A stretch of 44,074 nucleotides of DNA. Source: a virus. This document shows positions 1 to 44,074 of this stretch, piece by piece (the stretch's first letter is position 1; the number at the start of each line of letters is the position of its first letter). The stretch is taken from the IMG/VR virus record IMGVR_UViG_3300046003_009098, positions 1 through 44,074 of that record. One strand, given 5' to 3'. The notes beneath the pieces were generated by a model that was not told the DNA's origin, made no database searches, and worked only from the letters and a program-made list of their open reading frames with translations. Position numbers and translations under genes: made by a program.

Positions 1-264
1 TCACCATTTTTTTGCGGCGATCTCCTTCATCACTTCGATCTCAAGATCCCGCTCGGCCAGCAGCTTCTTCAGCCGCGCATTCTCCTGGGTCAGGTTCTTC
101 AATTCCCGGACCTCGTCGACGGCCATGCTGGCAAACCGCTTGCGCCAGCCGTAGATGCTCTGCTCCGATACCCCGTGACGCTTGGCCACTTCCGGCACCG
201 GATCTTTGTCCGCTTCGCGCAGAATGCGCACGATTTGCTCGTCGCTATATCGATTCTTCTTCAT
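1..264 (-). CDS. IS3-family transposase OrfA
   Basis: This 87-residue protein is the DNA-binding subunit of an IS3-type transposase. Residues 1-55 hold the helix-turn-helix typical of the family (RYSDEQIVRILREAD, then VAKRHGVSEQSIYGWRKRF). Residues 55-85 form a leucine-rich coiled coil (ENARLKKLLAERDLEIEVMK) used for oligomerisation. The last codons read GCA AAA AAA TGG TGA, so an A7 slippery run (positions 13 to 7) sits exactly in the X XXY YYZ phase. In this family OrfB is made by -1 frameshifting at such a run, giving the active OrfAB fusion. OrfB itself lies beyond the window edge. Confidence 0.92.
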   Translation of the reverse strand: MKKNRYSDEQIVRILREADKDPVPEVAKRHGVSEQSIYGWRKRFASMAVDEVRELKNLTQENARLKKLLAERDLEIEVMKEIAAKKW

Positions 265-331
265 GGCTCCCTTTCCAGTTGGGAGCTATCTTCTCAAATT
301 CCAGCTGGCACGAAAATCTCAGGACAGGTCA
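1..331 (-). mobile_element. IS3-family insertion sequence, orfA end (partial)
   Basis: The window opens inside an IS3-family element read on the minus strand. It contains all of orfA, and orfB would lie to the left, outside the window. The outer terminus is placed near 331 because the inward-reading sequence there starts TGACCTGTCCTGAG, ending in the TG...CA form usual for the family. A reading frame resumes right after it, as if interrupted. The other inverted repeat is not visible, so the boundary is accurate only to a few bases. Confidence 0.7.
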
Positions 332-719
332 CAACGATCAATACTTTTTAGAAAGCTTGCTTAATGAAATCGACGAGTACTTCCATCTAATGGGAGGAGC
401 AGGTTGCTACCCGGGTTTTTCAGATTGGCACGTACCAGCCCTTCTTTTGCTGCTGCTAGTCGGGGTGGATCCGACGAAGGAAGATTTTTTATCTAGCTAT
501 GATTCACACACGTTATCACCAAGGATGTGGCGGGAGACTGATGGGTTGCCAAGCAAAATTTTCAGAAAGCTTGATGGCTTTAAATTGAACCCCCTGCAAT
601 TTGAGTTGTATCTTAAGCTTCAAACTGAGCGTGTTGCCCGAAAACTAGGGGCGAGAGGAATTTTAGAGTGGTCAAATTTTCTTGCAGGAAATCAAGATCG
701 GTTTAGACGATTTATTTGA
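332..719 (+). pseudogene. 3' fragment of an unidentified gene cut by the IS element
   Basis: An open frame enters from the IS end and runs to TGA at 717-719, giving about 128 native residues (from NDQYFLES to GNQDRFRRFI). The first in-frame ATG inside native sequence is at 390, with no convincing ribosome binding site, so the original start was probably lost when the IS inserted. The fragment is rich in hydrophobic and charged residues (ALLLLLLVGVDPTKEDF) but matches no family I recognise. It lies 41 bp upstream of the next gene in the same direction and may have been co-transcribed with it. The remaining 5' part, if it exists, should lie on the other side of the IS. Confidence 0.55.
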
Positions 720-760
720 GTAGGCCATAACATTCATTATGCTAAATATTCAGGGAAAAA

Positions 761-1060
761 ATGAGCAATGAAGTGGCCAAACTGCTGATTGAATATTGCC
801 AGGCTAACAATCGGATTTGTCCGTTGCCAGACCACTGGAATCAACTTTGGGAGATGCTTCCAGAAAAACAAAGAGATGGTTCTGGATGGATGCCGCCGCT
901 CCCTTTAATTTTGGCTGCGTGGTGGTGTTCAGCGCCTCTGGCTAAGGCAGCTCGTTTGCAGGAACATATTGAGTGGGCACAAAAACACAATGCATTGGAT
1001 AGGGTCGCGGAGTTTTTGCGAGCCTTGCCTGAAAGCGCTTGGTTTCATATTGGTGATTAA
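761..1060 (+). CDS. Hypothetical protein, 99 aa
   Basis: A small soluble protein with no recognised domain. It has a tryptophan-rich middle (HWNQLWEML, then PLPLILAAWWCSAPLAK) and an acidic, helical C-terminal half (RLQEHIEWAQKHNALDRVAEFLRALPE). I recall short proteins of this pattern as conserved hypotheticals of bacterial and prophage accessory regions, but I cannot give a function. The ATG follows AGGGAAAAA. Its stop codon overlaps the stop of the convergent minus-strand gene ending at 1057. It could be the last host gene before the prophage, or cargo. Confidence 0.6.
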   Translation: MSNEVAKLLIEYCQANNRICPLPDHWNQLWEMLPEKQRDGSGWMPPLPLILAAWWCSAPLAKAARLQEHIEWAQKHNALDRVAEFLRALPESAWFHIGD

Positions 1061-1479
1061 TTCGCACTTGCGTCCATTTTTGTCGATTTGCGTAACAGGA
1101 CTTGCTCTTGCTCGGACCAATCGGCAGGGAGCGGTCTGAGTAGGTCCTTCATCGTTAACCACGCCGGCTGTTTACCGTCCAAAATCGCCTGTACGATTTT
1201 TGGCGATAGGTAAGCCAGTCTGAGAATCCTGCTGACGTAGGAGGGGTTAATTTTCTCTGCGGCGGCCAGATCTTCGATGGTCGAGTACGTACCGTTACAT
1301 AGTAGACGCTGCCATCGAAATCCTCGTGCGATCACTTTGACCATGGTGTTGTCGATTGTTGCCTCTTGCCGGGCTACCCCGCGAGAGCCGTCAGGCAGGA
1401 CGATGACCGTCTTGCCACCCCGGGATCGAAAGGTCATTGAGATATGCGTAGTTTCAGATACTGAAGTTCTTGAGGTCAT
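1057..1479 (-). CDS. HTH-like partner protein of the serine recombinase
   Basis: A 140-residue protein encoded directly after the recombinase. Its ATG (1479-1477) overlaps the recombinase stop in an ATGA arrangement, and AAGGAGG sits just upstream, so the two are translationally coupled. Residues 60-100 look like a helix-turn-helix (TIEDLAAAEKINPSYVSRILRLAYLSP), reminiscent of ParB/KorB-like DNA-binding segments. The C-terminus is basic. Proteins of this type recur beside DUF2924-linked recombinases in proteobacterial prophages. A role as recombination directionality factor or regulator is inferred from position only. Confidence 0.7.
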   Translation of the reverse strand: MTSRTSVSETTHISMTFRSRGGKTVIVLPDGSRGVARQEATIDNTMVKVIARGFRWQRLLCNGTYSTIEDLAAAEKINPSYVSRILRLAYLSPKIVQAILDGKQPAWLTMKDLLRPLPADWSEQEQVLLRKSTKMDASAN

Positions 1480-2822
1480 GCGGCCTCCTTAAAACTGGGT
1501 TGTATTATCGAATCGCGTAGCAGTTTTGGCATGCCCGCAGTTTTCCACTCGATACTGATCCCGCCCTTGCGTACGACTATTCGATCGATCAGCGTATGCG
1601 CGATGCGCGACTGCTCTGCTGGGAACAGGTGATCCCAGACTTGATCTATCGCTTGCAGTGTTTGGATGGCTTCTGCTTCGCTGATGTCCGACCTGGTCAT
1701 GGTCACTTCACGGACGGCAGCGGCAAGGATTTCAGGTGCTTTCAAGATGCTGCGAATCTGCTCGGTTACAACGCCTTCGATCTCGCCGGCCGGTATGCGG
1801 CGAACTTCGCATGCTTCTTTCCCGAGTTTGATGGCATCCGTGTTGATGTAGTACCGATACTGCTTTGATCCTTTACTAGTCCAACCAGGGGTGAAGGCCC
1901 GATCTTCCGGAGAAAATAGCAGTCCGCGTAGGATGGATGGTGCTTTAGTTTTTCTCGGAGCGATACCGCCCTTGATGTGTTTGTCACCAGCCCTAAGAAG
2001 TTCCTGCACGGTGTCCCACAATCGCTGATCGATGATTGCTTGATGCTCGCCAGGATATTGGTTGCCTTTGTATGCGGCGATTCCTATATACACCGGGTTC
2101 TTGAAGAGCTTGTAGACGAAACCTTTCGTGATCAGCTTGCCTTTGCGCTCAATACCCTTAGAAGTTGTCCACGCTTTCGTGGTCACGCCCCTCGCTCGTA
2201 AATCACGAACTAATGTGGCCATTGAGGGCAAAGCGGCGAATCGCTTAAAAATCTCTTGCACGATCTGCGCTTCGACAGGATTAGGTATGAGCTTTCGTTC
2301 GATTACATCGTAACCAAGCGGGGGCATGCCCCCCATCCAGATGCCACGCTGGCGGGAGGCAGCGATCTTGTCGCGTACACGCTCGCTTGCCAGTTCACGC
2401 TCGAACTGGGCAAACGACAACAAAATGTTCAACGTGAGTCGGCCCATGGACGTGGTTGTGTTGAAGGACTGCGTCACCGACACAAAAGTTACCTTGTGCT
2501 CATCGAAGATCTCGACCAGCTTGGCGAAGTCAGCCAGAGACCGGGAGAGCCGGTCGATCTTGTAGACCACGATGATGTCGACCAAGCCCGAGCGCACATC
2601 CTCGAGCAATTTTTTCAGACCGGGGCGGTCCATATTCCCGCCCGAAAATCCGCCGTCGTCATACCGCTCCCGCGACAAGACCCATCCTTCTGACTTTTGG
2701 CTGGCGATGTAGTTTTCGCAGGCATCCCGCTGTGCATCCAATGAGTTGAAGTTCTGGTCAAGCCCTTCTTCTGTCGACTTGCGCGTGTAGACCGCGCAGA
2801 TTGAACGTCGCTCAGCCTTCAT
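1476..2822 (-). CDS. Large serine recombinase (site-specific integrase/resolvase)
   Basis: This 448-residue large serine recombinase probably integrates and excises the element. The N-terminal resolvase domain (about 1-150) carries the catalytic serine in YTRKS (Ser16) and the conserved run VVYKIDRLSRSLADF. The recombinase domain follows (PPLGYDVI, NPVEAQIVQEIFKRF, VYKLFKNPVYIG). In the next region, where relatives have a Cys-rich zinc ribbon, no CxxC pairs are present (LLFSPEDRAFTP). A reading frame extends 13 codons further upstream, but ATG 2822 has AAGGAG at proper spacing and overlaps the stop of the upstream gene (ATGA), so it is the better start. It is coupled to genes on both sides. 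Confidence 0.95.
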   Translation of the reverse strand: MKAERRSICAVYTRKSTEEGLDQNFNSLDAQRDACENYIASQKSEGWVLSRERYDDGGFSGGNMDRPGLKKLLEDVRSGLVDIIVVYKIDRLSRSLADFAKLVEIFDEHKVTFVSVTQSFNTTTSMGRLTLNILLSFAQFERELASERVRDKIAASRQRGIWMGGMPPLGYDVIERKLIPNPVEAQIVQEIFKRFAALPSMATLVRDLRARGVTTKAWTTSKGIERKGKLITKGFVYKLFKNPVYIGIAAYKGNQYPGEHQAIIDQRLWDTVQELLRAGDKHIKGGIAPRKTKAPSILRGLLFSPEDRAFTPGWTSKGSKQYRYYINTDAIKLGKEACEVRRIPAGEIEGVVTEQIRSILKAPEILAAAVREVTMTRSDISEAEAIQTLQAIDQVWDHLFPAEQSRIAHTLIDRIVVRKGGISIEWKTAGMPKLLRDSIIQPSFKEAA

Positions 2823-3265
2823 CCCGCACTCCTTGCCGATACCAGCCCGAAGAAGGCCCAACCATTTCGGTTCGTGCCGGTGATGGCTTTGGCGATGCTG
2901 GAGAGCGATTTATATCGCCGCCCCTGATAGTCAAAGTAGTCGACACCGACCAAGACTTCGCAGGGGCTTCCTTGCCATTCCCTGATCAGGCGTGTCCCTG
3001 CAATCGGGCGGTTGTCCTGACGGCGGCGTCTGACTTCCTTCTTGCCGCCATCGAGCTTTTCGCCCAAAAGTTCCAGGCGCTTCTGCGTTTCACGCTTTAG
3101 CCCGCCGTAGGCAAGTTCTTGAATGCGGTAAGCGAGCCGGGTTTCGAGGAAGCGGCGATTAAACGGAGGCGGCTCCTGGTGGAACAGGTCGCGCCACATT
3201 TGCTTTAGCTCGGGCGTGGTCGTGTTCGGCAGGCTGGCTACACGGGCCATTACAGATTCAGTCAC
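2819..3265 (-). CDS. DUF2924 domain protein
   Basis: A 148-residue basic protein matching the DUF2924 family by its order of motifs: LKQMWRDLFHQEPPPFNRRF, RLAYRIQELAYGGL, then YFDYQGRRYKSLSSIAKAIT. The SSIAKAITG-x-WNG-like end resembles a small DNA-binding fold. Family members sit almost always directly upstream of a serine recombinase in proteobacterial prophages, and an accessory role in recombination is inferred from that. The GTG start (3265) overlaps the preceding stop as GTGA and has AAGGAG seven bases upstream. An internal ATG at 3250 is a weaker alternative. Confidence 0.9.
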   Translation of the reverse strand: MTESVMARVASLPNTTTPELKQMWRDLFHQEPPPFNRRFLETRLAYRIQELAYGGLKRETQKRLELLGEKLDGGKKEVRRRRQDNRPIAGTRLIREWQGSPCEVLVGVDYFDYQGRRYKSLSSIAKAITGTNRNGWAFFGLVSARSAG

Positions 3266-3444
3266 TGGGGTTCTCCTTGGTGGTCAGGACACCCCGTACT
3301 AACGCTCTGTTCGGTCAGGTTATCAAGTTGATCTTGGCGGTCGTGCAGGCGAATTACCGCCATGGCGAGGATCGCGCCGACGATGGCGGCGGGCGAGCGC
3401 TCAGTGAGCTTCAGTGCAGGTGGATTCGGGGTGTTGGCTGGCAT
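3262..3444 (-). CDS. Hypothetical small protein at head of recombinase operon
   Basis: A 60-residue ORF starting at ATG 3444 and ending in a GTGA overlap with the DUF2924 gene. It has one moderately hydrophobic helix (AAIVGAILAMAVIRL) followed by a polar, acidic tail, so it could be a small membrane-associated or helical protein. The overlap with the next gene's well-supported start argues that it is translated. No family is recognised. Confidence 0.5.
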   Translation of the reverse strand: MPANTPNPPALKLTERSPAAIVGAILAMAVIRLHDRQDQLDNLTEQSVSTGCPDHQGEPQ

Positions 3445-3524
3445 GAAGGTTCATACCGCCGCACGACTGAAGCTTTCTCAGAGCTTGTCCTGGTGACACA
3501 ATGCAAGATCGTCTGTATTCGGGC

Positions 3525-3551
3525 GCAATTTAAAATTGCAAAAAATATAAT
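3525..3551 (+). promoter_or_regulatory. Palindrome and -10-like element in the divergent region
   Basis: The 133-bp gap between the divergent recombinase operon and the 321-aa gene contains an odd-centred palindrome, GCAATTT-A-AAATTGC (3525-3539). It is followed by TATAAT at 3546-3551, 27 bases before the downstream ATG at 3578. No good -35 hexamer lies at 17 bp, where the palindrome falls instead. This arrangement fits an operator overlapping a promoter that controls one or both directions. The binding protein is unknown. Confidence 0.4.
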
Positions 3552-3577
3552 AATTAACCGTAAAGAAAGATTAGCCT

Positions 3578-4543
3578 ATGCGTCACTATAGTCAATTCGA
3601 ATATTTTGACCCCCTAAAAGGGGAGTTGCCGTGGGCTCCCTTTCATGAAGCCGGAAATATCGCAATGCGTGCCCGGTCGATTTTAAGATTAGGCAATCGA
3701 TCTGCCGAAGACATTCAAGCAATAGCAACCGATGCTGCGTATTTAATAGAACATTATTTCGAGCATGAACGGGAAGTGAAGCTCGAAGAAATTAGAAGCG
3801 ATCGTAATTTCCGTTTGCTGGAAAGCGATGATGATGGAAATTTTATTGATTTTGCGGATGAAGCCTATGATGAATACGACATTCATACATCAGACAACAC
3901 CCCTGAATTAGATGCACTTGTTGAAGCTTTGGCGTGGGGATTTGACCCAAAAGCCGTTGAGGTTAACGACGTACAAGAGTACGAGTACTTTGCTGTTTAC
4001 ACTTTGTGCATCTTGGCTGAGTATGCTCGCGACTTGAATTTCACGATTCAGGTAAAACCGTTTGGATATGTCCCCCGAGAAAGTAAGCAATATAGTCCTA
4101 GTGAAGTCGCTAGTCTCTCCCGAAAACTCTTTAACGCTACTGAATCAGTATGCTTCTCAGAAAAGTTGCGTGATGTTGATCGAGTAGAGCGAAGGTATCA
4201 AGAAAAAATAGAAAAGCTACAAGCAGGCGCTGCAGTAAAAATTACAAAAGCTGATTATGACCGGCTACGTGAAGAAATTAGGAAGGAAGAGCAGGCAGAA
4301 GCTCAATCACTCAGACGTGAAAGGTCAGAAGCAAACAACGATATTCGCCATCAAGATAATAGAAACATCAAGCAGTCTGTTTTGGATGATTTTGCAAAAA
4401 ATCCGCGTCTCTTTGATAGTGCCGAGAAAGCTGCTGATCACTACGTTGATGTGTTGGCAAAGCAAGGACATAAGCGAAGCCATAGAACTGTTGCTGATTG
4501 GATAAGAGCGTTTGCCAGAAACAACAATATTCGATTCCGCTGA
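3578..4543 (+). CDS. Hypothetical protein, 321 aa, AT-rich
   Basis: No family is recognised. The N-terminal half is acidic and probably globular (ESDDDGNFIDFADEAYDEYD around residues 82-101). Residues 195-262 form a long charged coiled coil (RVERRYQEKIEKLQAG, then YDRLREEIRKEEQAEAQS). The last 55 residues (FDSAEKAADHYVDVL, then RSHRTVADWIRAFA) look like a small helix-turn-helix such as those in phage or transposon DNA-binding proteins. The gene is clearly richer in A+T than its neighbours and divergent from the recombinase operon, the place where a phage regulator often lies. A regulatory or defence role is possible but unproven. Confidence 0.65.
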   Translation: MRHYSQFEYFDPLKGELPWAPFHEAGNIAMRARSILRLGNRSAEDIQAIATDAAYLIEHYFEHEREVKLEEIRSDRNFRLLESDDDGNFIDFADEAYDEYDIHTSDNTPELDALVEALAWGFDPKAVEVNDVQEYEYFAVYTLCILAEYARDLNFTIQVKPFGYVPRESKQYSPSEVASLSRKLFNATESVCFSEKLRDVDRVERRYQEKIEKLQAGAAVKITKADYDRLREEIRKEEQAEAQSLRRERSEANNDIRHQDNRNIKQSVLDDFAKNPRLFDSAEKAADHYVDVLAKQGHKRSHRTVADWIRAFARNNNIRFR

Positions 4544-4552
4544 CACTTACTT

Positions 4553-4573
4553 ACGGTCTCCTTGGGAGACCGT
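4553..4573 (+). terminator. Hairpin after the 321-aa gene
   Basis: ACGGTCTCC (4553-4561), loop TTG, then GGAGACCGT (4565-4573) make a perfect 9-bp stem ten bases after the stop codon. Only a weak T stretch follows (ACGCTTT), so termination may be inefficient. Confidence 0.45.
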
Positions 4574-4725
4574 ACGCTTTCCGATATCGGCAGGGAACGT
4601 ACGCCCTCCAGCGGCGAGCGTGCGGTGTCCATTTGAGGCTGTGCGGTGACCGCCGGACAGATGTTTTAATCTTGGATTAACACCGTCATGATCGGTTCCG
4701 TGAATGTGCAAACGGAGCCGAAATC

Positions 4726-5361
4726 GTGCAAAGGAAAAATAATCTCCCTCGAAGCAGAATCAACAAAAATAATGATTTTGAGCCTTCGCCATGTCTGGAA
4801 GCTGCAAATGAGTCTTTATTTAGGGCAACTATCAGCGCAGCTAAAACTCGCGCTTATAGAGCTGCTTTGTCAGCTGGACTTAGCTCGGCAGAGCGAGAGG
4901 ACTTGTATCAAGAAATCGTGCTGGATCTGCTGGAACGATCTGCACAGTTTGACCCTAGCAAGGGGAGCCCCGGAACTTTCACAGGTGTAGTCTCCGAGCA
5001 TAGAACAGCTGAATTCATTTCGGCTCTAAAGAAAGATCGTGCACGGATCACCTTCGTATCCCAGCGAAATGCTGCAAACGACAACAACGCTGAATCTTCA
5101 AGTACCGAGCAATTTGAAACAAGTATTCCCATGTGGGCGGATGATGCGGATTTGTTTGCCGAAACAGAAACGGTAAGCGATATCAAAAAAGCCCTGTCTT
5201 GTATGAGTGGCGAGCAAGTAAGTCTTTTGCAGCTGCTCGTCTCACACTTGGACTTGCCCTCAGCCGCAAAGGCCTCTGGGATGTCCAGCGCCACCTTCTA
5301 CCGCCGTGTTGCCGACTTGCAGATGCACTTGCGCATGTTTGGCATCCGGACGATCAGCTGA
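4726..5361 (+). CDS. Sigma-70-like RNA polymerase sigma factor
   Basis: A 211-residue protein with a sigma region-2-like segment at about 40-105 (SSAEREDLYQEIVLDLLE, FDPSKGSPGTFTGVVSEHR), matching the DLxQEixLxLLxxxxxFDPxxGsfxtfv pattern of ECF-type factors. A C-terminal HTH at about 160-205 (LDLPSAAKASGMSSATFYRR) stands for region 4. The GTG start at 4726 is preceded by GGAG at about 8 bases. It lies at the head of the early operon, so it could redirect host polymerase to phage genes or act as a prophage regulator. The target promoters are not evident. Alternatively it is a sigma-like DNA-binding protein without polymerase activity. Confidence 0.75.
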   Translation: MQRKNNLPRSRINKNNDFEPSPCLEAANESLFRATISAAKTRAYRAALSAGLSSAEREDLYQEIVLDLLERSAQFDPSKGSPGTFTGVVSEHRTAEFISALKKDRARITFVSQRNAANDNNAESSSTEQFETSIPMWADDADLFAETETVSDIKKALSCMSGEQVSLLQLLVSHLDLPSAAKASGMSSATFYRRVADLQMHLRMFGIRTIS

Positions 5362-5477
5362 CCCATCGCGGGGTGCTTGAGAAAACCAGGCACCTCGCTC
5401 CGTAAAAACCTTCAAGAAACGCAAACACCGCGCCCCTCGGGGCCGCGTTGGTAGGCCAACTCATGCCTGGAGAAATG

Positions 5478-5912
5478 ATGTCGCATGCAAAAACAATCGT
5501 TGAAACCACACGCAGCTACCTCGGGCTGGGTGTTGATGTCGGTAAGACGGCCTTGCAGGCCGTGTATGTGCCGACCGAACAGCTGACCGAAGAGCGATTC
5601 GCCAACTGGATCGGGGATGCCCTGGTCGGGCAGTCGATTCAGTACCACGAAGGATTTCTGCTGCTCGATCGTTCCGAGTCGGGCAGTGGCCTGGGTACGA
5701 AAGAACGCAACCGGCTGCATTCCGTTGCTCGACGTGCCTGGATCGCTTGCGAACTGGGCCTGGTGCATCTGTTCAGCCTGAAGGTTGCCGATGGCCATTA
5801 CCGATATATCGCGATCCGCTCAAGCAGCAAGCTGACACCGCCTGAAATTCGTGCCCGTCTTCGCAAGACGAATGCATCGACCACTGTCGAAACCCCGGAA
5901 ACAACCCATTAA
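5478..5912 (+). CDS. Hypothetical phage protein, 144 aa
   Basis: First gene of the early recombination block. The ATG at 5478 is chosen because GGAG lies five bases before it; the frame is open upstream but without a comparable site. The protein contains SYLGLGVDVGKTALQAVYVP and an Arg-rich C-terminal third (SKLTPPEIRARLRK). DVGKT resembles a P-loop fragment but lacks the glycine spacing of Walker A, so I do not call ATP binding. No family is recognised. It is separated from the next gene by only 16 bp, with a strong AAAGGAG between. Confidence 0.6.
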   Translation: MSHAKTIVETTRSYLGLGVDVGKTALQAVYVPTEQLTEERFANWIGDALVGQSIQYHEGFLLLDRSESGSGLGTKERNRLHSVARRAWIACELGLVHLFSLKVADGHYRYIAIRSSSKLTPPEIRARLRKTNASTTVETPETTH

Positions 5913-5928
5913 AAAAAGGAGCGTCCCT

Positions 5929-6453
5929 ATGATTCCTGAGCCCGACACCCTTGAAGAGGTTGGCAATTTCATGATTGCAGAGCTCGAAGCTATGCCACTT
6001 GCCGAGCTCAACGAACTGATTCAGCGCGTCTCATCAGCTGAAGAATCTGCGCGTCAGTACAAGCAGTTTCTGCAGGCGGTGATGCATCACCGTTTCGGTA
6101 GCCGAGCTAACCAATTGCGCCAGGATGCAGGTAAGACCACCGGAACCGTACGCTTTGAGGAAGAGGGATTTGTTGTCATCGCTGACTTGCCTAAGCGTCC
6201 TGAATACGATCAGCGAAAGCTGAAAGACGCTGTCGAAGCGCTACGCAAGTGGGGTGAGAACCCAGAGGACTATGTGGGTATCGAGGTCAAGGTGTCCGAG
6301 ACCAAGTTCGGCGCTTGGCCGCCCGCTGTGCGGGAATTGTTTGAGCCTGCGCGCACGATCAAAGCAGGTAAGCCGACCTACAAGCTTGAGCGCATTGTCG
6401 ATGGTGAAAGCCCAGAGGCCGCCAACGATAGTCAGTTCGGGGAGGCAGTCTGA
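5929..6453 (+). CDS. Hypothetical phage protein, 174 aa, upstream of Sak4-like gene
   Basis: The ATG at 5929 follows AAAAGGAG and begins a 174-residue acidic protein. The N-terminal 70 residues are helical (EEVGNFMIAELEAMPLAELN). The rest is mixed (TTGTVRFEEEGFVVIADLPK, then ALRKWGENPEDYVGIEVKVS) and may be an alpha/beta domain. Its stop overlaps the start of the ATPase gene (TGATG), so the two are translationally coupled. Genes in this slot occur before Sak4-type ATPases in other phages, suggesting a role in DNA replication or recombination, but no activity can be read from the sequence. Confidence 0.65.
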   Translation: MIPEPDTLEEVGNFMIAELEAMPLAELNELIQRVSSAEESARQYKQFLQAVMHHRFGSRANQLRQDAGKTTGTVRFEEEGFVVIADLPKRPEYDQRKLKDAVEALRKWGENPEDYVGIEVKVSETKFGAWPPAVRELFEPARTIKAGKPTYKLERIVDGESPEAANDSQFGEAV

Positions 6454-7235
6454 TGGCCATTTCTCTCGCACAGTTAAACCGAGCCGGCACGATCAAGCCG
6501 CCACGACTATTGATCCATGGTGTTGCGGGCGTAGGTAAGACGACCTTTGCCGCGCAAGCGAACAAGCCGGTTTTTATCCAGACAGAGGAAGGTCTGGGAA
6601 CGTTATCGGCTGCCAACTTCCCACTGTCTCGAACTTTCGAGGAAGTGATGGAGGCGCTGGCTGCGCTATACACCGAGCAGCACGACTTTGCCACGGTGGT
6701 GATTGACAGCGTCGACTGGTTAGAGCCGCTGGTCTGGGCCAAGGCCTGCCGGGAAAACGGTTGGAATTCGATCGAAGACGCGGGGTACGGCAAAGGGTAC
6801 GTGGCCGCGTTAAATCTCTGGCGCCAGTACATCGATGGGTTGAACGCATTGCGTGACGATCGTGGCATGACCGTCGTTCAGATTGCTCATACAGACATCA
6901 AAAGATTCGATAGTCCTGAACACGACCCTTACGACCGGTATGTGATCAAGCTCCATGCACGCGCCGCCGCGTTGCTGCAAGAGCACTCTGACATTGTGCT
7001 CTTCGCAAACTACCGCATCTCGACCGTGAAGGCGGATGTTGGTTTCAACAAAAAGGTGAGCCGTGCGGTGGGCTCCGGCGAGCGTGTAATCCATACGGTC
7101 GAACGCCCGGCCTTTCTCGCAAAAAACCGCTACGACCTACCTGACCTGCTACCGCTTGAATGGTCCGCCTTTGCGCAGGCCATGCCTGAATCATTGCATT
7201 CGACGCTTAACCCACCCACCACCACTCGCACCTGA
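6453..7235 (+). CDS. Sak4-like phage recombination ATPase (AAA_24 family)
   Basis: A 260-residue P-loop ATPase. Walker A is GVAGVGKTT (residues 23-31, Lys29) and Walker B is TVVIDS (Asp85). This RecA-core layout and length match the AAA_24/Sak4 group of phage recombinases, which promote strand annealing or exchange with a partner single-strand binding protein. The next gene, a DUF669 protein, is the usual neighbour. The ATG overlaps the previous stop as TGATG and follows GGGGAGG. The C-terminal end (PTTTRT) is low-complexity. Recombinase activity is known for family members; here it is inferred. Confidence 0.85.
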   Translation: MAISLAQLNRAGTIKPPRLLIHGVAGVGKTTFAAQANKPVFIQTEEGLGTLSAANFPLSRTFEEVMEALAALYTEQHDFATVVIDSVDWLEPLVWAKACRENGWNSIEDAGYGKGYVAALNLWRQYIDGLNALRDDRGMTVVQIAHTDIKRFDSPEHDPYDRYVIKLHARAAALLQEHSDIVLFANYRISTVKADVGFNKKVSRAVGSGERVIHTVERPAFLAKNRYDLPDLLPLEWSAFAQAMPESLHSTLNPPTTTRT

Positions 7236-7251
7236 AAAAGGAGAAATCACC

Positions 7252-7782
7252 ATGGCTTCATTCGGACAAACATTTGATGCATCGGCTGTTGAACCCAGCA
7301 ACGGCTACGACGTACTACCTCCGGGAAAATACCTTGGCCACATTGTAACCAGCGAAATGCGCGTTACCAAGGACGGTGCCGGTCAGTACCTGTACTTGGA
7401 GCTGGACATCCTGGAGGGGCAGTACGCCGGAAGAAAACTTTTTGATCGCCTTAATCTGATCAACGCAAATCCTGATGCTGTACAGATTGCGCAGCGAACC
7501 CTCTCATCAATCTGTCGCGCGGTCGGCAAGCTGCAGGTCAACAACTCTGAACAGTTACATCTGATTCCAATGATCCTTGATGTACGGGTGCGTCCGCCCA
7601 AGGGTGCCTACGGTGAATCAAATTCCGTTCGTTATCTGCCGAGGGGTGGTGCAAGCGGTGCGGTGCCGCGCGCAGCGGCTCCGGCAACGGGACCAACGGC
7701 GCCGGTCGCTGCTCAGGCTATTGCCGCTGCACCTACGACAAGTCCGGCAGCTAACGGTCTGCCCTGGAAGCGCCAGGCGTAA
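7252..7782 (+). CDS. DUF669 protein, possible phage single-strand DNA-binding protein
   Basis: 176 residues starting at ATG 7252 after AAAAAGGAG. The frame extends upstream into the ATPase gene, but that extension has no support. The first 130 residues match the DUF669 pattern (SFGQTFDAS, YDVLPPGKYLGHIVTSEMR, QYLYLELDILEGQYAGRK), consistent with a beta-barrel. The C-terminal 40 residues are Ala/Pro/Thr-rich and end in the polar NGLPWKRQA, resembling the flexible tail plus conserved tip of SSB proteins. Pairing with Sak4-like ATPases is recurrent, so a role as the cognate SSB is a reasonable inference, not an established fact. Confidence 0.8.
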   Translation: MASFGQTFDASAVEPSNGYDVLPPGKYLGHIVTSEMRVTKDGAGQYLYLELDILEGQYAGRKLFDRLNLINANPDAVQIAQRTLSSICRAVGKLQVNNSEQLHLIPMILDVRVRPPKGAYGESNSVRYLPRGGASGAVPRAAAPATGPTAPVAAQAIAAAPTTSPAANGLPWKRQA

Positions 7783-7794
7783 GGGGCAGCTGCC

Positions 7795-8184
7795 ATGTAT
7801 GAGCATGCCTCTTCGGACATGCCGATGCGATTGCCCAGCACGGTGCAGGGCTGTCGCGATCGGCTGGCTGCAGTTCAAGACGAAATGGCCTCGATTCGTA
7901 TTCAGATCGCTACGACCGATATTCGTCGCCAGACAGAGAAAAAATCGTTGGACCCGACATGGTTTCATCGTGCCAAGACCGCACTGCGGTTGAAGCAACA
8001 GGAGATGGTGCACCTGACAGCGCAGCTTGCAAAGCTCAGTGCCGGGCAGGGCGGTGGTCATCGAGAGCGATTCAAGGACGCGCTGATTGAGGTATTGCGT
8101 GCTGATTGCGACGAAGATCGCTGGCAAGCGGCGGTGAGTCGCGCTCGTGCCCTTCAGGCCGAGAGGGAGATACAGCATGGCTGA
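7795..8184 (+). CDS. Hypothetical coiled-coil protein, 129 aa
   Basis: Encoded between the DUF669 gene (12-bp gap) and the nuclease gene, whose start overlaps its end by 8 bp. The protein is almost wholly helical, with a coiled coil at residues 17-85 (GCRDRLAAVQDEMASIRI, then RLKQQEMVHLTAQLAKL) and a second charged helix near the C-terminus (RWQAAVSRARALQAEREI). No domain is recognised. Its position in the recombination block suggests a replication accessory function. It could also be a structural bridge for the nuclease, but nothing in the sequence decides this. Confidence 0.65.
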   Translation: MYEHASSDMPMRLPSTVQGCRDRLAAVQDEMASIRIQIATTDIRRQTEKKSLDPTWFHRAKTALRLKQQEMVHLTAQLAKLSAGQGGGHRERFKDALIEVLRADCDEDRWQAAVSRARALQAEREIQHG

Positions 8185-9148
8185 ACTTCCAACGATGACA
8201 TCTCCTACCAGAGAGGCGATCTTTGCTGCGTACGAAGCAGATGCAAACGACGGCTTTCGTAGTCATCTGGGAGCGTCAGTGATTGGTAAGGAGTGCGAGC
8301 GCGCAATCTGGTTCGACTTTCGGTGGGTGACACGTACCCGTCATCCGGGCAGGCTTCTTCGTCTGTTTGAAACCGGACAGCTTGAAGAGGCCCGGCTGGT
8401 TCAGAACCTTCGTCGAACGGGGGCCACGGTCTTGGAGGTTGACCCCGAAACCGGACGGCAGTTTCGGGTTCAGGCGCATGGTGGTCACTTTGGTGGCTCG
8501 CTTGATGGCATCGCGCTCAACCTGCTGGAAGCGCCGAAGACCTGGCATGTTCTTGAGTTTAAAACCCACTCAGTCAAGAGCTTCAACGATCTGCTGGCCA
8601 AGAAAGTCCGGGATAGCAAGCCACTGCACTTTGCCCAGATGCAGACCTACATGCATTTGATGGGCTTAACTCGAGCAATGTACTTAGCGGTCTGCAAAGA
8701 CACGGACGATGTGTATATCGAGCGCATCGAGGCGGATTCAATTTTCGCGCAAGGACTCATGAGCAAAGCCGAACGGGTCATCTTTTCAGCGATGCCTCCT
8801 CCACGTATCAGTACCGATCCCGCGTGGTTCCAGTGCCGAATGTGTGATCACGCTCCTGTCTGTCATGGCAATCAACCGGATGCCGCTGCGCCTGAAGTGA
8901 ATTGTCGTACCTGTCTGCACGCAACACCCATAGATGGCGGGTGGCACTGTGCGAGGCATGACCGTCGATTGACCGAGGCTGATCAGCGTGCTGCATGCGC
9001 CGTGCACCTCTTTATCCCGGCGCTTGTGCCGGGCATGCAAATCGACGCAGGCGAGGACTGGGTCGAGTACGAGTTCGCCAGTGGGAATCGCTGGCGCGAC
9101 ACCGGTATGAACAAATATGCGAACACCTATGAAGGAGAACGAACATGA
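8177..9148 (+). CDS. Cas4/RecB-like PD-(D/E)XK exonuclease with Cys clusters
   Basis: A 323-residue nuclease of the RecB/Cas4 superfamily. Asp110 (GGSLDGIA), Glu127-x-Lys129 (LEFKTHS) and Gln154-xxx-Tyr158 form the catalytic set. Cys40 (KECERAIWF) with Cys220, Cys223 and Cys229 (CRMCDHAPVC) match the Cas4/AddB iron-sulfur ligands. A further Cys243-xx-Cys246, Cys258 and Cys274 suggest a second metal site not needed in minimal Cas4. ATG 8177 is used because GAGGGAG precedes it. Phage proteins of this type resect DNA for recombination. The gene overlaps the coiled-coil gene upstream and the helicase downstream (ATGA). Confidence 0.88.
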   Translation: MAELPTMTSPTREAIFAAYEADANDGFRSHLGASVIGKECERAIWFDFRWVTRTRHPGRLLRLFETGQLEEARLVQNLRRTGATVLEVDPETGRQFRVQAHGGHFGGSLDGIALNLLEAPKTWHVLEFKTHSVKSFNDLLAKKVRDSKPLHFAQMQTYMHLMGLTRAMYLAVCKDTDDVYIERIEADSIFAQGLMSKAERVIFSAMPPPRISTDPAWFQCRMCDHAPVCHGNQPDAAAPEVNCRTCLHATPIDGGWHCARHDRRLTEADQRAACAVHLFIPALVPGMQIDAGEDWVEYEFASGNRWRDTGMNKYANTYEGERT

Positions 9149-10722
9149 GTCTGACCTTGCGTCCGTATCAAAGCGGTGCCATCCAAGGTATCTACAACTA
9201 TTTTCATGCAGCCACCGGTAATCCTTTGGTGGTGATCCCGACGGCTGGCGGCAAATCACTGGTCATGGCGACCTTCGTTGAAGGGGTGCTTAAGGCATAT
9301 CCGGATCAACGCATTCTGATCGTGACCCATGTGCGGGAGTTGATCGAGCAAAACTACACCGAGCTCAAAAAGCTCTGGCCGGAAGCGCCGGCTGGCATTT
9401 ACTCCGCAGGCTTGAAGCAGCGGGACATTCATGCGCGCATTCTCTTTGCCGGAATCCAGTCGATTCACAAGCGGGTCTACGATGTCCAGCAGTGCGATTT
9501 GGTATTGATCGATGAAGCGCACCTGATTCCACGCTCATCGAACACTATGTACCGCCGCTTCCTATCGGAACTTTCTCGGATCAATCCGCAGATGAAGGTC
9601 ATTGGCTTGACCGCGACTCCTTACCGGCTGGACTCAGGTCTGCTGCACGAAGGAGATGATGCGATCTTTACCGACATTGCTTACGATATTTCGGTACGGG
9701 AGCTGATCGATCAAGGCTATCTTTCTCCTCTTATTTCTAAGCGCATGGCCACCCAGATCGATGTAACTGGTGTCGGTACCCGTGGCGGTGAGTTTATTGC
9801 GAAGGACCTTGAAGCCGCTGTCGATAAGGACTCGATCACACAGGCTGCGGTTGATGAAATCATCTCCTATGGCAAGGATCGAAATAGCTGGCTCATTTTC
9901 TGCGCCGGAGTAGACCATGCCTTCCATGTCCGCGACGCGATCCGCTCGCGAGGAGTGAGCTGCGAGACTATCGTCGGTGACACACCCGGACCGCTGCGCG
10001 AGGCCATCATCAATGATTTCAAGGCGGGCAGAATTCAGTGCCTGACCAATGCCAACGTGCTGACTACGGGCTTCAATGCCCCGGGTGTGGATCTGTTGGC
10101 CATGCTTCGTCCTACGAAATCGGCTGGCCTGTATGTTCAGATCGTCGGACGAGGGTGCCGCCTGGCACCCGGTAAGACGGACTGCCTGGTGCTGGACTTC
10201 GCTGGCAACATTGCCCGTCATGGTCCGATCGATGCCGTTAGCCCTAAGCGTCCTAAAGTTGGTGAAGAGGGCGTTGCGCCCACCAAGGCCTGTCCGGACT
10301 GTTTCAGCATTGTCCATGCCTCGGTACGCACGTGTCCCGACTGCGGACACGAGTTTCCACCACCAGAACTCAAGATCGACGCCAAGGCCAGCAATCTGGA
10401 TGTGCTGACTTCCGGCAAATCGGAATGGGTACCGGTGACCCGCGTCTCCTACGCACGCCACGATAAGCCAGGAAAACCGCCGTCACTACGGGTGGACTAC
10501 TGGAGTGGGCTCACGCACCACAGCGAGTGGATTTGCATCGAACACCAGGGCTATCCGCGCCAGAAGGCAGCGTCGTGGTGGGCTAACCGCGCCCAGGGCT
10601 TGCCGCTGCCTCGTCGGGTGGACGAGGCAATCGCTTGCGCGGCCAAGCTGCGCTGTCCCTCTGAAATTGCTGTGCGTCCGAGCGGGCGCTACATCGAGGT
10701 GGTCGGCGCTCGATTTTCATGA
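9145..10722 (+). CDS. SF2 DEAH-box helicase with zinc motif
   Basis: A 525-residue superfamily 2 helicase. It shows a Q-motif-like RPYQ at residues 6-9, Walker A PTAGGKS (Lys37), DEAH at about 124-127, motif III TATPYR at about 155 and motif VI QIVGRGCR at about 331. After the second RecA lobe come two CPDC pairs (about 382 and 396), a zinc ribbon likely to contact DNA. The C-terminal 120 residues (VTRVSYARHDKPGKPP, YWSGLTHHSEWIC) occur in phage relatives. It may work with the Cas4-like nuclease just upstream, whose stop overlaps its ATG, in unwinding and resection or replication restart. Confidence 0.93.
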   Translation: MSLTLRPYQSGAIQGIYNYFHAATGNPLVVIPTAGGKSLVMATFVEGVLKAYPDQRILIVTHVRELIEQNYTELKKLWPEAPAGIYSAGLKQRDIHARILFAGIQSIHKRVYDVQQCDLVLIDEAHLIPRSSNTMYRRFLSELSRINPQMKVIGLTATPYRLDSGLLHEGDDAIFTDIAYDISVRELIDQGYLSPLISKRMATQIDVTGVGTRGGEFIAKDLEAAVDKDSITQAAVDEIISYGKDRNSWLIFCAGVDHAFHVRDAIRSRGVSCETIVGDTPGPLREAIINDFKAGRIQCLTNANVLTTGFNAPGVDLLAMLRPTKSAGLYVQIVGRGCRLAPGKTDCLVLDFAGNIARHGPIDAVSPKRPKVGEEGVAPTKACPDCFSIVHASVRTCPDCGHEFPPPELKIDAKASNLDVLTSGKSEWVPVTRVSYARHDKPGKPPSLRVDYWSGLTHHSEWICIEHQGYPRQKAASWWANRAQGLPLPRRVDEAIACAAKLRCPSEIAVRPSGRYIEVVGARFS

Positions 10723-11042
10723 TGTGCGCCATTTGCCGGCGCGACGCCCGAGGCTACGGGTTCGCGCCGTCGTTCATCCGTATCGATGCACCAGCCGTGA
10801 AGCTTTGCTCACGAAGGTGTCAGGACATTACAGGAAAGCTCAGTGGAATGATCGACCCGAATAAACATGAAACCGATGCACTTCTTGCGGCCAGTATCAG
10901 CGGCGGCGCCTATGTCGAGACAATCGGAAAGACCGATCTCTCAGGCTGGACTGAGCAGGAGTGGGCTGCGCTGATAGATGTGATCGTCACGTCGTTTCAG
11001 GATTTTCTGCGTCAGGCATACGCCGATGATCCCCCGTTTTAA
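10719..11042 (+). CDS. DUF6511-like zinc-binding protein
   Basis: 107 residues; ATGATG overlaps the helicase stop. CAIC at residues 3-6 and CSRRC near 30-34 form a treble-clef-like zinc motif. After it comes the conserved-looking run MIDPNKHETDALLAA and a helical C-terminus. I match this to DUF6511 from memory of the motif order. Members lie between helicase and primase genes in phages. The function is unknown; a DNA-binding or helicase-accessory role is inferred from the zinc motif and neighbours. Confidence 0.7.
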   Translation: MMCAICRRDARGYGFAPSFIRIDAPAVKLCSRRCQDITGKLSGMIDPNKHETDALLAASISGGAYVETIGKTDLSGWTEQEWAALIDVIVTSFQDFLRQAYADDPPF

Positions 11043-11050
11043 GGAGCGCC

Positions 11051-13342
11051 ATGACGAACAAGAATTACATGGCGCAGCTGGGCGCAACCTTGGTGGATCG
11101 TGGATTTCCGATTCTTCCGATCCAGCCGAACACCAAAAAGCCGGGTCTGTATAAGCTGGGCGAATGGCATGAGTACCCTAAATGGAGCCGGCATTGCGAG
11201 CGCGACACCACTGAAAACGAAGTCGATATCTGGGGGAACTGGCCTGAAGCCGGTATCGGTATTGCCGCTGGTCGGGTCATTGGCATCGATATTGATGTTC
11301 TCGCGTCACCTGCCGTTGCCATGGAAATCGAAGCCTTGGCCAAGCGGATGCTGGGTGACACACCGGCGGTACGCATCGGCCATGCCCCCAAGCGGCTACT
11401 GGTCTATCGTGCCGTTCAGCCGTTTGCAGGATTTAAGTACCCGCCGATCGAAGTGCTGGGTATGGGGCAGCAGTTCATCGCCTACGGCATTCATCCCGAT
11501 ACCGGACAACCCTACAACTGGCCGGTGAGTACCTTGGCCGATCTGTCGCCAGAAGACTTACCTGCAATTACTGAGGCGCAGGCACGCGAGTTCGCGAAGG
11601 AGGCTTACCAATTAATACCAGCAGATTTGCGACCGAAGACCCTCGGGGTAGGGCTGCGCGCCAACATGGAAAGCGCGAACCTGCCAGAGCAGCGGGGCAC
11701 CTTCGAGGCTGTCGAGGATGCGCTCATCCACATATTGAATGCGGATCTTGACTACGATAGCTGGGTTCGCATTGGTATGGCGATCAAGGGGGCACTGGGC
11801 GACGACGGATGGCCACTATTCGAGCGATGGTCGCAAAGCTCTCAGAAATATGACGCCAAGACCACAGCGCGTAGCTGGCGAAGCTTTGCGCCGCAGCGTA
11901 TCGGCGCAGGGACTATTTACAAACTGGCGCTGGATAACGGCTGGATACCTGCTGCCGATATGCAGCTCAATGGTGAGGTCGTCATGAATGGGCATCACCC
12001 GGCACGGGAGATGCTCAATGCGTTGCAATCGAGCGATCCGATTGTCTTTGAGCCTGCAGAAAATTCACTTCCATCCCCTAAGTCTATGCCTGCTGGCTGG
12101 GATCAGGTCGGAGGAGTAATCGCAGACTTGATGGCATTGATGGCAGCAACCGCTAAGCGTCCCCAGCCAGTGCTGGCGCTGGGCGCAAGTCTGTGTGCCA
12201 TCGGTGCGCTGATGGGGCGCAAGTACCGGACTGAGAGCAACATCCGATCGAATCTTTATGTGGTTGGCATTGCCGAGAGCGGAGCGGGGAAAAATCACAG
12301 CCGGATCGTGATCAATGAATTATTCCGCAAGGCTAATCTGCTGCAATACCTCGGGGGTAACAAGATCGCCTCCGGTTCGGGTCTTTTGACTGCCATCCAA
12401 AGACAGCCGGCAATTTTGTTTCAGCTTGACGAGTTCGGGATGTTCTTGTCTGCGGCAGCCGATCGAAAACGGTCCCCGCGTTACGTGTGCGAAATCCTGG
12501 ATCTGATGACTGAGCTGTACACGACATCAGGCACCACCTATTTCGGCGTCGAGTACGCCAGCACCCAGCACAATAATGCTCATCGGGCCATCCATCAGCC
12601 TTGCGCTTGTATTTATGGAACCACAACACCGCTGCATTTTTGGCAGGCGCTGCAGGCATCAAACGTTGCTGACGGATCGCTGGCGCGCTTTCTGATTATG
12701 GAAAGCGAAGATGATTTTCCGGACAGTAATGAAGCGTTTGGCGTCATCGATCCGCCGCAGGATTTGATCGACAAACTGATTCTGATCCACCAAGGTGGCG
12801 GGAAGCTGAACGGTAATCTGACTGATGTGGGCGCAATTGATGAAGTGCTGATTGATCCGCGTGTCGTACCCATGACGCCAAAGGCGCGGGACACGTTTCG
12901 GCAACTGGACCAGGAATTGGTCGGTCGCCTTCGAACATCCCGGGGGACAGGCTATTCGTCCATTCTGGCTCGCATCGAAGAGAATGCGACCAAGCTGGCG
13001 CTGATTCGGGCCGTATCCCGGGATCCGGTTGACCCGCAGATCGAAGATCATGATGCCGAATGGGGCATCAAGCTATCGCGCCATTGCGCAGAGCTGACCA
13101 TCCGAGAGGCTTCCGCTCGTGTATCGGAGAACCAGGTTGAGTCGCACCACAAGCGCGCAATGCAGATTCTTCGCGATGCGGGCAAGGCCGGCATGACCAA
13201 GACCGAATTTACCCGGCGAACCCAGTTCATGGACCATAGGCAGCGTGACGGTGTTTTGCGCACCTTGAGCGAAGCAGGACTGATCGAGGCCACGACGCTT
13301 CAAAACAAAGGCAGGCCGACCCAGATGCTCAAAGTCTTGTGA
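11051..13342 (+). CDS. Bifunctional primase-polymerase/helicase (prim-pol, PriCT-2, P-loop)
   Basis: A 763-residue replication protein. Residues 1-180 form an archaeo-eukaryotic prim-pol domain with catalytic Asp80 and Asp82 in VIGIDIDV. Residues 215-285 match PriCT-2 (LDYDSWVRIGMAIKG, FERWSQSSQKYD). A P-loop domain carries Walker A GIAESGAGKN at about 405-414 and a Walker B-like FQLDEFGMF at about 456. The C-terminus has a winged-helix segment (MTKTEFTRRTQF, RTLSEAGLIEA). It would prime and unwind phage DNA at the origin. AAGGAGCGCC precedes the ATG. Whether it also extends primers as a polymerase cannot be told. Confidence 0.9.
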   Translation: MTNKNYMAQLGATLVDRGFPILPIQPNTKKPGLYKLGEWHEYPKWSRHCERDTTENEVDIWGNWPEAGIGIAAGRVIGIDIDVLASPAVAMEIEALAKRMLGDTPAVRIGHAPKRLLVYRAVQPFAGFKYPPIEVLGMGQQFIAYGIHPDTGQPYNWPVSTLADLSPEDLPAITEAQAREFAKEAYQLIPADLRPKTLGVGLRANMESANLPEQRGTFEAVEDALIHILNADLDYDSWVRIGMAIKGALGDDGWPLFERWSQSSQKYDAKTTARSWRSFAPQRIGAGTIYKLALDNGWIPAADMQLNGEVVMNGHHPAREMLNALQSSDPIVFEPAENSLPSPKSMPAGWDQVGGVIADLMALMAATAKRPQPVLALGASLCAIGALMGRKYRTESNIRSNLYVVGIAESGAGKNHSRIVINELFRKANLLQYLGGNKIASGSGLLTAIQRQPAILFQLDEFGMFLSAAADRKRSPRYVCEILDLMTELYTTSGTTYFGVEYASTQHNNAHRAIHQPCACIYGTTTPLHFWQALQASNVADGSLARFLIMESEDDFPDSNEAFGVIDPPQDLIDKLILIHQGGGKLNGNLTDVGAIDEVLIDPRVVPMTPKARDTFRQLDQELVGRLRTSRGTGYSSILARIEENATKLALIRAVSRDPVDPQIEDHDAEWGIKLSRHCAELTIREASARVSENQVESHHKRAMQILRDAGKAGMTKTEFTRRTQFMDHRQRDGVLRTLSEAGLIEATTLQNKGRPTQMLKVL

Positions 13343-13709
13343 ATCAGTCACTTGCGTTGTGTCGACGAGATACTTCAGTTTTTTCATATTTCAAACCCCC
13401 CACTAGATATACATAAATAAAAATGGGGGGCCTAGAGACTCGCGCGCGCGAACCCATCGAAAGAGAGAGAAAGAAGATGAACTAGATTGAAATAAATAAA
13501 TATTGAAATATCTATCTACTCTTCTCAGGCGATCTAGGGTTGAAGTATGAAATATTGAAGAAAGTCCCAGTGACTACGCAACATCCTTAAATCCGTAATT
13601 TGATCGGACATGAGGGAGCAGCAGATGCCCTGACCCGGCAGTGCCAGCTCCTCCAGGTCGCATGAGCAAGTCGGTAGGAACGCTTGTTCGCACCTTTGGA
13701 GGATTCCTG
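13343..13709 (+). other. AT-rich gap after primase; candidate replication origin
   Basis: No credible gene lies in these 367 bases. It contains a 7-bp hairpin arm pair CCCCCCA (13396-13402)/TGGGGGG (13424-13430) with a 21-base AT-rich loop, then five CG repeats (13441-13450), then a purine stretch AAAGAGAGAGAAAGAAGA. About 80 very AT-rich bases follow. The 10-mer AAATATTGAA occurs twice (13498 and 13550). Hairpin, unwinding-prone tract and direct repeats beside a primase gene suggest an origin. No known initiator boxes were recognised. Confidence 0.4.
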
Positions 13710-14231
13710 ATGATTTCCGACCCGAGCCCCGAGCACCGTGCTGTTCTTGCTTTAGATCTGGGTACCACCACCGGCTGGGCACTGCGTCTGCCAGACCTCT
13801 CAGTCACCCATGGCTTTATCAGCTTCAAGCCCCAGCGCTTTGAGGGAGGTGGCATGCGATACCTTCGCTTTCGGCGTTGGCTGGATGAGGTATTGGCCAC
13901 AACAGCAGGTCAGAGCGATTCAGCGGCTCTGGGTGCGGTTTATTTCGAAGAGGTGCGCCGACACCTTGGCGTGGATGCTGCGCACGTCTACGGCGGTTTG
14001 CTGGCGACACTGACCGCCTGGTGTGAGCATCACCGTATTCCCTATCAAGGCGTCCCTGTAGGAACGATCAAACGACATGCGACGGGGAAGGGCAATGCCA
14101 GCAAGGCCGAGGTTATTGCCGCCATTCAGGCTGCCGGGCACGCGGTCAACGACGATAACGAGGCGGACGCGCTTGCGGTTTTGGGTTGGGCTCTGGCGCA
14201 ACAGATGGCGGGAGGTGTGCCTCATGGCTAA
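13710..14231 (+). CDS. RuvC-like Holliday junction resolvase
   Basis: A 173-residue RNase H-fold nuclease. Asp16 (LALDLGTTTGWAL), Glu80/81 (VYFEEV) and Asp148-Asp149 plus Asp153 (DDNEADAL) supply the acidic site. TIKRHATGKGNASKAEV matches the RuvC segment preceding its last acids. ATG 13710 follows TTTGGAGGA and fits the family's N-terminus; the frame is open further upstream without support. It would cut Holliday junctions and branched DNA made by the recombination genes and needed before packaging. It overlaps the next gene by 8 bp. Confidence 0.9.
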   Translation: MISDPSPEHRAVLALDLGTTTGWALRLPDLSVTHGFISFKPQRFEGGGMRYLRFRRWLDEVLATTAGQSDSAALGAVYFEEVRRHLGVDAAHVYGGLLATLTAWCEHHRIPYQGVPVGTIKRHATGKGNASKAEVIAAIQAAGHAVNDDNEADALAVLGWALAQQMAGGVPHG

Positions 14232-14745
14232 GAACTCCGTCAGCAAACCTCTTGAGCACGGAGAGCATGTGCAATTGTCCGGCGGTCGGATGGCAGAGTG
14301 GAATAGCTTGGGCGAGGAGGGCACCACCTTCCGAACCGAGCATTTCAAGTGTGTGGACACGCTTGGCATCATGCTGCGCAATGGATCTATCACGGCCCAG
14401 ATGCACGATGCCGGTCAGGACTTTAACCGGACCTTCATTTTTGCTCAGTTAAATCCAGCAGGCCCGCCGGCGCTTGACCGTATTCCTGGTGGTCAGTGGC
14501 GGGACAGCATGACTGAGCGAGTCGCCTTTGCCCGCAAAAGGCTGCATGAAGCATTGGATGCGGTGGGGGGTATCAACAGCCCGGGTGGTTGTGCGGTGTG
14601 GCACGTGGCTGGGATGGGGCGAAGCGTCAAAGAATGGTCACTGCTTGAAGGCTGGAATGGCCGGGCACTGAACCAGTACGAGGCTAAAGGCATCCTGGTG
14701 GCGGCTCTGGGGGTGCTGGCAGTGCACTACGGCTACAGCCGCTAA
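14224..14745 (+). CDS. DUF6456-like phage protein; possible late regulator
   Basis: 173 residues starting at ATG 14224, inside the end of the resolvase gene. The C-terminal 110 residues carry the order I associate with DUF6456: DAGQDFNRTFIFAQLNP, LHEALDAVGG, GGCAVWHVAGMGRSVKEW, then a final YEAKGILVAALGVLAVHYG. The last two blocks look like an HTH core in which WHVAGMGRSVKEWS recognises DNA. It is the last gene of the early operon, upstream of the toxin-antitoxin pair and the candidate late promoter. This is the slot where lambda-like phages keep a Q-type antiterminator or late activator, so that role is a hypothesis. Confidence 0.6.
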   Translation: MAKNSVSKPLEHGEHVQLSGGRMAEWNSLGEEGTTFRTEHFKCVDTLGIMLRNGSITAQMHDAGQDFNRTFIFAQLNPAGPPALDRIPGGQWRDSMTERVAFARKRLHEALDAVGGINSPGGCAVWHVAGMGRSVKEWSLLEGWNGRALNQYEAKGILVAALGVLAVHYGYSR

Positions 14746-14752
14746 AATGTAC

Positions 14753-14781
14753 TTGTCAGGACGTTGTCCGGACGGTATGAT
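14753..14781 (+). promoter_or_regulatory. tacAT promoter with tandem operator repeats
   Basis: TTGTCA (14753-14758) and TATGAT (14776-14781) are spaced by exactly 17 bases, a good sigma-70 promoter 29 bases before the antitoxin ATG. Two 11-bp direct repeats, TTGTCAGGACG (14753-14763) and TTGTCCGGACG (14764-14774), fill the -35 and spacer. Each is centred on GTC(A/C)GGAC, perfectly palindromic in the second copy. TacA antitoxins are ribbon-helix-helix repressors that bind such repeats, so autoregulation is likely. Confidence 0.7.
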
Positions 14782-14809
14782 GAGCCTACTTATGAAAAAA
14801 GGGGTCACT

Positions 14810-15088
14810 ATGACCGCTGTCACCCATTCCAAATCCGAGCGCATCGACGTGCGCGCCAGCACGCCCGTGAAGCAATTGCTTCAGGAAGCCGCGCGTGTGG
14901 CGCACAAGAACGTGAGCGAATTTTTGCTCGATGCTGGTATTAACGCGGCCAACCAGACCCTGGCCGACCGGACCCGCTTTGAGCTTGATGCTGAGAAGTG
15001 GCAGGCGTTTCAGGCAGCACTGGATCAGCCTGTAACCGACAAACCCAAGCTCAAGAAGCTGTTGTCTGAGACCGGGTTGCTTGGTTGA
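14810..15088 (+). CDS. tacA: TacA-type (DUF1778) antitoxin
   Basis: A 92-residue protein with an N-terminal ribbon-helix-helix DNA-binding part (SERIDVRASTPVKQLLQEA, then NVSEFLLDAGINAA). A C-terminal toxin-neutralising segment follows (FELDAEKWQAFQAALDQP, KLKKLLSETGLL). These match the TacA/DUF1778 antitoxins that pair with GNAT toxins. The start ATG 14810 follows AAAAGGGG; an upstream ATG at 14792 is possible, but any start before 14781 would lie within the promoter. Its stop overlaps the toxin's TTG start as TTGA. Prophage location suggests a stabilising or anti-phage role (inference). Confidence 0.9.
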   Translation: MTAVTHSKSERIDVRASTPVKQLLQEAARVAHKNVSEFLLDAGINAANQTLADRTRFELDAEKWQAFQAALDQPVTDKPKLKKLLSETGLLG

Positions 15089-15597
15089 GCTCGGCAGTCT
15101 ACGAGCCAGTTCGTAAACTGGCCGGCTCGGACGCTGTTGAGTCCTTTGATTGTGGCCAGCCTGCGCTGAATCAGTTTTTGCAGCGCTTTGCACTGGTCAA
15201 TCAAAAATCAAACAGTGCTCAGACGTACGTCTGCTGCCATTCGGGCGCGGTCGTGGGATTCTACAGCTTGGCCGTTGGCAGCGTTGAGCCAGCAGCCGCC
15301 GCACCCCGTGTCACCAAAGGGATACCGCAGCACCCTGTGCCCGTGATGATTCTGGCCAGGCTTGCTGTTGATCAGCACCATCAAGGTGTAGGGCTTGGCA
15401 AAGCGTTGCTCAAGGACGCTTTGCTTCGAACCGCGCAGGCTGCCGACATTGCCGGGATTCGTGCGTTGCTGGTCCACGCCAAGGACGAGCTTGCCAGGCA
15501 GTGGTACCTGAATTGGGAGTTTGAACCCAGTCCCTCGGATCCATTTCATTTGTTTCTTTTGATGAAGGATATCAAGGCGATCGTCGTCAGCGGATAA
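15085..15597 (+). CDS. tacT: TacT-type GNAT acetyltransferase toxin
   Basis: A 170-residue GNAT-fold acetyltransferase. The acetyl-CoA loop is at residues 97-106 (QHHQGVGLGK) after ILARLAVD. Tyr141 in QWYLNWEF is at the place of the catalytic tyrosine of TacT-type toxins, which acetylate the amino acid on charged tRNAs and block translation. The TTG start overlaps the antitoxin stop, ensuring coupled, lower-level synthesis. The length and motif order fit the family, so I judge the gene intact. The specific tRNA target cannot be deduced. Confidence 0.9.
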   Translation: MSSAVYEPVRKLAGSDAVESFDCGQPALNQFLQRFALVNQKSNSAQTYVCCHSGAVVGFYSLAVGSVEPAAAAPRVTKGIPQHPVPVMILARLAVDQHHQGVGLGKALLKDALLRTAQAADIAGIRALLVHAKDELARQWYLNWEFEPSPSDPFHLFLLMKDIKAIVVSG

Positions 15598-15638
15598 GGA
15601 CCCCGTAGGGGCTTGTTTGACTGCCGAATTAAAACCGC

Positions 15639-15667
15639 TTGACCGGTATATATCGATCGGATACGAT
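15639..15667 (+). promoter_or_regulatory. Candidate late promoter
   Basis: TTGACC (15639-15644) and TACGAT (15662-15667) lie 17 bases apart in the gap after the toxin gene. Transcription would begin near 15674 and at once meet two intrinsic terminators (15688-15718 and 15733-15763) before the methyltransferase. This promoter, leader and terminator order is like lambda pR'/tR'. There is no experimental support here. Confidence 0.5.
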
Positions 15668-15687
15668 CCAGCTAATCACTAAAGATG

Positions 15688-15718
15688 CGCCCACCCAGTT
15701 TCCCTCGGTGGGCGTTTT
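15688..15718 (+). terminator. Intrinsic terminator 1 before the methyltransferase gene
   Basis: CGCCCACC (15688-15695), an 11-base loop, GGTGGGCG (15707-15714), then TTTT. It would end the tacAT transcript and also any transcript from the promoter at 15639-15667. Confidence 0.75.
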
Positions 15719-15732
15719 GCTTTCTGCTCCCC

Positions 15733-15763
15733 AAACCCGCCCGCATCACCGAGGCGGGTTTTT
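15733..15763 (+). terminator. Intrinsic terminator 2 before the methyltransferase gene
   Basis: AAACCCGCC (15733-15741), an 11-base loop, GGCGGGTTT (15753-15761) and further Ts. The stem is 9 bp and bordered by A on one side and T on the other. It lies only 15 bases before the methyltransferase ATG, so that gene needs readthrough. Confidence 0.8.
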
Positions 15764-15777
15764 CATTTCTGGCGCTG

Positions 15778-17022
15778 ATGAACCCAATCAAACTTGAATA
15801 CCGCGCAGTCGACGCGTTGATTCCGTATGCGCGCAATGCCAAGCAACACTCTGAAGCGCAGGTGGCGCAAATTGCCGCAAGTATTCGTGAGTTTGGCTGG
15901 GGGGCGCCGATTCTGATTGATGGTCAGAACAACGTTATTGCGGGCCATGGTCGACTGCTTGCGGCACGTAAGCTCGGACTGCTCGAGGTTCCGGTTGTGC
16001 CTATGGAGCATCTCACGGATACCCAGCGTCGCGCACTGATCCTGGCGGATAACAAGATCGGCGAAAACGCCTCGTGGGAAGACGAGCTACTCGGGATCGA
16101 ACTGTCCGAATTGAAAGACGCTGGATTTGATCTGGGCTTGACCGGCTTTTCTACCGAAGAGTGGGAAGCATTGATCGCCGGTGAGGCGCAGACCAAGGAC
16201 GGACTGACTGATGACGATGCGGTCCCAGAGGTCTCAGAGAATCCAATTTCAAAGCCAGGCGATCTCTGGATTCTTGGGGAGCACAAGCTGCTCTGTGGTG
16301 ATGCTACGAAGCCTGACGATTACAAGATGTTGTTGGGCGACGAGTTGGTTGATATGACCTTCACCGATCCGCCTTACAACGTGAACTACGCGAACACGGC
16401 CAAAGAAAAATTTCTCGGGAAGAATCGCCCGATCATGAATGACAATCTGGGCGAAGGATTCGGTAGTTTTCTGTTCGATGCTTGTGACAACATCCTGACG
16501 CGCACCAAGGGTGCTATCTACATTGCGATGAGCTCATCGGAATTAGATACCTTGCAAGCTGCGTTTCGGGCCGCAGGCGGTAAATGGTCTACCTTCATTA
16601 TCTGGGCCAAGAATACTTTTACGCTGGGTCGCGCCGACTACCAACGGCAATACGAGCCGATTCTCTACGGATGGCGTGATGGCGCCGATCACTACTGGTG
16701 CGGTGCGCGGGACCAAGGTGATGTATGGAACATCAAGAAGCCCGCCAAGAACGATTTGCATCCGACGATGAAGCCCGTGGAACTGGTCGAGCGCGCGGTC
16801 CGCAACAGCAGCAAAACACGTGATCTGGTTCTTGATCCCTTCGGTGGCTCCGGGACGACATTAATTGCGTGCGAAAAATCAGGACGTCGCGCCAGAATCA
16901 TCGAGCTTGATCCTAAGTATGTCGACGTCATCGTAAAGCGCTGGGAAGAGTACACCGGCGATAAAGCCCAGAAGGCCAATGCGCCGGTGTTAGATGAGTC
17001 TCTGGCAGACGAACCTTCTTAA
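15778..17022 (+). CDS. DNA methyltransferase with N-terminal ParB-like domain
   Basis: 414 residues. The first 110 residues are a ParB/Srx-like domain (YARNAKQHSEAQVAQIAASI, AGHGRLLAARKLGL, ADNKIGENASW). The rest is an amino-methyltransferase with motif IV TDPPYNVNY at about 196 and the AdoMet motif DPFGGSGTT at about 352, in the beta-class order. DPPY favours N6-adenine, though N4-cytosine is possible. ATG 15778 is chosen because the upstream extension would run through both terminators. No restriction partner is adjacent, so it is probably an orphan enzyme that protects phage DNA or alters gene control. Its end overlaps the convergent DUF3489 gene. Confidence 0.9.
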   Translation: MNPIKLEYRAVDALIPYARNAKQHSEAQVAQIAASIREFGWGAPILIDGQNNVIAGHGRLLAARKLGLLEVPVVPMEHLTDTQRRALILADNKIGENASWEDELLGIELSELKDAGFDLGLTGFSTEEWEALIAGEAQTKDGLTDDDAVPEVSENPISKPGDLWILGEHKLLCGDATKPDDYKMLLGDELVDMTFTDPPYNVNYANTAKEKFLGKNRPIMNDNLGEGFGSFLFDACDNILTRTKGAIYIAMSSSELDTLQAAFRAAGGKWSTFIIWAKNTFTLGRADYQRQYEPILYGWRDGADHYWCGARDQGDVWNIKKPAKNDLHPTMKPVELVERAVRNSSKTRDLVLDPFGGSGTTLIACEKSGRRARIIELDPKYVDVIVKRWEEYTGDKAQKANAPVLDESLADEPS

Positions 17023-17474
17023 ACGTAGGCGATGCGATATACACGTTCGGCGTTTTCATCTTTGACCGAGACGATAGTGAGTCCCAGTTTTTTCTTTAAG
17101 GAACCAGCAAAGGCGCCGCGCACCGTATGTGCTTGCCAGCCAGTGGCTTCGCAAATTTGTGTGATGGTGGCACCTTCGGGGCGCTTTAAGAGGGCGATCA
17201 CCTGAGCCTGTTTGCTGTTTTCACGTGTTTTGATTTGACCGGGTTTCTTGGGTTCGACCAGGGGTGGCTCGATACCAAGGGCTGCGTACGCTGCCTTGGT
17301 CATCACGGTGGCGCGCTTATTTTTTGAAATCAGACCGGCTTTCACCATGCTTTCAACGGTCTTTGCCTTCGCACCGCCTTTTAACGTCTCGGGAAACCAG
17401 TCGATTCTGCCGGCGGTATGTTGATGAGCGTGGTTGAGAATCGCTTGTTGAGTGGCCGTGAGTTTGATGCTCAT
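17019..17474 (-). CDS. DUF3489 protein
   Basis: A 151-residue basic protein on the minus strand within the late region. Residues 1-60 form one helical domain (LTATQQAILNHAHQH, KTVESMVKAGLISK). Residues 88-150 form a winged-helix-like segment with the DUF3489 signature (KQAQVIALLKRPEGATITQI, TGWQAHTVRGAFAG). It is probably DNA-binding. AAGGAAG precedes the ATG. Members occur near recombinases and in prophages, but their job is unknown. Opposite orientation to all late genes suggests independent expression, perhaps during lysogeny. Confidence 0.85.
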   Translation of the reverse strand: MSIKLTATQQAILNHAHQHTAGRIDWFPETLKGGAKAKTVESMVKAGLISKNKRATVMTKAAYAALGIEPPLVEPKKPGQIKTRENSKQAQVIALLKRPEGATITQICEATGWQAHTVRGAFAGSLKKKLGLTIVSVKDENAERVYRIAYV

Positions 17475-17583
17475 GATGACTTCCTTTCAGGTGGGTTGAT
17501 GGCGTTGGTATGAACGCTCTAGTCCCGAAGAAAGCCAAGTTAATTTCCCAATCGTGTCGCTTATTTCTTGATTGATTACTCAT

Positions 17584-17958
17584 ATGCCAATCAGTGCCCC
17601 CACACCTTGCCGGCATCCCGGCTGTGGGGCGGTATTGGCAAAGCCAGGCTATTGCCCAGCCCACCGTGGTGCTATGCATCGTGACTATGGCCGAGCAAGA
17701 CGATCTTTTGATTCGGAGCTTGGCTTCTACCAGTCAAAGAACTGGCGAGAAGTTCGTGCGGTGCTACTGCGTGACGAGCCTCTGTGCGTGCGTTGTGAGG
17801 CGGCAGGGTGCTTGGTTGCAGCCAAGGTCGTCGACCATATCGTACCGATCAAAGACGGTGGTGCACGCTTTGACCGATCCAACCTGCAGCCTCTCTGCGT
17901 CGCTTGCCACAACCGCAAGACGGCCAGAGAGACTGCCGGTAGGCGGTCGCCCCCCTAG
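17584..17958 (+). CDS. HNH endonuclease
   Basis: 124 residues. An N-terminal zinc-like pair (CRHPGCGAVLAKPGYCPAH) precedes the HNH core: CVRCEAAG, VVDHIVPIKDGG, SNLQPLCVACHNRKTARE. The two CxxC-type pairs bind structural zinc and the His-Asn-His set binds the catalytic metal. In HK97-like phages an HNH protein is encoded beside the terminase and is needed for cutting DNA at cos during packaging. The location 105 bp upstream of TerS supports that. ATG 17584 is preferred over an upstream TTG. Confidence 0.88.
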   Translation: MPISAPTPCRHPGCGAVLAKPGYCPAHRGAMHRDYGRARRSFDSELGFYQSKNWREVRAVLLRDEPLCVRCEAAGCLVAAKVVDHIVPIKDGGARFDRSNLQPLCVACHNRKTARETAGRRSPP

Positions 17959-18062
17959 GGGGGATAAATCTCTACGGTTGAGAGGCAGCGATGCGCGCGC
18001 CTGCCCAAATTTTTGTGCGTGCAAAATGAATAAGGGGGGGATCCCCCAGGAATGGAATCGTC
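17940..18062 (+). other. Candidate cos region
   Basis: Between the HNH and TerS genes lie two perfect palindromes: CCCCCCTAGGGGGG (17950-17963) and GGGGGATCCCCC (18036-18047). They are separated by a mixed stretch with CGATGCGCGCGC and AATTTTTGTGCGTGC. GC-rich symmetric sites just before the small terminase gene are typical of cohesive-end sites of HNH-encoding phages, which leave short 3' overhangs. The first palindrome could alternatively act as a hairpin. Confidence 0.45.
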
Positions 18063-18524
18063 ATGGCCGGTCGCAAGCCGTTGCCCACCAAAGTTAAGCA
18101 AATCAAAGGAACACTCCAGAAGTGCAGGACTAATCAGCGAGAGCCAAAGCCCCATGGTGATTTGGTCGAGCCACCGGAGTACATGCCGGAGGGTGCAAAA
18201 TCAGCATGGCGCTACGCACTGGAGTGTGCGCCGCCAAATCTGCTTAAGCGCCTGGACATGTCGGTATTGGAGGTGTGGGCATGCGCCGCCGACTTGTATC
18301 GCAAGGCTCAGGCCGGGATTGCAAAGACTGGACTCTTGGTCAAGGCTCCGAACACGGGTGTACCGATGCAGTCACCTTATTTGGCCATCGCCAACAAACA
18401 AGCGCAGATCATGACCAAGGCCGCGACCGAGATGGGATTTACTCCGGCGTCGCGCACACGGGTTTCCATGCCGATTGAATCAGCAGAAGCAGAACTCGAT
18501 CCCTGGGCGGGCATTGCGGGTTGA
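18063..18524 (+). CDS. Phage terminase small subunit, P27 family
   Basis: A 153-residue DNA-recognition subunit of the packaging motor. MAGRKPLPTKVKQIKGTL is the typical N-terminus of P27-family TerS. It is followed by YMPEGAKSAWRYALECAP, LLKRLDMSVLEVWACAADLY and SPYLAIANKQAQIMTKAATE. The end AELDPWAGIAG is also typical. The ATG follows CCAGGAA. Its stop overlaps the terminase large subunit start (TTGATG). It would bind the nearby cos region and load the large subunit. The length fits the family. Confidence 0.93.
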   Translation: MAGRKPLPTKVKQIKGTLQKCRTNQREPKPHGDLVEPPEYMPEGAKSAWRYALECAPPNLLKRLDMSVLEVWACAADLYRKAQAGIAKTGLLVKAPNTGVPMQSPYLAIANKQAQIMTKAATEMGFTPASRTRVSMPIESAEAELDPWAGIAG

Positions 18525-20236
18525 TGCAGGCATCAGATTATGTGGCAATCGCCAAACGGTATGCCGAGCAGGTCATAGCAGGAGAAATCCTTGCCTGCCG
18601 TTGGGTTCGGCAAGCTTGTCAGCGGCAGCTGGATGATTTAGCTAGGTTCAAAGGCAAGTCCGGCCCGTATCTATTTAATCCGAAGTTGACCGACAAGGAC
18701 GGACGCAACTTCTATCCGGCAGATAACCTGTGTGGGTTTATTGAACGTTTGCCGCATGTAAAAGGCCCATTGGCAGGTGAGCCAATTCAACTGGAGCCAT
18801 GGCAGGCATTCATTCTGACCACGGTATTTGGTTGGGTGACGCCTGATGGGAAGCGCCGCTTTCGACGCTCCTACATTGAAGTTCCACGCGGGAATGCCAA
18901 ATCGACCTTGTCTTCGGCGTTGGCGCTTTACATGCTGACCGCAGATCGAGAAGGTGGCGCAGAAGTTTACTCACTGGCCACCACCCGAGATCAGGCTCGG
19001 ATCGTCTTTGGCGATGCGCAGACTATGGCAAGAAGAAGCCCGGGCTTTCGTCGTCGCTTTTCAGTGGAGGTCGGAGCACACAATATGCACGTGCTGGCAT
19101 CAGGATCGAAATTCGAAGCCCTTTCTGCGGAAGGCTCAACCTTAGACGGTCTGAACATTCACTTCGGCTGTATCGATGAGCTACATGCGCACAAAACACG
19201 AACCGTCTATGACGTCGTTGAAACCGGCACCGGAAAGCGTGACAACTCACTGCTGTGGGTGATCACGACCGCCGGTAGTAACCGTGCCGGCATCTGCTAC
19301 GAGGTCCGAACCTTCGTGACCAAGCTGCTTGACCGAGTATTCGAGGACGATACTCAGTTTGGAATCATCTACGGCCTGGATGATGGCGATGATTGGACAT
19401 CCGATAGTTCGCTAATTAAAGCGAATCCCAACTGGGGGATTTCAGTACGCCCCGAAGTGCTGTTGCCATTGCAGGCCAAGGCCATGCAACTGCCCAGCGC
19501 GGTCAACAACTTCAAGACCAAGCACTTGAATGAGTGGGTCAACGCAGATACCGCTTGGATGGACATGCGGGCTTGGGATGCCTGCGCCGACAACGCGCTC
19601 GATATCGAAGCATTTGCAGGTCAGCCCTGTTGGATCGGGCTCGATCTGGCTAGTAAGACGGATATTGCCGCGCTAGTGCTGCTGTTTGCCCATCCGGAGA
19701 TCACGGATGCTTACATAGTCTTTGGGAAGTACTACCTGCCCGAGGACACGGTAAGCGCATCGGGCAACAGCCAATATGAAGGCTGGATGCGCACAGGTCG
19801 TCTGACGGTTACGCCGGGAAATGTGATCGATTTCGGTTGGATTGAAGCCGATCTTTTGGAGATGGCCTCACGCTTTGAGGTGCAGGCCGTGGCCTTCGAT
19901 CCGTTTCAAGCGACGCAACTGTCGACTCGAATGCTATCCGAAGGCCTGCCCATGATCGAAGTGCGCCCGACAGTTCTCAATTTCAGTGAACCAATGAAGA
20001 CGCTAGAGGCCTTGGTGCTTCAGAAGAAATTGACCCATGACGGTGACCCAGTACTGACTTGGATGGCCAGCAACGTGGTCGCGCATCTGGATGTCAAAGA
20101 CAACATTTACCCACGCAAGGAGCGACCAGAAAACAAGATCGACGGCATTGTGGCACTAATCATGGCGCTCTCTCGGGCTATCAAACCCGGGGAGAACGTG
20201 GTGCTGGGCGCCGATTACGAACTGATGCTGCTCTGA
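18524..20236 (+). CDS. Phage terminase large subunit (HK97-like)
   Basis: A 570-residue packaging motor. The ATPase part has a Walker A variant VPRGNAKST at about 120 and Walker B FGCIDELHA at about 213. The RNase H-like nuclease has acids in WIGLDLASKTD (about 371), AFDPFQAT (about 458) and the closing KIDGIVALIMALSRA (about 537). These match Terminase_1/HK97 gp2. ATG 18524 overlaps the TerS stop; a TTG one codon earlier is equivalent. It cuts concatemers and pumps DNA into the prohead through the portal encoded next. Confidence 0.96.
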   Translation: MQASDYVAIAKRYAEQVIAGEILACRWVRQACQRQLDDLARFKGKSGPYLFNPKLTDKDGRNFYPADNLCGFIERLPHVKGPLAGEPIQLEPWQAFILTTVFGWVTPDGKRRFRRSYIEVPRGNAKSTLSSALALYMLTADREGGAEVYSLATTRDQARIVFGDAQTMARRSPGFRRRFSVEVGAHNMHVLASGSKFEALSAEGSTLDGLNIHFGCIDELHAHKTRTVYDVVETGTGKRDNSLLWVITTAGSNRAGICYEVRTFVTKLLDRVFEDDTQFGIIYGLDDGDDWTSDSSLIKANPNWGISVRPEVLLPLQAKAMQLPSAVNNFKTKHLNEWVNADTAWMDMRAWDACADNALDIEAFAGQPCWIGLDLASKTDIAALVLLFAHPEITDAYIVFGKYYLPEDTVSASGNSQYEGWMRTGRLTVTPGNVIDFGWIEADLLEMASRFEVQAVAFDPFQATQLSTRMLSEGLPMIEVRPTVLNFSEPMKTLEALVLQKKLTHDGDPVLTWMASNVVAHLDVKDNIYPRKERPENKIDGIVALIMALSRAIKPGENVVLGADYELMLL

Positions 20237-20240
20237 GCTG

Positions 20241-21758
20241 ATGGGAATACTGAGTTTTTTCGATCGATTTCGTGCGTCTAGCGATGACCGTTCTGCATGG
20301 GGAGATTTTTGGTTTGAGCCGGTGGCCGCCAGATCTGTTTCGGGTCTAAGGGTTTCGCCCGACGCTTCGCTTCGCTTGTCTGCGGTATACGCTTGCGTGC
20401 GGATCTTGTCGGAGACGATGGCATCGCTTCCGATCGTGCTCTACCGCAAACGCCCTGACGGCGGAAAAGATCGGGTCACTGATCACTGGCTGTACCCGCT
20501 GCTGTGCCGACGCCCAAACCGCTATCAGAATCCGTTCGAGTGGCGGGAAATGTTGCAAGGTCACCTGGCGCTGAGAGGCAATGCCTACAACCAGATCATC
20601 ACTAACCCGCGCGGTGAAATTATCGAGTTAGTGCCGATCCATCCCGATCGGGTTCGTGTCGAATTGCTGCGATCTGGTCAATTCAGGTATCGCGTGACGG
20701 ATCGTTTTGGCGACGAAACCATTCTGCCGCGTGGGGATGTGTGGCACCTGCGTGGATTGTCCTCTGACGGGTTGCTGGGTATGAGTCCGATTGAGCTGGC
20801 CCGCGAGAGCTTGGGTATGGCGCTAGCCGCCCAGGAGTATGGCGCGCGCTTCTTTGCCAACGACGCCAAACCTACCGGTGGCTGGATCGAGTTTCCGGGC
20901 TCATTCAAGGATGCCGAAGCAAAAAAGATCTTCCGCGAGTCCTATCAGCAAGCGCAGTCTGGCTCAAATCGGGGCAAGGTGCTGGTGCTTGAAAACGGCA
21001 TGAAATTCCACGAGGTGGGTGTCACCAACAAAGATGCGCAATTTTTGGAACTACGAAAATTTCAGATCACTGATATTGCCCGCCTCTTCAGAGTGCCACC
21101 TCACATGATTGCCGACTTGGATCGAGCAACGTTTTCCAATATTGAACAGCAGTCGCTTGAATTCGTGATGCACACGATGACGCCTTGGGCAGAGCGCTGG
21201 GAGGCTGCGATTGAAAGAGACTTGATCTTTGAGAACGAAGATCTGGAAGTTGAATTTGATTTTGCAAATTTGATGCGCGGCGATGCAGCAAGCCGTTCAG
21301 CTTATTACCAAAGTGGCATACAGAACGGCTGGCTCACCCGAAACGAAGCTCGTGCAGCGGAAAACTTGAATCCAATCGCAGGGTTGGAGCAGCCACTTCG
21401 ACCGCTCAATATGGTTGAGGAATCTGATGCAGAAGAATCTGAATCTGAAAACTCCTCCTCAGATACGCCCCCCTCGACGGAAACCGAAACCGAAACCGAG
21501 GCTGAATCCGATTTGGGATTAAACCCAGTCGATGCTGATCTCCGACTGCGGTTTGGTGCGCTCGTTGAATCGAATGCACGGCGCCTCGCGCGAAGAATCC
21601 ACAAAAAGGGAGCGATTGCCCAGAGCGATATTTCGCTCATTGCCGAGGCCATGGGTATTAGCTACAAAGCTGCTAATCAATGGTCCACAACCTGCGATCC
21701 GATCCCGGACGAAACCACATTGAAAAACCAATTGATTGAATTAGGAATGGCAACATGA
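20241..21758 (+). CDS. Phage portal protein, HK97 family
   Basis: A 505-residue portal that forms the dodecameric DNA channel at the head vertex. The core matches HK97 portals (LSAVYACVRILSETMASLP, RPNRYQNPFEWREML, ALRGNAYNQII, FRVPPHMIADLDRATFSNIE). After about residue 390 comes an acidic low-complexity linker (SDAEESESENSSSD, TETETETEAESD). A 75-residue basic helical domain then follows (VESNARRLARRIHKKGAI), which ordinary HK97 portals of about 420 residues lack. The stop overlaps the protease start. The extra tail may serve scaffolding or be cut by the neighbouring protease. Confidence 0.95.
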   Translation: MGILSFFDRFRASSDDRSAWGDFWFEPVAARSVSGLRVSPDASLRLSAVYACVRILSETMASLPIVLYRKRPDGGKDRVTDHWLYPLLCRRPNRYQNPFEWREMLQGHLALRGNAYNQIITNPRGEIIELVPIHPDRVRVELLRSGQFRYRVTDRFGDETILPRGDVWHLRGLSSDGLLGMSPIELARESLGMALAAQEYGARFFANDAKPTGGWIEFPGSFKDAEAKKIFRESYQQAQSGSNRGKVLVLENGMKFHEVGVTNKDAQFLELRKFQITDIARLFRVPPHMIADLDRATFSNIEQQSLEFVMHTMTPWAERWEAAIERDLIFENEDLEVEFDFANLMRGDAASRSAYYQSGIQNGWLTRNEARAAENLNPIAGLEQPLRPLNMVEESDAEESESENSSSDTPPSTETETETEAESDLGLNPVDADLRLRFGALVESNARRLARRIHKKGAIAQSDISLIAEAMGISYKAANQWSTTCDPIPDETTLKNQLIELGMAT

Positions 21759-22690
21759 ATGCTTCACTTTTACTTGGCGAATTTTTGAGTACGCCTTGGG
21801 CCATGATGCCGGATCGGCTTCAGGCCATCGCCAGCGTTCTGGCTCGCTGGTCAGCGGGAGAATCCCCTGACGATGGAGTGAAGTTTCAAATCAATAGCGA
21901 TCGAGTGCTTCGCACTACCCGTAAACAATTTGCGGCTGAGCGTTCGGGTACCGGGATTGCTGTCTTGCCGCTTTATGGAGTGATCACCCAGCGCGGCAAC
22001 ATGATCGACAATATTTCCGGACCGGGGTGTACGAGTACTGAGCAATTCTCAAACGCACTTCGACAACTTGTGACTGACGATTCAGTTGGGCAGATATTGA
22101 TTGACATTGATAGCCCCGGTGGCAGTGTCTATGGCGTGGCTGAACTAGCAGATGAAATACTCCAGGCAAGATCTCAAAAGCCCATCATCGCGATTGCCAA
22201 TAGCCTAGCGGCTTCCGCCGCCTACTGGATTGGCGCATCAGCTAGTGAGTTCTATGTGACCCCCGGAGGTGAAGTGGGCAGTATCGGCGTTTGGCAAGCA
22301 CATCAGGATTTCAGTAAGGCCATGGATGAAGCCGGCATCAAAACAACGCTCATCGCTGCAGGGCCTTACAAAGTCGAGGGCAACCCTTACTCCTCATTGG
22401 ATCCCGAAGCACAAGCCTTTATGCAATCGCGTGTTGATGATTACTACCAGGCCTTCACCAAGGCGGTCGCCAAAGGCAGGAACGTCGCCTTAGCTGATGT
22501 TCTTTCTGGCATGGGTCAAGGCAGAGTCCTGGGAGCACAAACTGCCAAACAACAATCCATGGTCGATGGTATTGCGAGTTTTGACCAGATCCTAGTCAAC
22601 ATGCAAAGGCGAGCCCATACCTCGATGGCCAACAAGACTAGTCGTACGCCTCGCCTTCAGCGGGCCCGCGATGCGGTTTCATTGATGTAA
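21755..22690 (+). CDS. S49-family capsid maturation protease
   Basis: A 311-residue SppA/ClpP-fold serine protease. The oxyanion strand is at 118-125 (DIDSPGGS), nucleophile Ser154 is in SLAASAAYW, and the general base Lys206 is in GPYKVEGNPYSS. The 52-residue spacing is that of the Ser-Lys dyad of S49 enzymes. In HK97-like phages the protease removes the delta domain from the capsid protein encoded next. The ATGA overlap with portal shows coupling. The last 40 residues are basic (TSRTPRLQRARDA), perhaps a prohead-targeting tail. Confidence 0.93.
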   Translation: MNASLLLGEFLSTPWAMMPDRLQAIASVLARWSAGESPDDGVKFQINSDRVLRTTRKQFAAERSGTGIAVLPLYGVITQRGNMIDNISGPGCTSTEQFSNALRQLVTDDSVGQILIDIDSPGGSVYGVAELADEILQARSQKPIIAIANSLAASAAYWIGASASEFYVTPGGEVGSIGVWQAHQDFSKAMDEAGIKTTLIAAGPYKVEGNPYSSLDPEAQAFMQSRVDDYYQAFTKAVAKGRNVALADVLSGMGQGRVLGAQTAKQQSMVDGIASFDQILVNMQRRAHTSMANKTSRTPRLQRARDAVSLM

Positions 22691-22760
22691 ACAAGTCATT
22701 GAATTGATGCGCTCCGTTGAGCGCGACCAGTACTGCGACCCATAGGTCGCACCCAAATAG

Positions 22761-22784
22761 CCACCCTACTTCGGGTGGTTTTTT
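22761..22784 (+). terminator. Intrinsic terminator before the major capsid gene
   Basis: CCACCC (22761-22766), a 6-base loop, GGGTGG (22773-22778), then T6. It is 19 bases before the capsid ATG, with GGAGAG between. Nearby, GCGACC and GGTCGC at about 22735-22750 could form a second hairpin. Confidence 0.75.
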
Positions 22785-22802
22785 CATTTATGGAGAGACC
22801 TA

Positions 22803-24128
22803 ATGAGCAATAAATTGCGCGAGCTGCAAGCTCGTAAAGCCAATCTAGTCAAGGACGCACGAACTCTGACCGATATTGCCGCTGCTGAAGAGCGCGATAT
22901 GTCCGACGAAGAACTCACTGCCTTCGATTCTTTGAAATCAAAAATCGAGGCAGCAACGAACGCCATCGACCGCGAAGCGGCATTGATTGCCGAGGAAGCT
23001 CAAATGGCCCACGTCGCAATGTCAACACCGATTATTCCCTCAGCCATTATTTCGGTGACGGACAATCGGGAAGCCAATCCGACGCATGGTTTTCATAGCG
23101 TGGGCGAATTCTTAAAAACCGTCTGCCAGGCACAAAAGCCTGGCAGCACGATTGATGAGCGGCTCTTGATTGGCTCCGGCCGAGGTGCTGCGGTTCCGAC
23201 CAACTTTGGTAACGAAGGCTCCGCACAAGACGGCGGCTTTCTGGTGCCACCACAGTTTGCGCGTGAAATCTTCCAGCTCTCCTTGGGCGAAGATTCTCTG
23301 CTGCCCATGACAGATAACGTCGAGATCACCGGCAACACGATGGCTTTCCCCAAAGATGAAACGACCCCTTGGGGTAGCAACGGCATTCGCGCTTACTGGC
23401 AAGGTGAAGCCACACCTGCAGTCAGCACCAAACCAGTATTGGGACTCTCGACCCTGCGCCTGAAAAAATTGATGGCCTTAGTTCCCGTAACAGACGAGCT
23501 GCTGGACGACACCAACGCACTCTCCACTTACCTGCCTGAAAAAATTGCCACCTCCATTCGCTGGAAGACGAACGAGTCGATTCTCTTTGGCTCGGGCACT
23601 GGTGTGCCGGTCGGCTGTATGACCAACAGCACAACCGTCACGGTCGCCAAAGAGCAGAACCAGGCAACGCAAACGCTTTTGCCACAGAATCTTGCCAAGA
23701 TGATCTCGCGTCTGCCACCGGGCAGTTTCGGCAAGGCGGTCTGGATTGTGAATAACGATGTGCTGCCGGCACTCTTCACACTCACGTTAGGTAACTATCC
23801 GATCTATTTGCCCACAGGTCTTTCAGTCGGTGGCATTCAGATCTCGCCTTACGGCAGCCTCCTGGGTCGACCGGTCTTTGTTTCTCAACATGCCAACACC
23901 TTCTCCGGACAAGGCGATGTGCTGCTGGCTGACCTTTCCTACTACCAGACCATCACCAAGGCGGGGGGGATGCAAACGGCGACCTCCATGCATCTGTACT
24001 TCGATGCAGATTTGACGGCGTTTAGGACCACCTTCCGCATGGATGGCCAATCCAAGATTGCAGCGCCCATCTCTCCTGCCAAAGGCAGCGCGTCGATGTC
24101 GCCCTTTGTTCAACTTGGCGCTCGCTAA
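22803..24128 (+). CDS. Major capsid protein, HK97 family
   Basis: 441 residues. Residues 1-70 are an acidic coiled coil (NKLRELQARKANLVKD, AAEERDMSDEELTAFDSLKS), the scaffold-like delta domain. The HK97 fold follows, with GGFLVPPQFAREIFQL, LSTLRLKKLMALVPVTDELL and SIRWKTNESILFGSGTGVP. The end (LYFDADLTAFRTTFRMDG) is typical of the P-domain C-terminus. The S49 protease next door would cleave after the delta domain, probably in the region 85-105. Its own terminator and strong SD upstream suggest separate dosage control of this most abundant head protein. Confidence 0.96.
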   Translation: MSNKLRELQARKANLVKDARTLTDIAAAEERDMSDEELTAFDSLKSKIEAATNAIDREAALIAEEAQMAHVAMSTPIIPSAIISVTDNREANPTHGFHSVGEFLKTVCQAQKPGSTIDERLLIGSGRGAAVPTNFGNEGSAQDGGFLVPPQFAREIFQLSLGEDSLLPMTDNVEITGNTMAFPKDETTPWGSNGIRAYWQGEATPAVSTKPVLGLSTLRLKKLMALVPVTDELLDDTNALSTYLPEKIATSIRWKTNESILFGSGTGVPVGCMTNSTTVTVAKEQNQATQTLLPQNLAKMISRLPPGSFGKAVWIVNNDVLPALFTLTLGNYPIYLPTGLSVGGIQISPYGSLLGRPVFVSQHANTFSGQGDVLLADLSYYQTITKAGGMQTATSMHLYFDADLTAFRTTFRMDGQSKIAAPISPAKGSASMSPFVQLGAR

Positions 24129-24155
24129 CTAGCCCACCATTTCAAGGAGATTTGT

Positions 24156-24605
24156 ATGTTTCCCAACGCAAAAGGTAGTGAACGACTGGCAGTCCTTGCC
24201 AGTATTGATCCAAGTAACCAGGCGGCTGGTGTCGCAGCCAGTACTTGGGTGGCTTTGAATGCGCACCATACGCTATTGGCCATGATCGAGACCGGTGCCA
24301 TGGCCAATGGCAGTACCGTGGATGCGAAGCTTCAACAAGCAACGGATGCCACGGGCACAGGCGCCAAAGACATCGCCGGCAAAGCAATTACCCAGCTGGC
24401 TCAGGCATCCAATGGTGCGAATCGTCAGGCGATGATCAACCTTCGCCCAGAAGAGCTGGATGTCAATGGCGGCTTTGCGTATGTCCGCGTTGCAGTCACC
24501 GTTGCTAGTGCCGCTGCCCAGACCGCCGCACAATTACTGGGGATTGATCCCCGCTTTGCACCGGCTGAAGGCACCAACCAAGCGGCTGTGGCACAAGTCG
24601 TCTAA
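24156..24605 (+). CDS. Hypothetical head-associated protein, 149 aa
   Basis: An Ala-rich protein (ASTWVALNAHHTLLAMIETG, then GAKDIAGKAITQLAQASNGA) with a later beta-rich part (GGFAYVRVAVTVASAA) and an end AAQLLGIDPRFAPAEGTNQA. It lies directly after the capsid gene, with AAGGAGA upstream of its ATG. The position is usual for decoration or stabilising proteins, yet I recognise no family. Small virion proteins of this sort with an ending of the type LxGxDPRFxPA recur in similar phages. Confidence 0.7.
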   Translation: MFPNAKGSERLAVLASIDPSNQAAGVAASTWVALNAHHTLLAMIETGAMANGSTVDAKLQQATDATGTGAKDIAGKAITQLAQASNGANRQAMINLRPEELDVNGGFAYVRVAVTVASAAAQTAAQLLGIDPRFAPAEGTNQAAVAQVV

Positions 24606-24608
24606 TCC

Positions 24609-25184
24609 GTGTCCCTGCAACTCGTCACGCCACCCGCAGGAGAACCGGTCTCTCTGGCCGAGGCCAAGCTTCACCTGCGGGTGGATGTTGACGATGATGA
24701 TGCGCTCATTGGCTCCATCATTTCTGCTGCCCGTCAAACAGCAGAGACGTTGACAGGGCGCCAACTGATCACCTCGCGCTGGAAGCTGGTACTGGATGCT
24801 TTTCCATGTCAGACAATCCTGCTCGCCAAATGTCCGGTGCAATCGGTCGTGAATATCCAGTACCTCGACATGAATGGCATGAGCCAAACGCTGCCTTTGA
24901 TCGACTACGTGGTGGATACCGCCTGCGAGCCGGCGCGAATCACCCCGGTGTTTGGCAAGACCTGGCCACCCACTCTGCCACAGATTGGTGCGGTGACGAT
25001 CACCTTTGATGCGGGGTACGGTGCTGCTTCAGCGGTGCCCGAGGGTATTAAGAGTTGGATCAAGCTGCGAGTGGGCAGTCTCTATGCGCATCGCGAGGAG
25101 ATGTCGATTTTAATGCGCGGGCGGATTGACCCGTTACCGTTTGTGGATGGCTTGCTGGATCCTTACCGGGTAGCGCTTGTATGA
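24609..25184 (+). CDS. Head-tail connector protein (gp6-like)
   Basis: A 191-residue adaptor that binds under the portal. The pattern VSLAEAKLHLRVDVDDDDALI, followed by ARQTAETLTGRQLI, is the clear signature of gp6-like connectors. Its middle is beta-rich (LAKCPVQSVVNIQYLD), and IKSWIKLRVGSLYAHREE closes the helical part. The GTG start at 24609 has little SD. It overlaps the following gene as ATGA. The length fits. Confidence 0.9.
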   Translation: MSLQLVTPPAGEPVSLAEAKLHLRVDVDDDDALIGSIISAARQTAETLTGRQLITSRWKLVLDAFPCQTILLAKCPVQSVVNIQYLDMNGMSQTLPLIDYVVDTACEPARITPVFGKTWPPTLPQIGAVTITFDAGYGAASAVPEGIKSWIKLRVGSLYAHREEMSILMRGRIDPLPFVDGLLDPYRVALV

Positions 25185-25531
25185 CGGCAGTCCCGGCAGG
25201 CATGCTCACCCATCGGCTTGCCTTCGAGCGTGCCACAACGACAGCCGATGGGTTGGGTGCGCCAACGCGAACTTGGGTACCCGTCAAAACCGTCTGGGGA
25301 AGCATTACCCCCATCGCAGCTCGGCATTTGGTCATTGCGCAACGTCTGTCAGCAGAGATCACGCATCAGATCACTGTGCGCTACCAGGCGCTGTTTTCTG
25401 ACTTGCGAGACCTGCCACATTACCGGGCCTCGCACGGTGGGCGGATCTTCAAAATCCATGGGGGCATCAACGAGGATGAAGAAAACGTGCTCATGATCCT
25501 TTTTGCGTCAGAAGGCATCGATGATGGCTAA
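25181..25531 (+). CDS. Phage head closure protein
   Basis: A 116-residue beta-barrel protein (LTHRLAFERATTTADGLGA, WVPVKTVWGSITPI, then a C-terminal IFKIHGGINEDEENVLMILF) matching the SPP1 gp16/HK97 gp7-type head closure group. It sits between the gp6-like connector and the gp10-like protein, the standard order. Overlaps both neighbours. It would plug the portal complex after packaging and supply the surface where the tail docks. Confidence 0.88.
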   Translation: MTAVPAGMLTHRLAFERATTTADGLGAPTRTWVPVKTVWGSITPIAARHLVIAQRLSAEITHQITVRYQALFSDLRDLPHYRASHGGRIFKIHGGINEDEENVLMILFASEGIDDG

Positions 25532-26009
25532 GTTTGAGCGCATGCAGGTCAAGGGGGCCGCTGAATTGGTGAAGCTCTTACATCGACTCCCCGCACGCGT
25601 TGCCAAAAATGGACTTCGCAATGCTGTTTATGCCGGGGCGAAGGTCGTGCGTGATGAAGCCAAATCCCGTGCCCCCAAAGCGGCTGAAGCCATGCCGAAT
25701 CAACCTCCACCGGGGACCTTGAGAAGGTCAGTCATCATGAAACACATCCCAGAGCTATCGAGCCTTACGCGTCAGACCTTCTTTGTGACGGTTCGACATG
25801 GAAAAAAATACCGGTTTCAGGGGAAGAAGAAAAATCTCTCCCAAGATGCCTGGTATTGGCGCTTCATTGAATTTGGGACGGTCAAAATGGCGGCTCGTCC
25901 GTTCTTGCGCCCAGCACTCGAGGTCAAGCGGCAAGAAGCGGTTGATGCGATCACGACCCGACTGGCATCTCGGATTGAAGCCGAAGCCAAGAAGCTGGCC
26001 AAGATCTGA
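25521..26009 (+). CDS. HK97 gp10-like tail-head joining protein
   Basis: A protein of about 162 residues. The sequence VKGAAELVKLLHRLPARVA, then VYAGAKVVRDEAKSRAPKA, and the ending YWRFIEFGTVKMAARPFLRP are hallmarks of HK97 gp10-family morphogenesis proteins. A basic middle (HGKKYRFQGKKKNL) interrupts the fold. Two consecutive ATGs (25521 and 25524) overlap the end of the previous gene. It likely joins tail and head or terminates the tail tube. It overlaps the next gene by one base (TGATG). Confidence 0.9.
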   Translation: MMAKFERMQVKGAAELVKLLHRLPARVAKNGLRNAVYAGAKVVRDEAKSRAPKAAEAMPNQPPPGTLRRSVIMKHIPELSSLTRQTFFVTVRHGKKYRFQGKKKNLSQDAWYWRFIEFGTVKMAARPFLRPALEVKRQEAVDAITTRLASRIEAEAKKLAKI

Positions 26010-26344
26010 TGCAAGACTTTTATCAAGCCATCAAGCATCTGGCGCAGACGCGCGTCTTTGCCTTGATTGCACCTGCCGAGACTGCGTTTCCCTACATCGT
26101 CTACACACCCGTAGCCACTGAGCAGGTCATCGGCATTAACGGCCTACATGGTGTGATGCGGCTACGCATGCAAGTTGATGTGTACGCCAAGACGCTTGAA
26201 GCCGCCAATCAACTTCAGGACGACGTCCTGGGATCAGTCATGGCGGCGATCGATACCGTGTCTGATGTTCGCATGGTCAACAGCGATTTTGATGACGAAG
26301 CTAACGTATACCGAATCACGGTTGACTACACCTATCACCGCTAG
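26009..26344 (+). CDS. Tail completion protein (DUF3168-like)
   Basis: 111 residues: an N-terminal helix, the strand FPYIVYTPVATEQVIGI, and LRMQVDVYAKTLEAANQLQD, which fit DUF3168/gp17-type tail completion proteins. It ends with YRITVDYTYHR. The position before the tail tube gene is the family's usual place. It would cap the head-proximal end of the tail. TGATG overlap with the gp10-like gene. Confidence 0.85.
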   Translation: MQDFYQAIKHLAQTRVFALIAPAETAFPYIVYTPVATEQVIGINGLHGVMRLRMQVDVYAKTLEAANQLQDDVLGSVMAAIDTVSDVRMVNSDFDDEANVYRITVDYTYHR

Positions 26345-26369
26345 CCACTTCTAGCAAACATCTGATTGC

Positions 26370-26391
26370 GGCCCATCCGGGCCATTTTTTT
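26370..26391 (+). terminator. Intrinsic terminator before the tail tube gene
   Basis: GGCCC (26370-26374), loop ATCC, GGGCC (26379-26383), then A and T7. It is followed at once by the GGAG of the tail tube gene. The short but all-GC stem plus T7 suggests partial or full termination. Confidence 0.65.
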
Positions 26392-26402
26392 GGAGATTAC
26401 GC

Positions 26403-26813
26403 ATGTCAAGCACAGCAATCATCGCCCAGGGCATTACGATTGCCAGAATGGGTATCACGGCTTTTGAGACGATACCCAACGTCGTCTCCTTCCAAGGCCC
26501 GGGTGGACAAGCCCAGGTCATTGATGTCACCAACCTTTCCTCAACAGCCAAAGAGAAGCGCATGGGTCTGCGCGATGAAGGCTCGCTTTCTCTGACGTTG
26601 CATTTTGATCCCGACAATGCGGTGCACGACGGCTTGCGAACCGACCGAGCCAATCGCACCCGACAACAGTTTCGCATCACATTTACGGACACCGTCCCCA
26701 CGGTCTGGACGTTTTACGGGTACGTCACCCAGTTCAGCGTTCAAGGTGGGGTCGATGCCGTTGTCGAGGCATCGGTGACGATTGAGATCGATGGCGACAT
26801 CACGGAGGCGTAA
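26403..26813 (+). CDS. Phage tail tube protein
   Basis: A 136-residue beta-rich protein. The run GGQAQVIDVTNLSSTAKEKR, then RDEGSLSLTLHFDPDNAVHD, and a last VEASVTIEIDGDI are typical of siphovirus major tail (tube) proteins. Strong GGAG before ATG 26403. Being one of the most abundant virion proteins, it has its own hairpin in front. The tail chaperone genes follow after only four bases. Confidence 0.9.
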   Translation: MSSTAIIAQGITIARMGITAFETIPNVVSFQGPGGQAQVIDVTNLSSTAKEKRMGLRDEGSLSLTLHFDPDNAVHDGLRTDRANRTRQQFRITFTDTVPTVWTFYGYVTQFSVQGGVDAVVEASVTIEIDGDITEA

Positions 26814-26817
26814 GACG

Positions 26818-27162
26818 ATGAACCTGCTAAGCAAAGAATCCATCCTTGCCGCCAATGATCTGCCGCTGGAATGCATTGCCGTTCCCGAATGGGGAGGTGA
26901 CGTAATGGTGCGCACGATGACCGGGGCAGATAGGGATACTTTTGAAGCGAGCCTGATCGGTAAAGAAGGTCGCATGGAGAACGTCAGAGCGCGTCTGGTG
27001 TCGCTCACGCTTTGCGACGCAGCAGGCACGCGACTGTTTACTGACGCCGAGGTGGCTGCCCTGGGAAACAAAAGCGCTCGCGCATTGGACCGGGTGTTTA
27101 CAGTTGCCCAGCGCGTCAACGGCATTGGCACGGACGCGGTCGACGCCGCAAAAAAAGCCTAG
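26818..27162 (+). CDS. Tail assembly chaperone G
   Basis: A 114-residue acidic protein (VMVRTMTGADRDTFEASLIG, DAAGTRLFTDAEVAAL) that matches tail assembly chaperones in the slot of lambda gpG. The final codons read GCA AAA AAA GCC TAG. The A7 at 27150-27156 is exactly in X XXY YYZ phase, so a fraction of ribosomes should slip to -1 and make a GT fusion with the next frame. Chaperones G and GT bind the tape measure protein and recruit tail tube subunits. Confidence 0.88.
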   Translation: MNLLSKESILAANDLPLECIAVPEWGGDVMVRTMTGADRDTFEASLIGKEGRMENVRARLVSLTLCDAAGTRLFTDAEVAALGNKSARALDRVFTVAQRVNGIGTDAVDAAKKA

Positions 27163-27491
27163 ATGCCCGGCCGGTGCGCCGCTTTGCCTTTCGGCTGGCG
27201 CTGGCTTTGGGCATGACGGTGCGCGACTTACTGCAAAAAATTGGCTCGGATGAACTCTCGGAATGGATGGCCTTCTATGAATTGGAACCTTTCGGGGAGT
27301 TTCGGGCGGATTTTAGAGGCGGTCTGATTGCGGCCACCTTTGCCAACGCCCACCGGTCTCCGCATACCCGGCCCTTCGCACCTGATGATTTCATGCCGTT
27401 CATCAAAAGGCAGTCTCCACCCGATCCATCCCAGCAGAACATTCGCCAATTCAAGGCCATGTTCGCTCATAAACTGAAAAAACATGGCTGA
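26818..27491 (+). CDS. Tail assembly chaperone GT (probable -1 frameshift product)
   Basis: If the ribosome slips on A7 (27150-27156), it reads AGC CTA GAT GCC CGG without a stop and continues to TGA 27489-27491, for a fusion of about 224 residues. The T part (FRLALALGMTVRDLLQ, DELSEWMAFYELEPFGEF) matches DUF4035/gpT-type sequences. The T frame has only a weak GTG start of its own at 27174, with no ribosome binding site, which favours frameshifting as in lambda. The coordinates span both frames, so a simple translation of this interval will not give the protein. Confidence 0.78.
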
Positions 27492-30318
27492 TATTGGCTC
27501 CCTAGTGGTAAAACTTGCCGCTGAAACGGCCGAGTTTCAGGCAGATCTGGGGAAAAGCGCGCGTCTCTTGGATAAGCATGCCAATGAGATGAAGGCTTCA
27601 TTGCAAAGTGTCGCCAATGTGGCCAAATCCGCCTTTGCGCTTGCCGTGGGTGTTACATCGGTTGCCGCTATCAAGGAGTTTGTCCTTCAAACCATGGAGG
27701 CTGCGGCCGCTTTACAGGGGCTGTCTGAGCAAACAGGCGCCAGTGTTGAGGCGTTATCGGGATTTCAGGCGGTGGCGACCATTTCGCACACCACACTTGA
27801 GAATATTGGCGGGAGTCTGGCCAAGCTGGCCAAGGGTATGGCGGGAGTGGACGACGAGACGGCCGGCGCCACCAAGGCTTTGCAGTTTCTCGGGGTGGAT
27901 GCTCGGGATACGGCAGGCAATCTGCGCGATCCGGCTGAGGTGATGAATGACATCGCGTTAAAACTGGCGCAATTCGAAGATGGTGCGGGGAAGACCGCGA
28001 TTGCGATGGAATTGTTTGGCAAGTCCGGCGCCGGCATGCTGCCCTTTTTGAAGGATCTGGCCGACAACCAAGACTTGAATATCCGACTCACGGAAGAACA
28101 AGTCCTCGCTGCCGAGCATGCCATCAAAGCCATGGCGAGAACCCGGGCTGAATACAGCTACATCGCTCAGACGATTGTGACCTCGTCGATTCCTGCGATG
28201 AATGCTTTTGGCGAGGAGCTCAAGAAAATCTTGCTGGGCTCGGACGACGCAGTCAAAGGGATGCAAAAGCTCCAGCAAGACAAGTCGATTACGACGTGGG
28301 CGGAGACTGCTGCCTATTCGCTGGCGGTGGTGATCGATGCACTGCGTGCGATTGGCAAGGCCATCCAAGCTGTGGTCGGCAGCTTCCAGGCCGTCTGGGC
28401 CGATATAGAATTAGCGGGCACCTTCCTGGGGGGTGGTGAAGGGATGAATCCCTTCTCAGAAAAGAACCGCGCGAAACTGAAAGAAGCACTCACCAAGCGC
28501 AACGAGATTGTCCGGCAGGCGAACCAAAATTATGCGGACCTGTGGAATATGCCGCTCTTGGCAGACGCCCTAGAGAAGCGTTTCGAGGCGATTCGACGGG
28601 GTGCTGGCGGTGGCGAGCACGGACCAGACGCACCGCGCAAGCGTCTGAACTACAACACAGCCGATGGTGCGAATGCGAGCAATGCCTTATCCGTGATTGA
28701 AAATCAGGTACGGGCATTGGATCGGGCTGTTGGTGAAGAAAGTTCACTCTTGCGCGACCGGCAGCGCATCATCGACACCTATCAGAGTTCAGGTTTAATC
28801 AGTACCGAGGAAGCTGCCACAGCGCGCGCTGCTGCCGAAGAAGCTTATTTGACCAAGATACGCTCGATTTACGATCAGGAAGAAGCGTTGGTTAAAAGGA
28901 GTCTGCAGACCAATGCAAAGTCGACCCAAGATAAATTAAAGCTGCAGGAGAAGCTGTCTGAAATCGCGTCCAAACGCTCGAACCTAGAGCGTGACGCATC
29001 GCAGTCGAATCTGGAGAGTTTTTTCAAGCTATCGTCGATTAATGCCAGTCAGTCGATGGCCGGGATTGATAACGAGGTCAAAGAGCTTCAGCGCTTGGTT
29101 GATGAAGAATCCGGAATCCTGAAAGATCGCCAGCGATTGATCGACTTGTATGAAAACGCCGGCTACATCAGCTTTAAAGAAGCCAGCCAGGCACGCGTCG
29201 CTGCACAAGAAGATTTCGTCAATAAAATCGGCTCACTTTACGCCGAGCAGGAACTGTTGCTTGAAGTCGCCCTGCGCAAAGACGCCAAGACGGTTCAAGA
29301 CAAGCTGAAGTATGAAGACAAATTGTCCGAGATCGCCAAGAAGCGGGCAACATTGGAGCGCGATGCGCAGCAGTCCAATACCGAGCGTTTGATTCGCCAG
29401 CCCGCAGAGACCTTAAAAGATCTGCAAGAGCAGGCGCAGCGTGGTCAGATGGAATTGGCTTCAATTGAAGAGCAGATCAAGACGCAGCGCGAATCTCGGT
29501 CGATCTCCGAAGTCACGTCATTAACCTTGCTCTCGCAGGCTCGCCAGCGAAGTGCCGAGGAGTTGACCAAGCTCGCAGCTCAGGCTGAAGCTATTGCCTC
29601 AGCCTCGCCGGGTAATGAAAAATTCGCGGATACCTTCAAAAGCATTGCCGAAGCCGCTCAGCGAGCAGCGACCGCATCTGAACAGTTGGCTCAGCGGGCA
29701 AGAGAACTCTCTGATCCGTCAGCAGGTATCAGTAAAGCTTTGAAAGACGTCTCGGAAGAAGCCTCGCAGGTTGGTCGGCAGATGGAAAACGCTACCCGCA
29801 GTGCTTTCACCGGCATGACCGATGCACTGACGCAGTTTGTTTTGACGGGTAAGTTGAGTTTCAGGAGTCTTGCGCAATCCATCATTACAGACCTGATCCG
29901 CATACAGATACAAAGCGCCATTACCGGGCCACTGGCTAAAGCAATCGGATCCATGTTCCCCTTTGCCGATGGCGGCATCATGAGCAGCAGCGGTCCGGTC
30001 CCGCTTCGCGCCTATGCCTCGGGGGGCGTGGCAACTTCTCCCCAATTAGCGCTCTTTGGTGAGGGCTCCCGGCCTGAGGCTTATGTGCCGCTACCCGACG
30101 GTCGAACGATCCCGGTGTCCTTGCAAGGAAGCGGAGTGGGTGCTGCCGGTGGCGATGTTTTTAATATTTCCGTGAATGTCACCGAAGCAGGTACAGCGGC
30201 TCGTGGGGATGAGTCAGGTGGGCGTGATTTGGGGCGAGCCATTGCCAGCGCCGTTCGGCAAGAGCTCCTTGCGCAAAAGCGCGCAGGCGGCCTACTGGAT
30301 TCACGACGAGCTCTCTAA
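27484..30318 (+). CDS. Tail tape measure protein
   Basis: 944 residues; sets tail length and enters the cell during DNA ejection. The N-terminus (ADIGSLVVKLAAETAEFQAD) and the hydrophobic stretches around 45-65 are typical. Residues about 400-519 and 520-639 are an internal tandem duplication of 120 residues (RDRQRIIDTYQSSG versus KDRQRLIDLYENAG; both contain QDKLK and KLSEIA). The rest up to 790 is coiled coil. The end is the lambda gpH-type sequence (RSAFTGMTDALTQFVLTGK, FADGGIM, EAYVPLPDGRTIPV). It overlaps the T frame by 8 bp. Confidence 0.95.
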   Translation: MADIGSLVVKLAAETAEFQADLGKSARLLDKHANEMKASLQSVANVAKSAFALAVGVTSVAAIKEFVLQTMEAAAALQGLSEQTGASVEALSGFQAVATISHTTLENIGGSLAKLAKGMAGVDDETAGATKALQFLGVDARDTAGNLRDPAEVMNDIALKLAQFEDGAGKTAIAMELFGKSGAGMLPFLKDLADNQDLNIRLTEEQVLAAEHAIKAMARTRAEYSYIAQTIVTSSIPAMNAFGEELKKILLGSDDAVKGMQKLQQDKSITTWAETAAYSLAVVIDALRAIGKAIQAVVGSFQAVWADIELAGTFLGGGEGMNPFSEKNRAKLKEALTKRNEIVRQANQNYADLWNMPLLADALEKRFEAIRRGAGGGEHGPDAPRKRLNYNTADGANASNALSVIENQVRALDRAVGEESSLLRDRQRIIDTYQSSGLISTEEAATARAAAEEAYLTKIRSIYDQEEALVKRSLQTNAKSTQDKLKLQEKLSEIASKRSNLERDASQSNLESFFKLSSINASQSMAGIDNEVKELQRLVDEESGILKDRQRLIDLYENAGYISFKEASQARVAAQEDFVNKIGSLYAEQELLLEVALRKDAKTVQDKLKYEDKLSEIAKKRATLERDAQQSNTERLIRQPAETLKDLQEQAQRGQMELASIEEQIKTQRESRSISEVTSLTLLSQARQRSAEELTKLAAQAEAIASASPGNEKFADTFKSIAEAAQRAATASEQLAQRARELSDPSAGISKALKDVSEEASQVGRQMENATRSAFTGMTDALTQFVLTGKLSFRSLAQSIITDLIRIQIQSAITGPLAKAIGSMFPFADGGIMSSSGPVPLRAYASGGVATSPQLALFGEGSRPEAYVPLPDGRTIPVSLQGSGVGAAGGDVFNISVNVTEAGTAARGDESGGRDLGRAIASAVRQELLAQKRAGGLLDSRRAL

Positions 30319-30654
30319 ATGGCGACCTTCACCTGGGTTGCCTCCACAGGCGCCAGTCTCACGATCCGCCCCACCGTTCGCCGCGTCGCCTTTGGTGATG
30401 GCTACGAGCAACGACTGGCTTTTGGAATCAACACACAGCCAGAAGTGTGGTCGCTGGAATTTCGGGCAAAAACAACGACCGAGGCGGCTGTAATTGATGC
30501 CTTTTTGCGCGCGCGCGGTGCGGTCGAATCGTTTACATGGACCACGCCTGCCGGTGTGGTGGGCAAATTCATCTGCGAGGAATGGAGCCGGTCTGTGGAT
30601 GAACCCAACATTGAAACCGTGCGTGCCACGTTTAAGCAGGTATTTGATTTATGA
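30319..30654 (+). CDS. Minor tail protein M
   Basis: A 111-residue beta-rich protein. The run PTVRRVAFGDGYEQRLAFGI, the strand WSLEFRAKTTTEAAVIDAFL and the ending VRATFKQVFDL match lambda gpM family minor tail proteins (distal tail). The ATG is placed immediately after the tape measure stop, and the end overlaps the L gene as ATGA. Expected to attach the tail tip to the tape-measure-scaffolded tube. Confidence 0.92.
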   Translation: MATFTWVASTGASLTIRPTVRRVAFGDGYEQRLAFGINTQPEVWSLEFRAKTTTEAAVIDAFLRARGAVESFTWTTPAGVVGKFICEEWSRSVDEPNIETVRATFKQVFDL

Positions 30655-31355
30655 CGTCTGCCGCAATCCACGCTGAAATACAAAAGCTCGCACCCAGTGC
30701 TGTTATTGAGCTTTTCGTATTGGATCTATCGCTTTTTGGTCAGGGCATGGTTTATTTTCACGCCGGCACCAATGCATTACAGCAGCGCGTAGTCTGGCAA
30801 AGCAAAGCCTATGATGCATTCCCGATTCAGGTCGAAGGGTTTGAGTTCAACGGTAACGGCCAGATTCCGAGGCCCAAACTAAAGGTTGCCAACGTCAATG
30901 GTGCGATCACAGCCTTGGTACTCACCTACCAGGATCTGGTCGGCGCGAAGATGACCCGCAAGCGCACATTGGCCAAATATCTGGATGCGGTAAATTTTCC
31001 GGCAGGCGTCAATCCCACTGCAGACCCGTCTGCTGAATTTGCAGATGATATCTACTACATCGATCGAAAATCACGCGAGACACGCGATGTGATCGAGTTC
31101 GAGTTGGCTGCCTCCTTTGACTTAGAAGGGGTAAATCTGCCACGCCGGCAAATTGTGCAAAACGTCTGTCCCTGGCGATATCGCAGCAGTGAATGTGGCT
31201 ATACCGGCACCAGTTACTTTGATGCGAACGACCAAAGAGTTAATGCCAGTTCGCAAGACATCTGCGGCAAGCGGCTCTCTTCCTGTCAGGCGCGATTTGG
31301 CCAAACGTCTGAGCTGCCATTCGGGGGATTTCCCGCAGCAGGACTGTTTCGCTAA
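30651..31355 (+). CDS. Minor tail protein L
   Basis: A 234-residue tail tip hub protein. The middle (VEGFEFNGNGQIPRPKLKVA, ALVLTYQDLVGAKMTRKRT) is typical of lambda gpL. The C-terminal domain has cysteines in NVCPWRYRSSECGYTG, then DICGKRLSSCQARFG, the four-Cys pattern known in gpL to bind an iron-sulfur cluster. All four appear present. ATGA overlap with M; TAATG overlap with K. Confidence 0.92.
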   Translation: MTSAAIHAEIQKLAPSAVIELFVLDLSLFGQGMVYFHAGTNALQQRVVWQSKAYDAFPIQVEGFEFNGNGQIPRPKLKVANVNGAITALVLTYQDLVGAKMTRKRTLAKYLDAVNFPAGVNPTADPSAEFADDIYYIDRKSRETRDVIEFELAASFDLEGVNLPRRQIVQNVCPWRYRSSECGYTGTSYFDANDQRVNASSQDICGKRLSSCQARFGQTSELPFGGFPAAGLFR

Positions 31356-32071
31356 TGCTGGCTACAAACCAAACGCTGGCGTTCGAACACGCCCGCGAGG
31401 CCTTCCCACGCGAAGCTTGTGGGCTCTTGGTTATCCGTAAAGGCCGAGAGACCTATATCCGCTGTCGCAATATCGGCCTCGGGTCCGACCAGTTCGTGAT
31501 CCATCCCGAGGACTATGCAGCAGCAGATACTGAGGGTGAAATCGTTGGGGTCGTACATAGCCACCCGGGGCTACCCCCTGAACCCAGTCAGGCCGATCGC
31601 GTTGCCTGCGAAGCCAGTGGTCTCATCTGGCACATCGTCAGTTTTCCATCCGGGGAGTGGTCAGAGCTCATCCCCTCTGGCTACATCGCCCCTTTGGTCG
31701 GGCGTCAGTGGTCGCATGGGGTTCTCGATTGCTACGCGCTGGTGCGCGACTGGTTTATCAAAGAGCGCCAGATCAGATTGCCTGACTTTGTACGGTTTGA
31801 TGAATGGTGGAAGCGCGGTGAGAACCTGTATCTGGATAACTTCGCAGCCGCTGGGTTTTCAGTAATTGATCCCGTTGATCTTCAGGTCGGGGACTGCTTC
31901 TTGATGCAAGTGGCTTCCCCGGTACCCAACCATGCTGCTGTGTATCTGGGTGAAGGCTTAATCCTGCATCACTTGCAGGGGCGACTCTCCAGCCGTGATG
32001 TTTACGGCGGCTACTGGCAAAAAATAACGACCCACGTCCTTCGCTATGGTCACAGTCATTCTTCTTGGTGA
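31355..32071 (+). CDS. Tail assembly protein K: JAMM and NlpC/P60 peptidase
   Basis: 238 residues with two catalytic domains. The N-terminal JAB/MPN part has Glu20 and the JAMM set His68, His70, Asp81 (HSHPGLPPEPSQAD). The C-terminal NlpC/P60 part has Cys126 (DCYALVRDWF), His193 (NHAAVYLG) and His205/206. The first may process tail proteins during tip assembly. The second cuts cell wall peptides, aiding DNA entry. Both sites look intact. Overlaps gene I by 26 bp. Confidence 0.93.
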   Translation: MLATNQTLAFEHAREAFPREACGLLVIRKGRETYIRCRNIGLGSDQFVIHPEDYAAADTEGEIVGVVHSHPGLPPEPSQADRVACEASGLIWHIVSFPSGEWSELIPSGYIAPLVGRQWSHGVLDCYALVRDWFIKERQIRLPDFVRFDEWWKRGENLYLDNFAAAGFSVIDPVDLQVGDCFLMQVASPVPNHAAVYLGEGLILHHLQGRLSSRDVYGGYWQKITTHVLRYGHSHSSW

Positions 32072-32639
32072 GCTCGGTAAAACTTATGGCAGAAGACACC
32101 GTTTGGCAATTACCTCTGCGGCTGAGGCCATTCGTGCACTGGTGGCCAATTTTCCATCCCTCGAGCGCGAACTGGTTACCTCTGGCGAGCGCGGCGTGGG
32201 ATACCGGGTTCTGGCGGGTCGCGATGCCGTGACCATCGATCGTCTGCATGACCCCGTGGGCTTACAAAACGTCACCATTGCCCCGGTCATCTCCGGTGCC
32301 GGTGGGGATGGGCTTGGTCAAATTCTCTTGGGTGTTGCACTGCTGGCGGTCGCTTGGTGGAACCCGATGGGGTGGGCGGCATCCGGCGCCTTCTTGTCGC
32401 AATCAACGCTGTATTCAGTGGGCACGGCCATGATTCTGGGCGGTGTATCGCAAATGATCGCACCCACGCCTAAAGCGGCTGAGCCCTTTGAGCAACCGGA
32501 GAACAAGCCGAGTTATAGCTTTAATGGGGCCGTTAACACGACCGCACAAGGCCATCCGGTCCCGGTGGGCTATGGCCGGCTAATCGTCGGGTCTGCGGTG
32601 ATCAGTGCCGGTATCGATGTTGACGAGGTTGCGGCATGA
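32046..32639 (+). CDS. Tail assembly protein I
   Basis: A 197-residue protein like lambda gpI. The N-terminal ubiquitin-like fold (TVILLGELGKTYGRRHRLAI, then TSAAEAIRALVANFP) is followed by a hydrophobic pair (ILLGVALLAVAWWNPMGW, LYSVGTAMILGGVSQMI) and the conserved ending PVPVGYGRLIVGSAVISAGI. gpI is needed for tip assembly but is not found in finished lambda virions. The ATG lies inside K. ATGA overlap with J shows coupling. Confidence 0.9.
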   Translation: MVTVILLGELGKTYGRRHRLAITSAAEAIRALVANFPSLERELVTSGERGVGYRVLAGRDAVTIDRLHDPVGLQNVTIAPVISGAGGDGLGQILLGVALLAVAWWNPMGWAASGAFLSQSTLYSVGTAMILGGVSQMIAPTPKAAEPFEQPENKPSYSFNGAVNTTAQGHPVPVGYGRLIVGSAVISAGIDVDEVAA

Positions 32640-35600
32640 CATCTCTCATCATCGGCGCCGGTGGTGGTGGCAAGAGTGGTGGCGGTGCTGCCCGGGTGGC
32701 GCAAGAGGCACCCGACAGCCTGCGCTCCAAAGCTTATGCGCGTGTCGTGGATCTGATCTCTGAAGGCGAAATCGAGGGCTTGGTTGCCGGTTTGCAGTCG
32801 GTGTATCTGGACGACACGCCGATTCAAAATGCCGATGGGACGAATAATTTCACCGGCATCACCCTCGAATCTCGCAACGGCACCCAGCAGCAAAGCTATG
32901 TGCCAGGTTTCTCCTCTGTTGAAAACGAGATCTCAGTCGGTGTGGAAGTCAAGGTTACACAATCAGTCGTTAGATCGATCACGGACGCTGATGTGGATGC
33001 GGTGCGGGTGAAGGTGAGTGTGCCTCAATTGACCAATCAAAACACGACGAACGGCGACTTGAATGGCAGTGAGGTCAGCTTTGCCATCGATCGCCAAACC
33101 AACGGTGGTGGATTTGTTGAAGTCATCAAAGACACGATTTCCGGTAAAACCACCACCAAGTATCAGCGCAGCTACTACGTGCCATTAGCGGGAAGTGCGC
33201 CTTGGGAGATTCGGGTACGTCGGATTACCGCTGACTCGACATCAACGGCGATTCAGAATAAGACATTCTTGGAGTCGTACACCGAAGTTATCGAAAGCAA
33301 GCTCCGCTATCCCAACAGTGCGTTGGTCGCATTGCGTGTCGATGCGGCACAGTTTTCAACGATTCCGCGCAGAAGCTACGACATGAAGCTTTTGCGGGTG
33401 CGTATTCCCGTCAACTACGATCCGACCACACGCTCCTACAGTGGCGTGTGGAACGGCAATTTTAAGATCGCTTGGACGGATAACCCGGCCTGGTGTTTTT
33501 ATGATCTTCTGACCAGCGCCCGGTATGGCTTGGGCAGCTACATCCCTGAAGCACAGATTGATAAATGGGCGCTGTATCGCGTTGCGAAATACTGCGATGA
33601 ACAGGTGCCCAATGGCCTAGGTGGCTTTGAGCCGCGTTTTACCTGCAATCTATATCTCCAAACCCGTGAGCAAGCATACAAGGTCGTGCAGGACATGGCC
33701 TCGATATTTCGGGGGATGGTCTACTGGTCAGGTGGCGCGATTACCGTCACGCAAGACGCACCGACCGACGCGGTCTATCAATTCACCCCAAGTAATGTCA
33801 TCGATGGGGAGTTTGCGTATCAGGGGTCGTCTGCCAAAGCGCGCCACACGGTCGTTTTGGTGAGTTGGAATGACCCTGAGGACTTTTATCGCCAGAAGGT
33901 CGAATACGTCGAAGATGCCGCAGGCATTGCTCGCTATGGGATAGTGCAAAGCGAGATCGCAGCACTCGGTTGCACCTCGCGGGGGCAGGCTCATCGCGTG
34001 GGCAAATGGCTGTTGTACTCCGAGCAGTCCGAGTCCGAGATCATCACCTTCCGTACCGGGCTAGAAGGTGCAGTCGTGCGACCGGGCGATGTGATTAAAG
34101 TCGCTGATCCGGTCCGGGGTGGGCTGCGGCTGGGTGGACGGATTGCCTCTGCAACGACCTCGACGATCGTTCTGGATCAGGATGTACCAGCGCCGCGTGC
34201 CTGGCGGCTCTCTGTCGTGTTGCCCAACGGCGCAGTTGAAGAAAAGCGCGTGGGTCCGGTCTCTGGTCGGACCGTGACAGTCACGAGTCCCTTCTCGATA
34301 GCACCACAAACGGGGTCTATTTGGGTACTGGCGTCCACCGAGGTCGAGCCGCAGCTCTTTCGGGTTGTGGCGGTGGCCGAGCAAGACCCGGGCATTCATG
34401 AAGTCACGGCGTTGGCACACAACCCCGGCAAGTACGCCGCAATCGAGCAAGGCTTGGCCCTCCAGCCCCGATCGATCACGGTGCTCTCAGACCAACCGGC
34501 AGCTCCCACTGGCTTGTCGATGAAAGAAAGCCTGTACCGGGTTAAGGATCAAGCCAAGGTCCTGGTGCAAATCTCCTGGCAAGAGGTACCAGCAGCCATC
34601 GCGTATCGATTGTCTTACCGGGCCAACGGCGGGAATTTTATAAGCTTGCCACTGACTTCGGCCAACTACGCCGAAATTCGAGATGCGGTCGAAGGACCGT
34701 ATGAGTTTAGTCTCAGGGCCATTGGTGTGACCCGTAAGGAAAGCCCGGCCGCCACGTTCAATGCCACGGTATTCGGTAAAACGCTGCCACCCTCAGATGT
34801 CACGGGCTTTACCGTTCAGCGCCGGGTCACTGATCTATTGCTGAGCTGGGAGGAACTCACCGACGCAGACTTGGCAGGCTATGAAGTACGCGTTGGCTCG
34901 AACTGGGATCAGGGTCAATTGGTCGCCAAAACCGCAGCGACCCAAATGGTGCACGATCAGTCAACCGCAGGACACTACGCGTATCACATCCGGGCTTTCG
35001 ATACGTCGGGCAATTTCAGCACAAACGTCACGACCTATCTGTTGGATCTGCAAGCACCCACGACGGTGAAGCAATTCGATGTGGTGCAGTCGGCCAATCG
35101 GCTGGAGTTTCGCTGGCAACCCAATCCCGAGCCCGAAGTGGTGGGGTATGAACTTCGAGAAGGCTCAGCGTGGGATGCTTCGCTCTTTGTAGCGGAAATC
35201 AAATCCACCAGCTACACCTTGCCTTCGGGCTTTGATGGTGAACGAAAGTTTTGGATCAAGGCGATCGCCTCCCCGGGGATTTATAGCCATACCCCGACCT
35301 TTGTTTCAACCGTTGTCGCTCAACCGCAAAACGCCAATTTGATTTTAGAGCGCGACGAGCAAGCGACCGGTTTTCCGGGGATTCGTCACTTTGCAACCGT
35401 TGTCTCGGTTAACGGACGAGAAGCCCTGCGCATGGAAAGTGGCGCGGCAAGTAGCGAATACCTGTTCGAAGTCGATCTGATCTTGCCCACCCGGGCGCAA
35501 AACACCTTACAGAACAACCTGGGCGCCTCGGTCGATGACCGCACGACCTGGTTAGAGGTGAACTACCCGTGGAGGAGTGACGCGGCCAAGCGGCAGTGGA

Positions 35601-36136
35601 GTTACGACGGATCTCTGGCTAATGTGGATGCACGGTTTCAGATTTCGCGGGAAGAAGGACTGCAGGTGAACGAGATTTACGGCTGGCGCTTGAATGGCGC
35701 GCTCGCTGGCTTTGGCGGGCCAGTGACGAGTCTGTCTTCCGGAGTGTCCTACGATGCAGGCCGCTATGGTGATGGTCTGATGGTCAAAGATACGACCAAG
35801 GCGGCATGGACCGTCAATATTCCGGCGATATTTCATACGACCTTCTGGTTTATCCCATCGGAAGTGACTACCTGCGTCATCTGGTATGCCAGCGGATTAT
35901 TCGGCTCGCTGTTAGTTGGCTATGACGCTGCACTTGGCGCCTTCTTTCTTGAAGACCATCTCTCCCAGCGCATCAATGTGCCGTTGGCCATTGAAGCTGC
36001 CAACAGGCTATGTCTGGGAGTCTGCCAGACCGCCATTGACCGAAGGCTGTTCGTGGGCCGCATGGGTGGTGAAGTTGAATCGGCCACACAAGCTTTGGCA
36101 CCTGTCGGCGTATTGACCACGGTTCGTCTGTACTAA
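32636..36136 (+). CDS. Host specificity protein J (central tail fibre)
   Basis: A 1166-residue tail tip attachment protein. The Gly-rich start (GAGGGGKSGGGAARVAQEAP) followed by SLRSKAYARVVDLISEGEIE is the gpJ hallmark. The hub region extends to about 560. Three fibronectin-III-like domains lie at about 617-712, 713-800 and 801-890 (QISWQEVPAAIAYRLSYRA, LLSWEELTDADLAGYEVR, FRWQPNPEPEVVGYELREG). The C-terminal 270 residues end in a laminin/lectin-like beta region and would carry receptor recognition. The receptor cannot be deduced. A terminator follows. Confidence 0.94.
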   Translation: MTSLIIGAGGGGKSGGGAARVAQEAPDSLRSKAYARVVDLISEGEIEGLVAGLQSVYLDDTPIQNADGTNNFTGITLESRNGTQQQSYVPGFSSVENEISVGVEVKVTQSVVRSITDADVDAVRVKVSVPQLTNQNTTNGDLNGSEVSFAIDRQTNGGGFVEVIKDTISGKTTTKYQRSYYVPLAGSAPWEIRVRRITADSTSTAIQNKTFLESYTEVIESKLRYPNSALVALRVDAAQFSTIPRRSYDMKLLRVRIPVNYDPTTRSYSGVWNGNFKIAWTDNPAWCFYDLLTSARYGLGSYIPEAQIDKWALYRVAKYCDEQVPNGLGGFEPRFTCNLYLQTREQAYKVVQDMASIFRGMVYWSGGAITVTQDAPTDAVYQFTPSNVIDGEFAYQGSSAKARHTVVLVSWNDPEDFYRQKVEYVEDAAGIARYGIVQSEIAALGCTSRGQAHRVGKWLLYSEQSESEIITFRTGLEGAVVRPGDVIKVADPVRGGLRLGGRIASATTSTIVLDQDVPAPRAWRLSVVLPNGAVEEKRVGPVSGRTVTVTSPFSIAPQTGSIWVLASTEVEPQLFRVVAVAEQDPGIHEVTALAHNPGKYAAIEQGLALQPRSITVLSDQPAAPTGLSMKESLYRVKDQAKVLVQISWQEVPAAIAYRLSYRANGGNFISLPLTSANYAEIRDAVEGPYEFSLRAIGVTRKESPAATFNATVFGKTLPPSDVTGFTVQRRVTDLLLSWEELTDADLAGYEVRVGSNWDQGQLVAKTAATQMVHDQSTAGHYAYHIRAFDTSGNFSTNVTTYLLDLQAPTTVKQFDVVQSANRLEFRWQPNPEPEVVGYELREGSAWDASLFVAEIKSTSYTLPSGFDGERKFWIKAIASPGIYSHTPTFVSTVVAQPQNANLILERDEQATGFPGIRHFATVVSVNGREALRMESGAASSEYLFEVDLILPTRAQNTLQNNLGASVDDRTTWLEVNYPWRSDAAKRQWSYDGSLANVDARFQISREEGLQVNEIYGWRLNGALAGFGGPVTSLSSGVSYDAGRYGDGLMVKDTTKAAWTVNIPAIFHTTFWFIPSEVTTCVIWYASGLFGSLLVGYDAALGAFFLEDHLSQRINVPLAIEAANRLCLGVCQTAIDRRLFVGRMGGEVESATQALAPVGVLTTVRLY

Positions 36137-36152
36137 ACACCTCTTTCTCAAC

Positions 36153-36188
36153 AATGGCGCGGCACTTAAAGGTGCTGCGCCATTTTTT
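36153..36188 (+). terminator. Intrinsic terminator after gene J
   Basis: AATGGCGC-GGCAC (36153-36165), a short TTAAAG loop, then GTGC-TGCGCCATT (36172-36183), followed by more Ts. This long stem has a small mismatch in its middle. It lies 15 bases before the next ATG. Confidence 0.8.
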
Positions 36189-36202
36189 TATCAAGGACTT
36201 CC

Positions 36203-36649
36203 ATGATCGACGAATCTATGCAGCTTCATGGCGCCATGACGCTAATCATCTCCCGTGCGAATGGCGACACTGAAACCATCTACCGGGACAATTTGATTGT
36301 CAACGTGGGTTTCGATTTTATTGCTGACGCGATTGGTAAGGCGGCTAGCCGGCCCGCTGTGATGGGCTATATCGCCTTGGGGACCGGGACGACTGCAGCC
36401 GCGGCGACGCAATCGGCATTGGTCACTGAACTGGATCGTAATGCCGCGACCTATGCGCACACCGCTGGTACTAAGACTTTCACCTTCACCGCTGATTTCC
36501 TCGCTGGCGATGGAACGGGAGCCATCACTGAGGCCGGGGTGTTCAACGCAGCCACTGGCGGCATCATGCTCGACCGGGTGGTTTTCCCGGTGGTCAATAA
36601 AGGCGTGGACGACAGTCTGACTGCTGTCTTTACCTTCACGATGAGCTAA
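36203..36649 (+). CDS. Tail-associated hypothetical protein, 148 aa
   Basis: A beta-rich protein in the tail fibre region (MTLIISRANGDTETIYRDNL, YIALGTGTTAAAATQSALVT, TFTFTADFLAGDGTGAITEA). Repeated ALGTGTTAAA and TEAGVFNAATGGIMLDRVVF are common in phage baseplate or fibre proteins with a collar-like sandwich fold. It starts after AAGGA and the J terminator. No family is named with certainty. It probably sits with the next two gene products on the tail tip. Confidence 0.72.
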   Translation: MIDESMQLHGAMTLIISRANGDTETIYRDNLIVNVGFDFIADAIGKAASRPAVMGYIALGTGTTAAAATQSALVTELDRNAATYAHTAGTKTFTFTADFLAGDGTGAITEAGVFNAATGGIMLDRVVFPVVNKGVDDSLTAVFTFTMS

Positions 36650-36654
36650 CGGTC

Positions 36655-38007
36655 ATGCCGGATGTGGTGACAGTGGCTGAAACCCAGGGACAACGCTACA
36701 CCTGGGGAACCGGCGGCTTTACGTGGATCAGTGCCAGTGCCGGTAAAAATTGGGATACAGCTTACCCGGCGGTCTATGCCCTCGCGGTTGCGGTCAGTCT
36801 CGCTATGCTTGAGAGTGCCAGCCGCCAAACGATCAAATCCTCCAGCGAAGGATTGAGTTTTTCTGAAGCCAGCAGCAGGTCGATGGCTTTGGCAAAGGCC
36901 GACACGATCGGGTTTACCGAAACCTATTCCGATCTGATTGCGTACGTTCTGCGCTGGGTCGAATCGCTCGGTTTTACCGAAAATCTGTCGAAATCTCACC
37001 AAAAAGCTATCGCTGAAACCATTTCAGCAGCAGACTACCTGACGCGGTCCCTGACTAAAGCATCTAGCACAGCGGTTTCATGGGCTGAGCGTCTTGGTCG
37101 CCAGAGCACCGTACGTCCATCCGAGATGCTGCCAGTTTCGGGCTTGCACTACCGGCAGCCGACAAAAGCCCTTACCGAAGCCTTCGGTTCAACAGAGGCG
37201 CTGGCCCGACAACTTTCCAAGGCAGTGACGGAAGCCATTAGCTTCGCTGAGACCTACGCGGACCTGATCGCTTACATCATCAGAATCAGCGAGAACATCG
37301 GTCTTGCCGATAGTCCAGCGAAGCAAATCTCTAAGCCTCTGACAGAGGCTTTCACAGCAAGCGATCTCGCATCTCTGGGGCTGGTTAAGCGCGTTGCTGA
37401 AGCGGTAGCCATGGCTGACGCCTTTGGCAGGACGGTGGCTTACCGAAAATCCTTGTCTGAAGGGTTGGCGGTCAATGACGCTGTAAAGCGTTCTCTGCGG
37501 CTCTCGACCCATGAAGCACTCCAGCTTGCTGAGCAATACCGGCGACATGCCAATGGCGTGATCAGTGACATGATCATCTCAACCGGTGAGATCACGGAAG
37601 AGGATTTCATCAGCATCATCGAAAACGGCCATCCTCCCGGACACACCAATTTCCGCGATTTCATTCAAGGCGACTACACCTATCAGCGAGCGCTATTTCG
37701 AGCGATCTTAAAATCCAGTAATGCCGATCGCGGCTATATCGATGCGCTTAGATTAACCGTCGATGTTCCGGACATCTTCGATCGGGGAGTCGCCGAGGTC
37801 ACGAATGCCGCAGCCGGCGTATCAGTGCAGTTTTCACGAACATTCCGATTCACCCCCCAGGTGACGATTACTCACAAAGGGGGCATCACAACAGCCATCC
37901 CACGATTACTCGGCACACCCTCCACCACAGGCTTCACGGCTGTTTTGGAGGATAAGACCGGCACGCGTGTGACAGGCTCATTTTCCTGGTTGGCTCAAGG
38001 GTGCTAG
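36655..38007 (+). CDS. Repeat-containing tail fibre protein
   Basis: 450 residues. Residues about 55-300 consist of degenerate repeats of about 18-20 residues with a core E-[AST]-[ILV]-x-[FWA]-[AST]-[ED] (for example EAISFAETYADLIAY, ESLGFTENLSKSHQ, EAVAMADAFGRTVAY). The C-terminal 140 residues (EITEEDFISIIENGHPP, FSRTFRFTPQVTITHKG, VTGSFSWLAQG) look like a lectin-type beta-sandwich. The repeats likely make a trimeric coiled or beta shaft, with the end domain as tip. The gene starts five bases after the previous stop. Function as side tail fibre is inferred. Confidence 0.7.
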   Translation: MPDVVTVAETQGQRYTWGTGGFTWISASAGKNWDTAYPAVYALAVAVSLAMLESASRQTIKSSSEGLSFSEASSRSMALAKADTIGFTETYSDLIAYVLRWVESLGFTENLSKSHQKAIAETISAADYLTRSLTKASSTAVSWAERLGRQSTVRPSEMLPVSGLHYRQPTKALTEAFGSTEALARQLSKAVTEAISFAETYADLIAYIIRISENIGLADSPAKQISKPLTEAFTASDLASLGLVKRVAEAVAMADAFGRTVAYRKSLSEGLAVNDAVKRSLRLSTHEALQLAEQYRRHANGVISDMIISTGEITEEDFISIIENGHPPGHTNFRDFIQGDYTYQRALFRAILKSSNADRGYIDALRLTVDVPDIFDRGVAEVTNAAAGVSVQFSRTFRFTPQVTITHKGGITTAIPRLLGTPSTTGFTAVLEDKTGTRVTGSFSWLAQGC

Positions 38008-39075
38008 ATGCAAAATTTCACGACCATACCGTCCTCTGAGACGCTGACCAATTCGCTCTCGCCCTTATTGAATAACGATAAAACGGCGCTCTCCAACTCC
38101 AGTGGCACGGTATTTCCCACGACCGAGCTGCAAGTGGGGATGAAGTGTTGGCGGTCCGACCAGCAAAAGCTGTATGTATTGACGAGTGCATCTCCTGCTA
38201 CATGGGTATTGCTCGCGGATCTCAGTAGTGGCAGCACTACGGTGGCGGCCGCCATTGCAGCGACAAGTGCCAATGACTCAGCAGCCTTGGCAGGTCAACT
38301 CCCGAGCTATTACACCGATATTCCCTCGCGCTTGGGATACACCCCGGTAAACAAAGCCGGTGATACCGCTACTGGATTGCAGTACCAAGTACGAGCAACC
38401 GGCGCCTTCAATTATTGGGGGCTTACGGCCGCCAACTACCTATCAGTCGGCCAAAGCTCGACGGGAGATGCGTACGTCAAGAACGCCTACCCTGGTAAGA
38501 GCTTAATCCTAGGGGCGGCTAACACCGACCACATCGTTATCAATTCAACAGGTGCTGTGGGTGCCGGTGGCGCCAACTTCGGCACAGCTGGGCAGGTACT
38601 GACTTCTGCCGGTAGTACAGCGCCACCAGTCTGGCAGGCGCCACCTCAGGAATTTGCCAGTGGCACGAGGCTGCTATTTCAACAGACTGCTGCCCCCACT
38701 GGGTGGACTAAAGACTCAACGCATAACGATAAGGCACTCCGGGTCATCAATGGCACGGTGACTTCAGGAGGGTCGGTTGCCTTCACGACTGCCTTTGCCC
38801 AACAGGCCGTAAACGGGACCGTCGGCGCCACCACGCTGACCGAAGCCCAGATTCCCAGCCATACCCATAGCTATAGCTGGTACCAATCAGTATCCAAAGG
38901 AAGTACTGGGTCGCGTCCGGTTGGTGGAGCCAGCGGAACATCAACGGCAACTGTAGCCCTTAATCAGGTGGATTCCGCAACCGGCGGTGGCGGGTCGCAC
39001 AACCACACCTTTACTGGTACGGCCATCAATCTGGCCGTTCAGTACGTCGACGTCATCATCGCTACCAAGAACTGA
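38008..39075 (+). CDS. Tail fibre protein with collar/tip domain
   Basis: 355 residues. The N-terminal half contains GYTPVNKAGDT, the classic phage fibre motif, and a carbohydrate-like beta region. From residue 220 on it matches tail-collar/fibre tips (RLLFQQTAAPTGWTKDST, AQIPSHTHSYSW, GGGGSHNHTFTG). The paired HxH motifs bind metal along the fibre axis in related T4 gp12-type tips. The ATG directly follows the stop of the repeat protein. It is the last ordinary structural gene before the oxygenase cassette. Confidence 0.85.
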   Translation: MQNFTTIPSSETLTNSLSPLLNNDKTALSNSSGTVFPTTELQVGMKCWRSDQQKLYVLTSASPATWVLLADLSSGSTTVAAAIAATSANDSAALAGQLPSYYTDIPSRLGYTPVNKAGDTATGLQYQVRATGAFNYWGLTAANYLSVGQSSTGDAYVKNAYPGKSLILGAANTDHIVINSTGAVGAGGANFGTAGQVLTSAGSTAPPVWQAPPQEFASGTRLLFQQTAAPTGWTKDSTHNDKALRVINGTVTSGGSVAFTTAFAQQAVNGTVGATTLTEAQIPSHTHSYSWYQSVSKGSTGSRPVGGASGTSTATVALNQVDSATGGGGSHNHTFTGTAINLAVQYVDVIIATKN

Positions 39076-39077
39076 TC

Positions 39078-39374
39078 ATGGAAATAAAGCCTGGAAATTA
39101 CTGTCCTCTTTTGAAAAAAGATTGCATCGGACTCCAGTGCGCTTGGTTTACGCAGGTACGAGGTCACAACCCCAACACCGGAAAAGAAGTCGATGAATGG
39201 TCGTGCGCCATAGCCTGGCTTCCAGTCCTACTCATCGAAAACAGCCAGCAGCAGCGATCTACTGGCGCAGCTGTGGAGAGTTTTAGAAATGAGATGGTCA
39301 AGGCCAATGAATGTTCGCAACAGGTCTTCCTGACCATGATTGCGAAACCACCCGTTATGGAGATCACCGAGTGA
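39078..39374 (+). CDS. Conserved Cys-containing phage hypothetical, 98 aa
   Basis: Starts two bases after the fibre gene. Cys9, Cys16, Cys21 and Cys43 (CPLLKKDCIGLQCAWFT, then EWSCAIAWLP) look like a metal or iron-sulfur site. The helical C-terminal half follows (LLIENSQQQRSTGAAVESFR). I recall this protein type as common next to phage tail genes, with no known function. Its stop overlaps the next start as GTGA. The metal site makes it a possible helper of the iron enzymes downstream, but that is speculation. Confidence 0.72.
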   Translation: MEIKPGNYCPLLKKDCIGLQCAWFTQVRGHNPNTGKEVDEWSCAIAWLPVLLIENSQQQRSTGAAVESFRNEMVKANECSQQVFLTMIAKPPVMEITE

Positions 39375-39670
39375 CTACACCAATCAGGCTAACGATTATT
39401 CCGGACGATTGCTACTGCGCAGTGGACGGCATTGGGTATTCAGGGATCGATATGACCAGTCTGGCCGCTGAAATCCACGCCCTGCAGTGGTATGGCGAGC
39501 GCGGAGAAGAAGAGATCAAAGACTTGTCTACCGGCAGGATTGTCGACAACAAAGAGATCACCAGTTTGAACAACTATCAATCGGTGCTTGATTCGTACTG
39601 GTCCATCCGACATGCAGCAGAAGCTTTGACAGCTAAACAGCAACTCGCTGACGACATTCTGGAGGTCTGA
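39371..39670 (+). CDS. Hypothetical protein, 99 aa (possible tail fibre assembly helper)
   Basis: GTG at 39371 is chosen because it overlaps the preceding stop (GTGA); an upstream ATG at 39311 would extend far into the previous gene. The sequence TIIPDDCYCAVDGIGYSGID, then AAEIHALQWYGERGEEEIKD, is a pattern I associate with small phage proteins after tail fibres. The C-terminal half is helical (SYWSIRHAAEALTAKQQ). No catalytic motif is seen. It overlaps the next gene as TGATGATG. Confidence 0.65.
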   Translation: MTTPIRLTIIPDDCYCAVDGIGYSGIDMTSLAAEIHALQWYGERGEEEIKDLSTGRIVDNKEITSLNNYQSVLDSYWSIRHAAEALTAKQQLADDILEV

Positions 39671-40200
39671 TGATGAATTATGAACAGAAGCCTGTCCGAG
39701 CATTCGGGACAATCGCTTTACTACTCGACATCCCGGCAGGAACCATATTGGACGACGTGGATGTGCGCAAAGGCTGCTTCGTAGTGCAGCCGGATGGGAC
39801 ATACAACGAGACCCGAGACAAGTTCGTATGGATGGTCTTTAGTGGCCACATGCGCCATACCCATTTGGATACCGGCGATGTGACAGAGCGCTTTGCGGGC
39901 TACTGCTCGCTGGGGATCTATGACAAGCCGGGAGTCACTCGCGTCGACGTTATTGAAAACACCAAGATGATGTGCATCCCGCCTCAGTTAAGGGATGGCG
40001 TTTCTTTACATGACATCGCTCCTTGGCAGCTTTCAGCGGGGGAATCAGCTGCTCTGTCCAAAGGCACAAAATTATTTCTGGCAAGCGGCACTGCACAGAT
40101 CGGCAATGTTCAGATCACAGGCCCGCGACAAATCAGCGTCACAACCGGGGACAAAAATATCAAGGCAGTTAACGCCGTTTACGGGCTTACGTTTGCTTGA
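39670..40200 (+). CDS. Cupin-like hypothetical protein heading the oxygenase cassette
   Basis: 176 residues, largely beta-strand (FGTIALLLDIPAGTILDDVD, FVWMVFSGHMRHTHLDTGDV, ESAALSKGTKLFLASGTAQI). The layout suggests a cupin or jelly-roll. GHMRHTHLDTGD offers His ligands, but the second cupin motif is not clear, so metal binding is uncertain. ATG overlaps the preceding stop, and its own stop overlaps the first oxygenase (TGATGA). Co-translation with the oxygenases suggests one pathway, in which it might bind the substrate or be the substrate. It could also be a virion protein. Confidence 0.6.
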   Translation: MMNYEQKPVRAFGTIALLLDIPAGTILDDVDVRKGCFVVQPDGTYNETRDKFVWMVFSGHMRHTHLDTGDVTERFAGYCSLGIYDKPGVTRVDVIENTKMMCIPPQLRDGVSLHDIAPWQLSAGESAALSKGTKLFLASGTAQIGNVQITGPRQISVTTGDKNIKAVNAVYGLTFA

Positions 40201-40748
40201 TGAATCCTTACTTTACCAAGCTCGACATCCCGTTGGATGTCGATGGAGTATTCACTGATCCAACGGCATTGCTACGTAACGGCGAATACTTGAAGCAGCA
40301 GAAATACGGACTCGCTTTACTTAGGAAGAGGGCTTTCACGTCCGTACCCAACAGATCATATGTAGCAAGTGACGAAGATACTCATCGAGTCATTTCGCAT
40401 CTACCAACCCGCCTGCTTGACATTGAAATACCGAAACTCTGGGTGCTGGACATGCTTGCTCCGGCAGATGAAAAGGACGTGATGCTCGCGCCCCATGTAG
40501 ATGGCGTTCGTGTTACCGCGATCAACATCTACCGCAATACCCACGGTGAGCGAACCTGTTTCTACCGATACGCAGCGGGTGGGGAGATCGAAGAAGTCGA
40601 CAGCTTTGTGGCCAAGGATGGTGACATATGGCTGATGGATGTATCAAAGCCGCACGCCGTTGAACTCAAGCCAGGCAAGAATCGCCGAGTTTTAACCATC
40701 TCGTTCATCTCCACACCCTACGAGGTGGTTCGGGACACTCTGACATGA
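40197..40748 (+). CDS. Fe(II)/2-oxoglutarate-type oxygenase 1
   Basis: 183 residues of a double-stranded beta-helix protein. His100-x-Asp102 (APHVDGVRV), distal His153 (SKPHAVELK) and Arg163/164, ten to eleven residues after it (RRVLTISF), reproduce the HxD...H...R signature of Fe(II)/2-oxoglutarate dioxygenases, with the arginine for the cosubstrate carboxylate. The compact length fits aspartyl/prolyl hydroxylase-like small members. Its closest visible relative is the next gene. The substrate is unknown. It overlaps both neighbours, so expression is coupled. Confidence 0.72.
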   Translation: MMNPYFTKLDIPLDVDGVFTDPTALLRNGEYLKQQKYGLALLRKRAFTSVPNRSYVASDEDTHRVISHLPTRLLDIEIPKLWVLDMLAPADEKDVMLAPHVDGVRVTAINIYRNTHGERTCFYRYAAGGEIEEVDSFVAKDGDIWLMDVSKPHAVELKPGKNRRVLTISFISTPYEVVRDTLT

Positions 40749-41293
40749 AACCCTTCGTGAAGCTTGATTGGAAGGCGCCCTTCGGCGCAGAAATAGTTCG
40801 ATGGGCAACAATCCATCATCGGTTCAGCAAGAAGCAAAAATATAACAAGTGTCTGCCGGACGAATACACGTCAGTGCCAACCGAATCGTTGTCACTGCCA
40901 GAGGCCTTTGCCAGTCAGGCAATCGCTGTTGCCCCGGCCACGATAAAAGTCTTGGAAATTCCGCAGGCATTTCTCATTCGAATGGCTGCCACAGATGCAT
41001 TAAAGCCGGTGCTACCGGCGCATGTTGATTACAACCGAACCTGCGGCATCAATTTTTACCTGGAAGCCGGCGGAGAAACCACGCACTACTACGACTGGGA
41101 TCAGACTTCCCGCGCTTTGCAGGAGACGGCTTCATTTCAGGCGTCCCAAGGCGACTGCTGGCTAATCGACACCTCTATACCGCACTCGGTCTCGCTAAAG
41201 TCAAATCAGCAGCGGCTGATATTGACCCTGTCCTTTACACAAGCCTCCTTTGCACAAGTGTCGGCGTGGCTTGGCGAGGCTGGCCATGTCTGA
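40745..41293 (+). CDS. Fe(II)/2-oxoglutarate-type oxygenase 2 (paralogue of 1)
   Basis: 182 residues with the same fold and layout: His93-x-Asp95 (PAHVDYNRT), His147 (SIPHSVSLK) and Arg157 (RLILTLSF). Spacing His-His is 54 against 53 in the previous protein, and blocks GD(C/I)W and (L/I)TLSF are shared, so the two arose by tandem duplication and then diverged widely. Different residues after HxD (YNRTCG versus GVRVTA) suggest different substrates or steps. ATGA overlap with gene 1, and an 8-bp overlap with the desaturase. No close match is recognised. Confidence 0.72.
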   Translation: MKPFVKLDWKAPFGAEIVRWATIHHRFSKKQKYNKCLPDEYTSVPTESLSLPEAFASQAIAVAPATIKVLEIPQAFLIRMAATDALKPVLPAHVDYNRTCGINFYLEAGGETTHYYDWDQTSRALQETASFQASQGDCWLIDTSIPHSVSLKSNQQRLILTLSFTQASFAQVSAWLGEAGHV

Positions 41294-42044
41294 GTTTTCA
41301 AAGCTCCGACTGCTGATCCTGATGGTGCATTTGGCTGGGATTATGGGATTGATCGCCCACTGGAATCCGGCCTGGCTTGTGCTGACCTTGATTTCGGTAG
41401 TGCTATTCACGTGGCTTGGCCAGGAAGCTTACTGCCACCGATACCTCGCTCATCGCTCCTTTGAGCTGGATCGGGTTTGGCAGAATACGTTCGCTTTCCT
41501 GTCCATCTTCAATTTGTTTGGAAGCCCGATAGGCATTGCCGCCACCCATGTGAACCATCATCGATATTCCGACAGTCCTTTTGATCCGCACCCGGCAAGT
41601 GCCGGGTGGCAGACATGGCTTTGGCTCACTCACGGGTTTGAGCAGTCCCGTAACGTCGGAACGGTCAAGCGGCTGATGCAGGATGAATGGCTTATCTTCA
41701 TTCAGCGACATTACTTCCGGATCTATTTTTCCGTGGTTGGAGCTGCATCACTGATCGATATTCGGATCGCGACCTACGGCTTCTTTATTCCCGTTATTTA
41801 TGCATTTTTTTGCAACGGGGTGGTCAATGTCATTTGCCACAGGTACGGCTACAAATTATTCCAAACGAATGACGACAGCAAAAACAATATCTTCGCTAGT
41901 CTGATTTTGCTGGGTAACGGCGTCGCATTTCATAACACGCACCATGCTTACCCCAGCGACTATCGACTCTCTCGCAGGTGGTTTGAGATCGATGTCGTCG
42001 CATCGCTGATTGATCTCTTCCGTAAAAAGGACAGACCCAATTGA
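41286..42044 (+). CDS. Membrane fatty-acid desaturase-like di-iron enzyme
   Basis: 252 residues with the three histidine boxes of acyl-CoA/acyl-lipid desaturases: HRYLAH (51-56), HVNHH (88-92) and HNTHH (216-220). Four or so hydrophobic segments (LRLLILMVHLAGIMGLIA, NPAWLVLTLISVVLF, about 145-160, about 164-183) place it in the inner membrane, with the di-iron site in the cytoplasm. His51 of box one follows EAYC as in delta-9-type enzymes, but it is shorter than usual (about 300). ATG 41286 overlaps oxygenase 2. It could introduce a double bond in an acyl chain or modify another substrate. Its electron donor is not encoded nearby. Confidence 0.9.
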   Translation: MSEFSKLRLLILMVHLAGIMGLIAHWNPAWLVLTLISVVLFTWLGQEAYCHRYLAHRSFELDRVWQNTFAFLSIFNLFGSPIGIAATHVNHHRYSDSPFDPHPASAGWQTWLWLTHGFEQSRNVGTVKRLMQDEWLIFIQRHYFRIYFSVVGAASLIDIRIATYGFFIPVIYAFFCNGVVNVICHRYGYKLFQTNDDSKNNIFASLILLGNGVAFHNTHHAYPSDYRLSRRWFEIDVVASLIDLFRKKDRPN

Positions 42045-42769
42045 TATTGACCGAAGAGGAACAAAACATTGAATGTGCGATTGCGCTGCTTTTTCCTACT
42101 GCCGTCGCATCGTTTAATTGCAGTGAGCATACGGAATTCAAGAATACGTTCATGGAACGAATGCCGGAGCACTGCATTGTCCATGAGAGTGGGTCGGGAT
42201 TAATTACTGGTGAGAGTTCAGGAAAGGTCTACCTTCATACGGATGAAGCGTTGGCGCCGCTCTTTCGGTTTGTGGCGCGCTGCATTGCCAGCTATCTGGA
42301 TCAACTGTCCTATGACAAATCCCGGGTGACTATCAATATTGTCAAAACCTGGATCAGCGCCACCGACAACAAGACGGTGACTCCCGTTCATGCACACGGC
42401 ACCAGCCATCTGTCATTCGTCTATTACATGAATATTCCCAAAGAAGCAGACGCGATCGCTTTCCAGATCCAGTCCTCACCGAACGAGCCGTACTACGGTG
42501 CTTTTTCAGACTCGACCCATCGTCAGCGATCGATGGTTATCCAGCGTAATACCCTCAATTCCAACCAGGCAGTCATGCCGGTTGAGGAAGGGCAGCTTTT
42601 GGTGTTTCCCAGTCATTTACATCATGGAACAGTGAAGATGGGCGATATGGGAGCAGATCAGAGGATTGCCGTGGCTGGCGATGTGCTCCTGGTTTTTAAT
42701 GAGCCAGCCCCGAACTACGCTACCGGCGTGTTTGACCCACTCACCTGGCGATCCTTTGAGAATTCGTAG
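42041..42769 (+). CDS. Putative 2OG-Fe(II) oxygenase 3 (TIGR02466-like)
   Basis: 242 residues starting at TTG 42041, which overlaps the desaturase stop (TTGA). The segment VTPVHAHGTSHLSFVYYMNI (His117, His119, His123), then VEEGQLLVFPSHLHHGTVKM with His192/195, and DQRIAVAGDV with Arg208, resemble TIGR02466-type putative 2OG-Fe(II) oxygenases found in phages. The motif order HxH...H...R is not the strict HxD form, so activity is less certain. It is larger than and not obviously close to the pair upstream. It ends the cassette, with a terminator after it. Confidence 0.65.
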   Translation: MILTEEEQNIECAIALLFPTAVASFNCSEHTEFKNTFMERMPEHCIVHESGSGLITGESSGKVYLHTDEALAPLFRFVARCIASYLDQLSYDKSRVTINIVKTWISATDNKTVTPVHAHGTSHLSFVYYMNIPKEADAIAFQIQSSPNEPYYGAFSDSTHRQRSMVIQRNTLNSNQAVMPVEEGQLLVFPSHLHHGTVKMGDMGADQRIAVAGDVLLVFNEPAPNYATGVFDPLTWRSFENS

Positions 42770-42810
42770 ATTTATCGAACCACAAGCAATCTCACCGTAA
42801 TCCCCCTTTG

Positions 42811-42848
42811 ATGCCTGCCCGGAGACCTCCCGGCAGGCATTGTTTTTT
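42811..42848 (+). terminator. Intrinsic terminator after the oxygenase cassette
   Basis: ATGCCTGCC (42811-42819), a 12-base loop, GGCAGGCAT (42832-42840), then TG and T6. The 9-bp perfect stem lies 42 bases after the oxygenase stop and just before the lysis genes. Confidence 0.85.
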
Positions 42849-42858
42849 GGAGACATGA

Positions 42859-43149
42859 ATGGCCACTGACAACGACTATCCCGAAATGCTGAATCTGCGC
42901 CCCGACGATTTGGATGAACTATTGACGAGAGCGGCTGAAAAGGGGGCTGAGCGTGCGTTATCAGCACTCGGATTGGAGAACGGCCATGCTGCGAAGGATA
43001 TTCGGGATCTGCGGGGACTCATTGAAGCGTGGCGGCAAGCGCGACAAACTGCGTGGCAAACTTTTATCAAGCTGTTGACCACCGGCGTTCTGGTTGCGCT
43101 GATGGTCGGCACAAGCATTAAGCTGAAACTCTTCGGAAACTTCCAATGA
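42859..43149 (+). CDS. DUF6127-like small membrane protein
   Basis: 96 residues. An acidic N-terminal part (PDDLDELLTRAAEKGAERAL) is followed by RDLRGLIEAWRQARQTAWQT and one transmembrane helix near the end (LLTTGVLVALMVGTSIKL). I match it to DUF6127, found next to holins. ATG 42859 follows TTTTTTGGAGAC; the terminator just upstream means readthrough or a separate start. A likely lysis accessory or holin regulator. The next gene overlaps it by four bases (ATGA). Confidence 0.7.
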   Translation: MATDNDYPEMLNLRPDDLDELLTRAAEKGAERALSALGLENGHAAKDIRDLRGLIEAWRQARQTAWQTFIKLLTTGVLVALMVGTSIKLKLFGNFQ

Positions 43150-43622
43150 TTGAGACACTACTAGGCGGCTTGTTGGGAGGAGCTTTTCGGTTGGCGCCAG
43201 AGATCCTGAAGTGGCTCGATAGAAATGGCGAACGCAGCCACGAACTGGCCATGCAGGATAAGGCTCTTGAGTTCGAAAAGCTGCGCGGAGCGCAGCGTAT
43301 GGCCGAAATTGGTGCCTCCGCTGATGCCGCATGGAATTCGGGTGCTATTGAGGCCTTAAAAGAGGCTGTGGCTGGCCAAGGGCGGCTTTCCGGCGTCAAG
43401 TGGGTCGATGCGCTGTCCTCCAGTGTTCGGCCGGTGCTCACTTACTGGTTTATGGCGTTGTACTGCGCTGCCAAGACTGCGGCGTTCGCTGCGGCAGTGA
43501 CCGCTGGCGCTGGCTGGGGGACAGCCATCGTACATGCTTGGACCGAGGCCGATCAGGCGCTCTGGGCCGGTGTTCTGAACTTCTGGTTCCTCGGACGGGT
43601 GTTTGATCGGGTACGTTCATGA
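43146..43622 (+). CDS. 3TM-type holin
   Basis: A 158-residue protein. An N-terminal amphipathic helix (ETLLGGLLGGAFRLAPEILK), a coiled-coil middle (AMQDKALEFEKLRGAQRMAE), a short loop and two or three membrane helices in the second half (LTYWFMALYCAAKTAAFAAA, WAGVLNFWFLGRVF) fit the GTA/3TM holin family. It would let the endolysin reach the periplasm at a set time. ATGA overlap on the 5' side and again with the endolysin. No antiholin start pair is apparent. Confidence 0.85.
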   Translation: MIETLLGGLLGGAFRLAPEILKWLDRNGERSHELAMQDKALEFEKLRGAQRMAEIGASADAAWNSGAIEALKEAVAGQGRLSGVKWVDALSSSVRPVLTYWFMALYCAAKTAAFAAAVTAGAGWGTAIVHAWTEADQALWAGVLNFWFLGRVFDRVRS

Positions 43623-44074
43623 TCGTAGTTCCTCAGGCTGCCGTCGATCTGGCGAAGCGCTTCGAGGGATTTCAGAGGGTTGCGAAATCTGATCCAGAGC
43701 GCGCTCACCCCTACGTCTGTCCAGCTGGATTTTGGACCATTGGGTATGGCCATCTCTGCGAGCCGACACATCCGCCTATCACGGAGGCCGAAGGCGAGGC
43801 TTATTTGGCGCACGATCTGCAAACTGCGCTGGCCGCGACGCTGCGTTACTGCCCGGTGCTTGCTACTGAGTCGGAGGGACGGCTGGCGGCGATTGTGGAT
43901 TTCACGTTCAACCTCGGGGCTGGGCGGCTGCAGACGTCGACGCTTCGGCGACGGATCAATCAGCGGGATTGGCCGGGCGTAGCACGCGAGTTGCGGCGCT
44001 GGATCTACGGTGGCGGACGCGTGCTGCCAGGACTTGTCACCCGACGCGACGCTGAGGCACGACTACTTGGCTGA
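43619..44074 (+). CDS. Endolysin, GH24 (T4-type) lysozyme
   Basis: 151 residues without a signal peptide, so it depends on the holin. Glu16 (KRFEGF) is the catalytic acid and Thr40 (FWTIGYGHL) the conserved threonine. The position normally held by Asp, six before the Thr, is Cys34 (PYVCPAGFWT). About nine extra residues (RVAKSDPERAH) separate Glu from it. It cuts the MurNAc-GlcNAc bond. The C-terminus (DAEARLLG) is intact, with TGA at the window's last base. No Rz/Rz1 spanin gene is visible inside the window. Confidence 0.92.
   Translation: MIVVPQAAVDLAKRFEGFQRVAKSDPERAHPYVCPAGFWTIGYGHLCEPTHPPITEAEGEAYLAHDLQTALAATLRYCPVLATESEGRLAAIVDFTFNLGAGRLQTSTLRRRINQRDWPGVARELRRWIYGGGRVLPGLVTRRDAEARLLG

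Follow-up and report, generated by a model that had tools for sequence, protein, structure and literature searches.

Organisation of the cassette

Between the tail-fibre and lysis genes of IMGVR_UViG_3300046003_009098, a 44-kb virus contig of temperate siphovirus-like character (its full 44,074 nucleotides are referred to here as the window), lie five genes, A-B-C-D-E, spanning positions 39673-42769. Four of these look like oxidising enzymes, which raises the question of whether they work together, and on what substrate. In a sequence-only reading, five genes joined by overlaps of 1 to 8 bp had been placed at this junction, and we were able to confirm the open reading frames, the junction and the overlaps (A/B 1 bp, B/C 4 bp, C/D 8 bp and D/E 4 bp). 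ATG 40200 and ATG 41286 were preferred as the starts of B and D, respectively. A terminator had also been proposed at the end of the set, and an intrinsic-terminator-like hairpin with a T-run was indeed observed at 42810..42850 on the + strand (-22.5 kcal/mol, z -4.45); the hairpin itself occupies about 42810-42841 and is followed by TTGTTTTTT. A simple terminator scanner did not flag it.

Upstream of the cassette is a Collar-type tail-fibre gene (38008..39075, +) that matches the PHROG tail protein phrog_5795 (2.5e-8), and this gene is a candidate substrate or partner of the cassette. A homologous tail-fibre gene also stands ahead of the cassette in L101, L002, L018, L021 and L024. Two small genes follow it in the window. 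The first, c23 (39078..39374, +), encodes a Cys-containing protein of 98 aa, of a kind common near phage fibre genes, with homologues 54-64% identical in cyanophages and a Roseobacter podophage. The second, c30 (39371..39670, +), encodes a 99-aa protein with no Pfam match; it is found at the same position in L021, L024, L069, L101 and L176, and A starts 2 bp past its end. On comparing the window with L101, a dN/dS of 0.08-0.18 was obtained for each of the five genes, which are under purifying selection. The same gene order also recurs in independent contigs, and both observations speak against chance.

Proteins encoded by the cassette

A (39673..40200, +) had been described as cupin-like. Its AlphaFold model (pLDDT 87) contains two cupin-type beta barrels, with some lower-confidence loops in the N-terminal half, and matches bicupins over its full length (YhhW, HutD and AerE, Z 9-10), but the conserved His/Glu metal ligands of cupin enzymes are absent. 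The invariant positions across 37 aligned A sequences are Gly, Cys, Leu and Gly, with no conserved His, and the single invariant Cys was present in 63/63 sequences. The bicupin-like fold thus stands while a metal site does not, and A is probably a non-catalytic bicupin. Nothing significant was found for A in Pfam, PHROGs or NCBIfam. Window A, window C, A and B of L041 and A of L116 had no match among 50,697 phage records, so that at this sensitivity the A/B core is without a relative in that collection. A PDB sequence search with A and E gave nothing useful; matches of A to an IgE receptor (E about 0.1) were taken as chance. A Foldseek similarity to a cAMP-binding domain was put down to a general jelly-roll resemblance, with TM-scores of about 0.3 and a VIA ranking that favours bicupins. 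If our reading is right, A represents a new phage protein family, defined here.

The description of B (40200..40748, +) and C (40745..41293, +) as HxD...H...R paralogues held up, since both carry the motif (H99-x-D101...H152...R162 in B) and share 34-35% identity with every motif residue kept. The two His and the Arg were invariant in 107/107 relatives of B, and the second position of the H-x-D/E pair was D in 95, H in 10 and G in 2. The model of B (pLDDT 95.9) shows a single soluble oxygenase domain over the whole chain, with the double-stranded beta-helix of 2OG oxygenases, and matches BesD, AspH and proline hydroxylases with Z about 10-11; C is predicted by homology to have the same fold. 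B had nothing significant in Pfam (including PF05118), PHROGs or NCBIfam. C narrowly passed the cut-off of PF05118, Asp_Arg_Hydrox (6.5e-5, 23.3 bits against 22.6), over 38 residues only. Judged by sequence, and for B also by the model, both are AspH-type 2OG/Fe oxygenases with a predicted 2OG/O2-dependent hydroxylating activity.

E (42041..42769, +) had been counted as a third oxygenase-like protein. It does carry an oxygenase motif, H-x-H...H...R, of which H-x-H...H is kept in 30/30 relatives and R in 29/30, but its oxygenase family is not that of B and C. It matches PF13759, 2OG-FeII_Oxy_5 (3.3e-13, 50.3 bits against a cut-off of 27), and phrog_81 (1e-27), falls below the cut-off of TIGR02466 (48.6 against 62.5), and has cyanophage relatives of up to 35% identity.

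D (41286..42044, +) was confirmed as a three-His-box membrane diiron desaturase of the SCD/DesA superfamily. It matches PF00487, FA_desaturase (1.8e-14, 54.6 bits against a cut-off of 29.7), and SCD1 along its length (1.6e-13), and its nine His at diiron-desaturase positions are kept in 92/92 relatives. With the DesA equivalog NF049918 of NCBIfam it scored 83 bits and did not pass the cut-off of 400. The RRGFxxSHxGW-like segment, which follows box 2 in SCD1 and in cyanobacterial DesC-type enzymes, is absent from the aligned phage D proteins. Desaturase matches in 'Acinetobacter phage MD-2021a' were set aside, as this record is apparently a bacterial chromosome. Loss of catalytic residues in relatives, which would have spoken against a working cassette, was thus observed neither for B nor for D.

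Recurrence and modularity

Two separate IMG/VR scans were carried out, for B loci and for D loci. Downstream of fibre genes, independent contigs repeatedly showed the gene order A-B(-B/C)-D(-E). In 32/36 distinct B loci another cassette gene lay within 4 genes, with a steep decay with distance. Around D, a recognised oxygenase lay within 3 genes in 29/59 loci and A in 27/59; at least one of the two was this close in 39/59 loci and neither in 20/59. Co-occurrence at other loci, suggested as a check on the sequence-only reading, was therefore borne out. A adjoined a recruited oxidase in 40/40 distinct copies, a constancy conditional on sampling, as copies of A were collected solely via B or D. 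Contig L102, judged to be a chimeric MAG, was left out.

The arrangements around A include A-B-D-E, A-B-B-D, A-D-B and A-B-B; the number of enzymes per cassette ranges from one to about six, their order changes, and enzymes are swapped or doubled. The same slot is filled by desaturases of different clades, L111 having desaturases of two clades, and some phage desaturases, such as that of L007, are located elsewhere. The set is modular, with a constant A and interchangeable enzymes, and has the look of combinatorial tailoring around A. The earlier proposal of one late pathway is thus upheld as far as a recurrent, catalytically intact cassette is concerned, but a single fixed pathway is unsupported, because enzyme number, order and desaturase clade all vary. 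Many uncultured water phages carry such a variable set of iron-dependent oxidising enzymes, together with one conserved and probably non-enzymatic partner, immediately downstream of their tail-fibre genes.

Related cassettes in other phages also contain relatives of radical SAM/SPASM peptide maturases, GNATs, a PP-loop ATPase and, in one case, an ACP. In a third context (class III), a radical SAM protein from the group of peptide maturases adjoins a Cys-rich tail-fibre-like protein with 14-28 Cys; E, B and an AspH-like oxygenase accompany the pair, and D may be present or absent. A relative of this fibre-like protein without a nearby maturase has 3 Cys. The class III maturase scores far below all equivalog cut-offs, and its putative substrate is a fibre-like protein of ~300 aa. 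Such a maturase and substrate gene pair is present only in the related cassettes of classes III and IV and is absent from that of the window.

Possible substrates of the cassette

The sequence-only reading had left the choice between a lipid and a virion protein or peptide, and the surrounding genes somewhat favour a virion protein. We infer the joint action of the enzymes, this target and the chemistry. Our preferred reading, to which we tentatively assign a probability of about 40%, is a late modular tailoring cassette that most likely oxidises a tail-tip protein. The cassette would be expressed together with the tail-fibre genes, and the soluble 2OG/Fe(II) hydroxylases B, C and E, along with the membrane diiron desaturase/hydroxylase D, would oxidise a substrate from the tail-tip locus, most likely a tail-tip protein such as the fibre/adhesin or else A, as virions assemble or earlier. 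B, C and E would hydroxylate using 2OG and O2; D would use O2 as well as electrons supplied by the host, as the cassette has no recognised redox partner. A, as the constant component, may serve as substrate, carrier or docking partner for the interchangeable enzymes. In favour of tail-tip tailoring we counted the recurrent order, the linkage of B and D loci to other cassette genes, the invariant catalytic residues, the swapping of enzymes around A, the radical SAM gene beside a Cys-rich fibre-like protein, and the fibre-side oxygenases of cultured phages. Against it we counted that D is membrane-bound and descends from lipid desaturases, which is odd for a tail protein, that the radical SAM/Cys-rich pair is missing from the window, that a third of D loci (20/59) have neither partner nearby, that the enzymes do not go together with any recognised feature of the fibres, and that the constancy of A is conditional. 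A bolder version, which we consider unlikely, is a dedicated, modular phage system for modifying the tail tip oxidatively after translation. Here A, a conserved protein acting as carrier or dock and perhaps binding the substrate through its invariant Cys, would offer a tail-tip peptide or an acyl group to membrane desaturases and non-haem-iron hydroxylases that can replace one another, and adhesins would become chemically diverse.

The main rival, somewhat unlikely in our view, is modification of the host envelope: D would desaturate membrane acyl chains and B, C and E would hydroxylate lipid A, phospholipid or a surface glycan, the altered membrane fluidity or receptor leading to superinfection exclusion or affecting lysis timing. 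That D comes closest to SCD1 and to the model for DesA fatty-acid desaturases fits this, as does the grouping of some class III D proteins with a Burkholderia desaturase. LpxO, a lipid A hydroxylase, is a 2OG oxygenase of PF05118 type, the family whose cut-off C narrowly passes, but B and C are of ~182 aa and have no lipid A genes beside them. A membrane-fluidity role has been proposed for viral desaturases (PMC7300359), and host-recognition clusters of pelagimyophages contain LPS-related glycosyltransferases (PMC7029224). Yet the phage D proteins miss the RRGFxxSHxGW-like segment, the window cassette has no recognised gene for lipid or LPS biosynthesis, the enzymes swap around an A that has no lipid-enzyme relative, and peptides are indicated by the radical SAM, GNAT and PP-loop genes nearby in related cassettes.

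These same neighbours, with the desaturase, the oxygenases and the single ACP, resemble a biosynthetic cluster, and the cassette might yield a small molecule, or a modified peptide that is released, rather than a modified virion protein; A would then bind or carry the compound. The fold of B, which is like that of free-amino-acid hydroxylases and halogenases, would agree with this, as would a larger set in the phage Mosig with aminotransferase, methylase and GNAT genes. It is an improbable reading, given that no scaffold-building gene or precursor peptide was recognised in the window, that the enzymes beside A may number only one, and that the place behind the fibre genes is constant. Least probable is that these are unlinked auxiliary genes of a variable late region, each with an effect of its own, such as a lowered 2OG level or an adjusted membrane. 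Cyanophages commonly carry 2OG oxygenases, for which a role in 2OG signalling or DNA repair has been proposed (PMC3037559), and the L007 desaturase and the D loci without a partner would suit such an explanation; the steep positional enrichment, the conserved order with overlapping genes, the two desaturase clades in one slot and the adjacency of A to an oxidase in its conditional sample all argue against it.

Relation to known systems

Word searches of the open-access literature returned no description of this gene set, in keeping with the earlier claim of novelty, and no paper in which a phage oxygenase acts on a tail fibre. The Arctic vFAD, proposed to raise membrane fluidity (PMC7300359), and the cyanophage lipid desaturases (Roitman et al. 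2018, as given in PMC7300359) are, like D, membrane desaturases of the SCD superfamily with histidine boxes in phage genomes, but D is accompanied by A and oxygenases downstream of fibre genes and is without the SCD1 segment. The cyanophage 2OG-Fe(II) oxygenases and the pelagimyophage AspH belong to the same enzyme superfamily as the window oxygenases; for these, 2OG signalling or nucleic acid repair/modification are the roles given, with no A partner or desaturase cassette described (PMC3037559, PMC7029224). Class III cassettes carry, beside a Cys-rich protein, a member of the superfamily of radical SAM/SPASM peptide maturation systems such as PapB and CcpM; the window has no radical SAM maturase. 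The pelagimyophage host recognition cluster (PMC7029224) and Mosig EXVC030M, like the window, have a variable region with fibre genes and modifying enzymes, in their case including radical SAM genes, whereas the window has a compact overlapping five-gene set with protein A in a 44-kb temperate siphovirus-like record.

If the tail-tip reading is true, a large group of aquatic phages performs late oxidative reactions linked to the part of the virion that recognises the host. This would help to explain the unexplained 2OG oxygenases and desaturases of many marine phages, and would recast some genes now filed under membrane fluidity or metabolism. Fibre-side oxygenases also occur in the cultured phages P-SSM2, HTVC023P and Mosig, the last with adjoining AspH-like and desaturase genes, and these partial versions of the cassette make the idea testable in culture.

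Genomic setting and composition of the cassette

The 44,074-bp IMG/VR record encodes an integrase of the serine recombinase type, TerL, a major head protein of the Phage_capsid family and a tail tip of lambda-J type, and because of these it is most naturally read as a temperate siphovirus. A collar-type fibre gene (38008-39075) forms the 5' border and the lysis genes the other border of the stretch c23-c30-A-B-C-D-E, in which the cassette proper, A to E, occupies 39673-42769 on the plus strand. Its genes overlap by 1 bp (A/B), 4 bp (B/C), 8 bp (C/D) and 4 bp (D/E), and at its end lie a hairpin (-22.5 kcal/mol, z -4.45) and then a T-run. The sequence-only reading, which placed slightly overlapping genes and a terminator between tail fibre and lysis, was thus confirmed in its layout. 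The Cys-containing, 98-aa c23 (39078-39374) shows 54-64% identity across cyanophages and a Roseobacter podophage, and was near fibre genes in the records inspected.

A (39673-40200, 175 aa) has no family match. Its AlphaFold model, built from 37 relatives (pLDDT 87), matched the bicupins pirin YhhW (Z 9.9), HutD (Z 9.8) and AerE (Z 9.1). Since conserved metal ligands are absent from A, which has one invariant Cys (63/63 sequences) and a few Gly that are invariant or nearly so, we regard A as probably non-catalytic. B (40200-40748) was confidently modelled as a 2OG-oxygenase (pLDDT 95.9) that most resembles BesD/HalA, AspH and proline hydroxylases, a likeness from which the substrate is not readable. 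C (40745-41293) is a paralogue of B that narrowly passed PF05118, D (41286-42044) is a membrane desaturase of the SCD/DesA superfamily, and E (42041-42769) belongs to PF13759, with relatives chiefly in cyanophages; the earlier assignment of two paralogous oxygenases, a desaturase and a third oxygenase-like protein therefore stands. Each of A to E has a dN/dS of 0.08-0.18 against the closest relative, L101. For this cassette the gene linkage, the protein folds, the catalytic residues and the selection are all observed.

Recurrence and exchange of genes

The expectation that the gene set would co-occur elsewhere was borne out. In a B-centred IMG/VR scan, 32 of 36 distinct loci had another cassette gene within four genes of B; the immediate neighbour was a cassette gene upstream in 26/34 and downstream in 27/34, falling at 8-12 genes to 0 downstream and 0-2 of 17-19 upstream. 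A D-centred scan, queried mostly with cassette-borne sequences, gave 59 loci after collapsing. Within three genes of D a recognised oxygenase was found in 29, A in 27 and either in 39, and A lay directly upstream in 19/58; at 9-12 genes oxygenases fell to 0-3% and A to none. An oxidase follows A in 40/40 distinct A, a figure that is conditional because A was gathered through B or D only.

The pond MAG contig L101, labelled Bacteroidetes (possibly a binning error), carries a complete copy with proteins 85-90% identical. L002 has A-B-C-D, running to the contig end, and L018 and L021 have A-B-D-E. Past the lysozyme gene of L101 (13877-17325, minus strand) lie caspase-like (315 aa) and TIR/ThsB-like (137 aa) ORFs, which on visual inspection might be a TIR-caspase defence pair bordering the phage end. 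Two records appear irregular: L102:1-340 (Aeromicrobium MAG contig JALRCA010000069) joins a window-type B gene to an actinobacterial dnaE-like gene and looks chimeric, and L098 (CAKLQH020000002.1), which bears the name Acinetobacter phage MD-2021a, resembles a piece of bacterial chromosome (trpB, btuB, baeS).

Siphophages L021, L024 and L176 have fibre, c23, c30 and A genes in common, and A is followed by B-D-E, B-B-D-c34 and D-B-c34, respectively; in the allied L035 and L037 it is followed by B-B-c34. L111 reads A-D-B-D-E, its desaturases coming from two different clades. On the desaturase tree A-adjacent members fall mainly into two groups with good support (5 label changes vs 22.6 in shuffles). 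In a second context, up to four further oxygenase families (c6, c8, c14, c25) lie behind Gly-rich fibre genes; among Pfam 2OG models c6 and c14 matched above cut-off, c8 below it and c25 not at all. This swapping argues for enzymes that would form an interchangeable tailoring set around A, and against a single fixed linear pathway.

Single viral desaturases are already known (PMC7300359, PMC7678222), cyanophage 2OG oxygenases are numerous (PMC3037559), and for pelagimyophages the literature mentions genes for stearoyl-CoA desaturase, AspH and radical SAM proteins (PMC7029224). Partial likenesses include an AspH-like/desaturase pair a few kb off the fibre genes in Pelagibacter phage Mosig, a PiuC oxygenase two genes past the c23 homologue of P-SSM2, and, in HTVC023P, a putative tail gene surrounded by four oxygenases from these families. 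In the open-access text searched, no account of a cassette centred on A turned up.

Possible function

We favour a late step that tailors a tail-tip protein by oxidation (probability about 0.4): B, C, D and E, linked with fibre genes, would oxidise that protein, and A would be the constant member, acting as substrate, carrier or docking partner. What we infer here is the substrate, the reaction and the joint action of the enzymes. Modification of envelope lipids is a weaker candidate, in keeping with the lipid-desaturase ancestry of the membrane enzyme D and with the solitary desaturases of some phages (L007). However, the phage D proteins aligned lack the RRGFxxSHxGW segment found in SCD1; acyl-CoA is therefore less probable as the substrate, though membrane lipids may still serve. 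Synthesis of a small molecule or released peptide seems improbable, and a set of unlinked auxiliary genes slightly more so. We prefer tail-tip tailoring to these three.

Two related contexts suggest that peptides or proteins are tailored, perhaps with acyl groups. The third context has PhoH-like genes (in L087 also T4-type gp32 genes) and no A. Here a member of the peptide-maturase group of radical SAM proteins (scoring far under the equivalog cut-offs of all its best models, PapB, quinohemoprotein maturase, geopeptide maturase and CcpM) adjoins a protein of ~300 aa with 14-28 Cys and an N terminus like a small tail protein. Two desaturases sometimes lie between the two genes, and E-B-(B)-AspH-like genes come after them. 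The pair, seen at L013:1634-3971 and in relatives L071, L074, L080, L087-L090 and L187-L193, may represent RiPP-like maturation of a virion protein and is possibly more remarkable than the cassette of the window itself. A cyanophage protein encoded beside an annotated fibre gene shares the C-terminal domain of the Cys-rich protein and has Gly-rich repeats and 3 Cys only; the 18.5 kb around its gene yielded no c12-type radical SAM relative.

The fourth context combines A-D with a PP-loop-like ATPase (motif by eye, weak NCBIfam matches), GNAT-like proteins, c70 and c100 (called oxygenase-like by us from motifs, with no Pfam match), B, a SPASM radical SAM protein and, once, an ACP. This acyl carrier protein gene (L127:10345-10584; PP-binding 4.4e-17) lies between two GNAT-like genes in an A-D cassette. 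The class III-cassette phage contig L187 also bears a Gram-negative porin gene (14357-15574; Pfam Porin_4 2.9e-30), whose product could be a stand-in for the host receptor.
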